A DNA stretch of 48,340 bases from positions 1 through 48,340 of IMG/VR virus record IMGVR_UViG_3300032047_000027; one strand, given 5' to 3'. Below the pieces are notes generated by a model that worked only from the letters and a program-made list of their open reading frames with translations, ran no database searches and was not told where the DNA came from. The DNA is from a virus. Both the position numbers and the translations under genes were made by a program. How positions within the stretch are numbered: position 1 is the first letter of the stretch; every line of letters starts with the position of its first letter. Positions 1 to 48,340 of the stretch are shown in pieces.

Positions 1-2
1 AC

Positions 3-152
3 TCTGTTGCAGAGTATGAAGAATTCAAAAAAACTTTCACCAATCGTGTCGATCTACCGGGTCAGTCTCTGACCTCTAAGGATTCAATTGAATCCAATGT
101 GGTTAGTGACGCACCTAAGCACGTAGAGAAATCTACAAATAAGGAGACGAAA
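3..152 (+). CDS. C-terminal part of an upstream ORF in frame with the capsid gene (partial)
   Basis: The capsid reading frame stays open without any stop from the left edge of the window to the capsid ATG at 153. The translated segment (SVAEYEEFKKTFTN, then RVDLPGQSLTSKD) is hydrophilic and reads like real protein. It may be the tail of a prohead protease or scaffold gene that runs straight into the capsid gene, or an N-terminal extension of the capsid protein itself. The gene order of HK97-type phages (portal, protease, capsid) makes a protease the best guess, but nothing here is diagnostic. Its start lies outside the window. Confidence 0.45.
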
Positions 153-1643
153 ATGTCGGAAGATAATACTCCCGCAATCGACTTGGAAGCATTTGCTAAG
201 AAAGTAGCTGATGAAACTGCTGCTAAAATTGCAATGAAACAAGCCGAACAAAAATCTGCTGAAGAAGCCGAAGCGAAAGCCCAAGCCGAAGCCGTAGAGC
301 AAAAAGCTGCTCAAGAAGAGCAAGTTAAATCAACTATCCGTACTGGTATTGAAACTGGTGCAGAAAAACTTATGGCTGATGTTGAAGCCAAATTAGCTGA
401 AAAAGACGCTAAACTTGAAGAAGTTATGGGTCAATTTGGCAAAGACCTCGAAGAGAAGCAAGCAGAAATCGAAGCTATGCAAAATAGTAAGAGATCTTTT
501 TCTCAACGTGGTTCAGACCTAAATGCCTTTGGTAGAGACTTCCTTGGCGCACATATCTTAGGTAAAATTACTGGTAAAGGCTATGATACTAACCATGCTC
601 GTTCCGTTATGGAAAAAGCGGGTGTAGCATACACAGGTAATACTAATGATACTGGCAAGTTAGATACTTTATCTCAAGCTGCTTTCCAAGAAGAAATGGT
701 ATTAGAGCAAAAAGTGGCCGGTATTTTTCGTGAGCTTGCTGTAACTTCAGGTGCAACTGTAATTCCTACAGTTACTGATACTAACACCGCTACTTTCTCT
801 GCAGGTGGTTTGGAAACAGGTTACTTAACTAACCGTACTGTTGGTACCGCTAATAGCTATGATATGGCAACTGTTACTGCGTATGCAAATCGTTTAATCT
901 CAGGAACTTATATTCCTTCTGATACTGATGAGCAAACTTTTGTAACTATTCTACCTATGATTCAAAGCGCTTTAGCTCGTTCTCACGCTCGTGCAGTTGA
1001 TCAAGCAATCTTGTTTGGTACAGGTACTTTGAACCCTGGTGCAGCAGCAGGTACAACAACTAACTTTGTTGGTTTAGTAGGTAACTGTTCTGTGGATGGT
1101 TCCAACGCACTAAACACTGATAATACCGCTCACGGTGGTCTAGCTGCTGACTTATCTGGTTCTGTAGCGCGTGGTTCAGTTAACGCTATTACTGCTATGA
1201 ATGCACGTGCCGCAATGGGTAAGTATGGGGTTAATCCTGCAGATGTAGTATATCTCATGGGTACCGCAGCATACTTTAGTATGATTGATGATGTTGGTAA
1301 TGGTGCTGATTTTACTTCTATTGATGAAGTAGGTGCAGGCGCTACTAAGTTAACAGGTCAATTAGGTTCTGTTTATGGTTCTCCAGTAATCGTTACAGAT
1401 ATTCTTGATTCTGCAGACGGCGGTGCAGTGACAGTAGCTTCTGGTGTAGATACTGACTTTAAAGAGACTTCTCTTATTGCTGTTAACCGTAATGCATTCA
1501 TTATACCACGTCTTGGTGGTGTTAACATTGAATCGGATTACGAAGTTGCAGGCCAACGAACTGCTGTAGTTGCTAGCCAATCTCTTGGCTTCACTCAGTT
1601 AGAAGGTGGTACTTTAGCGGCTGTTCGAGTTACTACTGCATAA
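153..1643 (+). CDS. Major capsid protein, HK97 fold, with N-terminal delta domain
   Basis: This is the shell-forming protein of the head. The start at ATG 153 is chosen because AAGGAG lies at 141-146, ideally spaced; an in-frame GTG at 99 has no such site. Residues 1 to about 110 are Glu/Ala/Lys-rich and predicted coiled coil, typical of the scaffolding delta domain removed by the prohead protease. The rest (from about SKRSFSQRGSDLN) has the HK97 pattern: an N-arm, an E-loop region, then a long Gly/Ala/Thr-rich core ending in VASQSLGFTQLEGGTLAAVRV. At 496 residues it fits delta-domain capsid proteins. An intrinsic terminator follows directly, so the gene can be expressed in excess over those downstream. 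The frame is open upstream to the window edge, so a longer fusion product is possible. Confidence 0.9.
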   Translation: MSEDNTPAIDLEAFAKKVADETAAKIAMKQAEQKSAEEAEAKAQAEAVEQKAAQEEQVKSTIRTGIETGAEKLMADVEAKLAEKDAKLEEVMGQFGKDLEEKQAEIEAMQNSKRSFSQRGSDLNAFGRDFLGAHILGKITGKGYDTNHARSVMEKAGVAYTGNTNDTGKLDTLSQAAFQEEMVLEQKVAGIFRELAVTSGATVIPTVTDTNTATFSAGGLETGYLTNRTVGTANSYDMATVTAYANRLISGTYIPSDTDEQTFVTILPMIQSALARSHARAVDQAILFGTGTLNPGAAAGTTTNFVGLVGNCSVDGSNALNTDNTAHGGLAADLSGSVARGSVNAITAMNARAAMGKYGVNPADVVYLMGTAAYFSMIDDVGNGADFTSIDEVGAGATKLTGQLGSVYGSPVIVTDILDSADGGAVTVASGVDTDFKETSLIAVNRNAFIIPRLGGVNIESDYEVAGQRTAVVASQSLGFTQLEGGTLAAVRVTTA

Positions 1644-1668
1644 TAGTATTATACTATTACTTAACTTC

Positions 1669-1695
1669 GGGGTGGTTCGCCACCCCCAAGTTTTT
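1669..1695 (+). terminator. Intrinsic terminator after the capsid gene
   Basis: GGGGTGG at 1669-1675 pairs perfectly with CCACCCC at 1680-1686 around a TTCG tetraloop, followed by a T tract at 1691-1695. No promoter is seen between it and the next gene, so partial read-through must feed the connector genes. Confidence 0.85.
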
Positions 1696-1712
1696 ACTAA
1701 TGGACTTATAAG

Positions 1713-2285
1713 ATGGCAGATTTAATATCTTTAAATGACTACAAAGAACTCGAAGGGGTAACAAATACTCAGCATGATGCTCGTACTGAGGTTATCATTG
1801 ATTCTGTGAGTCAATTAGTAAAAACTTACTGTGGAAATAGTATTATTGATTTTTCTTCTACTCCTAAAGTAGAAACACTTTCAATAAATTATTCTACTAC
1901 ATCTATACAACTAACAGAGAGTCCAGTTATAGAAATTCAAGCAAGTGGAGTAAAAGAACGAAATGATATGGCAAGTTCTTACACTGTTTTAGCTACGACA
2001 GATTTTGAGCTAGACAAAACCACAGATACTTTATACAGAATTAGTGGAAGTCAGTATAAAAACTGGGCACAAGGAATAAACGCAATAGAAATTACTTATA
2101 CTGCAGGCTACACAACAACACCTGCAGATTTAAAACTAGCGGTGGCGGACTTAGTAACTCACTATTTGAAAGGTGAGCATAAAGAGCGCAGAACTATTCA
2201 AGGCGCTACTATACAAAACCAAAAAAGCAGCATAGTATTTCCAGATCATATTAAGAGAGTACTAGATTTATATAAAACTTACTAA
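1713..2285 (+). CDS. Head-tail connector/adaptor protein (gp6-like)
   Basis: This 190-residue protein is probably the adaptor ring that sits under the portal and joins head to tail. The N-terminus (LISLNDYKELEG) followed by a helical segment (RTEVIIDSVSQLVKTYC), a beta-rich middle and a C-terminal helix (ADLKLAVADLVTHYLKGE) is the layout of HK97 gp6-like connectors. The phrase EITYTAGYTTTPADLK is very typical of that family. Position directly after the capsid gene agrees. Its stop overlaps the next start (TAATG), so the two are translationally coupled. The ribosome site is weak. Confidence 0.75.
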   Translation: MADLISLNDYKELEGVTNTQHDARTEVIIDSVSQLVKTYCGNSIIDFSSTPKVETLSINYSTTSIQLTESPVIEIQASGVKERNDMASSYTVLATTDFELDKTTDTLYRISGSQYKNWAQGINAIEITYTAGYTTTPADLKLAVADLVTHYLKGEHKERRTIQGATIQNQKSSIVFPDHIKRVLDLYKTY

Positions 2286-3631
2286 TGTCTAAAGGGTCTC
2301 AATTAAAGTTTTTAAGAAAACTACACGAGGAGTTAGCTATGGGCTCTAAGGAGTACAGAAGAAATGTTGCTAACTTTCAAACTCATACATTTAGTTTGAG
2401 AGGAAGAGAGCTTAATAAAGCAATAAGGGCGTTAATTGGAGCTTACTTTCCAAATGCTACTAAAACGAAGCAAGATAAAGTAGTAAAAAGATGCCAACCT
2501 GCAATGAATAAGTTTATTAAGGCAGTAGGTCAAAAAGTAAAAAGAACATCTGTAACTAGTGACGGTATACATAGTGTAAAAGTAACAAAAAGAACCGTAA
2601 TAGCTACTTTTGACGCTACTGGGGGCAATAGGTACGAAAAAGTATATAACCAATATGCTCGTGGTGCAAACTATGTAAAAACTTTTACTAACGAAATACT
2701 AGATATATTCCAAGAAGAGTTTGGAGCAGTGCCGGGAAAAGAGGTAGACGGTAAACTAGTAGAGGTAGAGGCAGGGGATATATTTAACCTGGAACACGCG
2801 CACCAAAGAGGGTCGCTAGAAAGTTTGGTAAAAGATTCTATTAGTAACGCGGTAGCTGATTCTGAAAAACATACTAAAGCAGAGGTAAATAAGTTTTTTG
2901 ATAAAAATGGTATAAGCTTAGAGCTAATAAGAGATACAAAAACTGATACAATGCAGGTCTTTTTAGGTTCAAAGATAATAAACCTAGAAGAAGCCGCAAT
3001 TAGTAACGCAGAAGTACAAAAGTTGAACGCAGCCTTAGAAAAAGCCATACGACAGCTAGAATCAAATGGTAATAAATTAAGTTATATGGAAGGCTCTCCC
3101 TCTTTTGCAGAGGTAAAAGAACTAGATGCAACAGAAAAAGTTTTAGCGAGTTTCAGAAATAAAAAAGGTCATAAAGTATCTAAAAAAGAAAAAGTACGAA
3201 AAGGCAAAAGCAGTTCCAAACTAGATGTATCATCTGCTAAAAACTTAGGAACTCCTTTAGCTAAAAAGAAGTTAAAAAAGAGAAAAGCTAAAAAGTCAAA
3301 GGCTGGAGCAGCTTCCACACCTTTACAGCTAGTAGCTTCCTTAAACAAAGTTCTACCTGGTGCTATTAGAAAGAATATGAACGAGCCAGCATTAGTAAAC
3401 AGAAGTGGCAGATTCGCGGATAGTGTAGAAGTAACAGACGTTATAACTACGAAAAAAGGTTTTCCTAGTATCGGTTATACTTATGACAGAGACAACTACG
3501 GACAATATGAAATAACTAGTGGATCGAGATTTGCAGATGCACAACGAGACCCAAGAAAGCTTATAGACGGGTCTATAAGAGAAATAGCGGCAAAAGCAGC
3601 GATCGGAAGATTTTTTACTAGGAGAAATTAA
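2285..3631 (+). CDS. Probable neck or tail-completion structural protein, lysine-rich
   Basis: This 448-residue protein has no family I can name firmly. It is very basic, with a Lys-rich block around residues 290-340 (KKKLKKRKAKKSKAG). The last 100 residues (RSGRFADSVEV, GSRFADAQRDPRKLIDGSIREIA) resemble the ends of minor head-tail joining or tail-completion proteins (HK97 gp10/lambda gpZ type). It sits between the adaptor and the tail-terminator gene and overlaps both by one base, which is where head-closure and tail-completion proteins are encoded. It is longer than usual for that role. A DNA-contacting function for the basic block is inference only. Confidence 0.5.
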   Translation: MSKGSQLKFLRKLHEELAMGSKEYRRNVANFQTHTFSLRGRELNKAIRALIGAYFPNATKTKQDKVVKRCQPAMNKFIKAVGQKVKRTSVTSDGIHSVKVTKRTVIATFDATGGNRYEKVYNQYARGANYVKTFTNEILDIFQEEFGAVPGKEVDGKLVEVEAGDIFNLEHAHQRGSLESLVKDSISNAVADSEKHTKAEVNKFFDKNGISLELIRDTKTDTMQVFLGSKIINLEEAAISNAEVQKLNAALEKAIRQLESNGNKLSYMEGSPSFAEVKELDATEKVLASFRNKKGHKVSKKEKVRKGKSSSKLDVSSAKNLGTPLAKKKLKKRKAKKSKAGAASTPLQLVASLNKVLPGAIRKNMNEPALVNRSGRFADSVEVTDVITTKKGFPSIGYTYDRDNYGQYEITSGSRFADAQRDPRKLIDGSIREIAAKAAIGRFFTRRN

Positions 3632-4083
3632 TGGCAGCAAGAGACTATACAACTAGACGAAGTGCTATAACTAAAGCTCTTGCTGAAAAATTAAAAATTA
3701 TAGATGGTACTGGAGCTTTTCATACAAATCTATATGAAAATGTAGAACCCAGACTTTTGTTTTGGGATGAAGTAAATGATTTTCCTACTGTTCATCTAAA
3801 TGCAGGAGCAGAAACTAGGGAATATCAAGGTGGAGGGTATAAAGATAGATTTTTATCCCTAACAGTTCGTTGCTACGTTCAAGAAGAAAACGCTCCTGAA
3901 GCTTTGTCTGCCCTTATGGAAGATATAGAAACAGTAGTAGAAGAAAACGAAAGATTAGAGTATACTACTAGGTTAAACACTAAGGAGTATACACAACAAA
4001 TCTCAATCATGAGTATAAGTACTGATGAGGGGGTACTAGAGCCTTTAGGCGTAGGAGAGATCGAGCTAGAGGTTCGATACTAG
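3631..4083 (+). CDS. Tail terminator protein (gpU-like)
   Basis: This 150-residue protein matches the size and layout of tail terminators, which cap the growing tube and dock it to the head. A first helix (TRRSAITKALAEKLKII) is followed by a line on the value being compared (FPTVHLNAGAETREY), then a beta-strand and helix pair (LSLTVRCYVQEENAPEALSALMEDIETVVEE) and a final strand pair ending in GEIELEVRY. Known gpU-like proteins share this alternating fold. It lies immediately before the tube gene and its ATG overlaps the previous stop; GGAG at 3621-3624 is its ribosome site. Confidence 0.7.
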   Translation: MAARDYTTRRSAITKALAEKLKIIDGTGAFHTNLYENVEPRLLFWDEVNDFPTVHLNAGAETREYQGGGYKDRFLSLTVRCYVQEENAPEALSALMEDIETVVEENERLEYTTRLNTKEYTQQISIMSISTDEGVLEPLGVGEIELEVRY

Positions 4084-4087
4084 AAAC

Positions 4088-4118
4088 AACTAACACGAAC
4101 AAATGTTCACGATTAGTT
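4088..4118 (+). other. Imperfect hairpin before the tail tube gene
   Basis: AACTAA at 4088-4093 pairs with TTAGTT at 4113-4118, and GAAC at 4097-4100 with GTTC at 4105-4108 around AAAT. There is no following T tract, so it is unlikely to be a complete terminator. It could be an mRNA stabilising or processing hairpin ahead of a highly expressed gene. Confidence 0.4.
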
Positions 4119-4146
4119 CTTTCAAGAAATCATAGGAGAAATAACT

Positions 4147-5550
4147 ATGGCAGCAAATAATTTATTTTTTAGTAGAGATACGAAACTCTACATAGAGCTT
4201 ATAGATAATGCCGGAGCAGCCCAAGGAGATGGTAGTGTCTGGGAAATACCAATTCTAGATGGCTATAGCTTTTCACAATCAACAAATACTTCAGAGATTA
4301 CATTATCTGAAGCAGCTTCTTCTACTGGTGCAAGTAGACGAGGCCGTAAAGTGTTTACTGATAACTTTGCCCCTGCAGAGTTTTCATTTTCAACTTATGT
4401 TCGACCAATCAAAAGCCCTGCTAGTACCAATGCGGGCGCAGGAGCTTGGGAAACTGCTAATGTTGCTAGTGTTTCACACCATGCAGTAGAAGAAGTTTTA
4501 TGGGCTTTATTTACTGGGGACTCAACTTTTACAAAAAGTGCGAACACTACTGCGGCAGCTTGGAATGATAGTATTGCAAATGGAACTACAAGTATGGTCG
4601 TTGACTTTTCTGCATCAAACAAGTCGCAGTTAGGTAGAGCAAATTTATATTTTGTAATGGGTGGAGACCAATCTATTGTTTCTACAACACTAGATGCAGC
4701 AGCTAGCGCAGGCCAAAAAGTTGTTCCTGTTGCATCTACTACAGGTATTAAACAAGGCGACTATATGCGATTTGTTGGAGACGATGTTTCAACAAATAGC
4801 GGAGACAATGTAGTGTTTGAAGTAGATACTATTGACCCTGGTGCGGGCACTGTTACCTTGAAGAGTAATATTCCAAATACTATTGCAAATTCTACCGCAG
4901 TAACTTTCAGTAGCGCTCAAGTTTACAAACTTCCTGGTTCTGTTTTAAACGAAGTTAGTGTTGACTTTGACTTAGAGGGTATTGCTACTCTAAACTGGTC
5001 AGGCATGGCAGATATTATCGAAGAAGCTTTCTCTGCTCCAGCCGCCACAATTTATGAAGGAATTACATCTACAAATAACTTTATTCGAAATAAAATCTCC
5101 ACTCTTGCACTAGTTAGTAGTGCAACTGCTGTTCCTGCTAGTCATACTTATGATATTACACTAACTGGCGGTAATATTACAATGACGAATAACATTACTT
5201 TCCTAACTCCAGAAGAGATAGGTACTGTAAATAAGCCAATCGGCCATGTTACAGGAACTCGTAGTATTACAGGTAGCTTTACTTGTTACTTAAATACTGC
5301 GGCTAAAGGTAGTGCGGACTTGTTCCAAGATATAATGAGCGCAACAACTGTTGTTACTCATGATTATAGTGCCACTTTAAATATGGGAGGTACAACAGGG
5401 CCTTGCGTAGCATTCACTATGCCTCAGGCTCACGTATCTCTACCAGCAATTAATATCGAAGACGTTATTTCTGTAGAGGTAACTTTTGATGCGTTACCTT
5501 CATCAATTCCAAATACTGATGAGATAACAATTACATACAAAGGTGCTTAA
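4147..5550 (+). CDS. Major tail tube protein
   Basis: Polymerises to form the tail tube through which DNA passes. The 467 residues contain two related tube-like halves: an N-terminal part (TKLYIELIDNAG, then AEFSFSTYVRPIK and VEEVLWALFTGDS) and a C-terminal part (GTRSITGSFTCYL, AFTMPQAHVSLPAINIEDVISVEVTFDALPS shown here as family-typical strands). A bacterial Ig-like or beta insert lies between them (about 180-260). A two-domain tube protein of this size is like T5 pb6, which forms trimeric rings; that comparison is from known families. AGGAGA precedes the ATG, and a strong terminator follows at 5571. Two paralogues lie downstream (5605 and 10043), but this one, being smallest in elaboration and followed by its own terminator, is the best candidate for the main tube subunit. 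Confidence 0.8.
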   Translation: MAANNLFFSRDTKLYIELIDNAGAAQGDGSVWEIPILDGYSFSQSTNTSEITLSEAASSTGASRRGRKVFTDNFAPAEFSFSTYVRPIKSPASTNAGAGAWETANVASVSHHAVEEVLWALFTGDSTFTKSANTTAAAWNDSIANGTTSMVVDFSASNKSQLGRANLYFVMGGDQSIVSTTLDAAASAGQKVVPVASTTGIKQGDYMRFVGDDVSTNSGDNVVFEVDTIDPGAGTVTLKSNIPNTIANSTAVTFSSAQVYKLPGSVLNEVSVDFDLEGIATLNWSGMADIIEEAFSAPAATIYEGITSTNNFIRNKISTLALVSSATAVPASHTYDITLTGGNITMTNNITFLTPEEIGTVNKPIGHVTGTRSITGSFTCYLNTAAKGSADLFQDIMSATTVVTHDYSATLNMGGTTGPCVAFTMPQAHVSLPAINIEDVISVEVTFDALPSSIPNTDEITITYKGA

Positions 5551-5570
5551 TCGTTAAGCCAGCAATAGAT

Positions 5571-5594
5571 AGGGGCTTCGGCCCCTTTCTTTGG
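5571..5594 (+). terminator. Intrinsic terminator after the tail tube gene
   Basis: AGGGGC at 5571-5576 pairs with GCCCCT around a TTCG tetraloop, followed by TTCTTT. It ends only about 10 bases before the next start codon, so downstream genes depend on read-through. Confidence 0.85.
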
Positions 5595-5604
5595 ATTTTA
5601 TAAT

Positions 5605-8600
5605 ATGTCAGATACGTTTTACTTTGGTAAGGAACTTAAAGTATACCTAGAAAGCTCTAGTGGAAAGTACTGGCGTATTTCAGTGGAAGCCCCTCCTACT
5701 TTTAGTCAAAGTGCGGCTACTGAGAACGTCGCTGTACAAGCTATGCCACAAATTAATGCCTCTGCACAGACAAATTCAAGCTATACACTTAAAAACTTTA
5801 AAACAGAGTTTAATGCTGCAGAGTGGAGTTTTGTAACCAATATTCGACCATACAGTAATAGTGGAAATAAACAATCTGCAGAAAGTATTTTATGGGAATA
5901 CTTTACTGGCTCTAGCGAAGATGTTGCAGCTGCACATACAGATAATCAATTTTCTTTAAAAGAAACATACCCTACCTTTACCCTGCATTTCATATACTCT
6001 AATAATAAAGGGTATAAAATTACAGGCTGTACAGTTACAAAAGCCGATATAAATGTAGATACCGCCTCTGTAGGTAAAATAGCCTGGTCGGGGTCAGGGC
6101 TAAAACTAGAAGAGGCTGAGCTAGCCCCTCCTGCTCAGATAGAAAACTCTGCCCATTTAGCAGGTACTACATATCTTACAAACAAGTTTAGTACTCTTAC
6201 ATCTGCTCTTCCAGCAACTCCTCCAAGTGGGGGGCTTGTTTTAAATCAAACTGCATTTGGTACAACTCATGCAAACATGGATGATACAGGCAACACTATT
6301 TCCGCTGATAAAACTCAAAATTTTGGGATTAATTTCTGGGGCGTAGCCAATTCTAGCAGAGTAGTGTTTAATAAGAGTAGTTTTTCCAGCGCTAAAAATT
6401 GGAATGATTTTCACTATTTTGTTTTTGACACCAATCATACAGGTATAGGGTTAAATATTTACAATAAATATGTTACTGCAACTCTTAAAGATGGCGACCA
6501 AATAAAAATACAAAAAGATGCAAATAACTATGGCATATATGAAATCGAAAAGTATCATTTACCTCAAACAGATGAGACAGGAGGTAATGAAACTAGCGTT
6601 GGTCAAGCATTAGGATCTTTATCATTAAATAATTTAGCTGATAGCGGGTATATTAACAATGCAGTAGATGCAAGCCACTACTTTTTTCTAGCTCCACAAA
6701 CAGATAACTATAAAAATAATCATACAAATGTAACTAATTTTAATGCAAAGTTTGAAAAAACTGGTATGATCGTTTCTAAGGCTCAGAGTGTTAATTTATC
6801 AGATGGCACATCTAAATGGTTCGCAGGCTCACAAAGTATAGATCAATCAAAAACTGAGCATACTGTTAGCTCCGATGTAAGCAACTCCGCTGTAGTTCCT
6901 GTTACTTCTACTACTGGAGCTGCAGCTGGGGAAGGGTTTTACTGGCCAGGAATAGATTACACTACTTTGCAACATAATGATGTGAATGAGTGGGGCATAA
7001 AAATATCTTCTGTAGATTCTACTGCCAATACTTTAACTCTTACTGAACCTGTAACTATATCTAGCCAAACAAAGGTATATACCCACCTGCGCCCTCTTGA
7101 TCAAGCAGATATAGGCCACCCTGGCTATGTTAGCGCCACTCATGCTCACGCAGCCTTTGGCTCTGGTATTTGGTATGTACCAAAAGGATATGGTTCGAGA
7201 ATAACTCCTTTACATGATTTTGACGCAACCTACTATGCAGATGTTACAGGTACTTCTAGTAGCTCATCTTCAGGCGGCTACCAAGACGCAAGTTTAGGTT
7301 ACCTAACAGGAACCGCAACTAAATATGCTTCTACTTTTATCGCAGCCACTGCAGGCCAGGGTAAACGTATAAGAGCCACTAAAGCCTCGGTAGTAGGAGC
7401 AATTAAAGACGAAGGCTGCCTAGCGGCTAACTCTATGTTGGCGTCTAAAAGACTAGCACGCTTTTCACCAAGAGGACACCCCACGAAGTTTATATTGTTT
7501 GCTCCATATAGGCAGCCAACATATATTAAGGTGTACCAATATCTTCAAGCTCCTGTAACTACTAAATTTGTAAAAAAGAGTGATAACTCAGGCTACTATC
7601 AATCAGATGGAAGCACAGAGATTACTGCTTATGAGCCTACAATCCCTGCAAATATGTGGTTGAATCAAGAGGAGCTAAGCTTTAGCTTACCCTTAAACGA
7701 CTCGGATATAAACAATGCAACAGAAGAAAATGCGGCTTATATTATTGAGTCTGATACTGAGTTGTGTGGACTTGCGTTTGGCCAAGACACTTTTGATGGT
7801 CAAAGCGGAGATGAAGACTGGTGGCCTTTAGCTCCTATGACGAATAACTCGGATAAGATAGTGACCGATGATAGTGATAACTATTATATCCTTATAGACC
7901 ATGAGGCAGGTAGTGCAAATATAAGCTTATCTGATACTTTGAACTCAGGTATTAATAATAGAATGAAGACTGGTAGAATATCTGTGTCTGGGCACACAGG
8001 AGAGTTTGCTGTATTTCAAGTTGCAGATGGGTCAGGAGGAGATGGCATGCCTTATCTTCCTGCAACTAAACTAGGAGATACTTATGTATGGCCGGAAGCA
8101 ATTCTTAATCAGTACGAAATTAGTGCTTATTTTCCTGACTATACTGCGGGTACTGGAAATGGATATACTACTGCAAATATTTATGTTCGTACGGCAGCCC
8201 AAAAAGCTACAAAGGATGGAGGGGCAGGAGAAAGTGAAGGAATAGATGGTACTTCAGGTACTTATATTTATAAGCATGCAGTAACTGGAGACAGTACTTC
8301 TCTAACTGCTCCTAAGGTGATGAGAGGGGACAGAACGGGACTTACTCACCCAGACGTAACTATAGAAATTTCTTCTACTGGAACAATTAATGCAGGTAAT
8401 GCAATAAGTATTACTAGTTTATCAACTATTACGGGAGTTCGAGGGGGTCGTTTTCAGTTAAATGGAACAGGGCCTTATTATCATATTATAGACGCCGATG
8501 CAGGAAATAATGAAATTTATCTAGAAGAAAATATAACTCTTGGAGGATCTGCCCAAAACATAACAATATCAACTCAGTTTCTAGAGAATATGACGGGACC

Positions 8601-9951
8601 TTTTTTCTTTGAAGGAAATGTGCCCTTCTTGTTAGTCTGTCAAAATCAGTACGAGGCAGAAACCGTTATGTTAGGCACTCGAATAGTAGGAATTACTGGC
8701 AGTAAAAGAGGCGGTATTGATATAGGAAATACTGTCGTAGGCCCTACTCAAAACAATACTTTTCTTAGACACTATCCACTTAGAGCAAGCTCTATTGAGG
8801 CCAGCAAAGTGGGAGGAAAGATACTTAGTCTCGATGTTGTTGAAGGCGGAAGTGGTCATAGCACCGTATCAGGAGTAACTCTTTTAGGTGGTAGAGGTAG
8901 TGGAGCAACAGCAAATATAACTGCTAGTGGGGGTGTAGTAACTTCCGCAGTAGTGGTTGCCGAAGGTTCTGGGTATGAAGAAGGTGATCTTGTACTTTTA
9001 GGGAGTGGAGCCTCTGCAGCTTTGATGAGAGTAACTATCTATGCTTCAACAAATAAAGGTGAAATACATACTTTAACAATTACTACTCCTGGAAGCGGGT
9101 TTACAAATAACGTTTACAGTAATATATCTCTAACAGGGGGTAGAGGGTCAGGTGCAGTAGCTAATATAACTGTTACAGGGGGCCAAATTACTGGCTGGGA
9201 ACTTACTAACAACGGATTCGCGTACGAACTAGGAGACACGCTTGGAGTAACTGGATTTGGTGGGGCTGTTTTAACTGTTGCATCTATTCATACTTCTATG
9301 GTATACCATCAAAATGCTAACATGACTCCTATGGTTTCTGGGGCTTCGTATACAATGAGAAGTAATTATCACTATAATGTTGTATCTCAAGGCCTCTACG
9401 CGATGAATACTAGAGTAGTAGTGGGTGATAGTGATGCAACTTTAAAGCTTACTCACTTAGATTCAAAAGGTACTTTAGGGCAAGATGATGTAACTGTAGA
9501 GTTTAGTAGAGCTTTAGGTGCTTCTAATGCTTCTATGCTCTCAGGATTTAATTTTCCTGTTACTTCTTTAAATATATCTTTATCGGTTGAGCAAGCTCCT
9601 ATACCTACACCTATTTTATCTGAAGTAAGCTATCCCATAGGATTTAGTAGAAAAGCTATTCAAGTTTCAGGAACTTTCAATGCTTATATGATAGACTCCA
9701 CTTCCACAGGAGATACTAGAAAGTTTTTTATAGAGAGGCTAGAGGATATTAATCCTTTTTCAGATATATCTTTAAACATAGGAGGTACGACAGCTAACCA
9801 AAGCTTGACTATCTCAATCCCCAACGCTTACTTAGATGCACCTACCTTAGAGAGCGCAGATGCTTTAGCTTTCTCGTGTAACTTTACAGGAACCTCTTCT
9901 GGTACCTTAGGGGCTAATGTATCTTCTATTGCACAAATAAAATACAACTAA
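5605..9951 (+). CDS. Giant tail tube-related protein with a very large insertion
   Basis: The 1448-residue product is a paralogue of the tail tube protein at 4147. Its first 180 residues align by eye: FYFGKELKVYLESSSG against LFFSRDTKLYIELIDN, AEWSFVTNIRPYS against AEFSFSTYVRPIK, SILWEYFTGSS against EVLWALFTGDS. The last 150 residues also align: AIQVSGTFNAYMIDS against SITGSFTCYLNTA, SLNIGGTTANQSLTISIPNAYLD against the equivalent C-terminal strands. About 1000 residues are inserted between these halves, mostly Gly/Ser/Thr/Asn-rich beta structure, with two GSGY-type repeats near the end. It may form specialised rings of the tube or a decorated tube. The start ATG 5605 has poor ribosome-binding sequence. 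No promoter is evident before it. Confidence 0.7.
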   Translation: MSDTFYFGKELKVYLESSSGKYWRISVEAPPTFSQSAATENVAVQAMPQINASAQTNSSYTLKNFKTEFNAAEWSFVTNIRPYSNSGNKQSAESILWEYFTGSSEDVAAAHTDNQFSLKETYPTFTLHFIYSNNKGYKITGCTVTKADINVDTASVGKIAWSGSGLKLEEAELAPPAQIENSAHLAGTTYLTNKFSTLTSALPATPPSGGLVLNQTAFGTTHANMDDTGNTISADKTQNFGINFWGVANSSRVVFNKSSFSSAKNWNDFHYFVFDTNHTGIGLNIYNKYVTATLKDGDQIKIQKDANNYGIYEIEKYHLPQTDETGGNETSVGQALGSLSLNNLADSGYINNAVDASHYFFLAPQTDNYKNNHTNVTNFNAKFEKTGMIVSKAQSVNLSDGTSKWFAGSQSIDQSKTEHTVSSDVSNSAVVPVTSTTGAAAGEGFYWPGIDYTTLQHNDVNEWGIKISSVDSTANTLTLTEPVTISSQTKVYTHLRPLDQADIGHPGYVSATHAHAAFGSGIWYVPKGYGSRITPLHDFDATYYADVTGTSSSSSSGGYQDASLGYLTGTATKYASTFIAATAGQGKRIRATKASVVGAIKDEGCLAANSMLASKRLARFSPRGHPTKFILFAPYRQPTYIKVYQYLQAPVTTKFVKKSDNSGYYQSDGSTEITAYEPTIPANMWLNQEELSFSLPLNDSDINNATEENAAYIIESDTELCGLAFGQDTFDGQSGDEDWWPLAPMTNNSDKIVTDDSDNYYILIDHEAGSANISLSDTLNSGINNRMKTGRISVSGHTGEFAVFQVADGSGGDGMPYLPATKLGDTYVWPEAILNQYEISAYFPDYTAGTGNGYTTANIYVRTAAQKATKDGGAGESEGIDGTSGTYIYKHAVTGDSTSLTAPKVMRGDRTGLTHPDVTIEISSTGTINAGNAISITSLSTITGVRGGRFQLNGTGPYYHIIDADAGNNEIYLEENITLGGSAQNITISTQFLENMTGPFFFEGNVPFLLVCQNQYEAETVMLGTRIVGITGSKRGGIDIGNTVVGPTQNNTFLRHYPLRASSIEASKVGGKILSLDVVEGGSGHSTVSGVTLLGGRGSGATANITASGGVVTSAVVVAEGSGYEEGDLVLLGSGASAALMRVTIYASTNKGEIHTLTITTPGSGFTNNVYSNISLTGGRGSGAVANITVTGGQITGWELTNNGFAYELGDTLGVTGFGGAVLTVASIHTSMVYHQNANMTPMVSGASYTMRSNYHYNVVSQGLYAMNTRVVVGDSDATLKLTHLDSKGTLGQDDVTVEFSRALGASNASMLSGFNFPVTSLNISLSVEQAPIPTPILSEVSYPIGFSRKAIQVSGTFNAYMIDSTSTGDTRKFFIERLEDINPFSDISLNIGGTTANQSLTISIPNAYLDAPTLESADALAFSCNFTGTSSGTLGANVSSIAQIKYN
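8812..9288 (+). repeat. Two tandem GSGY-type beta repeats inside the giant tail protein
   Basis: Two units of about 80 residues (8812-9057 and 9058-9288) share the pattern GSG, then LTGGRGSGA-ANIT, then a GG turn and GSGYE-GD or GFAYELGD. Repeats of this kind are common in tail proteins of marine phages. They are diverged at DNA level, so old. Confidence 0.7.
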
Positions 9952-9962
9952 AAAAATACTTC

Positions 9963-9991
9963 TTGACTTTTTAACTCTATTGAATTATACT
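9963..9991 (+). promoter_or_regulatory. Sigma70-type promoter inside the tail module
   Basis: TTGACT at 9963-9968 and TATACT at 9986-9991 are separated by 17 bases. The 5' side reads ATACTTCTTGAC, close to the AATAGTTCTTGAC box of the minus-strand promoters. It lies in a 91-base gap and would drive the third tube-like gene, chaperones, tape measure and tail tip. Confidence 0.8.
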
Positions 9992-10042
9992 ATAGGATAT
10001 AAAAATCAAACGTGGTCGTAGACCTGGTCAAAAGGGATAGTT

Positions 10043-11125
10043 GTGGATATTTATCATCATTTAGAAAACACCAAAGTTTACCTTAGACCTTCTACGGGAT
10101 CTGACGTATATGAGCTGGACGTATTAGCTTCAGGGGCAAGTTTCTCGCAGACCTTTACAGAAAATACATACTCAGAAAAGACTTTACATAATCCAGCTCA
10201 TTTAGTAAATAACGGCAACATTAAAAAAGCAAATGCAGCTTCATTTAGCTTTGCAGTTCCTTTGCTAAAGGAGTCAGATTTTGATACTCCAGTTTTTAAT
10301 ATGCTAGTAGACCTAACCTCAGAAAATACTCTAAAAACTTTTGATATATGGTTTATAGATCAAAGCAAGGCTTTTTGTATAGAAACTTGTGTATTTACAA
10401 ATGGTGCATTTACAATGCAAGCAGGAGTTGCTTTAAGCATAGCTCTTTCTGGACAAGGAGCTAAATTAAGCTCCGCAGACAACTCAGGCGTTGAGATAAT
10501 TACAGGTACTACCGTTAATTTTGCGAACATAACTAATGATATTTCTGATTTTCCTGTATTTAGTTCCAACAATTTGCAGCTAAGGTCTTCAACAAGAACC
10601 TTTCTTCCTTTGACCAAAGTACTGGTTCAGAGAAATAGTGCGTATACAACTAGTTCAGGTGTAATAACAGAAGTAGCTAATGCAGAGGAGAACCTTTTAT
10701 CCTCCTCTATGGAGATACAGAACAATATTCAATGGGTACCTCATAATACGGTACAGGGTGCAATAACAACAACAACTAAAGAAAACGCTCAGTACCCCAC
10801 GGCCTTCACCTTGCAAGATAGAGTAGTTTCTGGTAACGCGAGATGGGCAATGGACACACGAGACGCCACAGAAGCAGTAAATAACTTTTCAAATAGTTCC
10901 GCAAATGGAGGAGCAAATGGACAGTTTTACGAAAACAGTGCTTGGACTACAGCGGCATTTAGTAACATAGCTGGCACAGATTATGGTATAACTTTTAAAT
11001 CGGCAAATGGGGTAAATATTACAAGTAGGGTTACTCCAGGAGCTTTTTACACGATGGATATGGATTGGAGACTTGCTACTAATTCAAGTTCTATCTCTAA
11101 CTTACTAACCTACACAACAGCCTAA
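10043..11125 (+). CDS. Third tail tube-related protein
   Basis: This 360-residue protein starts at GTG 10043 with AAAGGGAT upstream. Its N-terminus (NTKVYLRPSTGSDVYELDV, then GASFSQTFTENTYSEKTLHN, AASFSFAVPLL) follows the same strand order as the two tube-related proteins before it, and the C-terminus (GAFYTMDMDWRLATNSS) corresponds to the last strands of their second domain. It therefore looks like a compact two-domain tube paralogue. It may be a minor tube ring near the tip or the head. It is the first gene after the promoter at 9963 and precedes the chaperone genes. Confidence 0.6.
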   Translation: MDIYHHLENTKVYLRPSTGSDVYELDVLASGASFSQTFTENTYSEKTLHNPAHLVNNGNIKKANAASFSFAVPLLKESDFDTPVFNMLVDLTSENTLKTFDIWFIDQSKAFCIETCVFTNGAFTMQAGVALSIALSGQGAKLSSADNSGVEIITGTTVNFANITNDISDFPVFSSNNLQLRSSTRTFLPLTKVLVQRNSAYTTSSGVITEVANAEENLLSSSMEIQNNIQWVPHNTVQGAITTTTKENAQYPTAFTLQDRVVSGNARWAMDTRDATEAVNNFSNSSANGGANGQFYENSAWTTAAFSNIAGTDYGITFKSANGVNITSRVTPGAFYTMDMDWRLATNSSSISNLLTYTTA

Positions 11126-11134
11126 GGAGGCTTT

Positions 11135-11569
11135 ATGCAACTTAAAAATTTAATTATTGATAGTAAATCGGCATGGGTAGATTTCCCCGGCCTAGACGGA
11201 TTCTCCGTAGAAGCAGTAAATTTATCCAGAAAAGAATTACAGAATCTTAGAAAAAGGTGTGTAACTCAAAAACTGGATAGAAAGACTCGACAAATGGAAG
11301 AAGTTTTAGACGAAGAAAAATTTGTAGAATACTTCACAGAAGCTACCATTAGAAACTGGAAAGGTTTAACCTTAGCTCACTTAGAGACTTTAATCTTAAT
11401 TGATACCACTGATAAAATAATGACAACTGAACTTCCATATAGTTCGGAAAATGCTCAAATTTTAGTCGCCCAATCAACAGAATTTGATAATTGGCTCAAT
11501 GAGGTAGTCTTTGATTTAGATAACTTTCGTACAGGATCAGAAGAAGGAATTCTGGAAACGACTAGATAG
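11135..11569 (+). CDS. Tail assembly chaperone, short form (gpG-like)
   Basis: This 144-residue protein sits just before the tape measure gene, where phages encode the chaperone that coats the tape measure during tail assembly. It is mostly helical and acidic (RKELQNLRKRC, EEKFVEYFTEATIRNWKGLT, ENAQILVAQSTEFDNWLNEVVFDL). The last sequence resembles other phage chaperones that end with an FDNWL/ANE-type helix. AGGAGG precedes the ATG at 11135. A second frame, open over 11520-11915, overlaps the end and is reached only by frameshifting, as in lambda G/GT. Confidence 0.75.
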   Translation: MQLKNLIIDSKSAWVDFPGLDGFSVEAVNLSRKELQNLRKRCVTQKLDRKTRQMEEVLDEEKFVEYFTEATIRNWKGLTLAHLETLILIDTTDKIMTTELPYSSENAQILVAQSTEFDNWLNEVVFDLDNFRTGSEEGILETTR

Positions 11570-11915
11570 ATTTTTTAAAAACGCAGACTCAAATGTAGAT
11601 GCGAATAAATATTTTGAAATTTGTGAACAACTAGGCCAAGAGATAGATTGGGACAGGGTCCCAGTTACTTGGGAAGAGTTACCAGTAATTGCACACGATG
11701 CAATTAATATTTTTAATATGTTAGGCGACAGGATAGTTGCTGACATAGGATATATAGGAAAAGATTATAGCAACTTATCTGTACTTATGGAAGTTTGTTA
11801 TATAGAGGATAAAGAGCTTTTCTTAGAAATATTATACTGGTTAGACTCAAGAGCTATCAAACAAAACGCAGAGCAAATGAAGCGGGAGCGAGATAAGCTA
11901 AAGAGAAAGAAATAG
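11520..11915 (+). CDS. Frameshift extension of the tail assembly chaperone (gpT-like)
   Basis: This frame is open from 11520 (after a stop at 11517) to TAG at 11913-11915, encoding about 131 codons. It has no ATG, GTG or TTG before 11718, yet codons from 11541 on read as good protein (KKEFWKRLDRFFKNADSN, then DRVPVTWEELPVIAHDAI). It can only be made as an extension of the gene at 11135. The shift is +1 (or -2), unlike the -1 of lambda. The slip must occur between 11520 and the stop at 11567. TTT-C at 11525-11528 is the clearest +1 candidate, because tRNA-Phe reads both TTT and TTC. The fused product would be about 259 residues. The end is helical and Lys-rich (EQMKRERDKLKRKK). The tape measure GTG overlaps the stop. 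Confidence 0.75.
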   Translation: MTFVQDQKKEFWKRLDRFFKNADSNVDANKYFEICEQLGQEIDWDRVPVTWEELPVIAHDAINIFNMLGDRIVADIGYIGKDYSNLSVLMEVCYIEDKELFLEILYWLDSRAIKQNAEQMKRERDKLKRKK

Positions 11916-14900
11916 TGGCTAAAACAGTAGAAATTAAGATTAAAGTCAACGATGACGGTAGTCTATCTATGGTGGAAAAAGAGGCTAAAAAAGCCTCTAA
12001 AGCCACAGACAATCTTGGAAAAGCAACAGACGCTACTACCTCTAAACGCAACAGATTTCATAAAGGGGAAAAGGGCGTAGCAGGTGCTACAAGTAATTCT
12101 ACTAAAGCTTTTGCCAAACAAGCTCAAACAATTAATGGGGGCAGCTCCTCTTTAGTTGGTGCTTATGCTACTCTTGCTGCAAACGTCTTTGCTTTAAGTG
12201 CTACTTTCCAATTTTTGAAAAGAGCTGCTGATGTAAGCAACTTGGAAAAACAACAAGTAGCTTATGCTGCCACTACAGGTACGGCACTACAATCAATTAC
12301 TGCTAGATTAAGAGAAACTAGTGACGGAATGTTAGGTTTTCAAGAAGCCGCTTCTGCCGCAGGTATTGGTCTGGCAAAAGGGTTTACTCCCAGTCAGCTA
12401 AACAACCTTGCTGTAGCTGCACGTAAAGCGTCTACCGCCCTTGGTAGAGACTTTGGCGATGCTTTCGATAGACTACTTCGTGGTGTATCAAAAGCAGAAC
12501 CTGAACTTCTTGATGAATTAGGTATTACTTTAAGACTCGAGTCTGCTACTAGAAGGTACGCGGACGCTCTTGGCACGAGTAAAGATAAGCTAACAGAATC
12601 TCAACGAAGCCAAGCGGTTTACGTAGAAACTATGAGGCAGGCCAATGACTTGTTTGGACAAGTCGAGCCTCAAACTAATGCCTTTATAAAACTCGCAAAA
12701 ACTTTTGAAGATATGGCAAAAGCAGGTACGGAACTTGTACTGCCTTTCTTTGAAGGATTTGCTAATATGATATCTAGTAACATGGTTGCAGCTCTAACAG
12801 TATTCGGAGCTATAGCTACTAGTATATTTAAAATGATGTTTTCCTTTGAGGCTGTTGGAGCAGCAACAGAAAAGTATGACCAAGCAACTACGGCAGCTCT
12901 TAAAAATACTCAAGCAGAGCTTGAAAGCACAAAAAGAGCTATAAAAGCCACAGAAGATAGCCAAAAGAAAGCAGCAAAGACTGCACAAAATGCTGCAAAA
13001 CGATCAGGTGTTAAAGGCGGCCTAATCGGCAAACTTGCTTCTGGCAAGAAAATGAATGCTCAACAATTAGGGCAAACTCGTGCCATGCTTAAAAGAGCAG
13101 AAGAAGACTTTAAAAACCATGGAGAAGTCAGATCAAAAATACTTAAAAATGTAGATATAAAACATATTCGTACTATGCGCAGGTCTTTAGACTTACAAGT
13201 AAAACTTGCTAAAAAAGCAAATAAACAACAAATAGGCATGTTTAAAAAATTAGGAATGAAAGGCAGAAGAGCATATCTCAGCCTGAAAAAACGAGGAATC
13301 TCAACATTTAAAGCTATTGGTAATGCCTCAGTAAAAGCCGGTAACCTAATAAATAAAGCCATGAGAATGGCGGGTGTTGTTGGAGTTTTCTTAATGGTAT
13401 GGGATGTGGCAAAGAAAGTAATATCAGCACCTTTTTCTATAATCAAAAGTATACTCTCTGCATTAGATACAGCAATTAATGCAGTAAAAACAGGTATAGC
13501 TAATATGATAAACGACCTTCCTGACTGGGCGAAAAGATTAATGGGGTTAGACGACACTAAGCCTGTTAAGTTTGGCGTAACAGACATGGCGGGTTCTTTT
13601 GAAAATAGCGGGGTTGGAACATTTCTAAGACAGTTTGAAGAAGTAAGAAAGTCATCTGAGGACAACAAAGAAGCCATGGATAATTTTAGAGATGCTATAA
13701 AAACCATGGGTGAAGATGCTACTGCAGTTATAGAAGGCTTAGATAATTTAACTGGAAAAGCTAGAGAAAAAGCAGTTCTAACTTCTATGCAAACTCTTGA
13801 TGTTGCAGGAGCTATGAGAAAAGCAGATGAAACCGCTGCGCTTGGTAATATGGATAAGCGTATATCTAGAGCGCAAGGCAAAGCAAATGCTGCGGAAGAC
13901 CCCGATGAGAAGAAAAGGCTACAATCAGAAGTCGAACATCTGAAGAAACTAAGAGCACAAATAGAAAAAAGAGCTGTTAAGCAAAGAGCAGAACTTCAAG
14001 CCCATTTCGAATCTATAGGGCTAGCTAATCTATCAGAAGGATTAGCACAAGCCGTAGAAGAGTGGAACACAGAAACTGCAGAAAACCTAACTATGGCCGC
14101 ATCTGCTGGCTTGACAGGAATAAAAGCATTAAACGATGAAGTAGATAATCTTGCTACTTCTATGGCTAGTGGTGATTTATTAACTGCGGAAATTGTTTTA
14201 AAGAAACTAAAAAATCAAGCAGAGGTAACTGGTACTGCATTGAAGAAGTCAGGTGAGGGTGCAGAGTTAGCAGCAGACGCTACAAAAACCTACTCCGATG
14301 CATTTAAAGACGAAGGTGGAACAGATAAAGTACTAGAGGATATAATAGCCTATAACACAGCTCTTAGAGCTAATGCAGAAGCTATGATGGTTGTGAACGC
14401 TTTGGGCAAAGAGCGAGGAGCAATAGTAAAAGCCAGACTAGACGTTGAAAAAGCAGATCTTGATATAGAACAAAATAGGCTCCAACAGCTAAGAGAAGGG
14501 ATAAAGCCTGAAGAGTTGTTGAAGCTACAAAGATTAGAGAAAGAACTAAAACTAAAGAAACAAATTGCTGAAATTGCTGTAGTTACTAATGAGCAAGGTA
14601 GTTTTATGGGCTCTATAAAAAAACAGTCAGCTGTACTACCTGGAGCAGTAGCAGCATATACTAAAGAGGGTGCGACTGTAGGAGACAAAGCAGGAGCATT
14701 AGCTGACTTTGCAAGCCCTCAGTTAGAAGAACTAAAGAAATTAGGTCCTGATGGCGAGTATATGGCATCAGTCACAGAAGGAGCTTTAGCTATAACAGAA
14801 AGCTTTAGTACTGCATTCGAAACCATTAAGGAAAAAGGGCTAGACTCTGGAGAAGGAATATCTGCAGCTCTTGGTGCTGGGTCTGCGTTGATGCAGAACA

Positions 14901-15688
14901 TGATGAAAATGAGTGCTGCTCAAACTAAGAAGAAAGTTTCAGATATAGATAAACAAATTGCTGCAGAAAAGAAACGAGATGGCAAATCAAAAGAAAGTGT
15001 AGAGAAGATCAAAAAACTTGAGAAGAAAAAAGAGGACTTAAAACGCAAGCAATTTGAAAGAGAAAAGAAAATGAAAATGGCTCAAGTTGTTATGGCAACT
15101 GCACAAGCAGCAATGCAAGCAGCTTCCGCCCCTCCAGGTCTGCCTTGGACCGCTCCTTTTGTTGCGATGGCGATTGCTATGGGTGCGGCTCAACTTTCTG
15201 CAATTAAGAAATCTACTTACGAAGGTGGAGGAGATACTGCAAGTGCAGGAGCTTCCGCGAAGAATAGTGTATCTGCAGGACAGCGAAGCAATACTGTAGA
15301 CTTAGCACAATCTAGAAGCGCAGTAGGAGAACTTGGATATGCGAGAGGAAGAGAGGGTATAGGCAATATTAATAACTTCACCCCCGCTTTCTCTGGAGCA
15401 AGATATAGAGCAGGTGGCGGCAGTACTGGATATATGGTAGGAGAACAAGGACCTGAATTATTTATGCCAGATACTCCAGGTACAATAGTTCCTGCAGGAG
15501 AAGTATCAAGTGCCGGAGGCGTTTCAAATGTAAATATCTCTATCTCAGCAATAGATGCCGCAGGAGTAGAGGACGTATTAATGAATCAACGAGCAAATAT
15601 AATCTCAATGATAAGAGAATCCGCTAATGAAGTAGGAGAACAATTCTTAGAAACTGTAGACACTATTAGCGAAGGAGCTAGATCATAA
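11915..15688 (+). CDS. Tape measure protein
   Basis: Sets the tail length and is ejected with the DNA. The 1257 residues are long alpha-helical, Ala/Lys/Glu-rich segments, with hydrophobic stretches at about 485-510 (GVVGVFLMVWDVAKK) and 1059-1090 (AAMQAASAPPGLPW and following). The C-terminus at about 1173-1195 carries the family signature GEQGPELFMPDTPGTIVPAG. The GTG start at 11915 overlaps the chaperone stop by one base. At the usual 1.5 angstrom per residue the tail would be near 190 nm; this is an estimate from the known rule. The N-terminal region (residues 70-200) resembles other tape measure N-termini (QEAASAAGIGLAKGFT). Confidence 0.92.
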   Translation: MAKTVEIKIKVNDDGSLSMVEKEAKKASKATDNLGKATDATTSKRNRFHKGEKGVAGATSNSTKAFAKQAQTINGGSSSLVGAYATLAANVFALSATFQFLKRAADVSNLEKQQVAYAATTGTALQSITARLRETSDGMLGFQEAASAAGIGLAKGFTPSQLNNLAVAARKASTALGRDFGDAFDRLLRGVSKAEPELLDELGITLRLESATRRYADALGTSKDKLTESQRSQAVYVETMRQANDLFGQVEPQTNAFIKLAKTFEDMAKAGTELVLPFFEGFANMISSNMVAALTVFGAIATSIFKMMFSFEAVGAATEKYDQATTAALKNTQAELESTKRAIKATEDSQKKAAKTAQNAAKRSGVKGGLIGKLASGKKMNAQQLGQTRAMLKRAEEDFKNHGEVRSKILKNVDIKHIRTMRRSLDLQVKLAKKANKQQIGMFKKLGMKGRRAYLSLKKRGISTFKAIGNASVKAGNLINKAMRMAGVVGVFLMVWDVAKKVISAPFSIIKSILSALDTAINAVKTGIANMINDLPDWAKRLMGLDDTKPVKFGVTDMAGSFENSGVGTFLRQFEEVRKSSEDNKEAMDNFRDAIKTMGEDATAVIEGLDNLTGKAREKAVLTSMQTLDVAGAMRKADETAALGNMDKRISRAQGKANAAEDPDEKKRLQSEVEHLKKLRAQIEKRAVKQRAELQAHFESIGLANLSEGLAQAVEEWNTETAENLTMAASAGLTGIKALNDEVDNLATSMASGDLLTAEIVLKKLKNQAEVTGTALKKSGEGAELAADATKTYSDAFKDEGGTDKVLEDIIAYNTALRANAEAMMVVNALGKERGAIVKARLDVEKADLDIEQNRLQQLREGIKPEELLKLQRLEKELKLKKQIAEIAVVTNEQGSFMGSIKKQSAVLPGAVAAYTKEGATVGDKAGALADFASPQLEELKKLGPDGEYMASVTEGALAITESFSTAFETIKEKGLDSGEGISAALGAGSALMQNMMKMSAAQTKKKVSDIDKQIAAEKKRDGKSKESVEKIKKLEKKKEDLKRKQFEREKKMKMAQVVMATAQAAMQAASAPPGLPWTAPFVAMAIAMGAAQLSAIKKSTYEGGGDTASAGASAKNSVSAGQRSNTVDLAQSRSAVGELGYARGREGIGNINNFTPAFSGARYRAGGGSTGYMVGEQGPELFMPDTPGTIVPAGEVSSAGGVSNVNISISAIDAAGVEDVLMNQRANIISMIRESANEVGEQFLETVDTISEGARS

Positions 15689-16473
15689 TGGCAACTTTTA
15701 CAAATTATTCAAATCTTCTTCCTGATCCAAACAACAGTATAGCGGCTGACGGAAGTACAACTTCTTCTAACACCGGATACTCTGCAGGCCCGGGGTTTGC
15801 TTCCGTATCTTTGAAGTCAGAACTTCCTGCCCAAACTACCAGAACTAATTCAGGCAGTACTATTGTACGAAATATACAGGGCCATAAATGGAATATGTCA
15901 ATTACATATAATGCTTTAACTCGTGCTCAGTTTGAGCCTTTGTATGCTTTTTTACTACAACAGAAGGGAGCAACTTCTTCTTTCTTTGCAGAGTTGCCTC
16001 AATATAAAACTGTTCAAAATGCTGCTTGGAATACCTTTCTAACTACAGGGAATAATAGTGGAGCACAACTTATAAAAACTACAGCTGCTGTAGCTGCAGG
16101 AAAAGATAACTTTCTTATAACAAATAGCTCCGGAACAACACTAGACTCCACAGGCTCAAGCAGCCAGGGAACTCCAAGTATTGGAGATATATTTTCAGTA
16201 GTGGATGCAAATAATAGTAATCATGTAAAAGTTTATATGATTACTAGAGTAGAAACTAATGCTAACCATAATACGGCAGAAGGAGCAGTATCTGCTTCAC
16301 AAATGAGACTACATTTTACTCCGGGACTACAAAAAGAAGTAAGTGCATCTAACTCGATAAAATTTAACAACGTACAATTTAGAGTACTAAACAAGACAAA
16401 AGAGATAAGTTACAATTTAGACGTTAATAATCTATATAAAATTTCTCTCAATCTGGAAGAGGCTCAACCGTAA
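15688..16473 (+). CDS. Probable distal tail or minor tail protein
   Basis: This 261-residue protein lies between tape measure and tail-tip genes, overlapping each by one base, in the slot of lambda gpM or of Dit proteins that link tube to tip. It is beta-rich. Residues 60-90 (GHKWNMSITYNALTRAQFEPLYAFL) read like the part of minor tail proteins that compares strands with an aromatic-rich helix. The middle carries a Gly/Ser-rich segment (AGKDNFLITNSSGT) that looks like an inserted beta domain. The exact family is not certain. Confidence 0.55.
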   Translation: MATFTNYSNLLPDPNNSIAADGSTTSSNTGYSAGPGFASVSLKSELPAQTTRTNSGSTIVRNIQGHKWNMSITYNALTRAQFEPLYAFLLQQKGATSSFFAELPQYKTVQNAAWNTFLTTGNNSGAQLIKTTAAVAAGKDNFLITNSSGTTLDSTGSSSQGTPSIGDIFSVVDANNSNHVKVYMITRVETNANHNTAEGAVSASQMRLHFTPGLQKEVSASNSIKFNNVQFRVLNKTKEISYNLDVNNLYKISLNLEEAQP

Positions 16474-19400
16474 TGGCATTAAGAGATATAAATACAAACT
16501 TATTACAGGCACTTGAAGATAATGTGCCTTTTACCTATGCACATCTAGTAAAATTTGAAAGACCTTTATTAGAGTCTCAATACGGTAATGAAGCTACAGC
16601 GGCCAAAAACTATAGCTATATTACTGACGCGCCTTTTGATGTTAAGTTTAATGATTCTTCTACTTCCCCTACAGGGGCGGCTAATGGACTTCAAAATTAC
16701 ATCTCCAATAAACTACTGAAGATAGGAGGTACAAATGAAACCATAAAAGCTAAAGCCTCTACTATGGTTTTGGATCTGGACGCCACATCTTTAGGAGCAA
16801 AAGCAGTTAGCCCCACTATTAACACTAATGGTAGTATTGCAGCAGATGCAACAGGGTCAATTACTTCTACTGATACCAATTTTGTAGAGCTTGGATTCAA
16901 AGAAGGAGATAAAGTTTCTATCCTTCATTCTGGGAACACTTACAATGTTCGTATAAATACTTTTATAAACGATGGAAAAGGCTTTAACTGTTTAGCACTA
17001 GATCTTGTAGCTTCTATAAATGCAACTGTGACCAGTATTACTTTGGAGTCAGAAGAACTTACAGCACTTACTAGATCTAAAGATAGTACTTCTTACACTA
17101 GTTACTTAAATAGAGAAGTATACATATATAAAGTATTTATTGCGCCTGAAAAGATTGTTCTTACTAATGGTACTTCTTATGAAGCAGGGGACATTATTGG
17201 AGGAATAGGCACTAACTCTGGGTTAAATACTGGAGGGGGCGTTCTTATATTTAAAGGAATAATTTCCAATGCAAATATAAAAGAAAGCACAAAAGACTCT
17301 ATAATTTCGTGGACTATCTCTAGTCATTGGGCGGACTTTCAAAGAGTACAAGGTAGAAGAACTGAAGATAGCTCTCATAGGGCAGTAGACTCTGATGGCT
17401 TACCAGATAGAGAAGCTACAATTAGACCTCAATATGCCAATGATTTAGGATTTATACACTCTCAGACTGCTGTAAATGTTACTGCAATATATAACAAGGT
17501 AGAAACGAAAACCGAAGTAGACTATGATAGTGGTTTATTTGGCTCAGGTATTGGGGCTGATGTAGATAGTAGAGAAGTAGAGTACGATGTCCCTACGGAG
17601 CTAGACTTAAAATTTAATCTAGAAGCAAAATATCTTCCTGTAATATATGGGGTTCAGCGCGTATCTTCAATACCCATTTTTGCAGATACTAGAGCTGGAA
17701 AGTCCACCGAAATTCATATGGTATACGCCTTATCAGAGGGAACTGTAGGGGGCTTATACGATATTCATTTAGATGGTAATAGTTCCATTTGTGTAGACCA
17801 AACCGATTATGATGTTAGAGGCACAGTAGTTGCCAGCGAAGATGACGGTAAAATTGATTTTGTATGTAGAGGTCGCCAAACTTTTGGGCATACTCTGTTA
17901 GGGTATGATGCTACTGCGGGAGCTACTCCTGTATTTGCAAGTGATTCTGTAGGAGGCGCATCCTCTACTACAACTACTACTAATACTTCAACCCTTCCAG
18001 CTACCGATTCATTTACAGTTCCCTCCTTTAGTTCTTTGAATGCAAATGTAGGAAATAATGGTATGACTCATGGAACTTCTCACTCTTTTGAAGATCCAAT
18101 AAACTGTCATATGACATTTCACCAAGGCAGACCTTACCAAAAGGCTAATGATCGTTTAGTTTCTATTGCTCAGTCAGCTAGTGCCTCTGGTAGATTTAAA
18201 GTACAGAACGACTATTATGAAAAGAAAGAAGCGTACTGGGGGCCTAATCATAGGCTTTTAGACACCTCATACATTCATGCTCAGTATGAAATAGACGATG
18301 GGGAAACTACTCTTCCTAAGTTTAATGTAGTTATGAGAGGCAGAGATGTAGAGGCATTTAATTATGACTACAGCTATGCTCAAGATGTTAGGTACAGGAA
18401 TAATACTGTTAGTTCTTCGGCTTTTTCAGCAGGACCAGATAGTTTTGAAATAGGAGATATAGTTTCTCTGCGTAAAGGAGACGATGATAGTCTTATAGGA
18501 AACTTAAATGATTGGATAGTTCATGATAAATGGTTCTTCTATAGTGGAGAAGATGACACTCGTGTTGTTAATAATAATCCCGAACTAAGAATCCCTCACT
18601 ACAGATTTATTATAAAGCATAAAGATACGGGAGCATACCCTACAATTAATGAGCTATCTTATATTACCGATGGAAGTAACAGTTGGTATATTAATACTTA
18701 TGATTCAAAACTTCATACTTCTGATAATACTGTAGCTACTGCTTTAGTTGCTAACCCTGATACTACTGGGTATGGGGCGCAAAAAATTACATTACTTAGC
18801 CCAAGTTCGCCTATGGAAGCAGCGTTAGCGTTGCCCGGGGTTTCAGTAAGTTTAGAGTCTAGTAAAAATGCTTCCTTTCATCAGGCAACTTTTGCTGGGT
18901 TTAATTACGCTAGTGATGAATTAACTAATTTAGGTAGTAACGTTACTTGGACTAACGCTATTACTAAAGTTCTTGTCAATAATGGTATAGTTATTTCAGG
19001 CTCTTCTGGTGTCAATGATAAGTACAATGGGGCAAGAATCACCCTTACAAGAATAAACACAGATGGAACAACATATGTTCAAACTAGAAGAATTGTTGAC
19101 TATCATGGACAACATAAAGTCATTATAGTTGATACCCCTTGGGACGCGGGATATCTACCTAACTATCCCTCAGGAGTAGTAGATAAGTATAATATAGAGC
19201 TTGCGGTAGACGAGCGGCCTTCTATTAATCCTGCTTTACAGATGCTAGACTATTTACGAAATAAAAGATTTGGTAAAGGATTAAAATTACCGGAAATAGA
19301 TTTAAACTCTTTCAAGGAATCGGCTTTAGAGTGTGATGGCAAAAGTGATGTTTCAGTAGTTTGCACTACAGCAGCAGCGAGTAACATAGCAGTAGGGACT

Positions 19401-22400
19401 ATATACCATAGAGGAACAGCAGGAACAACTGGTTATTGGAGAGGGGAAGTATCTGCGGTTGGTGCAGAAAAAACTATAGATAGTGTAGGGTATAAGCAAA
19501 TAACCTTTACTAACTGCATAGGTAAGTTAGGTAAAAAGTGGAATAAGTTTACTTACTATATTAGCGGAGAGCCTCTTTGGCGAGCAGGAGTAGCAAAACT
19601 AGCAAATGCAAATGGGTTTATAGACTCATTTCCTGGTACTTCAGCTATTAATACTTTACCATTAACAAAAGATAGTACTAATGTAGCGGCTCCGGGCAAT
19701 GGACCCACTACTTTAGATATAGATACTAGTGTATTTACTGCGGGAAATAGAAACCCTTACGTTAAAGGATTTAATGAAAATTTTAATACTTTTTCTGGTT
19801 CGGGGTACTCTTTGTACGATTCTGATGATTTAGAGTATTGGAAGTATGCGGGCTGGGATGATAATACTCAACGCTACGTTACTCGTCATCAAATGAATCA
19901 ATCTATTAATACTGCTCAACCTTTATTTGGCAATGTCAATAAAATGCTGAGTCAATTTAATGGGATGCTAAGATACACTGGAGGTAAGTACAACTTATCT
20001 GTAAAAAGTAAAAAAGGAACAGTCAACTCTTTAGAGCAATTTGAAGCAGGGGACATCATTGGCGAGATTAAAATTACAGATCAAGGCAGTAAAAAGTCTT
20101 ATAACTCTGCACAATTAGCATTCCCCGATCCTCAGAATAGATTCGAAAATAGAGAAATATCCTTTTTCGATTCTAAACTTTTAAAACAAGATAAAGGTAT
20201 AAGAAAGAATTTATCTTATCAATCTAGGGGTATCACAAACTACTTTAATGCTAGATTTAATGTAGTGCAGAAATTAAAAGAGTCTAGGCAGGGCTTAACC
20301 GTAAACTTTAAAGTAGGGCCTAGAGGATTAGCTTTACTGCCAGGAGAGATAATAGAACTAACACACCCTAAATTTGGTTTTACCTCAAAACCTTTTAGGG
20401 TAACAAGTCTTAATTATACAAAAGATTGTTTATGCAGCGTTACCGCAGATGAGCACTCTGATAGCGCATATGTTATTGGAGATGGAGACAGAATACAAGA
20501 GAATTTAGACGCTATATTTAAGCCTGGCGGTGTTCCTATAAAAACTGTACCAGACGCGCCTAGCTCTTTAGCGGTCACCGCACCTAGTGCTGGAGGGGTC
20601 GAGCTTTCTTGGACACATAGTGCGAGTTTCAGTCCTATTACACATAGAATAGAGATATGGAGAAGTACAACAAACAAAAGAGCAGTAACTACAAAAGTAG
20701 ATGCAGTATCTTCAAATCCTAGTGCTACCACTACAACTGTTAAGGTTTTATCTACTACTGATATAGCCCAAGGACAACTAGTGTTTTTTAGAGGTGCCCC
20801 TGAAGATCTAAGGGTTACTAATGTAGATACAGGCACAAAAATAATTACTTTAAATAAAGGTGTAGAAATACCTTTAAATGCTGAAAATGATGCTAGCTTA
20901 ACAGAGCGAACGGATATTACTTTTTTCCTTGCAGAAAAACTTCCTATAGGAGATATAGGAGGGGCTACTAAGTATGTGGACCCTGTTATTATTTCGGGGG
21001 TTTCGGAAACACGATATTACTGGGTTAGATATGCTGTACAAACCCAAGAAAATATTGCAGGTGCTATCACCACAAAACAAAAGTTTTCTGTTTTCGAGCC
21101 GAATACTAACACTAGTACTGTAAATATTTCGGGGTCTCCTGCAATAACTCCTAGAGTTGTAACTCTCTCTGCTGGAGGAAACGGACAGACGGGCACGGTA
21201 ATAACCTATGACGTTAATTCAGCTAATCCCGCCCCTGCTGCTGTTACTCTGACCGCAACAACCGCAAATACTCAAGGTAATGTTGCGTACGCATGGTCAG
21301 AAAGTTCAAATGGAACTACCTTTACTACATTGTCGGGAAGCGGGACTACAAATTCTCTTATTGCTCATGATGGTACTAGTTTAGTAAGAACTTTTGCGTC
21401 TTTTCCTGTAACAGTAAAAGTAGTTATTACTGATACTTTTCAAGGTAGTCAATATACAGCGGAAGATACTATTACAATAGTAGCTTTAAAACCTTCTGCA
21501 GAGGGAGCAGCAGGCTCAGCTGGCAGAAACGCTGCTGTTAACTTAGCGGGCGAGTACGCTACATTTGAGAACTCTCCTGTTTTTACGAACAGCGCGTATA
21601 CTTCTTATAGTACTGCTGCAGGAACATTTTTAAGTGGGGGAAGATCTTTAAAAATTGTTGCAAATGGTGATGATAAATACTCTTACTTAGGAGTAGATAG
21701 CAATGACTACAATATAAAGATTGCTCCTGGAAAAGTTTGGATATTTTCAGCATGGGTTTATTTGGAAGCTTCGGGTTCACCCGATACAACAAACAGTACT
21801 CAGCTATATGTAAGAGCCCAGAAACCAAATGGAGATAACTTTCATCAGGCAGGAGGAACTCCTGGAATTCCCACAGGAGTGTGGACAAGAGTAGAAACCG
21901 AAATAGATTTAAGTGGCACAGTAACTAGACACTATTATGATGCTTCTGCAAGTCAAAACGTTACTGCTAGTATAGACCAGACCGATATAGAGAAAGTACT
22001 TCTAAGAGTAGACAACGATGCTTGGACTAATAATGGCAATGTTACAATGTACTTCGATCGTCTTCAATTCGAGGAAAAAGATAGTGTAGGAAGCGCAAAA
22101 GATTTCACGCCTGTTAATACAGGAGGCTTTCAAGTACTATCGTCTTTAGCATCTTTCGGGTTTAGTTGTAGTTCTACTGGAGCTATTTCTGATGTAACTC
22201 CTTATTCTTTAAGCTTTATTGTTAAAAATAATGGAGTCCCTTACACGTACGCAGCTAGTGGAGGAACACCCAACACTTATAAGTTCGGAACTTTTATAGA
22301 AAGTCAAACTAGTGGAGTTGACGACCTAAATTTAGTAAATACGAATGGAACAATTACAATAAATACCACCGGCTCTCCTTTCCTAGCCGGGCTAACGATA

Positions 22401-23918
22401 ATGGATGCACATTTTGATGTGCCTATTATAGATAATAATACTGGTTTAACAGTTGCTCTCATGAGATCGTCTTTGACAAAAAGTGGTCCTGGGGGTGAAG
22501 GAACTCCATCAAAAACTGTAGCGATTAGAGCAAGTAAGCAACTAATAGAGTATAGTGCTGCAGGGTCTCATGCTAGCAGTCAAACAATCACTCTTACGGC
22601 AGAGACTCAAGGCTTTTCAGATCCTTATTTTAAATTTACAGGAGGGGGCGGAGCGTTTTCTGATGAGAACAGCTTTACAGACCCTAACTCAGCTACAGAT
22701 ACCGCTACTTTCAATATTCCTACTTCTTATAGTGCTACTCCTTATACTTTTACGGTAGAGGTTCAAGAGGGCAACTCTGGAGGTGCAGTAGCTACAGATA
22801 CTCTTACGATTGCTTCTATTAAGCCTGGTGGCGATGGTGATGCAGGTGATGATGCAATTACAGTACTTCTTAGTAATGAAAATCATGGCTTACCCGCTAG
22901 TAATTCAGGTAGTGTTAGCAGTTTTGTAGGCTCAGGAACTACTATAAGGGTATTCGAGGGTGTAACAGAGCTAGACTATGATGGTAGTGGGGGTACTGCG
23001 GGTCACTTTACAGTAGCAAAAACTCACACTAATATGAATACTCCTAGTATTTCGGATAGTGGAAATACAGCAGTTGTTGCTGATTTTACTGCTATGACGG
23101 CAGATAGTGGTTCCGCAACCTATACTATTACAGGTAAAAGATTAGATGGTACAGCTCTGCCTAGCATAGAAAAAATTCAAACTTTTACAAAGCAAAAAGC
23201 GGGTGCAGATAGTACTGCAGTAGGCGTTCGAGGCTCGGGCGTATTTACTTTTGAAGTAGCTACTCATAATTTCCAAATAGCTTTTTCTACTAAGCATGGT
23301 GGAGGCGCGCTATATGAAGCTACAGTAGCATCAGAGTTTGCCGCCAGTAACTTTGATACTATTACTAATACCAACGATGATGCATATAGGTCGGGGCAAA
23401 ATATTGCAGCACTTGTTATACAACAATCCTCTGATGGCTATTTAAGAAAGAACGATAAAATAACTGTAACAAATAACGCTTCAAATGTGGCAGTAACTAG
23501 AATATACGAAGGTAATCCTGTAAATACTCATACCGGTGTGAGCCCAGGAAACTTTTCTACTCCCGTAGTAGAAACTTTCGATGGAAGTGTAATCGTAGAT
23601 GGTACTCTTTCCGCAGGTAAACTACTTGCAGACAGTGTCGCAACTAATGATTTTAAAATAGCAAATACTTTAACGGTCGGTAATACTGGTTCTACAGGTA
23701 GAATAGCCAGTTTTGGAAAGTTTAGTAGTAATACTGTTCAAAGCGCTGTTCCAGGATTCTTTCTAGGAACTACTGTTGCTGCTAATGGAACTCCTACTCC
23801 TACTTTTGAAATTGGCGGAGGAGGAAGCGGAACCACTACTTTCAATAATGATGGCATAAAAGTAGTAGACTCTAGTGGAAATACCCGAGTTAAGCTAGGC
23901 AATCTTTCCAACCTCTAA
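16473..23918 (+). CDS. Giant tail-tip/receptor-binding protein (gpJ-like), 2481 residues
   Basis: Probably forms the tail tip and contacts the host surface. Its order and size match central tip proteins. The first 1350 residues hold the hub region. Residues 1359-1480 carry a fibronectin type III domain (PDAPSSLAVTAPSAGG, VELSWTH). Two Ig/PKD-like units lie at about 1557-1670 and 2013-2130. Residues 1688-1880 look like a carbohydrate-binding jelly roll (SLKIVANGDDKYSYLG, KVWIFSAWVYLEASG, MYFDRLQFEEKD). Near residue 2369 is the tip signature DGSVIVDGTLSAGKLLAD, as in gpJ-type proteins. It overlaps the previous stop by one base and is followed by a promoter. It is about twice the length of lambda gpJ. 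Confidence 0.8.
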   Translation: MALRDINTNLLQALEDNVPFTYAHLVKFERPLLESQYGNEATAAKNYSYITDAPFDVKFNDSSTSPTGAANGLQNYISNKLLKIGGTNETIKAKASTMVLDLDATSLGAKAVSPTINTNGSIAADATGSITSTDTNFVELGFKEGDKVSILHSGNTYNVRINTFINDGKGFNCLALDLVASINATVTSITLESEELTALTRSKDSTSYTSYLNREVYIYKVFIAPEKIVLTNGTSYEAGDIIGGIGTNSGLNTGGGVLIFKGIISNANIKESTKDSIISWTISSHWADFQRVQGRRTEDSSHRAVDSDGLPDREATIRPQYANDLGFIHSQTAVNVTAIYNKVETKTEVDYDSGLFGSGIGADVDSREVEYDVPTELDLKFNLEAKYLPVIYGVQRVSSIPIFADTRAGKSTEIHMVYALSEGTVGGLYDIHLDGNSSICVDQTDYDVRGTVVASEDDGKIDFVCRGRQTFGHTLLGYDATAGATPVFASDSVGGASSTTTTTNTSTLPATDSFTVPSFSSLNANVGNNGMTHGTSHSFEDPINCHMTFHQGRPYQKANDRLVSIAQSASASGRFKVQNDYYEKKEAYWGPNHRLLDTSYIHAQYEIDDGETTLPKFNVVMRGRDVEAFNYDYSYAQDVRYRNNTVSSSAFSAGPDSFEIGDIVSLRKGDDDSLIGNLNDWIVHDKWFFYSGEDDTRVVNNNPELRIPHYRFIIKHKDTGAYPTINELSYITDGSNSWYINTYDSKLHTSDNTVATALVANPDTTGYGAQKITLLSPSSPMEAALALPGVSVSLESSKNASFHQATFAGFNYASDELTNLGSNVTWTNAITKVLVNNGIVISGSSGVNDKYNGARITLTRINTDGTTYVQTRRIVDYHGQHKVIIVDTPWDAGYLPNYPSGVVDKYNIELAVDERPSINPALQMLDYLRNKRFGKGLKLPEIDLNSFKESALECDGKSDVSVVCTTAAASNIAVGTIYHRGTAGTTGYWRGEVSAVGAEKTIDSVGYKQITFTNCIGKLGKKWNKFTYYISGEPLWRAGVAKLANANGFIDSFPGTSAINTLPLTKDSTNVAAPGNGPTTLDIDTSVFTAGNRNPYVKGFNENFNTFSGSGYSLYDSDDLEYWKYAGWDDNTQRYVTRHQMNQSINTAQPLFGNVNKMLSQFNGMLRYTGGKYNLSVKSKKGTVNSLEQFEAGDIIGEIKITDQGSKKSYNSAQLAFPDPQNRFENREISFFDSKLLKQDKGIRKNLSYQSRGITNYFNARFNVVQKLKESRQGLTVNFKVGPRGLALLPGEIIELTHPKFGFTSKPFRVTSLNYTKDCLCSVTADEHSDSAYVIGDGDRIQENLDAIFKPGGVPIKTVPDAPSSLAVTAPSAGGVELSWTHSASFSPITHRIEIWRSTTNKRAVTTKVDAVSSNPSATTTTVKVLSTTDIAQGQLVFFRGAPEDLRVTNVDTGTKIITLNKGVEIPLNAENDASLTERTDITFFLAEKLPIGDIGGATKYVDPVIISGVSETRYYWVRYAVQTQENIAGAITTKQKFSVFEPNTNTSTVNISGSPAITPRVVTLSAGGNGQTGTVITYDVNSANPAPAAVTLTATTANTQGNVAYAWSESSNGTTFTTLSGSGTTNSLIAHDGTSLVRTFASFPVTVKVVITDTFQGSQYTAEDTITIVALKPSAEGAAGSAGRNAAVNLAGEYATFENSPVFTNSAYTSYSTAAGTFLSGGRSLKIVANGDDKYSYLGVDSNDYNIKIAPGKVWIFSAWVYLEASGSPDTTNSTQLYVRAQKPNGDNFHQAGGTPGIPTGVWTRVETEIDLSGTVTRHYYDASASQNVTASIDQTDIEKVLLRVDNDAWTNNGNVTMYFDRLQFEEKDSVGSAKDFTPVNTGGFQVLSSLASFGFSCSSTGAISDVTPYSLSFIVKNNGVPYTYAASGGTPNTYKFGTFIESQTSGVDDLNLVNTNGTITINTTGSPFLAGLTIMDAHFDVPIIDNNTGLTVALMRSSLTKSGPGGEGTPSKTVAIRASKQLIEYSAAGSHASSQTITLTAETQGFSDPYFKFTGGGGAFSDENSFTDPNSATDTATFNIPTSYSATPYTFTVEVQEGNSGGAVATDTLTIASIKPGGDGDAGDDAITVLLSNENHGLPASNSGSVSSFVGSGTTIRVFEGVTELDYDGSGGTAGHFTVAKTHTNMNTPSISDSGNTAVVADFTAMTADSGSATYTITGKRLDGTALPSIEKIQTFTKQKAGADSTAVGVRGSGVFTFEVATHNFQIAFSTKHGGGALYEATVASEFAASNFDTITNTNDDAYRSGQNIAALVIQQSSDGYLRKNDKITVTNNASNVAVTRIYEGNPVNTHTGVSPGNFSTPVVETFDGSVIVDGTLSAGKLLADSVATNDFKIANTLTVGNTGSTGRIASFGKFSSNTVQSAVPGFFLGTTVAANGTPTPTFEIGGGGSGTTTFNNDGIKVVDSSGNTRVKLGNLSNL

Positions 23919-23927
23919 AAATAAAAC

Positions 23928-23944
23928 TTGACAAAATTTGTCAA
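23928..23944 (+). repeat. Perfect inverted repeat overlapping the -35 box
   Basis: TTGACAAA at 23928-23935 is the exact reverse complement of TTTGTCAA at 23937-23944, separated by one A. It covers the -35 hexamer, so it could be an operator that switches the fibre promoter. No other copy is recognised in the window. Confidence 0.6.
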
Positions 23945-23956
23945 AGGCAATATAAT
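23928..23956 (+). promoter_or_regulatory. Consensus sigma70 promoter for the fibre genes
   Basis: TTGACA at 23928-23933 and TATAAT at 23951-23956 are both perfect consensus hexamers with a 17-base spacer. It lies in the 58-base gap after the tail-tip gene and drives the fibre genes. GGAGAT follows before the ATG at 23977. Confidence 0.9.
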
Positions 23957-23976
23957 GTACGACATGGAGATAAAAA

Positions 23977-24348
23977 ATGTCAGCAGGTAAATATAATATA
24001 ACTATAGACCAGGGCTCTACCTTTGGCCTTCAAATGACTGTAAAAGAAGATGGCTCAGCTAAAGATCTTTCTGGGTATACTGCTCGTGCGCATTTAAGAA
24101 GTAAAGCAGAAAATACTGCTACTCCTAGTAGTACATTTGCAAATGGTACTATAGCTTTTACTTGCACAGGTGCAGGAGGCGCAGCTTTAGGCGGTACTGG
24201 TACTATATCAATGGATCTTACAGCAGTTCAAACCGCAGCAATTACTGCAGGTTCGTATGTTTATGATCTAGAAATAGTTAGCGGTACAGGTACAGTAACC
24301 AGAATAATACAAGGTCGCGCAAACGTGACAAGGGAGATAACAAGATAA
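23977..24348 (+). CDS. Small beta-rich tail protein (Ig-like, baseplate/fibre-attachment type)
   Basis: This 123-residue protein starts with KYNITIDQGSTFGLQMTVKEDGS, the beginning of a beta-sandwich domain common at the start of phage baseplate or fibre-attachment proteins (the BppU N-terminal/T5 p132 type). It ends with VYDLEIVSGTGTVTRIIQG, a strand pair typical of the same fold. It is the first gene after the strong promoter at 23928. It overlaps the 850-residue fibre gene by one base, so both are probably made together and may interact. Confidence 0.6.
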   Translation: MSAGKYNITIDQGSTFGLQMTVKEDGSAKDLSGYTARAHLRSKAENTATPSSTFANGTIAFTCTGAGGAALGGTGTISMDLTAVQTAAITAGSYVYDLEIVSGTGTVTRIIQGRANVTREITR

Positions 24349-26900
24349 TGGCGATTACAGTAGATGTGACCCCCAATAATACAACCGTAAGCCCTCAAGA
24401 AAGCGTAACAACAACATTAGACATTACAACAAGCATTCCTACTATTAGTGCTTTTCGACCTCTAATAAATGCTGCTAATGCGAGTGGAGACGGCTCGCTT
24501 GCCTATGATAGCAATACTGGTGTATTTACTTACACTGGCCCAAGTGCGTCAGAAGTTCGTGCACATCTAAGTGCAGGTACTGGCGTAACTTATTCTAGTG
24601 GGCAATTCTCTATAGGACAAGACGTAGCAGCCTCTGCTACTCCTACTTTTGCTGGTGTAGATTTTAGTGACAATGCAAAGATACGCTTAGGCACCGGTAA
24701 TGACTTAGAAATTTATCACGATGGCTCACACAGCCATATTTTAGAAAAAGGCACTGGTAGTTTAAGCATAGATACAGCTCACTTTGCAGTAAGGTCAGGT
24801 GCTACAGATGACGCAGACACAACTCCTACCGAACATATAAGAATGCAAGTATTAGCTGGAGCAGCAGGCTCAACAGCTTTCTCAGCAGGTAATGAAAGCA
24901 CAGGTAGTTTGTCAAATGGAATGACTAACGCAAGATTAGTAATAAATCCAATTTCAGGCTCTAGTGCTGGTACTACCAGTATTAAAGGAAGGCTACTTGT
25001 TTCACCAGACCCTATAGATGCATCAAAAGATGGTTCTGGTGATGTTGGTGTAGCGGGTGACATATCTGCAACTAATCTTAATATAAGCGGAAATTTTGTG
25101 ATAGATGGTGAAATAACTAAAGGTGGTAGTGGAAGTCTTGTAATTAATGATAGTACACAAATAAAAAGATCAACTGGGGCAGCCACAACACTAAGCATAT
25201 TACATACTGGAAGCCAGGCCGGCTTTACCAACAATGCAGTTATTGAACTAGGTGGCACTAATGGTGCTCACATGGATTTTAAAGAGCCTAGTTCCGATAA
25301 CTACGATTTGCGGATTGAACATGGTGTAAATGCTGATAACGAAAGTCTTATAACAAGCAAACACCCTTTAATAATACAAACAGAATCTAGTGGTGGCGAT
25401 GTTACAATTAAGAGAGAAGGTTCAGCAAAGCTTGCAACAACTGCAACTGGCATAGATGTTACTGGTGAAGTCAAAGGCGATAGTTTAGATATTGATGGAA
25501 ACGCTGATATATCTGGTAATCTAACTGGTGTAGATACTCTTACCGCAACAACCTTTAGCGGATCTGGAGCATCTCTTACAAATCTTCCCGCAGCACAACT
25601 AAGTGGTGCAATCGCGAATGGCGTAACAGCTACAACTCAATCTGCAAGTGATAACTCAACAAAGGTAGCTACAACAGCATATACAGATACAGCTATCGCA
25701 AATTTAGTTAATTCAGCTCCTTCAACATTAGATACATTAGGTGAAATTGCAACTTCTTTAAATAATAACGCTTCACTAGAAAGTTCGCTAACAAGTAGTA
25801 TTGCCACTAAGCTTCCTTTGGCAGGTGGACAAATGACAGGGAATATAACTTTCTCTGGCACTCAAACAGTTGACGGTAGAGACCTTTCTGCAGATGGAAC
25901 AAAGCTTGATGGTATAGAAGCTAGCGCTACTGCAGATCAAACAGCAGCCGAAATTAGAGCTTTAGTAGAGAGCGCAAGTGATAGTAATGTATTTACTGAT
26001 GATGACCATAGTAAACTTAATGCCATAGAAGCAAGTGCTACTGCGGATCAAACTGCAGCTGAAATACGAACTCTTGTAGAAAGTGCAAGCGATAGTAATG
26101 TATTTACTGATGCTGATCATAGTAAACTTAATGCAATAGAAGCGAGTGCTGATGTAACTGATGCTACAAACGTAACAGCTGCTGGTGCACTAATGGATTC
26201 AGAGCTTACAGATTTAGCAGGTATAAAATCATTAGATACCTCCACTTTACAAGTAAAACCAAGTGAAGGTGCATTTGCAAATGGAGACAAAACAAAACTT
26301 GATGCTATAGAGGCATCAGCTGATGTAACTGATACAGCTAATGTAACGGCTGCTGGGGCACTAATGGATTCAGAAGTTACAAACCTTGCTCAAGTTAAAG
26401 CATTTGATGCATCAGATTATGCACCCGCTGCAGGTTCTGGTAATATTGTTACAACTGGTGCACTCAACTCTGGTTCTATTACTTCTGGGTTTACAAGCAT
26501 AGACGTAGGCTCAGGTGCTATCTCCACTACTGGAACTATTTCAGCAGGAAGTATTACAGCTAATCCTACAACTGATGTTAATGATGGTAGTGGAGGTGTT
26601 GATGTAACACTAATTCTTAATAAGAAATTTATTAATACGAAAAACGATGCTGGAAGAACTTTAACACTCCCAGGTTCTGCAACAGCTGGTAATATAATTA
26701 TGATTGTGAATTCATCAAACCAAACATTAACAATCAATAGAAATACAAACTCAATAACTACAAGTATTATTGATACAGGTCAAGGTGTGCAGAGTGTGAC
26801 TGGTAATACATTTAGTATTATTAAAGGCGGTGTTGCTGAAGTTGTTTATACTGGTGCAGCTGCCGTAACAGTTTTTGGTAGTGGAGTTTTAAATGCTTAG
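24348..26900 (+). CDS. Tail fibre protein with tandem repeats
   Basis: This 850-residue fibre has the pattern RLGTGNDLEIYHDGSHSHI at about residues 110-130, a motif widespread in marine-phage fibres. Repeated segments follow (see the repeat at 25914). Further parts (GEVKGDSLDIDGNADISGNL, then GVTATTQSASDNSTKVATTAYTDT) are fibre shaft sequences found in many phages. The C-terminus is beta-rich (TLPGSATAGNIIMIVNSSN). It is Ala/Ser/Thr/Asp-rich with almost no aromatic residues, typical of trimeric fibres. No chaperone domain is seen; the downstream 197-residue gene could help assembly or form the tip. Confidence 0.8.
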   Translation: MAITVDVTPNNTTVSPQESVTTTLDITTSIPTISAFRPLINAANASGDGSLAYDSNTGVFTYTGPSASEVRAHLSAGTGVTYSSGQFSIGQDVAASATPTFAGVDFSDNAKIRLGTGNDLEIYHDGSHSHILEKGTGSLSIDTAHFAVRSGATDDADTTPTEHIRMQVLAGAAGSTAFSAGNESTGSLSNGMTNARLVINPISGSSAGTTSIKGRLLVSPDPIDASKDGSGDVGVAGDISATNLNISGNFVIDGEITKGGSGSLVINDSTQIKRSTGAATTLSILHTGSQAGFTNNAVIELGGTNGAHMDFKEPSSDNYDLRIEHGVNADNESLITSKHPLIIQTESSGGDVTIKREGSAKLATTATGIDVTGEVKGDSLDIDGNADISGNLTGVDTLTATTFSGSGASLTNLPAAQLSGAIANGVTATTQSASDNSTKVATTAYTDTAIANLVNSAPSTLDTLGEIATSLNNNASLESSLTSSIATKLPLAGGQMTGNITFSGTQTVDGRDLSADGTKLDGIEASATADQTAAEIRALVESASDSNVFTDDDHSKLNAIEASATADQTAAEIRTLVESASDSNVFTDADHSKLNAIEASADVTDATNVTAAGALMDSELTDLAGIKSLDTSTLQVKPSEGAFANGDKTKLDAIEASADVTDTANVTAAGALMDSEVTNLAQVKAFDASDYAPAAGSGNIVTTGALNSGSITSGFTSIDVGSGAISTTGTISAGSITANPTTDVNDGSGGVDVTLILNKKFINTKNDAGRTLTLPGSATAGNIIMIVNSSNQTLTINRNTNSITTSIIDTGQGVQSVTGNTFSIIKGGVAEVVYTGAAAVTVFGSGVLNA
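25914..26432 (+). repeat. In-frame tandem repeats in the tail fibre
   Basis: Two near-identical units of 111 bases (37 residues, IEASATADQTAAEIR plus a SDSNVFTD part) lie at 25914-26024 and 26025-26135. A longer pair, with IEASADVTD and VTAAGALMDSE, starts at 26136 and 26307. The first residues of all four are shared, so the units arose by duplication and can vary in number. Confidence 0.85.
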
Positions 26901-27486
26901 TGCAGGTATTGTAGGGGCAGGTTCGGAGACTTTAGTAAGACCGTCAAGAGTTGCGGGTAAAATTCTTACACATTTTAGATATTTAGCTAGTACTAATACA
27001 ACAAGTGGTCTTAGATTTGTTCAAATACGAGATAACTCTGGTGATATTGGAACCGATACCGAAGCGTGCATGGGCAATTGTTCTAATCCATTTATAGTTG
27101 TTGGGGGCAATCTATACTACATTCTACAGTGTGCTGTGCAGGCTGGTTCTACAGAAGTATTAACAATACAAGCAAGTGCTACGGGTCTACCTGCTTTAAC
27201 AAAAAACAGTACATTTACAAAGCTAGAAACTTTTGGTTCAAGTTCAAACGAAGCAGTTGGTAGCCTAAGAGAAAGAAACTTTAATGATTATGATGCTTCA
27301 TCTAATCCATCGGGCGTATATTCTTTTACTGGTAATTCGGACGGCTCACAGCCTGCAACATATGTTTATGGTTGGGCTGCAAATTTCGGTGATTCAAATT
27401 TTAAAACAATTTTTCCTTTAACATCTTCTACTGAACAGTCTGCTGGCATAACTTCACAAGAACATTATGTTTTGAGGTTAACTTAA
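26893..27486 (+). CDS. Fibre-associated protein of unknown fold
   Basis: This 197-residue protein is not recognised. Its start overlaps the end of the fibre gene (ATGCTTAG) with GGAG upstream, so the two are coupled. It has the look of a small beta-rich tip or accessory protein: short strands, many Ser/Thr/Asn/Gly (SSSNEAVGSLRERNFNDYDASS), and one Cys pair (ACMGNCSN). It may be a fibre tip or a receptor-binding subunit. No membrane segment is seen. Confidence 0.5.
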   Translation: MLSAGIVGAGSETLVRPSRVAGKILTHFRYLASTNTTSGLRFVQIRDNSGDIGTDTEACMGNCSNPFIVVGGNLYYILQCAVQAGSTEVLTIQASATGLPALTKNSTFTKLETFGSSSNEAVGSLRERNFNDYDASSNPSGVYSFTGNSDGSQPATYVYGWAANFGDSNFKTIFPLTSSTEQSAGITSQEHYVLRLT

Positions 27487-27487
27487 T

Positions 27488-27937
27488 ATGCATACTGTTA
27501 CAAAAATAACAAATGTTGATATATCTGTCTTTGACGAAATATACGAAGGAGATAAAACTCGTATATCCACCGCTATAGGATATGATGATATAGATCATTT
27601 AAAAACTTATTTTACTGGAGAAGATCCGTATCTTTTTCAAGCTGTAGACTCCTCTAATCAAGTAGTGGCTTATATTATGGGACAATCTATGGGGCAAGGA
27701 GTGATTCGTATTGTAAATATGATAACTCGTACCGCAGGTACAATACCTGATTTTGTAGAGCCTAGTGCAATTTTATTAAAATCTTTAGGCTTCAAGGAAG
27801 TGCACTTTTGTGTAAAAGTAAATGGAACTTCTTATGTTTTTTGTAAAAATAATTTAAACAGAAATGATATTTACCAATATATTGGTGAGACTATACCATA
27901 CGAGGAATATACTGATATTAAACTATTACTAGTGTAA
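27488..27937 (+). CDS. Hypothetical protein, last gene of the tail module
   Basis: This 149-residue protein is not recognised. The alternation of strands and helices (VVAYIMGQSMGQGVIRIVNM, AILLKSLGFKEVHFCVK) is faintly like an acetyltransferase fold, but the acetyl-CoA loop is not evident, so no function is given. It lies two bases after the previous stop. It is followed by the 23S-like element and the convergent terminator. Confidence 0.5.
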   Translation: MHTVTKITNVDISVFDEIYEGDKTRISTAIGYDDIDHLKTYFTGEDPYLFQAVDSSNQVVAYIMGQSMGQGVIRIVNMITRTAGTIPDFVEPSAILLKSLGFKEVHFCVKVNGTSYVFCKNNLNRNDIYQYIGETIPYEEYTDIKLLLV

Positions 27938-27940
27938 GTT

Positions 27941-28018
27941 TTAAAGCTAAGCAGGTCTTTCCCGAGGAACTTACCCGACACTACAGTTTCGCTACCTTAG
28001 GACAATGCTACGCTTAAA
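27941..28018 (-). ncRNA. 23S rRNA-like structured element (domain IV, helix 71 region)
   Basis: Read on the minus strand, three blocks match bacterial 23S rRNA in order: GTCCTAAGGTAGCGAAA (27987-28003, 17 of 17), TGTCGGGTAAGTTCC (27966-27980, 15 of 15) and GACCTGC (27951-27957, 7 of 7). These are E. coli positions of roughly 1925-1970. Six bases replace the usual five between blocks one and two, and eight bases (TCGGGAAA) are inserted before block three. Flanks AAGCTAAGC and GCTACGCTT can pair over most positions and enclose the core. On the plus strand the same DNA would be antisense to the host 23S rRNA and is directly followed by a terminator. Which strand is transcribed cannot be told. 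The match is from memory of the 23S sequence. Confidence 0.7.
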
Positions 28019-28023
28019 GAAAT

Positions 28024-28048
28024 GGGGGCTTATGCCCCCGTCTCTTTT
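28024..28048 (+). terminator. Bidirectional terminator between converging modules
   Basis: GGGGGC at 28024-28029 pairs with GCCCCC at 28034-28039 around TTAT. The plus side is followed by a T-rich run (CTCTTTTTCTT), the minus side by ATTTCTTT. It contains the stop codon of the minus gene at 28030. Confidence 0.8.
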
Positions 28049-28254
28049 TCTTCTTCCTCTTCTTTTAACAACTCAGCCCTTAGTTGATCGATAAACTTAA
28101 TCTCTGCAGCAGAATAATGCTGTGCCTTTCTTTCGGCTTTTGCTTTTTCTGTGGCAATTTCATTAAGATTAAATACTAAATATTTAGCATTATCAGAAAC
28201 ATCCTCTAAATTATACTGTTTGTCGTCTAAAGTAAATGTATTTTCTTCTGTCAT
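28030..28254 (-). CDS. Small conserved phage protein, 74 residues
   Basis: Starts at ATG 28254 (MTEENTFTLDDKQYNLEDVS); the longer frame upstream overlaps nrdB and lacks support. The motif of a short strand pair followed by LEDVSDNAKYLVFNLNEIATEK and a charged helix is seen in small proteins of T4-like and marine phages, function unknown. It ends with an acidic run of Glu. It is the last gene of the replication unit, 7 bases after nrdB, and its stop lies within the terminator hairpin. Confidence 0.65.
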   Translation of the reverse strand: MTEENTFTLDDKQYNLEDVSDNAKYLVFNLNEIATEKAKAERKAQHYSAAEIKFIDQLRAELLKEEEEEKETGA

Positions 28255-28261
28255 AATATAC

Positions 28262-29221
28262 CTACTTAAATATGTCTTGCCAGTTACCAGTGGTACTAGC
28301 TCGTGAATATTCAGTCGCACGATTTTCAAAGAAATTTGCGTGCTCAACTGCATTTAACATATAATCAAGCCAAGGAAGTGGGTTATCATTGCTACCAAAG
28401 ATTTTCTTCATTCCTAGACCCAATAATCTTCTATCCGCAATATAGCGAATATAGTCTTTTACCTCTTGTGCTGTTAGATCAGGTACATCTGCATCTTCAA
28501 AACACAAATCAATAAAAGCATCTTCTAGTTCTACTGTACGCTCTGCCGCACAATAAATTTCATACTTTAACTCGTCATTCCACAACTCTGGATTTTCTTG
28601 AATAAAAGTACGGAAAAGTTGAGACATTCCCTCTACGTGGAGGCTTTCATCTCGTATTGACCATGTAACAATCTGACCCATGCCTTTCATCAAGTTATGG
28701 CGTGGAAAGTTCAACAGTATAGCAAAACTACTGAATAGTTGCACTCCTTCTGTGAACCCAGAGTAGATAGCCATAGTTTTTGCTATATCCATCTTACTGC
28801 CCATACCGAAGTCACTAAGATGTTCATGTTTATCCATCATTGCTTTATGTTTCATAAATTCCTGATATTCTTCTTCAGGAAATCCTAGAGTTTCTAGCAA
28901 CAATGAATATGCTTCTTGATGTACTGCTTCCATTGCAGCAAAAGCACTTAGCATCATTCTTACTTCAGGCTGTTTAAATGTAGGTAGATAATGCTTTGCA
29001 TACCCACAACATACATCTACATCAGCCTGAGTAAAGAAACGAAATATTTGAGTTAATAATTTTTTATTGCCAGGACTTAACTTCTCTCTAAAGTCTTTTA
29101 GATCATCAGCCAAGTTCACTTCGTCTGGCAGCCAATGCATATGCTGCTGAGACTTATAATGCTCGAAAGCCCATGGATAATTAAATGGTTTATAATATTC
29201 TCTTTCTTGTAATAAATTCAT
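28262..29221 (-). CDS. nrdB: Ribonucleotide reductase class I, small (beta) subunit
   Basis: Provides the radical used by NrdA to make deoxynucleotides. Metal ligands are present: Asp in FTQADVDV, Glu and His in AMEAVHQEAY, Glu and His in RDESLHVEGM. The Tyr seven residues after the first of these Glu (AMEAVHQEAY) corresponds to the radical Tyr122 of E. coli. With 319 residues it is slightly shorter than bacterial forms. ATG 29221 is preferred over GTG 29233, since GAGGG precedes it and the overlap with the nrdA stop is minimal. It follows nrdA in the same unit. Confidence 0.92.
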   Translation of the reverse strand: MNLLQEREYYKPFNYPWAFEHYKSQQHMHWLPDEVNLADDLKDFREKLSPGNKKLLTQIFRFFTQADVDVCCGYAKHYLPTFKQPEVRMMLSAFAAMEAVHQEAYSLLLETLGFPEEEYQEFMKHKAMMDKHEHLSDFGMGSKMDIAKTMAIYSGFTEGVQLFSSFAILLNFPRHNLMKGMGQIVTWSIRDESLHVEGMSQLFRTFIQENPELWNDELKYEIYCAAERTVELEDAFIDLCFEDADVPDLTAQEVKDYIRYIADRRLLGLGMKKIFGSNDNPLPWLDYMLNAVEHANFFENRATEYSRASTTGNWQDIFK

Positions 29222-29222
29222 A

Positions 29223-30995
29223 CTAACCCTCACACGCTAGACAGGCGTTTTCATCGATACTGTCAGTTATATACTTACGCAATGCTTCATCAGAAACATT
29301 TTCAGCGCGTTTCATTGCTTCACTTCGTAAATAATACAAAGTTTTTACTTTCTTTTTCCATGCCATCATGTGAATAGCATGAAGTTCTTGCTTTGATACG
29401 TTTGCAGGAAAGAATACATTGAGAGACTGGCTCTGACAAATGTACTGCTGTCTATCTGCTGCATGCTGTATTACCCATCGTTGATCTATCTCAACACCAG
29501 TCTTGAACACCTCTTTTGCATGGTCATCTAAAAACTCTAGATGTTGCACTGAACCTCCGCTTGTCATTATGCTTTTCCAAACTTCGTCTGTGTCCATTCC
29601 TACTTCTTGAAGTAAGTGTTCCAAATACTCGTTTTTAAGGAGACTAGACCCTGACTTAGTTTTTTGAGTAAACGCATTAGCCCTGTAAGGCTCAATACTA
29701 GGAGAAGTGTTACCACAAATAATACTACTACTGGCATTAGGAGCAACGGCAAGAAGATGGGCATTACGTACTCCTTGACCTTTTCCATCTGGACATTCTC
29801 CTCTTTCTTGAGCAAGTTTCTTTGTAGCACGACTTGCTTCTGCTTTTATATGGCTAAACATTTTGTGGTTTGCACTTGACGCCCACATACTTTCGAAAGC
29901 AATATCTTGTCTTTGTAGATAAGCATGAAACCCCATCGCTCCAAGACCAATACTTCTTTCGTTTTCTGCACTAAATACTGCGCGATACAGCTCGGGCGGA
30001 GCTTTATCAATAAAGTAAGTTAGTACATTGTCTAGCATTCTTATAAGATCAGGAATAAATTGATCATCATTACACCACTCATCGTACTCTTCCAAATTGA
30101 CACTTGATAAACAGCATACCGCTGTACGATCTTTGTCTGTTGGCAGAGTTATCTCTGAGCATAGGTTAGAGTGATGAACTTTTAACCCTAACTCTTTTTG
30201 GTACTCAGGCAAGGCATCTTGTACTGTATCTTTGTACATGATGTATGGTTCGCCTGTTTCTACACGATTTTGTATCAACTTAACCCAAAGAGTTTTTGCT
30301 GATACAGTTTTCTTTACTGCTCTAGTATGTGGGTCAATCAAATCCCACGAATCATCGAAACCTTCCACAAGTGTGGCTTGTTCGATTAGCTCCATGAAGT
30401 CATCACCAATAGTAACACCATGATGAAGGTTAACAGATTTTCGATTAACGTCACCTCCAGTAGGCTTACGTACATCGAGAAACTCCTCAATTTCTGGGTG
30501 ACTAATGTCCAAATACGCTGCATAACTACCTCGTCTTGTAACGCCTTGAGAAAATGCTAACATCTCTGCGTCAACTACTTTAATAAATGGGATTACTCCA
30601 GTACTCTCTGACCCCGAAGCGGTTTTAGACCCCACACTACGAATGCCATTCCAACATCCACCGATACCACCACCTACAGAACTAAGAAAAGCATTTTCTT
30701 TATAGTGCCCTGTTAGACCTTGGCGACTATCTTCCGCATAGTTCAAAAAACAACTAATTGGAAGACCACGACTACTACCTCCATTACTCAAAACGGGGGT
30801 AGAAAACATGAACCATAGCTTGCTCGCATAGTCATACAACCGTTGCGCATGATCATCATCATCAGCAAAGGCTTGAGCAGCACGAGCAAAAGCGTCTTGA
30901 GGAGATTTTTCTCCTTCTAACAAATATCTATCTTCCAAAGTTTTTATACTAAACTTGGAGAGATACTTGTCTCTTTTATAATCAACCTTAACCAA
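29223..30995 (-). CDS. nrdA: Ribonucleotide reductase class I, large (alpha) subunit
   Basis: Reduces ribonucleoside diphosphates to deoxy forms. Key residues are visible: Cys82 (SCFLN), the Asn-Cys-Glu site N277-C279-E281 (SNLCSEI), a second Cys at 294/295, the radical-path Tyr pair (KTLYYLRSEAM) and the C-terminal redox pair C585 and C588 (CLACEG). At 590 residues it is much shorter than E. coli NrdA because the N-terminal ATP-cone is absent, so overall activity is probably not inhibited by dATP through that domain. It overlaps the 5' nuclease gene upstream by 8 bases and abuts nrdB. Confidence 0.93.
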   Translation of the reverse strand: MVKVDYKRDKYLSKFSIKTLEDRYLLEGEKSPQDAFARAAQAFADDDDHAQRLYDYASKLWFMFSTPVLSNGGSSRGLPISCFLNYAEDSRQGLTGHYKENAFLSSVGGGIGGCWNGIRSVGSKTASGSESTGVIPFIKVVDAEMLAFSQGVTRRGSYAAYLDISHPEIEEFLDVRKPTGGDVNRKSVNLHHGVTIGDDFMELIEQATLVEGFDDSWDLIDPHTRAVKKTVSAKTLWVKLIQNRVETGEPYIMYKDTVQDALPEYQKELGLKVHHSNLCSEITLPTDKDRTAVCCLSSVNLEEYDEWCNDDQFIPDLIRMLDNVLTYFIDKAPPELYRAVFSAENERSIGLGAMGFHAYLQRQDIAFESMWASSANHKMFSHIKAEASRATKKLAQERGECPDGKGQGVRNAHLLAVAPNASSSIICGNTSPSIEPYRANAFTQKTKSGSSLLKNEYLEHLLQEVGMDTDEVWKSIMTSGGSVQHLEFLDDHAKEVFKTGVEIDQRWVIQHAADRQQYICQSQSLNVFFPANVSKQELHAIHMMAWKKKVKTLYYLRSEAMKRAENVSDEALRKYITDSIDENACLACEG

Positions 30996-31821
30996 TTAAC
31001 TTCTCCTCGATATCGTTTATATTATCGATCCCTATTGCTTCATCGCAATATGTTACTAAATCCATAAGCTCATAGTTTTTAAGAATTTGATCTGCGTGTT
31101 CATTTACAGACTGAATGTATTTATATGTACCACTAATCGGGGTAGCATCATATACATCCATTGCACTTCCAAATTGCTGTATAAGACTCTGAGCACGTTT
31201 TGGTCCGACACCAGGAATGCCGGGAACATTATCCCCTTTATCTCCTGTTAGACACTTCAAGGAAATATACTCATCTCTTGAAACATCATAGTGTTCTTTC
31301 CAGTTCTCTACTGTAACTTCTTTACGAGTTACATAAGAAAAACGTGACACATTATCATCAATTAATAAGTCCCAGTCTCGGTCGCTTGAAATTAACCAAA
31401 CTTTCTCAAGACCATAACGGGCTTTAAATTTAACTAAATGTGCCGCAATATCATCCGCCTCTACGCCTTCGTAGCGAAGAACAGGATATTGATTTTCTAG
31501 TCCAACAAGAGTTTTTTCATACTCTTGAAAGAATTTACGAAAAGCTTCTGCTTCCTCTTCAGTTTGCTCAGCATACTTATCTTTTCGATTCTGTTTGTAG
31601 CCAGGGTCAAGGTTTCTACGATAAGAAGATGAGCCCTGGTCTGCTGTGATTATAATTTTCTCACAGTTATAAGATTGTGCTAGAGATTGAACTGTTGCTA
31701 TGTAATCTGCAGCAAAATCTGTTCTACCTTGATGTTTCCATCTAAAAGCAAGGTTCAACGCATCTACTACTAGCGTTGACCCCGCAGTTTTTTCTAATTG
31801 CTTTAAAAATGTAAATGCCAT
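30988..31821 (-). CDS. FEN-type 5'-3' exonuclease
   Basis: A 277-residue flap/RNA-primer nuclease, like T5 D15 or the 5' nuclease domain of Pol I. Acidic metal-binding motifs are seen: VVDALNLAFRWK, EGVEADDIAAHL, SSDRDWDLLID, and the helix-hairpin-helix region CLTGDKGDNVPGIPGVGPKR. The start MAFTFLKQLE at 31821 is taken because AAGAAGAG precedes it; a longer frame upstream overlaps the neighbouring gene and looks unreal. As the phage PolA lacks a 5' nuclease domain, this protein probably removes primers for it. Confidence 0.9.
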   Translation of the reverse strand: MAFTFLKQLEKTAGSTLVVDALNLAFRWKHQGRTDFAADYIATVQSLAQSYNCEKIIITADQGSSSYRRNLDPGYKQNRKDKYAEQTEEEAEAFRKFFQEYEKTLVGLENQYPVLRYEGVEADDIAAHLVKFKARYGLEKVWLISSDRDWDLLIDDNVSRFSYVTRKEVTVENWKEHYDVSRDEYISLKCLTGDKGDNVPGIPGVGPKRAQSLIQQFGSAMDVYDATPISGTYKYIQSVNEHADQILKNYELMDLVTYCDEAIGIDNINDIEEKLIG

Positions 31822-31855
31822 TTGTACTCTTCTTTTGTTTAAGTTTGTGAAACAA

Positions 31856-32314
31856 CTATTTCTTAGTAATCTTTGTTTCATGAAGAAACTCATACTCCTC
31901 ATTTAGTAGCCAGTCCTCAGCTAAAGCAGCATAACAACCTAAGAAACTGACGTACATATAGTCTACTTCTTTTGGTTTATCTGCTACTACTATAAATACT
32001 TTGGAACGATTATATTTAAAAAATAGCATAGGCTCTTGATCCCCGCCTTTTGCTTGTTGCACTACCTTCTTCCACCAACGTATAAGATTGTTTGTTTTTG
32101 GTTGTGTAAACATCTTATCTGACAAAGGAGAGTCAGAGTAGTTTTTTACCTCTATACAGTACTTGTTTGCAGCGTTAGGAACATATAAATCACCTTTTAA
32201 GTATTCTAGTGCCCCTGATGCTGGTACTCTTTCAAATTTGTAACCTGTTGATTCTCGAAGCATATCTCTTACTAGATACTCACCCCGAGCGCCTTTTGCT
32301 CTTGAATCTACCAT
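31856..32314 (-). CDS. Holliday junction resolvase-like nuclease (PD-(D/E)XK)
   Basis: A 152-residue protein with the archaeal Hjc-type layout: KGARGEYLVRDMLR (Glu12), RVPASGALEYLKGDLYV (Asp42) and CIEVKNYS (Glu55, Lys57), together the metal-binding site of PD-(D/E)XK nucleases. It may resolve branched DNA before packaging. The gene overlaps the SbcC-like gene by 7 bases and ends 34 bases before the nuclease gene, so it belongs to the recombination cluster. Confidence 0.75.
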   Translation of the reverse strand: MVDSRAKGARGEYLVRDMLRESTGYKFERVPASGALEYLKGDLYVPNAANKYCIEVKNYSDSPLSDKMFTQPKTNNLIRWWKKVVQQAKGGDQEPMLFFKYNRSKVFIVVADKPKEVDYMYVSFLGCYAALAEDWLLNEEYEFLHETKITKK

Positions 32315-34107
32315 TCTAATTTACTCACGTTTCCGTCTTTGACTACTTCTATTTTATCTAATAAAGGGTGTGTCCATCCATGAGATACTACATAAGTGTT
32401 CAGCTCATCTTCTTTAATAAGAAGCTCTACCATTTTCTCTCTGCCAGTATCATCAAGAACATTAATGACTTCATCTAGAAAAAGAATATTGATTTTAGAC
32501 TTTGAAATACTACTCATCAATTTACGAATTGCAATCAAAGTTGCAGTGTTTACCCTTGCTAACTCTCCCGAAGATAGCGCAAGTATATCTACTATGTTAC
32601 CATTATCTGTAATTTCTACGTTTAACTTATCTTTTTGAACATTAAAACCTAGCGTAAACCTGCCGTCAGATAATTCTGCTAAATAAGTATTTGCAACTTC
32701 TTCTAGCTCTACTACTAGATTTTCTATTTTATAGGCTAACAAGCCGTTTGTGCTAAAAGCCTTCTTTAATATCTCTAAGTTTGCATCAAGATCCGAGTGT
32801 TGATTTAGTGTCTTTGTAGCTTCTCCTAGTTGAGTTACAAACTCTTGGGTCTGCTCTTGTATAACTTGTATGCGAGTGTTTCTTTTAGAGATTTCTATGT
32901 TTTCTTCATTTATCTTTGCTATTTGCCTTTTTTGTTCGTCAAGGCGTCCTTGATGTATTCTTATACCTCGTGCATAGTCATCAGCATCTAATAAATTAGT
33001 TGGCAAACTTCTATCTATTGATCTGAAAGTATGTGTCCAGTCTTGTTGTACTTTTTCAAACTCTTTTACTTTCATATTATGACGGCCAATATCATTAACT
33101 TCTTTTTCTAGCCGTTCTATTTCTGCTTTTGCCTCGTCTCGTATTCTGATTTCAGCTTCCGCAGTATTATGTTTAAATTCTTCGTCTATTTCTTGATTAC
33201 ATACATGACAAGTATTACCTAATCCAACTATTTTCTTCAGTGTTCTTATTGCATTATCTTTTCTAGCTTTGGCGGCAAACAAAGCCTCCCTTTGTGCTTC
33301 ATTCGAGATTTTTTCCCCTGGATTATCTAATTCTGCTTTTTGTAAATCAAGCTGACCAAGTATGTCAATCAACCCATTATTCTTTACAATATTTTTATTT
33401 TTTTCCGAGATATTTTCAAATTCCGTCCGTAAAAAACGTAAACTTTTCTCTTCTCTTTCCGTATTTATATCTATATTTTTTGTTGGAAGTATATTGGTAT
33501 CTTCCAATTTGTTATCTTGAAGCCACTTTTCTATCGTTGCAATTTTTGATTTGCTACTTGTAATTAAGGTATTCGTTTCCTTCGAAGCCTCTTTAAATAT
33601 TTCAAATAGCTCCACATAATCTTCAAGATGTAGTAAATCTATAAGAAACTTCTTTCTGTTCGAATCTGTGGCAGTAAGAAACTGCAGACTTGCATTAGTA
33701 TTTTGGTAGACTAACTGCGAAAAAGTTTTAAAATCTACTCCAATAATTTGTTGCAAAGTTTTGTAAGTATTCGTAGCTGTATGGCTAGATATATCTTGGC
33801 CATTTTCTTCTAGTTTTACTTTTATACTGGTTTTTCTATCCACAGAAATACAGTATTCATCAGACCCCTTAGAGAACTCTAATTTAATACTATATCCATT
33901 ATTTACATATCTATTTGGTATATCTGCTTTCTTGATGCCTTTAGAGTTTTTATTATACAATACTTCCTCTATAATTAATGGGATGGAGGATTTCCCCATC
34001 CCATTAGTACCAATGATCTGTGTTACGGTATTATCATCAAGAACTAACTCGTTTCCTGCACCATAACTGAAGCAGTTATCCCAGCTGAGCTTTTTGAGAG
34101 TAATCAT
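32308..34107 (-). CDS. SbcC/Rad50-like recombination nuclease ATPase (gp46-like)
   Basis: The ATPase half of a Rad50-Mre11-type DNA-end-processing complex. The 599 residues show Walker A (GTNGMGKSS, 33-41), a long coiled coil (about 150-500) with a zinc-hook CHVC near residue 300, the ABC signature LSSGELARVN, and Walker B ILFLDEV. The zinc hook links two molecules. It partners the SbcD-like protein encoded directly upstream, with which it overlaps by 32 bases. Expected to make single-stranded ends for recombination-dependent replication, as T4 gp46/47. Confidence 0.9.
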   Translation of the reverse strand: MITLKKLSWDNCFSYGAGNELVLDDNTVTQIIGTNGMGKSSIPLIIEEVLYNKNSKGIKKADIPNRYVNNGYSIKLEFSKGSDEYCISVDRKTSIKVKLEENGQDISSHTATNTYKTLQQIIGVDFKTFSQLVYQNTNASLQFLTATDSNRKKFLIDLLHLEDYVELFEIFKEASKETNTLITSSKSKIATIEKWLQDNKLEDTNILPTKNIDINTEREEKSLRFLRTEFENISEKNKNIVKNNGLIDILGQLDLQKAELDNPGEKISNEAQREALFAAKARKDNAIRTLKKIVGLGNTCHVCNQEIDEEFKHNTAEAEIRIRDEAKAEIERLEKEVNDIGRHNMKVKEFEKVQQDWTHTFRSIDRSLPTNLLDADDYARGIRIHQGRLDEQKRQIAKINEENIEISKRNTRIQVIQEQTQEFVTQLGEATKTLNQHSDLDANLEILKKAFSTNGLLAYKIENLVVELEEVANTYLAELSDGRFTLGFNVQKDKLNVEITDNGNIVDILALSSGELARVNTATLIAIRKLMSSISKSKINILFLDEVINVLDDTGREKMVELLIKEDELNTYVVSHGWTHPLLDKIEVVKDGNVSKLEW

Positions 34108-35032
34108 TGTAAGTTCCTAAAATGTTTGGTATTTTTTCTTCAGGTATTTCTAGAATATAAGTTAGATACTCTACTAATTCTTCTTCTTTAGTCATGTCCT
34201 TATCTATAACTAAACTAGCTTCTGTATTTCGTTTTATTACTTTTTTATCAAGTAAAGACGAATCTTCTACATTTGCCAAATCTTGCATATCACCTTCTAT
34301 CTCATAGATAGTATGGTCAAATATGGTAGGTATCATTTCTTCTGGACTTGTTACAGTTTTTCTAAGCAACTGCGGAAGCTCAAACTTTTTCCATTCCCAG
34401 CTATACCCATTGTTTTCGTCAATTAGTAGATACCCCGTATCGACTTTGCTTCTATGAAAGGAAGTAGTCATCGGGCTTCCGGGGTATACTATGTTTCTCT
34501 GTGTATTGCTATGAGAGTGTAAATCTCCCGCAAAAACTACAGGAAAATCATCGAACATAGATAAATCTACTTCAGGCTTAACATGAGGAGGTATCTCACC
34601 TCTTACATGAGTAAACAAAGGTTTAGTTTTATCAAACTTATCAATACAGTTTTTCTTATGCAAATCTACATAAGGCAATATGCTGATTTTACTGTCGGTA
34701 TAGCTGTAGTCTATTACATCAACCATAGAATTCACACTTCTAGTGGCCGATTTTAAGTTTGTGAAAAAAGTTTTATACTTCTTTGTAGCTTCGTGGTTGC
34801 CATCAAATATTAATGTGGGTATCTTTACATCACTAATAAAAGTGAAGTATAGCTCTAATTCTTCCATTGTAGGAAGCCTATCGAACAAATCACCCCCAAT
34901 AACATGACAATCCACCTCATCCTCTAACAAATAAATTTGATCAAAGAAAAGGTGGTATCTGTTTATCGCCCAATCAACTGGGACATTTTTCTGCCCCAGT
35001 TTGATATGCCAGTCTGCTGTAAATAAAATCAC
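34076..35032 (-). CDS. SbcD/Mre11-like nuclease (gp47-like)
   Basis: A 318-residue calcineurin-like phosphoesterase, the nuclease half of the complex with the gene downstream. Metal-binding motifs in order: TADWHIKLG (Asp7, His9), VIGGDLFDR, DGNHEA, a His in FTHVRGE, and GDLHSHSN. It follows the SSB-like gene with a 4-base overlap (ATGA) and overlaps the SbcC-like gene by 32 bases, so both subunits are translationally coupled. Confidence 0.9.
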   Translation of the reverse strand: MILFTADWHIKLGQKNVPVDWAINRYHLFFDQIYLLEDEVDCHVIGGDLFDRLPTMEELELYFTFISDVKIPTLIFDGNHEATKKYKTFFTNLKSATRSVNSMVDVIDYSYTDSKISILPYVDLHKKNCIDKFDKTKPLFTHVRGEIPPHVKPEVDLSMFDDFPVVFAGDLHSHSNTQRNIVYPGSPMTTSFHRSKVDTGYLLIDENNGYSWEWKKFELPQLLRKTVTSPEEMIPTIFDHTIYEIEGDMQDLANVEDSSLLDKKVIKRNTEASLVIDKDMTKEEELVEYLTYILEIPEEKIPNILGTYNDYSQKAQLG

Positions 35033-35664
35033 GCTACATTAAACTCATCTTCAAGGGACTCATCTACATTGTCCTCATTATTTTTATTGCGAACACGATC
35101 AAGAAGCTCTTTCTGAGCATCTGGGGTAGGTCGAGCCATTACTATGTCCATAGATTTAAGGTCAGCAATTGCCTCTTTTTCTTCAGCATCTAAGGGTCGT
35201 GGTTTGCATTTAAGAGCCTGTAATTGGTACTCTACATTATATGCTAGAGGACCGGTTTTTACTCTCTTAAAGCAAATATCCCAGCCAGTTTCTGGGTCAG
35301 TGGGATCACCTAAATCTTCTGCAGCGGTGATTACTTGTTCCCAAAGTTTTTTCTTCAGGTTAAGTACTTTTACTTTACCATCTTTAGGGTCAATACATTG
35401 AGTAGCATAAGACCAACCACATTTAAGATCGGGATAATAGTCTTTAACCCAGTCTTTTTCTTTGTTAGTAAATGCTTCTTGGTCTCTATCAAAAGATAGG
35501 CACTCAAGAGGAACATTTTTGTCGTTCTCGCCTTTAATCCAGTAAACATAGCGCGCAAGAATATCACCAACAATTCTTACTTTGTTGTCGCCATCTACAT
35601 ATTTGTAGCTATCATTTGAGGATTTTTGTGCAGAACCTTTTTGATTATTAAACGAAATTGCCAT
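35029..35664 (-). CDS. Probable single-stranded DNA-binding protein
   Basis: The 211-residue protein starts at MAISFNNQKG with GGAGAAC upstream. It has a beta-rich central part (DNKVRIVGDILARYVYWIKG and following strands), and a strongly acidic C-terminal tail (NNEDNVDESLEDEFNVA), the hallmark of phage and bacterial SSBs that recruits partner proteins. It sits among replication and recombination genes. The OB-fold family is inferred from this layout and not from a specific signature. Confidence 0.7.
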   Translation of the reverse strand: MAISFNNQKGSAQKSSNDSYKYVDGDNKVRIVGDILARYVYWIKGENDKNVPLECLSFDRDQEAFTNKEKDWVKDYYPDLKCGWSYATQCIDPKDGKVKVLNLKKKLWEQVITAAEDLGDPTDPETGWDICFKRVKTGPLAYNVEYQLQALKCKPRPLDAEEKEAIADLKSMDIVMARPTPDAQKELLDRVRNKNNEDNVDESLEDEFNVA

Positions 35665-36064
35665 TTTTAGTTCTCCGTTGGGCTTCTTCATATATAAAGT
35701 GAATTTTGTTCCACTCGTCTATATAAAGTAGTCTGTTTTCTTCGATTAGTTTGTTTAGTTGTGGAGCATGACGCATACTCAAAGTCTTTTCTCCAAATGC
35801 AAGATAGTCAGCTAACTTACGCCTAGCAGCTAATGCGACATATATTGCAACTTCTTTTGGCTCAAACCGAAAGGAATTTTCCAAAAGTATTTCAGGCTGG
35901 AGAAGAAATGAATCACCTGAAAAATCTTTGTTACGATACTTATAAATAGAATCATAACTATTATAGGGTATTTTCTTATATACCATCATATCTAGAACTT
36001 CTAGGCATTGTGATATACTGCCATCAGTTTCTTTATATATCTTTTTCCAATTAAATAAGAACAT
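35648..36064 (-). CDS. Conserved phage protein of unknown function
   Basis: A 138-residue protein with a predicted helical fold (KEVAIYVALAARRKLADYLAFG). The segment FSGDSFLLQPEILLEN is distinctive and is reminiscent of proteins in other phage replication clusters, function unknown. The ATG at 36064 lies only one base after the -10 box of the promoter at 36066, so a transcript from that promoter would begin inside the gene. Met25/Met26 (DMMVYKK) are possible alternative starts. It overlaps the SSB-like gene by 17 bases. Confidence 0.6.
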   Translation of the reverse strand: MFLFNWKKIYKETDGSISQCLEVLDMMVYKKIPYNSYDSIYKYRNKDFSGDSFLLQPEILLENSFRFEPKEVAIYVALAARRKLADYLAFGEKTLSMRHAPQLNKLIEENRLLYIDEWNKIHFIYEEAQRRTKNGNFV

Positions 36065-36065
36065 T

Positions 36066-36094
36066 ATTATACCAAAATATTAAGGAATTGTCAA
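36066..36094 (-). promoter_or_regulatory. Sigma70-type promoter, minus strand
   Basis: On the minus strand TTGACA (36089-36094) and TATAAT (36066-36071) are perfect hexamers 17 bases apart. The upstream part reads AATAATTCTTGAC and the spacer ATTCCTTAATATTTTGG, nearly the same as at 41760. It is the likely source of the SSB/SbcCD/RNR unit. Confidence 0.85.
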
Positions 36095-36105
36095 GAATTA
36101 TTTTT

Positions 36106-37401
36106 TTATATGTATTTGATGTCATAATCTTCTTTCATATAATGCCCTATTCTATTAGAGGCTTGACGCTTAGCTGTATTGCCTTTAAGCTGAATATCAA
36201 CTATGACAGGTTGAATTTTTCCTTCTTTTTTCCTTATAACTCTACCAATGAGCTGGGTGAGTAAAGGAGTATTGTTAATGGGAGTGCCGAGAATGAGGCA
36301 ACTAAGGTTATCCACAGATATTCCCTCTGAAAATATGGACTGGGTTCCAAAAAGAATTTCTTTATCTTCTCGTTTAATTTCATTAATTATTTCCTCTCGT
36401 TCTTCGTGGGGAACTTCCCCTGTTACACATACTGCTTTCTCCCCTACTAGTCTTGTGCAAACCTTTAGAAAGCTTACTCTATCACTTACTACAAGAACTT
36501 TGTGCCCTTTTGCAGCGTAGGCTGCCGCTAGCATTGATACTGTATGAATATATTCTTCGTTGTTTGCAAGAGCAGTTACTTTATTAGCCCATGGAGTTCT
36601 AGCCCCATCTAAAAATCTTACATCTGTACCGATTAATTCTACTCTAGGTTGCATATAGTTTTCTTTGGGCGGTTTATAGACTTTATTTCCAAAGTAATCT
36701 CTAAACACTACGTGTTTGCCATCTTTTCTTTCTATAGTGCCAGACAGACCTATCTTATATCTACAGTAATTTGTATCTAAAAGTTTAGAAAAAGTGGGGC
36801 TGCTAACATGATGCATTTCATCTAGTATAACTGTGCCGAACTCTTTTGATACTTTCGGAATATTGCGGTATAAAGTCTGAGTATTCCCAATAACGATTGG
36901 AGCATCAATTTCAAACTTACCAGAGCCTATGATGCCAGGCGTAATTCCATATACTTTTTCTACCTCCTTTGCCCACTGATTACGCAGAGGTACTGTATGT
37001 ACTATAACAAGAGTTTTTAGACCAAGTTTACCTGCCATAGCTAAACCTGTAAAAGTCTTTCCCCAGCTGACCCAGGCGTTTACTATACAGTTGTCATCGA
37101 GTGCATCGTATACTTCCTTTTGACTAGGTCGTAAATCAAACTTAAAGTCAGGAAAGTCTGCTTTCGGACTTAATCGTTTATCTACTATTTCATAATCATT
37201 TGGTATCAAATCCGTGCGCCCAATAGGTATGGAAATCAAACCTGATCGTATTATAGACATATTCTTAATGATCTGAGGCGGGTCATTTGGATTATGAGAC
37301 GCAATGGTATATGTAAGCTCCTTGTCGATTTCTAACTGTCGATCAATAGGAACTTCCATGTAAATTCTGTTGCTAATTACTGCTTTCATACTTTGCGCCA
37401 T
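36106..37401 (-). CDS. DNA helicase, superfamily 2 (UvsW-like)
   Basis: A 431-residue ATP-dependent helicase that may reverse forks or migrate branches. Motifs in order: a Q-type start (LRPSQKEV), Walker A NAWVSWGKT (109-116), Walker B/DExH (VILDEMHH), motif III (LSGTIERKDG) and motif VI (QLIGRVIRKKEGK). Walker A has SWGKT instead of TGxGKT. The start may be ATG 37401 or 37389 (ATGA overlap with the gene upstream); neither has a good ribosome site. Related T4 UvsW works with recombination nucleases such as those encoded in the next unit. Confidence 0.88.
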   Translation of the reverse strand: MAQSMKAVISNRIYMEVPIDRQLEIDKELTYTIASHNPNDPPQIIKNMSIIRSGLISIPIGRTDLIPNDYEIVDKRLSPKADFPDFKFDLRPSQKEVYDALDDNCIVNAWVSWGKTFTGLAMAGKLGLKTLVIVHTVPLRNQWAKEVEKVYGITPGIIGSGKFEIDAPIVIGNTQTLYRNIPKVSKEFGTVILDEMHHVSSPTFSKLLDTNYCRYKIGLSGTIERKDGKHVVFRDYFGNKVYKPPKENYMQPRVELIGTDVRFLDGARTPWANKVTALANNEEYIHTVSMLAAAYAAKGHKVLVVSDRVSFLKVCTRLVGEKAVCVTGEVPHEEREEIINEIKREDKEILFGTQSIFSEGISVDNLSCLILGTPINNTPLLTQLIGRVIRKKEGKIQPVIVDIQLKGNTAKRQASNRIGHYMKEDYDIKYI

Positions 37402-37877
37402 GTAGGTTTTTTAGGTACTTCAGAATACTCATACAAAATCCAAGGTAATCCATGTAGCATGAGTACTCCTGCAAAAAGCATTTCAGCTTCAGGAGGTCTA
37501 GGAACACTAAAAGGGGCGTTTACTCCTTGTAACCACAATAAGCAATAAGTATCTCTAAGCTCTCTCTTTTTTATATTAAAATATTTTAGGTCGCACCTCT
37601 TTGTTTTCTCATATATGAAGGGGCGACCTGAAGTATCTATAAATGTTTTTACATTTTGTTTCAAAATTCCTTGTATAGAATCTACAGAATTTTTTAAAGG
37701 AAATAGTGCATGAGGGGTAAAGAGCCTTCTTCTACCTATAGTATCAGGCTCTTGGTTTCTATCATCTACTACTTTGCCATCCATGAACATTAGTCCATCA
37801 GAAAAAGACCAATCTTCATGGGGTAATAAATATACAGGAAACTGTATACTTTTTAATTTTCTATATGTTATAACCAC
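37386..37877 (-). CDS. Hypothetical phage protein
   Basis: A 163-residue protein. No family is recognised. It contains a proline-rich start (FPVYLLPHEDWSFSDGLMFMDG) and a segment KRELRDTYCLLWLQGVNAPFS. No membrane span or signal peptide. It overlaps the helicase gene by 16 bases and abuts the small membrane gene, so it is part of the unit polymerase-to-helicase. Confidence 0.5.
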   Translation of the reverse strand: MVITYRKLKSIQFPVYLLPHEDWSFSDGLMFMDGKVVDDRNQEPDTIGRRRLFTPHALFPLKNSVDSIQGILKQNVKTFIDTSGRPFIYEKTKRCDLKYFNIKKRELRDTYCLLWLQGVNAPFSVPRPPEAEMLFAGVLMLHGLPWILYEYSEVPKKPTWRKV

Positions 37878-38026
37878 TACTTACTAGCCATTAAGTATAG
37901 GCCGACATTAGCAAAAGCATAGCCGACATATGTATACAACATAGGCATATTACTAAAGCGAAAGTATTGTTCGAGTCCAACATATAGGTATATTACTCCT
38001 GTTATTGCTATTAATCCACCACTCAT
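37877..38026 (-). CDS. Small membrane protein, 49 residues
   Basis: Starts at ATG 38026 with AGGGTGG upstream; the longer frame has no such site. Two hydrophobic helices are seen (GGLIAITGVIYLYVGL and YTYVGYAFANVGLYLMA), with short charged ends. Function unknown. It could be a holin-like or membrane-anchor protein, but the location among replication genes does not support a lysis role. It overlaps the next gene upstream by one base. Confidence 0.6.
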   Translation of the reverse strand: MSGGLIAITGVIYLYVGLEQYFRFSNMPMLYTYVGYAFANVGLYLMASK

Positions 38027-38193
38027 TATATCCACCCTAAATTTACCATACCTGAAGCTATGATAAAGCAACAAGTAATCATGTTAAATAAAATCCAGAC
38101 AGTTCGTACAATCGCTACTTTGTCTGCCCTTTTGTCATCTTCAAAAGCTTTTTGACCGAGTGCCTTGCACCAAATCTCCCACCAACTAGCCAT
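38026..38193 (-). CDS. Small membrane-anchored protein, 55 residues
   Basis: Starts at ATG 38193, overlapping the polymerase stop (ATGGCTAG). A charged N-terminal part (SWWEIWCKALGQKAFEDDK) is followed by one hydrophobic helix (TVWILFNMITCCFIIASG). Short proteins with a WWE-WCKALG start next to polymerase genes are familiar from marine phages, function unknown. The layout hints at a tether between a cytoplasmic part and the membrane. Confidence 0.55.
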   Translation of the reverse strand: MASWWEIWCKALGQKAFEDDKRADKVAIVRTVWILFNMITCCFIIASGMVNLGWI

Positions 38194-40447
38194 ACAACTT
38201 TTTATACTTGCCCATCGAATAGTCGTTGTCAATCTCGAAGTCACAACCCACAGGTGCACCCGGTATAAATATACCTCGATCTTGTTGAATATACGCTTGT
38301 AGCTTTTCACAGTATTCCTCCACCTCTTCTTCTGGTACCTCTGCCAAGATACTGTCATGTACTAGAGCAAATATGCGGCTTTTCATTCCAGTAGCTTTGA
38401 TATGCTCATTCATATCTATACCACCTAGAAGGTTAATATCGCTAGCAGCAGACTGGACCAAAAAATTAAGACCACTCCTAACGCTAGAGCTTGATACCCC
38501 TTTATCTTGACTTTGAACATTTGGTAATCTCCGTTTGCGGCCAAAGTAACTATAAATATACCCATTAGTACGAATATAATCTTCTTTGTCTGCAATCCAT
38601 TTTTTTAATTTATGAAACTGCTTGAAGTAGTCTGTAATTACTTCTTGAGCTTCTTGTTTACTAAAGTATTTACCCGAATCTTTGGTAACTTGTTCACTGA
38701 TTTTCGCTGGTCCTGCACCATACATAATACCAAAGGTTACAGCTTTAGCTGCCTGACGCTTATCACCATACAACTCTGATACTTCTTCTACTTCACAGGG
38801 AAGGCGAAATACTTTGTGTGCAATAGTTGAGTGAAAGTTGCCACCACTTCGGAAAACATCCATAAGATTCTTGTCATCTGCAAGAACTGCCGCAACATAT
38901 ACTTCTGCTGTTGTCAAATCCATTGCAACTATTTTATGCCCAGGTGCTGCCTTGATACAGCCCTTTACAGTGGGGTTATCACGAGGCAACTGCTGCATAT
39001 TTAATTTACCACTACTTGACAACCGACCAGAGGTTGTGGTATGCAGATTAAAGCCTGTACGCAATCTACTGTCACGATCAAGCTGTGGTATGATCTTGTC
39101 AAGGTAAGTATTCTTAATCTTACCTTTCTGGCGAATGTCTAATATTAGGCCAGGTACTTCTGACTTTGCTGAAAGCTCTTGTAGAACTTCCGCATCTGTA
39201 CTGTTTGCGCCTGTACCTGTTTTCTTTCCCGTAGGCTGAAGTCCAATGCAATCAAACAAAAGTGATCGCAACTGTACTGTACTGTTAGGGTTGAACTCTT
39301 TGCCCTGAATTTTCTCAAACTCTGCGATACGAGGATTTTTATACAACCCCGCTACGGCTTCATCAATATCTGCCTGCATAATGTCTTGAGATGCTACTAG
39401 CCTCTCTTTATCGAAAGGTACACCATTGTCCTGAACATCTGTTAGAAATCTGCAGCCAGGAATCAAAATTTCATCATAAACTCTTTTTAACTTTTCGTTC
39501 TTTAATATTTTTTTAAATTTCTCGTACAATAGGAAAGTGCATACAGCATCTAGTGACGCATAAGTATACATAACATCAAATGGAATCAAATCCCATGTAA
39601 AGTCGCCTTTCAGCATACCATGTTGTTTTCTGTACTGATCCATCCAATCATACATAGGCTTCTCATAGTCCCCGTACTTAGTGAACTTGAGAGAAAGCTC
39701 TTTTAGACCATGACGTTCATTTTCGTTAATGATGTAGTGTAGCAACATCGTGTCCCCGAAGCGAGGAAATTTGAAATTGAAATGATATTCGAAAAATGCT
39801 ATATCAAATTTAGCATTATGAAATATTACTAGCTTCTTGTCGAATAGCTCTTGCATGAGCCTTTCTGATTCTTCATCCAAGCACGCGGTGTCTATGTAAA
39901 CTCCTTCATCGGCTTTGTATGATAACGATAGACCCAACATATGACCATCCCTAGGATATAAACCTGTAGTCTCTGAGTCGAGTGCTACGTAGTCACAGTC
40001 ATAATCGATAGCAGCTTGAAAGTATGCGTTTGCTTCGGCAGTATCTTGTATGCCTCGAGCAATACTATCTGTAATCACTACATCTTCTATCTCGCCTGCA
40101 ATATACTTAATAATACTTTCTTTAGAGCTATCCCAAGTACCTCTAGCTTCTGGCTTAAATGCAAGCATCGAAGGGTTGATTACAGGTAAGTATTTACCCT
40201 CTACTTTTTTACCAGAGTACTCTGTTACAGAGTTGATCTTGGTAAAATATTTGAGAGCATCACTACCTACTAGAATAATCCAGTCATAGGCGTCTGTATC
40301 GATTTGAATATCACAATCTCGTTTTAATACTTTTTTGATAGTAGGATCAGAACATAGCTGATACTGATCAAACTCAAATGCGTGATCAAATTCATGTTTA
40401 AATCGTGTCCTACTTTTTTTCGTTTCTACTAATGCAACTTTAGGCAT
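38186..40447 (-). CDS. DNA polymerase, family A, with 3'-5' exonuclease domain
   Basis: The replicative polymerase, 753 residues. The exonuclease domain has Exo I (VALDSETTGL) and Exo II (HNAKFDIAFF). Polymerase motif A is AMDLTTAEVYVAA (Asp510), where the usual DYSQIELR-like line is changed but Asp and Glu are kept. Motif B is KRQAAKAVTFGIMYG, with Phe at the place of E. coli Phe762. Motif C is LVHDSILAEVP. No 5' nuclease domain is present; the separate gene at 30988 supplies it. It overlaps the primase gene upstream by 8 bases. Confidence 0.95.
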   Translation of the reverse strand: MPKVALVETKKSRTRFKHEFDHAFEFDQYQLCSDPTIKKVLKRDCDIQIDTDAYDWIILVGSDALKYFTKINSVTEYSGKKVEGKYLPVINPSMLAFKPEARGTWDSSKESIIKYIAGEIEDVVITDSIARGIQDTAEANAYFQAAIDYDCDYVALDSETTGLYPRDGHMLGLSLSYKADEGVYIDTACLDEESERLMQELFDKKLVIFHNAKFDIAFFEYHFNFKFPRFGDTMLLHYIINENERHGLKELSLKFTKYGDYEKPMYDWMDQYRKQHGMLKGDFTWDLIPFDVMYTYASLDAVCTFLLYEKFKKILKNEKLKRVYDEILIPGCRFLTDVQDNGVPFDKERLVASQDIMQADIDEAVAGLYKNPRIAEFEKIQGKEFNPNSTVQLRSLLFDCIGLQPTGKKTGTGANSTDAEVLQELSAKSEVPGLILDIRQKGKIKNTYLDKIIPQLDRDSRLRTGFNLHTTTSGRLSSSGKLNMQQLPRDNPTVKGCIKAAPGHKIVAMDLTTAEVYVAAVLADDKNLMDVFRSGGNFHSTIAHKVFRLPCEVEEVSELYGDKRQAAKAVTFGIMYGAGPAKISEQVTKDSGKYFSKQEAQEVITDYFKQFHKLKKWIADKEDYIRTNGYIYSYFGRKRRLPNVQSQDKGVSSSSVRSGLNFLVQSAASDINLLGGIDMNEHIKATGMKSRIFALVHDSILAEVPEEEVEEYCEKLQAYIQQDRGIFIPGAPVGCDFEIDNDYSMGKYKKLYG

Positions 40448-41267
40448 ATAATTTATCTCTTAGTTTTATTACTTGATTTTCTGTTAGTGCGCCAGGGTCA
40501 GTATTTTTTAGGTGTATGTTTCTACTAACTAAATCTACTTCCTCGCACATTTCTTTTAAACGTAACGCAGCTTGCTGACCAGCGTCATCTCCGTCAAAAA
40601 ATATGTCAACGCTCTCTATCCCTTGTATTTTTAGCATGGATAGTTTATCAGTATTTATATTTTTTGTGCCGAAACAACAAACTGCGTTACTTAAACCTTT
40701 GTCATGCAAATTAACCATATCAAATATACCCTCTACAAGTATTACTGAGTCTTGAATTGGTTGTACTACTGGATATAATGGCATCCTTGCCCCAGCTGGA
40801 GTAATCATGTATTTCGGAATACCTTGTGCCGTATGTCTACCATTGAAAGCAACTATTCTTCCAGACATATCACGAATGGGAAAAACGATTCTACCACTAT
40901 AGTCTTTATCTACGCTATTAAAGGCTTCGAATCGTCTGTAGGTTTCCGGTTTTATATTCCTCCAGTTTCCTATGTACGGTACTGCACTTTTGGGAAAGGA
41001 CAAACCAATGCTTTCAGCGCGTTTCTCGGATATACGCTTCTTCAACAGTTCACGCTTCAATTGCATTTGATTTGCCCTTTCCCCAAAATGCGTAAACAGA
41101 TTACCTTTATATTCACAACTAAAACATTGGAATATTCCAGTAATCTGATCTACTCTCATACTAGGGTTGCGATCCTCATGCTCAGGATTAATACAACTCA
41201 CCAAAAAGTCTTGACCTTTTGGTGTGTGCTGTATACCTTTTTTGCTGAGGAGTTCTTCTACATTCAT
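40440..41267 (-). CDS. DNA primase (zinc finger plus Toprim)
   Basis: Makes RNA primers for replication. The 275 residues have an N-terminal zinc finger (C25, H30, C48, C51; SCINPEHEDR and FQCFSCEYKG) and a Toprim domain with VEGIFDM near residue 180 and DIFFDGDDAGQ near 230. It has no helicase domain; the DnaB-type helicase is encoded at 41799, so the two are separate as in T4 (gp61, gp41). Overlaps the polymerase gene by 8 and the small gene at 41264 by 4 bases. Confidence 0.9.
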   Translation of the reverse strand: MNVEELLSKKGIQHTPKGQDFLVSCINPEHEDRNPSMRVDQITGIFQCFSCEYKGNLFTHFGERANQMQLKRELLKKRISEKRAESIGLSFPKSAVPYIGNWRNIKPETYRRFEAFNSVDKDYSGRIVFPIRDMSGRIVAFNGRHTAQGIPKYMITPAGARMPLYPVVQPIQDSVILVEGIFDMVNLHDKGLSNAVCCFGTKNINTDKLSMLKIQGIESVDIFFDGDDAGQQAALRLKEMCEEVDLVSRNIHLKNTDPGALTENQVIKLRDKLYA

Positions 41268-41449
41268 ACTGCTACTTTTCTTCTCACTAATTCGTTACGG
41301 ATTTTTTGTTTTACTTTCGGTACTGCTCGATCTAACTCTTTCACTAGCTCATCTGTTGATGTGTTTTTTAAGTAGTAGTGTACTGTTTTTGTTTTCTTAG
41401 TTTTACGATCTACTACAACTTTTTGAGATTCTTTAAATTTTGCTGGCAT
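41264..41449 (-). CDS. Small basic conserved phage protein, 61 residues
   Basis: Lys/Arg-rich small protein. The start MPAKFKESQKVVVDR followed by KNTSTDELVKELDR and a helix ending NELVRRKVAV is found in other marine and T4-like phages, function unknown. Overlaps the primase by 4 bases. Confidence 0.65.
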   Translation of the reverse strand: MPAKFKESQKVVVDRKTKKTKTVHYYLKNTSTDELVKELDRAVPKVKQKIRNELVRRKVAV

Positions 41450-41451
41450 AT

Positions 41452-41733
41452 CTATCTCCCGATGTCTTTAATGTTTTCTGTTGGAATTACTTGGTATGCA
41501 CCTTTATTGTAGGCAGGTGCTAAAGTGTATGACTGTGATACTTCTTTCTTGTAAGTGTCGTCAGCTTTTGACGCAACACCCAGCATCTCTTGAGAAGGGT
41601 AGTACTCTGTTTCTCTGCGATATGGTGTGGTACGATTCAAAGGTCGAAAAGACGGCTCAGACTTCTTGACTCGTCTGTTCTTTCTGACTCTGCGCCCGCA
41701 AGGGCTGTGATTCATACTGCCGTTAATAATCAT
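41452..41733 (-). CDS. Conserved phage protein, 93 residues
   Basis: First gene after the promoter at 41760; GGAGAA precedes ATG 41733. Basic N-terminus (MNHSPCGRRVRKNRRVKK) and conserved end (YNKGAYQVIPTENIKDIGR), seen in small proteins of marine phages. Function unknown. Two bases separate it from the next gene. Confidence 0.65.
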   Translation of the reverse strand: MIINGSMNHSPCGRRVRKNRRVKKSEPSFRPLNRTTPYRRETEYYPSQEMLGVASKADDTYKKEVSQSYTLAPAYNKGAYQVIPTENIKDIGR

Positions 41734-41759
41734 ATACTTCTCCGAATTTTAGAAAAGAT

Positions 41760-41788
41760 ATTATATCAAAATATTAAGGAAATGTCAA
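41760..41788 (-). promoter_or_regulatory. Sigma70-type promoter, minus strand
   Basis: TTGACA (41783-41788) and TATAAT (41760-41765) 17 bases apart, with AATAGTTC upstream and spacer TTTCCTTAATATTTTGA. Drives the primase/polymerase/helicase unit. Confidence 0.88.
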
Positions 41789-41798
41789 GAACTATTTA

Positions 41799-43148
41799 TT
41801 AGATGTCATCAATGGGTTCGTCACTACGATTCTCTGCATCTGCCTGTTCCTTTGGAGTAAGCATAGACTCTGGACCAATCTTTAGTGTCTCCCAATCCAT
41901 TTTAGAACTGAATGACTTCATAGACGCACTTCTCATCTTGACACAGTTGAAGGTTACACACTGATCTTCTTGCTCCCAAGTTTCTAGTGCATAGGCGGCA
42001 TCTGCTGCATCGAGTATGCCTTTTGCGAATCTTGCTTCGCCTGTTGCATCAGTTTGGTACGGACTGAACACTGGCACTTCAAATTCCTGTGCCATAGATT
42101 TCAAAGCCTTACTGACTTCGATTTGTTCTGTCCAATCGTACTGACCACCACGCGAAGGAAGACTCGAACGTTTTACTTGGTTAATATAATCTACGATAAC
42201 AACGCCCACGTTTAAGCTCTTGACCTTTTTGTCAAGCTCTGCACGTATCTTTGCTAAAGTTAGTGAAGGATCATAAATCACATCCAACTGCTGAGTCGGG
42301 AGAAGCTCGCAGTTGGTTGTGAGTTCATGATGAAACCTATCAAAGTCTCGATTAGATTTATACTCTTTCAAACGCTCTTGTCCTTCAGAGAAACGATTAG
42401 CCCACCATCCTGCTACACGCTCCCACTCAATCACACTAAGGTTCTTAGTTCTTAGTCTAGCGAATGGAATCCCCGTAGCGATGGCACAGCATCGTTGTAG
42501 AATGGATCTGCTATCCATTTCTATAGTGAAAAACATAGCAGACTTGCCTGAATTAAAAACATTGTTTGCAATGTTAGAACAGACAACGGATTTACCCGCC
42601 CCTCGTTTACCACCAACTAGAATCAAATCTCTAGGAGAGAATTGAATCTCATGGTCATACTCAGTATTGAGACCGAGAGGCAAGTAATTTCCTAGTTCCT
42701 CATCATCTTCAAACAGAGTAATACGTTGCATACTATCCTGTGGTCGTTCTAAGTCTACTTTTTCTTCGACATCTAAAACTATTTGGTGAAGATGAGCAAC
42801 AGACTCATCAGCATCCTCAAAGGCTACTGACTTATCCACGTACTCTTCCAGTGAGTCAAGTATCTCTTTTTGAGCGTACTCATTTTTTAGGTACTCTAGG
42901 AGCATAAAAGCATCTGCATCTACCTCAACGGCTTCGATTGCAAATAACTTTTCCCTTACTCCACTATCACGGATTTCATACTTTAAGTCGTCAAAGGTGG
43001 GCATTTTGTGATATTTTTCACAATGATGGTCTATGATACCATACAAAGAATGATACTCCGTAGGTAAATAGTTCTTGCGACAGCTAGTCCAGGTCTCAAA
43101 GTCCTGTAGCTCAAGCACTTGCTTTATAAGAGCACTAGCAATATTCAA
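41799..43148 (-). CDS. Replicative DNA helicase, DnaB/gp41 type
   Basis: Unwinds DNA at the fork. The 449-residue protein has an N-terminal helical domain (YHSLYGIIDHHCEKYHKMP) and a RecA-like core: Walker A GGKRGAGKS (179-187), FFTIEMDSRSILQRC, Walker B GVVIVDYINQV, and a final region DQCVTFNCVKMR. The start is TTG 43148 with GGGGG upstream; no ATG nearby gives the N-terminal domain. It lies just after a terminator and has no own promoter in sight, so expression depends on read-through from the unit upstream. The C-terminus is acidic. Confidence 0.9.
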   Translation of the reverse strand: MNIASALIKQVLELQDFETWTSCRKNYLPTEYHSLYGIIDHHCEKYHKMPTFDDLKYEIRDSGVREKLFAIEAVEVDADAFMLLEYLKNEYAQKEILDSLEEYVDKSVAFEDADESVAHLHQIVLDVEEKVDLERPQDSMQRITLFEDDEELGNYLPLGLNTEYDHEIQFSPRDLILVGGKRGAGKSVVCSNIANNVFNSGKSAMFFTIEMDSRSILQRCCAIATGIPFARLRTKNLSVIEWERVAGWWANRFSEGQERLKEYKSNRDFDRFHHELTTNCELLPTQQLDVIYDPSLTLAKIRAELDKKVKSLNVGVVIVDYINQVKRSSLPSRGGQYDWTEQIEVSKALKSMAQEFEVPVFSPYQTDATGEARFAKGILDAADAAYALETWEQEDQCVTFNCVKMRSASMKSFSSKMDWETLKIGPESMLTPKEQADAENRSDEPIDDI

Positions 43149-43170
43149 TCAAAATTCCCCCGAATTGACG

Positions 43171-43200
43171 AAAAAAAGCCTCTGAAACCAATCAGAGGCT
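43171..43200 (-). terminator. Intrinsic terminator after the HTH-repeat gene, minus strand
   Basis: On the minus strand AGCCTCTGA pairs with TCAGAGGCT (43177-43185 with 43192-43200) around six bases, followed by seven T. It ends about 22 bases before the helicase start. Confidence 0.9.
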
Positions 43201-43217
43201 TGTTGTTTAACAACTAC

Positions 43218-43943
43218 TTACGCAGTTGCTTTTTCTTTCTTTGCAGCACCATCGTAGTCGGCAGCAACCAAACCACGACGAGTCAACATAGTTTTAACGC
43301 CACGAGCAGTCTTGTCGATCGCAGTAGCGATTTCTTCGACAGTCATACCAGAAACGTCACCAAGATCAGCTAAAGGATCGGCTTTAGAAGCGCCTTTAGT
43401 TTCTTTTTGCTTTGGAATAGCAACGATAGCTTCGGCACGAAGTAAGCTAAGAGCTTTACCACGAACACTGTTTACAGTTTTGCCAAGAGCGTCTGCGATT
43501 TCTTCAACAAAAGAACCGCCATTAACCATTTCTACAAAAGTAGCTTCTTCAGCATCAGTATAAGTTTTAACACTTTCTGGCTTAGGAGCAGGTTTAACGT
43601 GATCAGTCAATTCCATAGACAAGATTTTGCCTTGAATAGACTTAGGTGAGAAGGCACCGCCTTCAAAGTGTGCAGCGATATCAGCATAAGTATACTGACC
43701 GCTGTTGTCAGAAACAAAAGATGCTAAAGTAGCTTCTTGAGCGTCTGAGAACGCGCGAGAGGCAGATGCAGAAGCAAGTTCTACGTCAAAGCCCATTTTG
43801 CGAAGTTTGCTAGAAACTGAACGAGTCGAAGTTTCTAACTGGTCTGCAGCTTGTGCTACAGTTGATTGAGATACAGGAGACTCGTCACCTACGAAAGATG
43901 TGAGTTCAGCTGTACGCTCGTCTGTCCATTTTGGTAATGCCAT
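43218..43943 (-). CDS. Multi-HTH (SANT/Myb-like repeat) DNA-binding protein
   Basis: A 241-residue protein made of four similar helix-turn-helix units, seen as: KWTDERTAELTSFV with VSSKLRKMGF; AFSDAQEATLASFV with SIQGKILSMEL; TYTDAEEATFVEMV with SVRGKALSLL; and MTVEEIATAIDKT with VKTMLTRRG. Each unit begins with an acidic/aromatic-tagged helix and ends in a K/R-rich recognition helix. The C-terminus is charged. It probably binds double-stranded DNA at many sites and may be abundant. A strong terminator follows. Its first unit resembles the protein encoded at 46957. GGAGAA at the end of the ligase gene is its ribosome site. Confidence 0.7.
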   Translation of the reverse strand: MALPKWTDERTAELTSFVGDESPVSQSTVAQAADQLETSTRSVSSKLRKMGFDVELASASASRAFSDAQEATLASFVSDNSGQYTYADIAAHFEGGAFSPKSIQGKILSMELTDHVKPAPKPESVKTYTDAEEATFVEMVNGGSFVEEIADALGKTVNSVRGKALSLLRAEAIVAIPKQKETKGASKADPLADLGDVSGMTVEEIATAIDKTARGVKTMLTRRGLVAADYDGAAKKEKATA

Positions 43944-43945
43944 TA

Positions 43946-44692
43946 TTATTTCTCCAAGAAATCTAATAGATTATTTATGATTTGAATGCCCTTATCTCGA
44001 GCAGATTTAGTTTTAGCGGACTCAATACCACTCTCATTAACTAGAATAGTAACGTCTCGCGTTAGAGAACCTTTTACAGTATAGCCTTGTTGTTGTAACA
44101 TCTCTGTGGCTTCAGCTTTGGTTTTATAAGATTTTAACTTGCCTGAGATACATACTACGCCTTTATTGGCTACTGCAATAGGTTTTTCAAACTTGAAAGA
44201 GAATGGATGTTGTAATAGTTCATGTCCATGCGCTGCCAAGTACTGAAGTAAGTTTTCTGTAGCTTTTGGACCAAGCCCTGCTTCAGCACAGGTCTCTGGC
44301 TCTATATCTCCCAGTCCATCACAAACAGCAGACAGCTTTTTAGCTGCTGTGTTTCCAATAAGTGGAATAGATAAAGCAGGTAAAACTACATTCATTGGAA
44401 CACCACGAGACTTCTGAATCTCAGCAAAAACTTTCGCACCTATTTTCTCAGAGTCCAAGAGAAGAACCAAGTCATCTAGAGTTAGCAAGTACAACTCTCG
44501 TGAAGTTGTGACCCGTAATTTCTGGATAGCTTTTGGTCCAAGCCCCTTGATCTTGAGGGTCTTTGCAAAATGCTCTAGCCTTTTGTGAGTTTGTGAAGTA
44601 CAAGAGGTGTTTCTACAAAATAAAAGATTATTTACGACATCAAGCACCGAGCCACATGAGGGGCAACTTGTTGGAGCTTGTATTATTTGCAT
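43946..44692 (-). CDS. NAD+-dependent DNA ligase, C-terminal half (Zn finger, HhH, BRCT)
   Basis: The second half of a split bacterial-type ligase. A four-Cys zinc finger comes first (C10, C13, C26, C31 in SCPSCGSVLD and FCRNTSC), then helix-hairpin-helix repeats (KIKGLGPKAIQKL, LIGNTAAKKL, GLGPKATENLL), and a BRCT domain from about residue 172 (KGVVCISGKLKSYKTKAEA). The catalytic and OB domains are encoded separately at 45251. It has its own promoter at 44719. Split NAD+ ligases are known from T5 and relatives. Both halves are needed for a normal enzyme in T5. Confidence 0.88.
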   Translation of the reverse strand: MQIIQAPTSCPSCGSVLDVVNNLLFCRNTSCTSQTHKRLEHFAKTLKIKGLGPKAIQKLRVTTSRELYLLTLDDLVLLLDSEKIGAKVFAEIQKSRGVPMNVVLPALSIPLIGNTAAKKLSAVCDGLGDIEPETCAEAGLGPKATENLLQYLAAHGHELLQHPFSFKFEKPIAVANKGVVCISGKLKSYKTKAEATEMLQQQGYTVKGSLTRDVTILVNESGIESAKTKSARDKGIQIINNLLDFLEK

Positions 44693-44718
44693 AGTCGTTT
44701 CCTTAATTTTGAAAAGAT

Positions 44719-44747
44719 ATTATAAGTAATTTTAAGATAAAAGTCAA
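44719..44747 (-). promoter_or_regulatory. Sigma70-type promoter, minus strand
   Basis: TTGACT (44742-44747) and TATAAT (44719-44724) 17 bases apart, with AATAGTTC upstream. Drives the C-terminal ligase gene and the HTH-repeat gene. AAGGAA precedes the ATG at 44692. Confidence 0.85.
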
Positions 44748-44765
44748 GAACTATTTTTTTCTTGT

Positions 44766-45254
44766 TTACCATAAGTTAATTTGAAGCCCACATCGAGTTC
44801 CAGACATAACAGGGGCAACTCTGTGAAATTTTGATATATCAAAAACTACTATTCGATTATATACTGGCTGGATCCTTTCTACTTCTAGACCCTGCTGTAT
44901 CTCTAAATACCCACCTTCTATATTATGGGGATATCCATACCATACTGCACCCGCTTTGGGGAAAATTAGCTTGTTATGTCTAGTTTCCTGATACTCATCT
45001 TTATCTTGATGCCACTCTAAGTTATGACCTTTCCAAGTTATATTAGCCCAATACTCAAACTTTTCGTATGGTTCTGTCTCCCAGAAAGTATTTTTTACGT
45101 TCCATATTAAAGATTCTAGGGCTGCATATTTTACACTATCATCTCTACCATCCCAGGAACGCATACCCAATCTTTTTATATTTTTCCACATATCATAACT
45201 AGAAAAAACATCTAGTATTTCTTTGCTAGATACAAAATTATCTATAACAATCAT
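44766..45254 (-). CDS. 2-oxoglutarate/Fe(II)-dependent oxygenase
   Basis: A 162-residue small oxygenase. The iron site is clear: H82 and D84 in EWHQDKDE and H144 in SKFHRVAPV; R154 in MSGTRCGLQ would bind the carboxylate of 2-oxoglutarate. Such enzymes hydroxylate proteins, nucleotides or DNA. Here the substrate is unknown. It overlaps the adenylation half of the ligase by 4 bases (ATGA) and lies between the two ligase genes, which suggests a role in DNA or replication, but this is inference. Confidence 0.85.
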   Translation of the reverse strand: MIVIDNFVSSKEILDVFSSYDMWKNIKRLGMRSWDGRDDSVKYAALESLIWNVKNTFWETEPYEKFEYWANITWKGHNLEWHQDKDEYQETRHNKLIFPKAGAVWYGYPHNIEGGYLEIQQGLEVERIQPVYNRIVVFDISKFHRVAPVMSGTRCGLQINLW

Positions 45255-46201
45255 ACTCGTCTTACTACTCTTGGGATTATCTCTCCAGACCTTATGATTT
45301 CTACTTTACAACCTATTTCGAGATCCAACTCTCTTATGTAGTCCATGTTGTGCAGAGTTGCTCTAGATACCCAAGCATCTCCAACTTTAACAGGTGATAG
45401 GATTGCAACTGGGCTTACTACACCCGACTTGCCTACTTGCCATGTGACATCGTCTAGTGTAGTTACTACTCCCTTTTGTTTCTCTTTGAGAGCGAACGCA
45501 CCACGAGGGTGCTTTGCTGTAAATCCACGAGCAAGAAAGTCGTAAGTATCATTGATACGATAGACTAGACCATCTTTTGGGAGGCCGTCTGTCATATGAG
45601 TATGCACAGTATTGAAGCCCTGATCTTTTAGAAACTCCATACGAACTTGCCATGTATCTCCATACTCAACATCACCCATGAAGTCACCATCATCTTCTAG
45701 CCCATGAGCATAGAAAAGTATTTCTCTGTCCATAAACTCACTGATGTTCTTTAGATTCAAAGCACCTGCGGCATAATTTCTAGCATTTTCAATTGTTTCA
45801 GGAGCTACTATCTCTCCCGTAACTTGAACTATACCCTGAAGCCCTATTGTGTTAGGAACAAGGTGAAGCATCTTATCTAAGATGTCTCTACCATGAATAC
45901 CATCTCCGCGAGTCAAAGCTCCTTGTAGGCTACCATTCACATAAGTCAGAGCAACTGCTGCACCATCAAGTTTCACACTCAATACTACATTTGTACCCAG
46001 AACTCCGAAAGGAGAGTCTAGAATATCAAAACATTTCTGTAGAGAATACATTTGATAAGTGTGGCGAATGCCATCGGTAGGTGTATATCCAACATCATGA
46101 TAGTTGTGCAACTCTGCCAGTCTATCAAACTGATCGTCAGTAAGAAAGGGGTCACCGCCTTCATAGTATGCTTTGCAAGCATTATCAAGTAAATTTTTCA
46201 T
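45251..46201 (-). CDS. NAD+-dependent DNA ligase, N-terminal half (adenylation and OB domains)
   Basis: Carries the catalytic part. A short Ia-like start (AYYEGGDPFLTDDQFDRL) binds NAD+; motif MYSLQK (51-56) is followed by the lysine that takes AMP, K77 in SVKLDG; then TRGDGIHGRD, DGLVYRIND, and AFALKEKQK. The OB domain is at the end (GKSGVVSPVAILSPVKVG, SRATLHNMDYI, GEIIPRVV). It lacks the zinc, HhH and BRCT parts, encoded at 43946. At 316 residues it is shorter than the corresponding bacterial region. AGAGGAAAC precedes its ATG, and the promoter at 46231 drives it. Confidence 0.9.
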   Translation of the reverse strand: MKNLLDNACKAYYEGGDPFLTDDQFDRLAELHNYHDVGYTPTDGIRHTYQMYSLQKCFDILDSPFGVLGTNVVLSVKLDGAAVALTYVNGSLQGALTRGDGIHGRDILDKMLHLVPNTIGLQGIVQVTGEIVAPETIENARNYAAGALNLKNISEFMDREILFYAHGLEDDGDFMGDVEYGDTWQVRMEFLKDQGFNTVHTHMTDGLPKDGLVYRINDTYDFLARGFTAKHPRGAFALKEKQKGVVTTLDDVTWQVGKSGVVSPVAILSPVKVGDAWVSRATLHNMDYIRELDLEIGCKVEIIRSGEIIPRVVRRV

Positions 46202-46230
46202 AGTTTCCTCTATTAATTTTTTATGAGAGT

Positions 46231-46259
46231 ATTATATCGAAAAATTGAGGAAATGTCAA
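46231..46259 (-). promoter_or_regulatory. Sigma70-type promoter, minus strand
   Basis: TTGACA (46254-46259) and TATAAT (46231-46236) 17 bases apart, with AATAGTTC upstream and spacer TTTCCTCAATTTTTCGA. The stop codon of the gene upstream lies within the conserved upstream box. Confidence 0.9.
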
Positions 46260-46262
46260 GAA

Positions 46263-46565
46263 CTATTTGTATATATCCTCTATCAGCTCAGAGAAATGTT
46301 CTTTGATTACGTCCTTGGCCTCTGCGAGAGATAAAATTTCTACCAACCCCGAAAAGAGCTCTTTAGAGTTATTGAAGTCTATAGGCATGGTTACACCTTC
46401 TTTGGAGGGCATCCATTCTTCAGTATAGAAGTCTAGAAAGTATTTTCGTAGTGCAAGATATTCTATACCCCTAAACTCGCTTACTGTAAGGCGTACTTGA
46501 ATTTCTTTTACAGCGTCGTAATGGATTACCCGCTCATACTTCTCGGGTGCTTGATGAATTTCCAT
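46263..46565 (-). CDS. PC4/p15-like ssDNA-binding protein
   Basis: A 100-residue protein with the PC4 pattern: VRLTVSEFRGIEYLALRKYF, a charged FYTEEWMPSKEGVTMPIDF strand region, and a C-terminal helix. PC4-like proteins bind single-stranded DNA and act in transcription or replication. The match is by layout (two strands, a hairpin, then a strand with K-G and a helix). The gene overlaps none of its neighbours and precedes the ligase unit. Confidence 0.65.
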   Translation of the reverse strand: MEIHQAPEKYERVIHYDAVKEIQVRLTVSEFRGIEYLALRKYFLDFYTEEWMPSKEGVTMPIDFNNSKELFSGLVEILSLAEAKDVIKEHFSELIEDIYK

Positions 46566-46566
46566 A

Positions 46567-46833
46567 CTACTTCTCGTTTTTAAGAATAGAGGCTAAAGGT
46601 ACTACAGAGGTTACATTTTGTGGCTTAAGTAAGCGATACGAATCGGTATCCCAGCAAAAAAATAAAAGATTTTCTTTTGATTCTTTCGCTCTGTTTCTTT
46701 TTGTTTTTATATACGGTGTACTAAAATCCAATGTACATACATTGTACTTCAACTTATTTGAGTTCTCACTTCGATAAGTAATTACTGCATCACCATACTC
46801 GGTAACCAGTTCTTTTAATTCTTGCTTCTTCAC
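46567..46833 (-). CDS. Hypothetical protein, 88 residues
   Basis: Starts at GTG 46833, with AAGGAG at 46839-46844 (5-base gap); the upstream TTG frame is discounted. Features: a helical start (KKQELKELVTEYGDAV), and a conserved-looking end (FFCWDTDSYRLLKPQNVTSVVPLASIL). No known family. It lies after a strong terminator, so it needs read-through. Confidence 0.55.
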   Translation of the reverse strand: MKKQELKELVTEYGDAVITYRSENSNKLKYNVCTLDFSTPYIKTKRNRAKESKENLLFFCWDTDSYRLLKPQNVTSVVPLASILKNEK

Positions 46834-46905
46834 TTTAACTCCTTTGGTAGCATTTGGCAACAATAATTACGGATGTACATACTCTTTGGTCATTCGTGAA
46901 GATGT

Positions 46906-46935
46906 GAAAAAACTAGGGAGAGTACTCTCCCTAGT
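46906..46935 (-). terminator. Intrinsic terminator with a perfect palindrome, minus strand
   Basis: ACTAGGGAGAGT and its reverse complement form a 24-base perfect palindrome at 46912-46935, followed on the minus strand by six T (46906-46911). Very strong stem. Confidence 0.9.
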
Positions 46936-46956
46936 GATTTCGAATTAGTAAATTAT

Positions 46957-47361
46957 TTAGTCGGCGACTGCTGTTAATACTTTTGTGAAATACTGAGCAG
47001 CTTTACCAGTCAATTTACTGACAACGTCTTCGTCAACATCCTGACCCGCATCAGTGATAGCTGCAACCAGCGCATCCTGTGCTGCTTGCTTAGAGACACG
47101 AGTGCCTCCAGTAGAACTACCAGAAGATTTGGTAGCAGGAGTTTTCTTAACGTAGACACCAGCTTTAGTAAGAATCATACGGACACCATTAGGTGACTCA
47201 CCGAGATCATCGGCAATTTGCTTTACGATTTCCATGCTAGTTTCAGGTGTGGGGTTTGCGTCTGTGTAGCTTTCGATAGCTGTGGCTTTATCTTCGTCTG
47301 TCCAAGGCATTGGTCTTTTTCCTTTGTATTTGAGTTGTTGGGTATAGAATCGGTCGCCCAT
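46957..47361 (-). CDS. HTH DNA-binding protein related to the multi-HTH protein
   Basis: Start ATG 47361 with AAGGA upstream; the TTG at 47379 is discounted because it lies in the ribosome site. The 134-residue protein has one unit PMPWTDEDKATAIESYTDAN followed by IVKQIADDLGESPNGV and RMILTKAGVYV, closely matching the first unit of the protein at 43218. A Ser/Gly/Thr linker and a helical, acidic end follow. It probably binds DNA. A strong terminator follows it, as for the related gene. Confidence 0.65.
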   Translation of the reverse strand: MGDRFYTQQLKYKGKRPMPWTDEDKATAIESYTDANPTPETSMEIVKQIADDLGESPNGVRMILTKAGVYVKKTPATKSSGSSTGGTRVSKQAAQDALVAAITDAGQDVDEDVVSKLTGKAAQYFTKVLTAVAD

Positions 47362-47392
47362 TTTTGGTTTCCTTTTCAAATTTTGAAATATT

Positions 47393-47422
47393 ATTATATA
47401 AAATTTTTGAAGTAAAAGTCAA
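47393..47422 (-). promoter_or_regulatory. Sigma70-type promoter, minus strand
   Basis: TTGACT (47417-47422) and TATAAT (47393-47398), 18 bases apart. The upstream box reads AATAACTC, a variant of AATAGTTC. Drives the HTH gene at 46957. Confidence 0.8.
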
Positions 47423-47431
47423 GAGTTATTT

Positions 47432-48118
47432 TTAAATTGCTGCAAGGTTTACGCCATACTTTTCAAGGTGGCTAAGCTTACCAAGATCATAGGCAAGATC
47501 AAAAGCAAAGAAACCTTGAGGAGTTCCAAAATCATCTGTACTCTTACGAACTATAGTTGCATAGCATCTTGAGCCGTACTTTTTCAAATACTCCGTACCT
47601 CCTACACCTTTCTTGCTTTTGGCGTATTCAGGAGTCATCTCATGTTGAATCTCAACTATTGCATGATACTTTGCTGACCACGCTAGTTCACCTACTTCGA
47701 ACTCTTCTGCAATGCAGTTCTCTGGTAGATAGCCTGTACCTACTCGTTCTTCTACTGAAGATGGTTTAGTTGGTACTCCTAGTCGGTCTAGTATGGCTCG
47801 CACAAACCCCGCAGAGCGGAATAAGCTTTGTGCTATAGTTGTAACATTCTCACCTTTGAGATACATAGTTACTGCTTCTTTTATCTCATAATCAGTTGCG
47901 GCTTTACCTTTGTTACGATTCTTACGCTCTTCTCGGTATGCTTTTGTTTCATTGTGATCATTTATTATCTTTGTTAGACGAGTAGTGTTATACGATATGT
48001 TAAGTATCGCACACGCTTCTTTCTTTGTAATAGGTTTATCTGCCTCTAATAAGCTAATGACATGATCTATGTTACTAGAAGTTAGCTTCTCGTGTTCTCG
48101 TTTCTTTACTCTAGGCAT
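47432..48118 (-). CDS. Helix-turn-helix phage protein, possible regulator
   Basis: Start ATG 48118, with AGGAGG at 48125-48130. The 228-residue protein has an N-terminal basic HTH (SNIDHVISLLEADKPITKKE, then EACAILNISYNTTRLTKII) and a second unit (DYEIKEAVTMYLKGENVTTI, RSAGFVRAILDRLGV). The C-terminal domain (GSRCYATIVRKSTDDFGTPQ) is not recognised. It may be a DNA-binding regulator or structural DNA-binding protein. Its first codon overlaps the small Cys-rich gene by 8 bases. Confidence 0.65.
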   Translation of the reverse strand: MPRVKKREHEKLTSSNIDHVISLLEADKPITKKEACAILNISYNTTRLTKIINDHNETKAYREERKNRNKGKAATDYEIKEAVTMYLKGENVTTIAQSLFRSAGFVRAILDRLGVPTKPSSVEERVGTGYLPENCIAEEFEVGELAWSAKYHAIVEIQHEMTPEYAKSKKGVGGTEYLKKYGSRCYATIVRKSTDDFGTPQGFFAFDLAYDLGKLSHLEKYGVNLAAI

Positions 48119-48263
48119 CTTCTTCCTCCTCAAAATGACAGTAGAACGGTCCGCTATCTGGAGCAGAGTACCACCAATCTTCCTCTAAAGCATTGACGCA
48201 ATGGAAGGGCAGGGTATACCCGTCTCCCATCATGTCATCGCCACAATACTTACAGCTATCCAT
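48111..48263 (-). CDS. Small Cys/His-rich protein, probably zinc-binding
   Basis: A 50-residue ORF with CKYCGDDMM at the start, then FHCVNALEEDWWYS and FYCHFEEE. The CxxC pair and later HC and CH can bind zinc. Its ATG lies inside the end of the preceding gene and its stop overlaps the HTH gene start by 8 bases, which suggests coupled translation. No function is known. Confidence 0.55.
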   Translation of the reverse strand: MDSCKYCGDDMMGDGYTLPFHCVNALEEDWWYSAPDSGPFYCHFEEEEDA

Positions 48264-48340
48264 CTTCACCACCACTATAGACCCAGTCAGGGTGTTTTCC
48301 TTTGATGCAGTCCTTATTCAGAGCAGGTTTCTTAAATGCT
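48256..48340 (-). CDS. C-terminal end of another minus-strand gene (partial)
   Basis: The frame is open from the window edge to a stop at 48256, encoding AFKKPALNKDCIKGKHPDWV and six more residues ending GGEDG. It overlaps the start of the small Cys-rich gene by 8 bases, typical for coupled phage genes. The start is out of view. Confidence 0.45.
   Translation of the reverse strand, partial: AFKKPALNKDCIKGKHPDWVYSGGEDG

Follow-up and report, generated by a model that had tools for sequence, protein, structure and literature searches.

A putative antisense RNA to 23S rRNA helices 69–71 at the end of the tail module of a marine T5-like phage, with related cassettes in other phage groups

The snoRNAs pair with pre-rRNA in a bipartite manner, possibly in a chaperone role, and to our knowledge the snoRNA machinery is absent from bacteria. 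Among phage antisense RNAs, those of the c4 type are thought to carry their antisense segments in loops (PMC12197685). Synthetic PNAs directed against H69 and the PTC of 23S rRNA inhibit translation and growth (PMC7038079), and in pre-50S particles H68 and H69/H71 are mobile, with H71 guiding PTC folding (PMC11260487). We found no report in the open-access literature of a phage RNA antisense to rRNA. Here we describe a phage cassette that, judging from its sequence and context, is very probably an antisense RNA to 23S rRNA; on our best reading, it and its relatives would form a new class, phage antisense RNAs that are linked to a terminator and directed at 23S rRNA.

The cassette lies in a 48 kb stretch of viral DNA (48,340 nt, hereafter the window), a fragment of a marine T5-like phage. 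It carries a D5-like regulator, an NAD ligase, an SbcC/SbcD-like nuclease and a T5-type major tail protein, and the isolates nearest to its DNA polymerase are Demerecviridae. The cassette occupies the point at which a plus-strand tail module meets a minus-strand RNR/replication module (Table 1). A first-pass annotation of this DNA had described three ordered 23S-like blocks of 17, 15 and 7 nt with a changed link, an 8-base insert, pairing flanks and a bidirectional hairpin beyond them, and each of these was recovered: the blocks, at 27951-28003, are exact reverse complements of LT2 23S, the link and insert are CTACAG and TTTCCCGA, the flanks form the AAGC/GCTT and AGCA/TGCT stems, and the hairpin is at 28016-28050. 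The minus strand is rRNA-like; by gene order and terminator position, the plus strand, antisense to 23S, is the one placed for transcription and termination. A sigma-70 promoter scan around the cassette gave no more than chance level. The proposed comparison with covariance models of 23S came back empty: Rfam 15 gave no gathering-level match in the window, its LSU rRNA models gave no match in 27850-28120 even at E values up to 10, and across ten related loci it recognised tRNAs only and nothing over the cassettes.

Table 1. Features of the cassette locus in the window (23S reference: Salmonella LT2 23S gene, L173, in E. coli numbering)
Feature	Position	Strand	Remarks
Final tail-module gene	27488..27937	+	149 aa, without PHROG family; cassette starts directly past its stop codon
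Antisense cassette, ~72 nt	27944..28015	+	Enclosed by stems AAGC/GCTT and AGCA/TGCT
Closing stem AAGC/GCTT	27944-27947 with 28012-28015	+	
Closing stem AGCA/TGCT	27950-27953 with 28006-28009	+	
GCAGGTC	27951..27957	+	7 nt, exact complement of 23S 1959-1965
8-nt insert TTTCCCGA	27958..27965	+	Identical in L004
GGAACTTACCCGACA	27966..27980	+	15 nt, exact complement of 23S 1944-1958
Link CTACAG	27981..27986	+	23S counterpart UUCCU (1939-1943); mostly unpaired in modelled hybrid
Seed TTTCGCTACCTTAGGAC	27987..28003	+	17 nt, exact complement of 23S 1922-1938
Intrinsic terminator	28016..28050	+	Directly 3' of cassette; GC-rich stem then T-run; bidirectional hairpin
Final gene, convergent RNR module	28030..28353	-	107 aa, phrog_21153

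Conservation in related phages, which the first-pass annotation proposed to look for, was found in two loci. The cassette of L002 is identical to that of the window, and that of L004, a diverged T5-like relative, differs at a single position of the core 53 nt, whereas 27% of fourfold sites differ in the RNR gene next to it (core conservation P = 1.2e-6). The closing stem AAGC/GCTT has become AGGC/GCCT in L004, a compensatory change, and one plus-strand G-C pair has become G-U, where the minus strand would have an A.C mismatch. As regards covariation, also proposed as a check, we observed this single compensatory stem change and one weakly covarying pair in group D (see below). The cassette is missing from some 80 loci that have a similar RNR gene, in several cases within the same synteny; those inspected retain the terminator alone. 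The hairpin at the RNR/tail convergence (28016-28050 in the window) is kept in the cassette-less loci L006, L008, L009, L091 and L092. A scan of 35 whole records for the seed returned nothing closer than matches with two mismatches.

Searches of IMG/VR returned 17 stretches with the 17-mer seed and at least 80 with a 15-mer. The sequence TTTCGCTACCTTAGG, complementary to 23S 1924-1938, occurs in at least ~70 other viral contigs of some ten groups, and the first 15 nt of the seed TTTCGCTACCTTAGGAC are common to about ten phage groups. We have kept the number of seed matches out of the evidence because a 15-mer is expected some tens of times by chance at this collection size; seed-based retrieval is also biased to exact matches. 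Groups A to K were assigned partly by hand from the sequences and gene context, which placed 69 of the 80 listed matches, with phage types taken from PHROGs and the nearest isolates for representatives only. Among the matches listed, these are A (T5-like, two besides the window), B (four, adjoining tRNA genes), C (four, T7-like podoviruses), D (29), E (two), F (12, T4-like), G (four, T4-like), H (three), I (five), J (three actinophages, one being Rhodococcus phage Trina) and K (one). Diverged members of group J are present in the Rhodococcus phages NiceHouse, Weasels2, Peregrin, Grayson and Francesca. The group B cassettes L174, L179 and L182 lie near tRNA genes. The remaining 11 listed matches are four unplaced singletons, four chance or coding look-alikes, two genuine 23S sequences and L178, a viral contig in which a 23S-like stretch of ~40 nt (~3441-3480) lies within an ORF, is unlike the cassettes and is possibly an assembly chimera.

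Blastn of the element against phage and plasmid sequences found nothing beyond contaminating 23S and short matches due to chance; the pattern GGTAAGTTCCN{1,30}GACCTGC hit 68 further viral contigs, which we judged on inspection to be chance; and a pattern scan of genome contigs found three ordinary 23S genes with an assembly N or an extra base. The group F and D cassettes have no homologue among isolates, and the cassette is absent from HTVC008M, Melnitz, Mosig, S-BM3, DLP_6, CRP-125/361/804, LUZ100, Bylgja, VspSw_1 and IrisVonRoten. Wobble seed matches in S-BM3, LUZ100, CRP-804 and VspSw_1 were taken as chance without individual inspection. Since related isolates such as HTVC008M, Melnitz, Mosig and S-BM3 do without it, the cassette is optional.

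A second region of complementarity, which played no part in selecting the loci, lies upstream of the seed in several groups. In C, F, G, H and J this second block is complementary to 23S 1962-1976, and in group I it pairs with the same positions through G-U pairs. When the upstream 60 nt were shuffled with the seed retained, second-block pairing exceeded nearly all shuffles in groups A, C, F, G, H, I and J; there was no such excess in groups B, D, E and K, where pairing is above chance with the seed block alone, nor in four chance controls. For the window, 100 dinucleotide shuffles of the 60 nt ahead of the seed, the seed itself being left unchanged, never produced comparable second-block pairing, which together with the conservation in L004 upholds the earlier judgement that the similarity is more than chance.

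The modelled hybrid of the window cassette with 23S 1918-1980 has a net energy of -42.9 kcal/mol, that of Trina -35.2 and those of other families -21 to -52 kcal/mol, as against -0.3 to -8.3 kcal/mol for the opposite strand, all computed on a naked 63-nt rRNA fragment and not on a 50S particle. When the second block and the seed are both paired, the model places the RNA like a clamp on either side of helix 71, and in most second-block groups H71 stays intact between the two blocks. The window's modelled hybrid opens H71 instead, its second and third blocks pairing into 1944-1965. Several transitions within the blocks (A to G, C to T) preserve G-U pairing with the rRNA, as seen by inspection without a formal test, whereas some transversions and one group J change (CTCAGG in Peregrin/Grayson) break rRNA pairs. 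Most group J members have a hairpin between the two blocks; its loop, GGTCAAGTTCCA, is common to Weasels2, Peregrin, Grayson, Francesca and L239, while the stems around it come in one version in Weasels2/Peregrin/Grayson and another in Francesca/L239. The GGTCAAGTTCCA loop (L252, L291, L292, L293, L239) resembles the sense H71 loop GGGTAAGTTCC. A GGTGTCA-type motif past the seed is common to groups C, I and K (L175, L177, L187, L211, L232), and in group C it is able to pair with an upstream ACACC.

Terminators and gene orientation distinguish the strands. A terminator lies within 90 nt past the antisense strand in 53 of the 79 matches listed, with matches inside a group not independent, and past the sense, rRNA-like strand in 1 of the 79, against 2.9% of random positions; in 25 of 26 representatives the nearest upstream ORF points the same way as the antisense strand. 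Group F and G cassettes follow the T4-like major head gene (gp23), a site at which HTVC008M, Melnitz, Mosig and S-BM3 have a terminator alone. Groups G and H have an additional terminator ahead of the cassette, so that the cassette may be its own transcription unit there. In sequence and position the cassette fits a phage antisense small RNA: it is intergenic, runs in the direction of its upstream gene, precedes an intrinsic terminator and is complementary to its putative target above chance. One of the two readings in the first-pass annotation was a plus-strand antisense RNA that targets host 23S and forms the end of the tail transcript. This reading is supported by terminator position, gene orientation and conservation, by the existence of relatives in some ten phage groups, and by the additional complementary block.

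The annotation's other reading, in which the minus strand imitates 23S and titrates a ribosomal protein, an rRNA-modifying enzyme or a nuclease, draws on sequence identity with a modified, protein-contacted region of 23S, but we consider it very improbable. Terminator and gene orientation are on the wrong side in nearly all groups; in the window a minus-strand transcript from the RNR module reaches the hairpin at 28016-28050 first and the cassette after, which places the element beyond the RNR-operon terminator; and the insert there splits the H71 pairing on which a mimic would depend, with the H71 sequence missing from groups C, F, G and H. Passive capture of an rRNA gene fragment, or a DNA-level site for a homing endonuclease or integration, would fit the 23S 1923-1931 region, a known intron and homing site. 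Exact blocks with replaced linkers, the constant orientation and terminator, the conservation in L004 and the lack of H71 sequence in several groups make this extremely improbable.

Two further explanations accept that the RNA pairs with 23S. MazF-mt6 cuts 23S near helix 70, and a guard or splint could protect or rejoin 23S cut near 1939-1961 by a host toxin or defence nuclease; the blocks do flank this area, namely 1939-1943 in the window's case and 1939-1961 in that of other groups, but unsystematic inspection turned up no antitoxin, ligase or defence gene in linkage, and we regard this as improbable. A cis-acting ribosome tether in the 3' UTR, somewhat like the 3' translation enhancers of plant viruses, would let a late mRNA hold the 50S subunit through 23S and so favour its own re-translation or stability. 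Late genes, gp23 among them, do carry cassettes in their 3' UTRs, and the terminator follows immediately. However, pairing would occupy the subunit interface, which ought to keep a bound 50S from joining the 30S, and the terminator ahead of the cassette in groups G and H cuts it off from the upstream mRNA; a tether is therefore unlikely, if less so than the preceding explanations.

We consider it probable overall that the cassette is a plus-strand antisense RNA on 23S helix 69-71 that acts on the 50S subunit. The structured RNA, ended by its own terminator, would be made with the late tail transcript as its 3' end, or else as a processed small RNA, and we strongly infer that it base-pairs with helix 69-71 in domain IV. 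Late in infection it might capture immature pre-50S particles or free 50S subunits, in which H68-H71 are mobile or exposed, and block the final folding steps or subunit joining, so that fewer new host ribosomes would be produced. Given the mobility of H68, H69 and H71 in pre-50S particles and the part of H71 in PTC folding, an RNA clamped around or into H71 could either hold the 50S immature or prevent it from joining the 30S. We propose this capture mechanism tentatively, as somewhat doubtful, with transcription, pairing in cells and effect on the 50S all inferred. A strong ribosome poison made together with late mRNAs could harm the phage itself, and the block order in the window, as modelled, invades H71 and does not spare it. 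The broader proposal, that a mobile antisense cassette in many unrelated phages controls host ribosomes as an assembly brake or subunit lock, perhaps by showing H71 in a junction read by a nuclease or assembly factor, we hold to be close to evenly balanced.

The similar RNAs in about ten unrelated phage groups suggest that many phages make antisense RNA against host ribosomes, and an almost universal target would suit phages with varied hosts. If this is true, phages act on the host ribosome by RNA as well as by proteins, the target site is conserved enough for one RNA design to serve across many bacteria, and the cassettes would be naturally occurring starting points for directing antisense agents at ribosome assembly. 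Given that the cultured Rhodococcus phages Trina, NiceHouse, Weasels2, Peregrin, Grayson and Francesca carry members, some diverged, the proposal is directly testable.

Bipartite rRNA pairing is a likeness between the cassette and the snoRNAs. Like P1/P7 c4 and P22 sar, the cassette is phage-encoded, structured and predicted to pair through exposed complementary segments; the antisense targets treated in a review of phage small RNAs are mRNAs, however, and it mentions neither rRNA nor 23S (PMC12197685). The proposed RNA resembles rancRNAs in being a small RNA on the ribosome itself, rancRNA_18 being on the large subunit, but these are cellular and not phage genes, and their review contains neither 'phage' nor '23S' (PMC8938821); for the cassette RNA a duplex with 23S rRNA is predicted. 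Synthetic PNAs are likewise antisense to neighbouring functional 23S elements (PMC7038079), though they are artificial and the cassettes natural, structured and mostly bipartite. PhiKZ014 provides a precedent for a phage factor on the host 50S subunit, but it is an early protein at the 5S rRNA, whereas the cassette would be an RNA against domain IV encoded beside late genes (PMC10914614).
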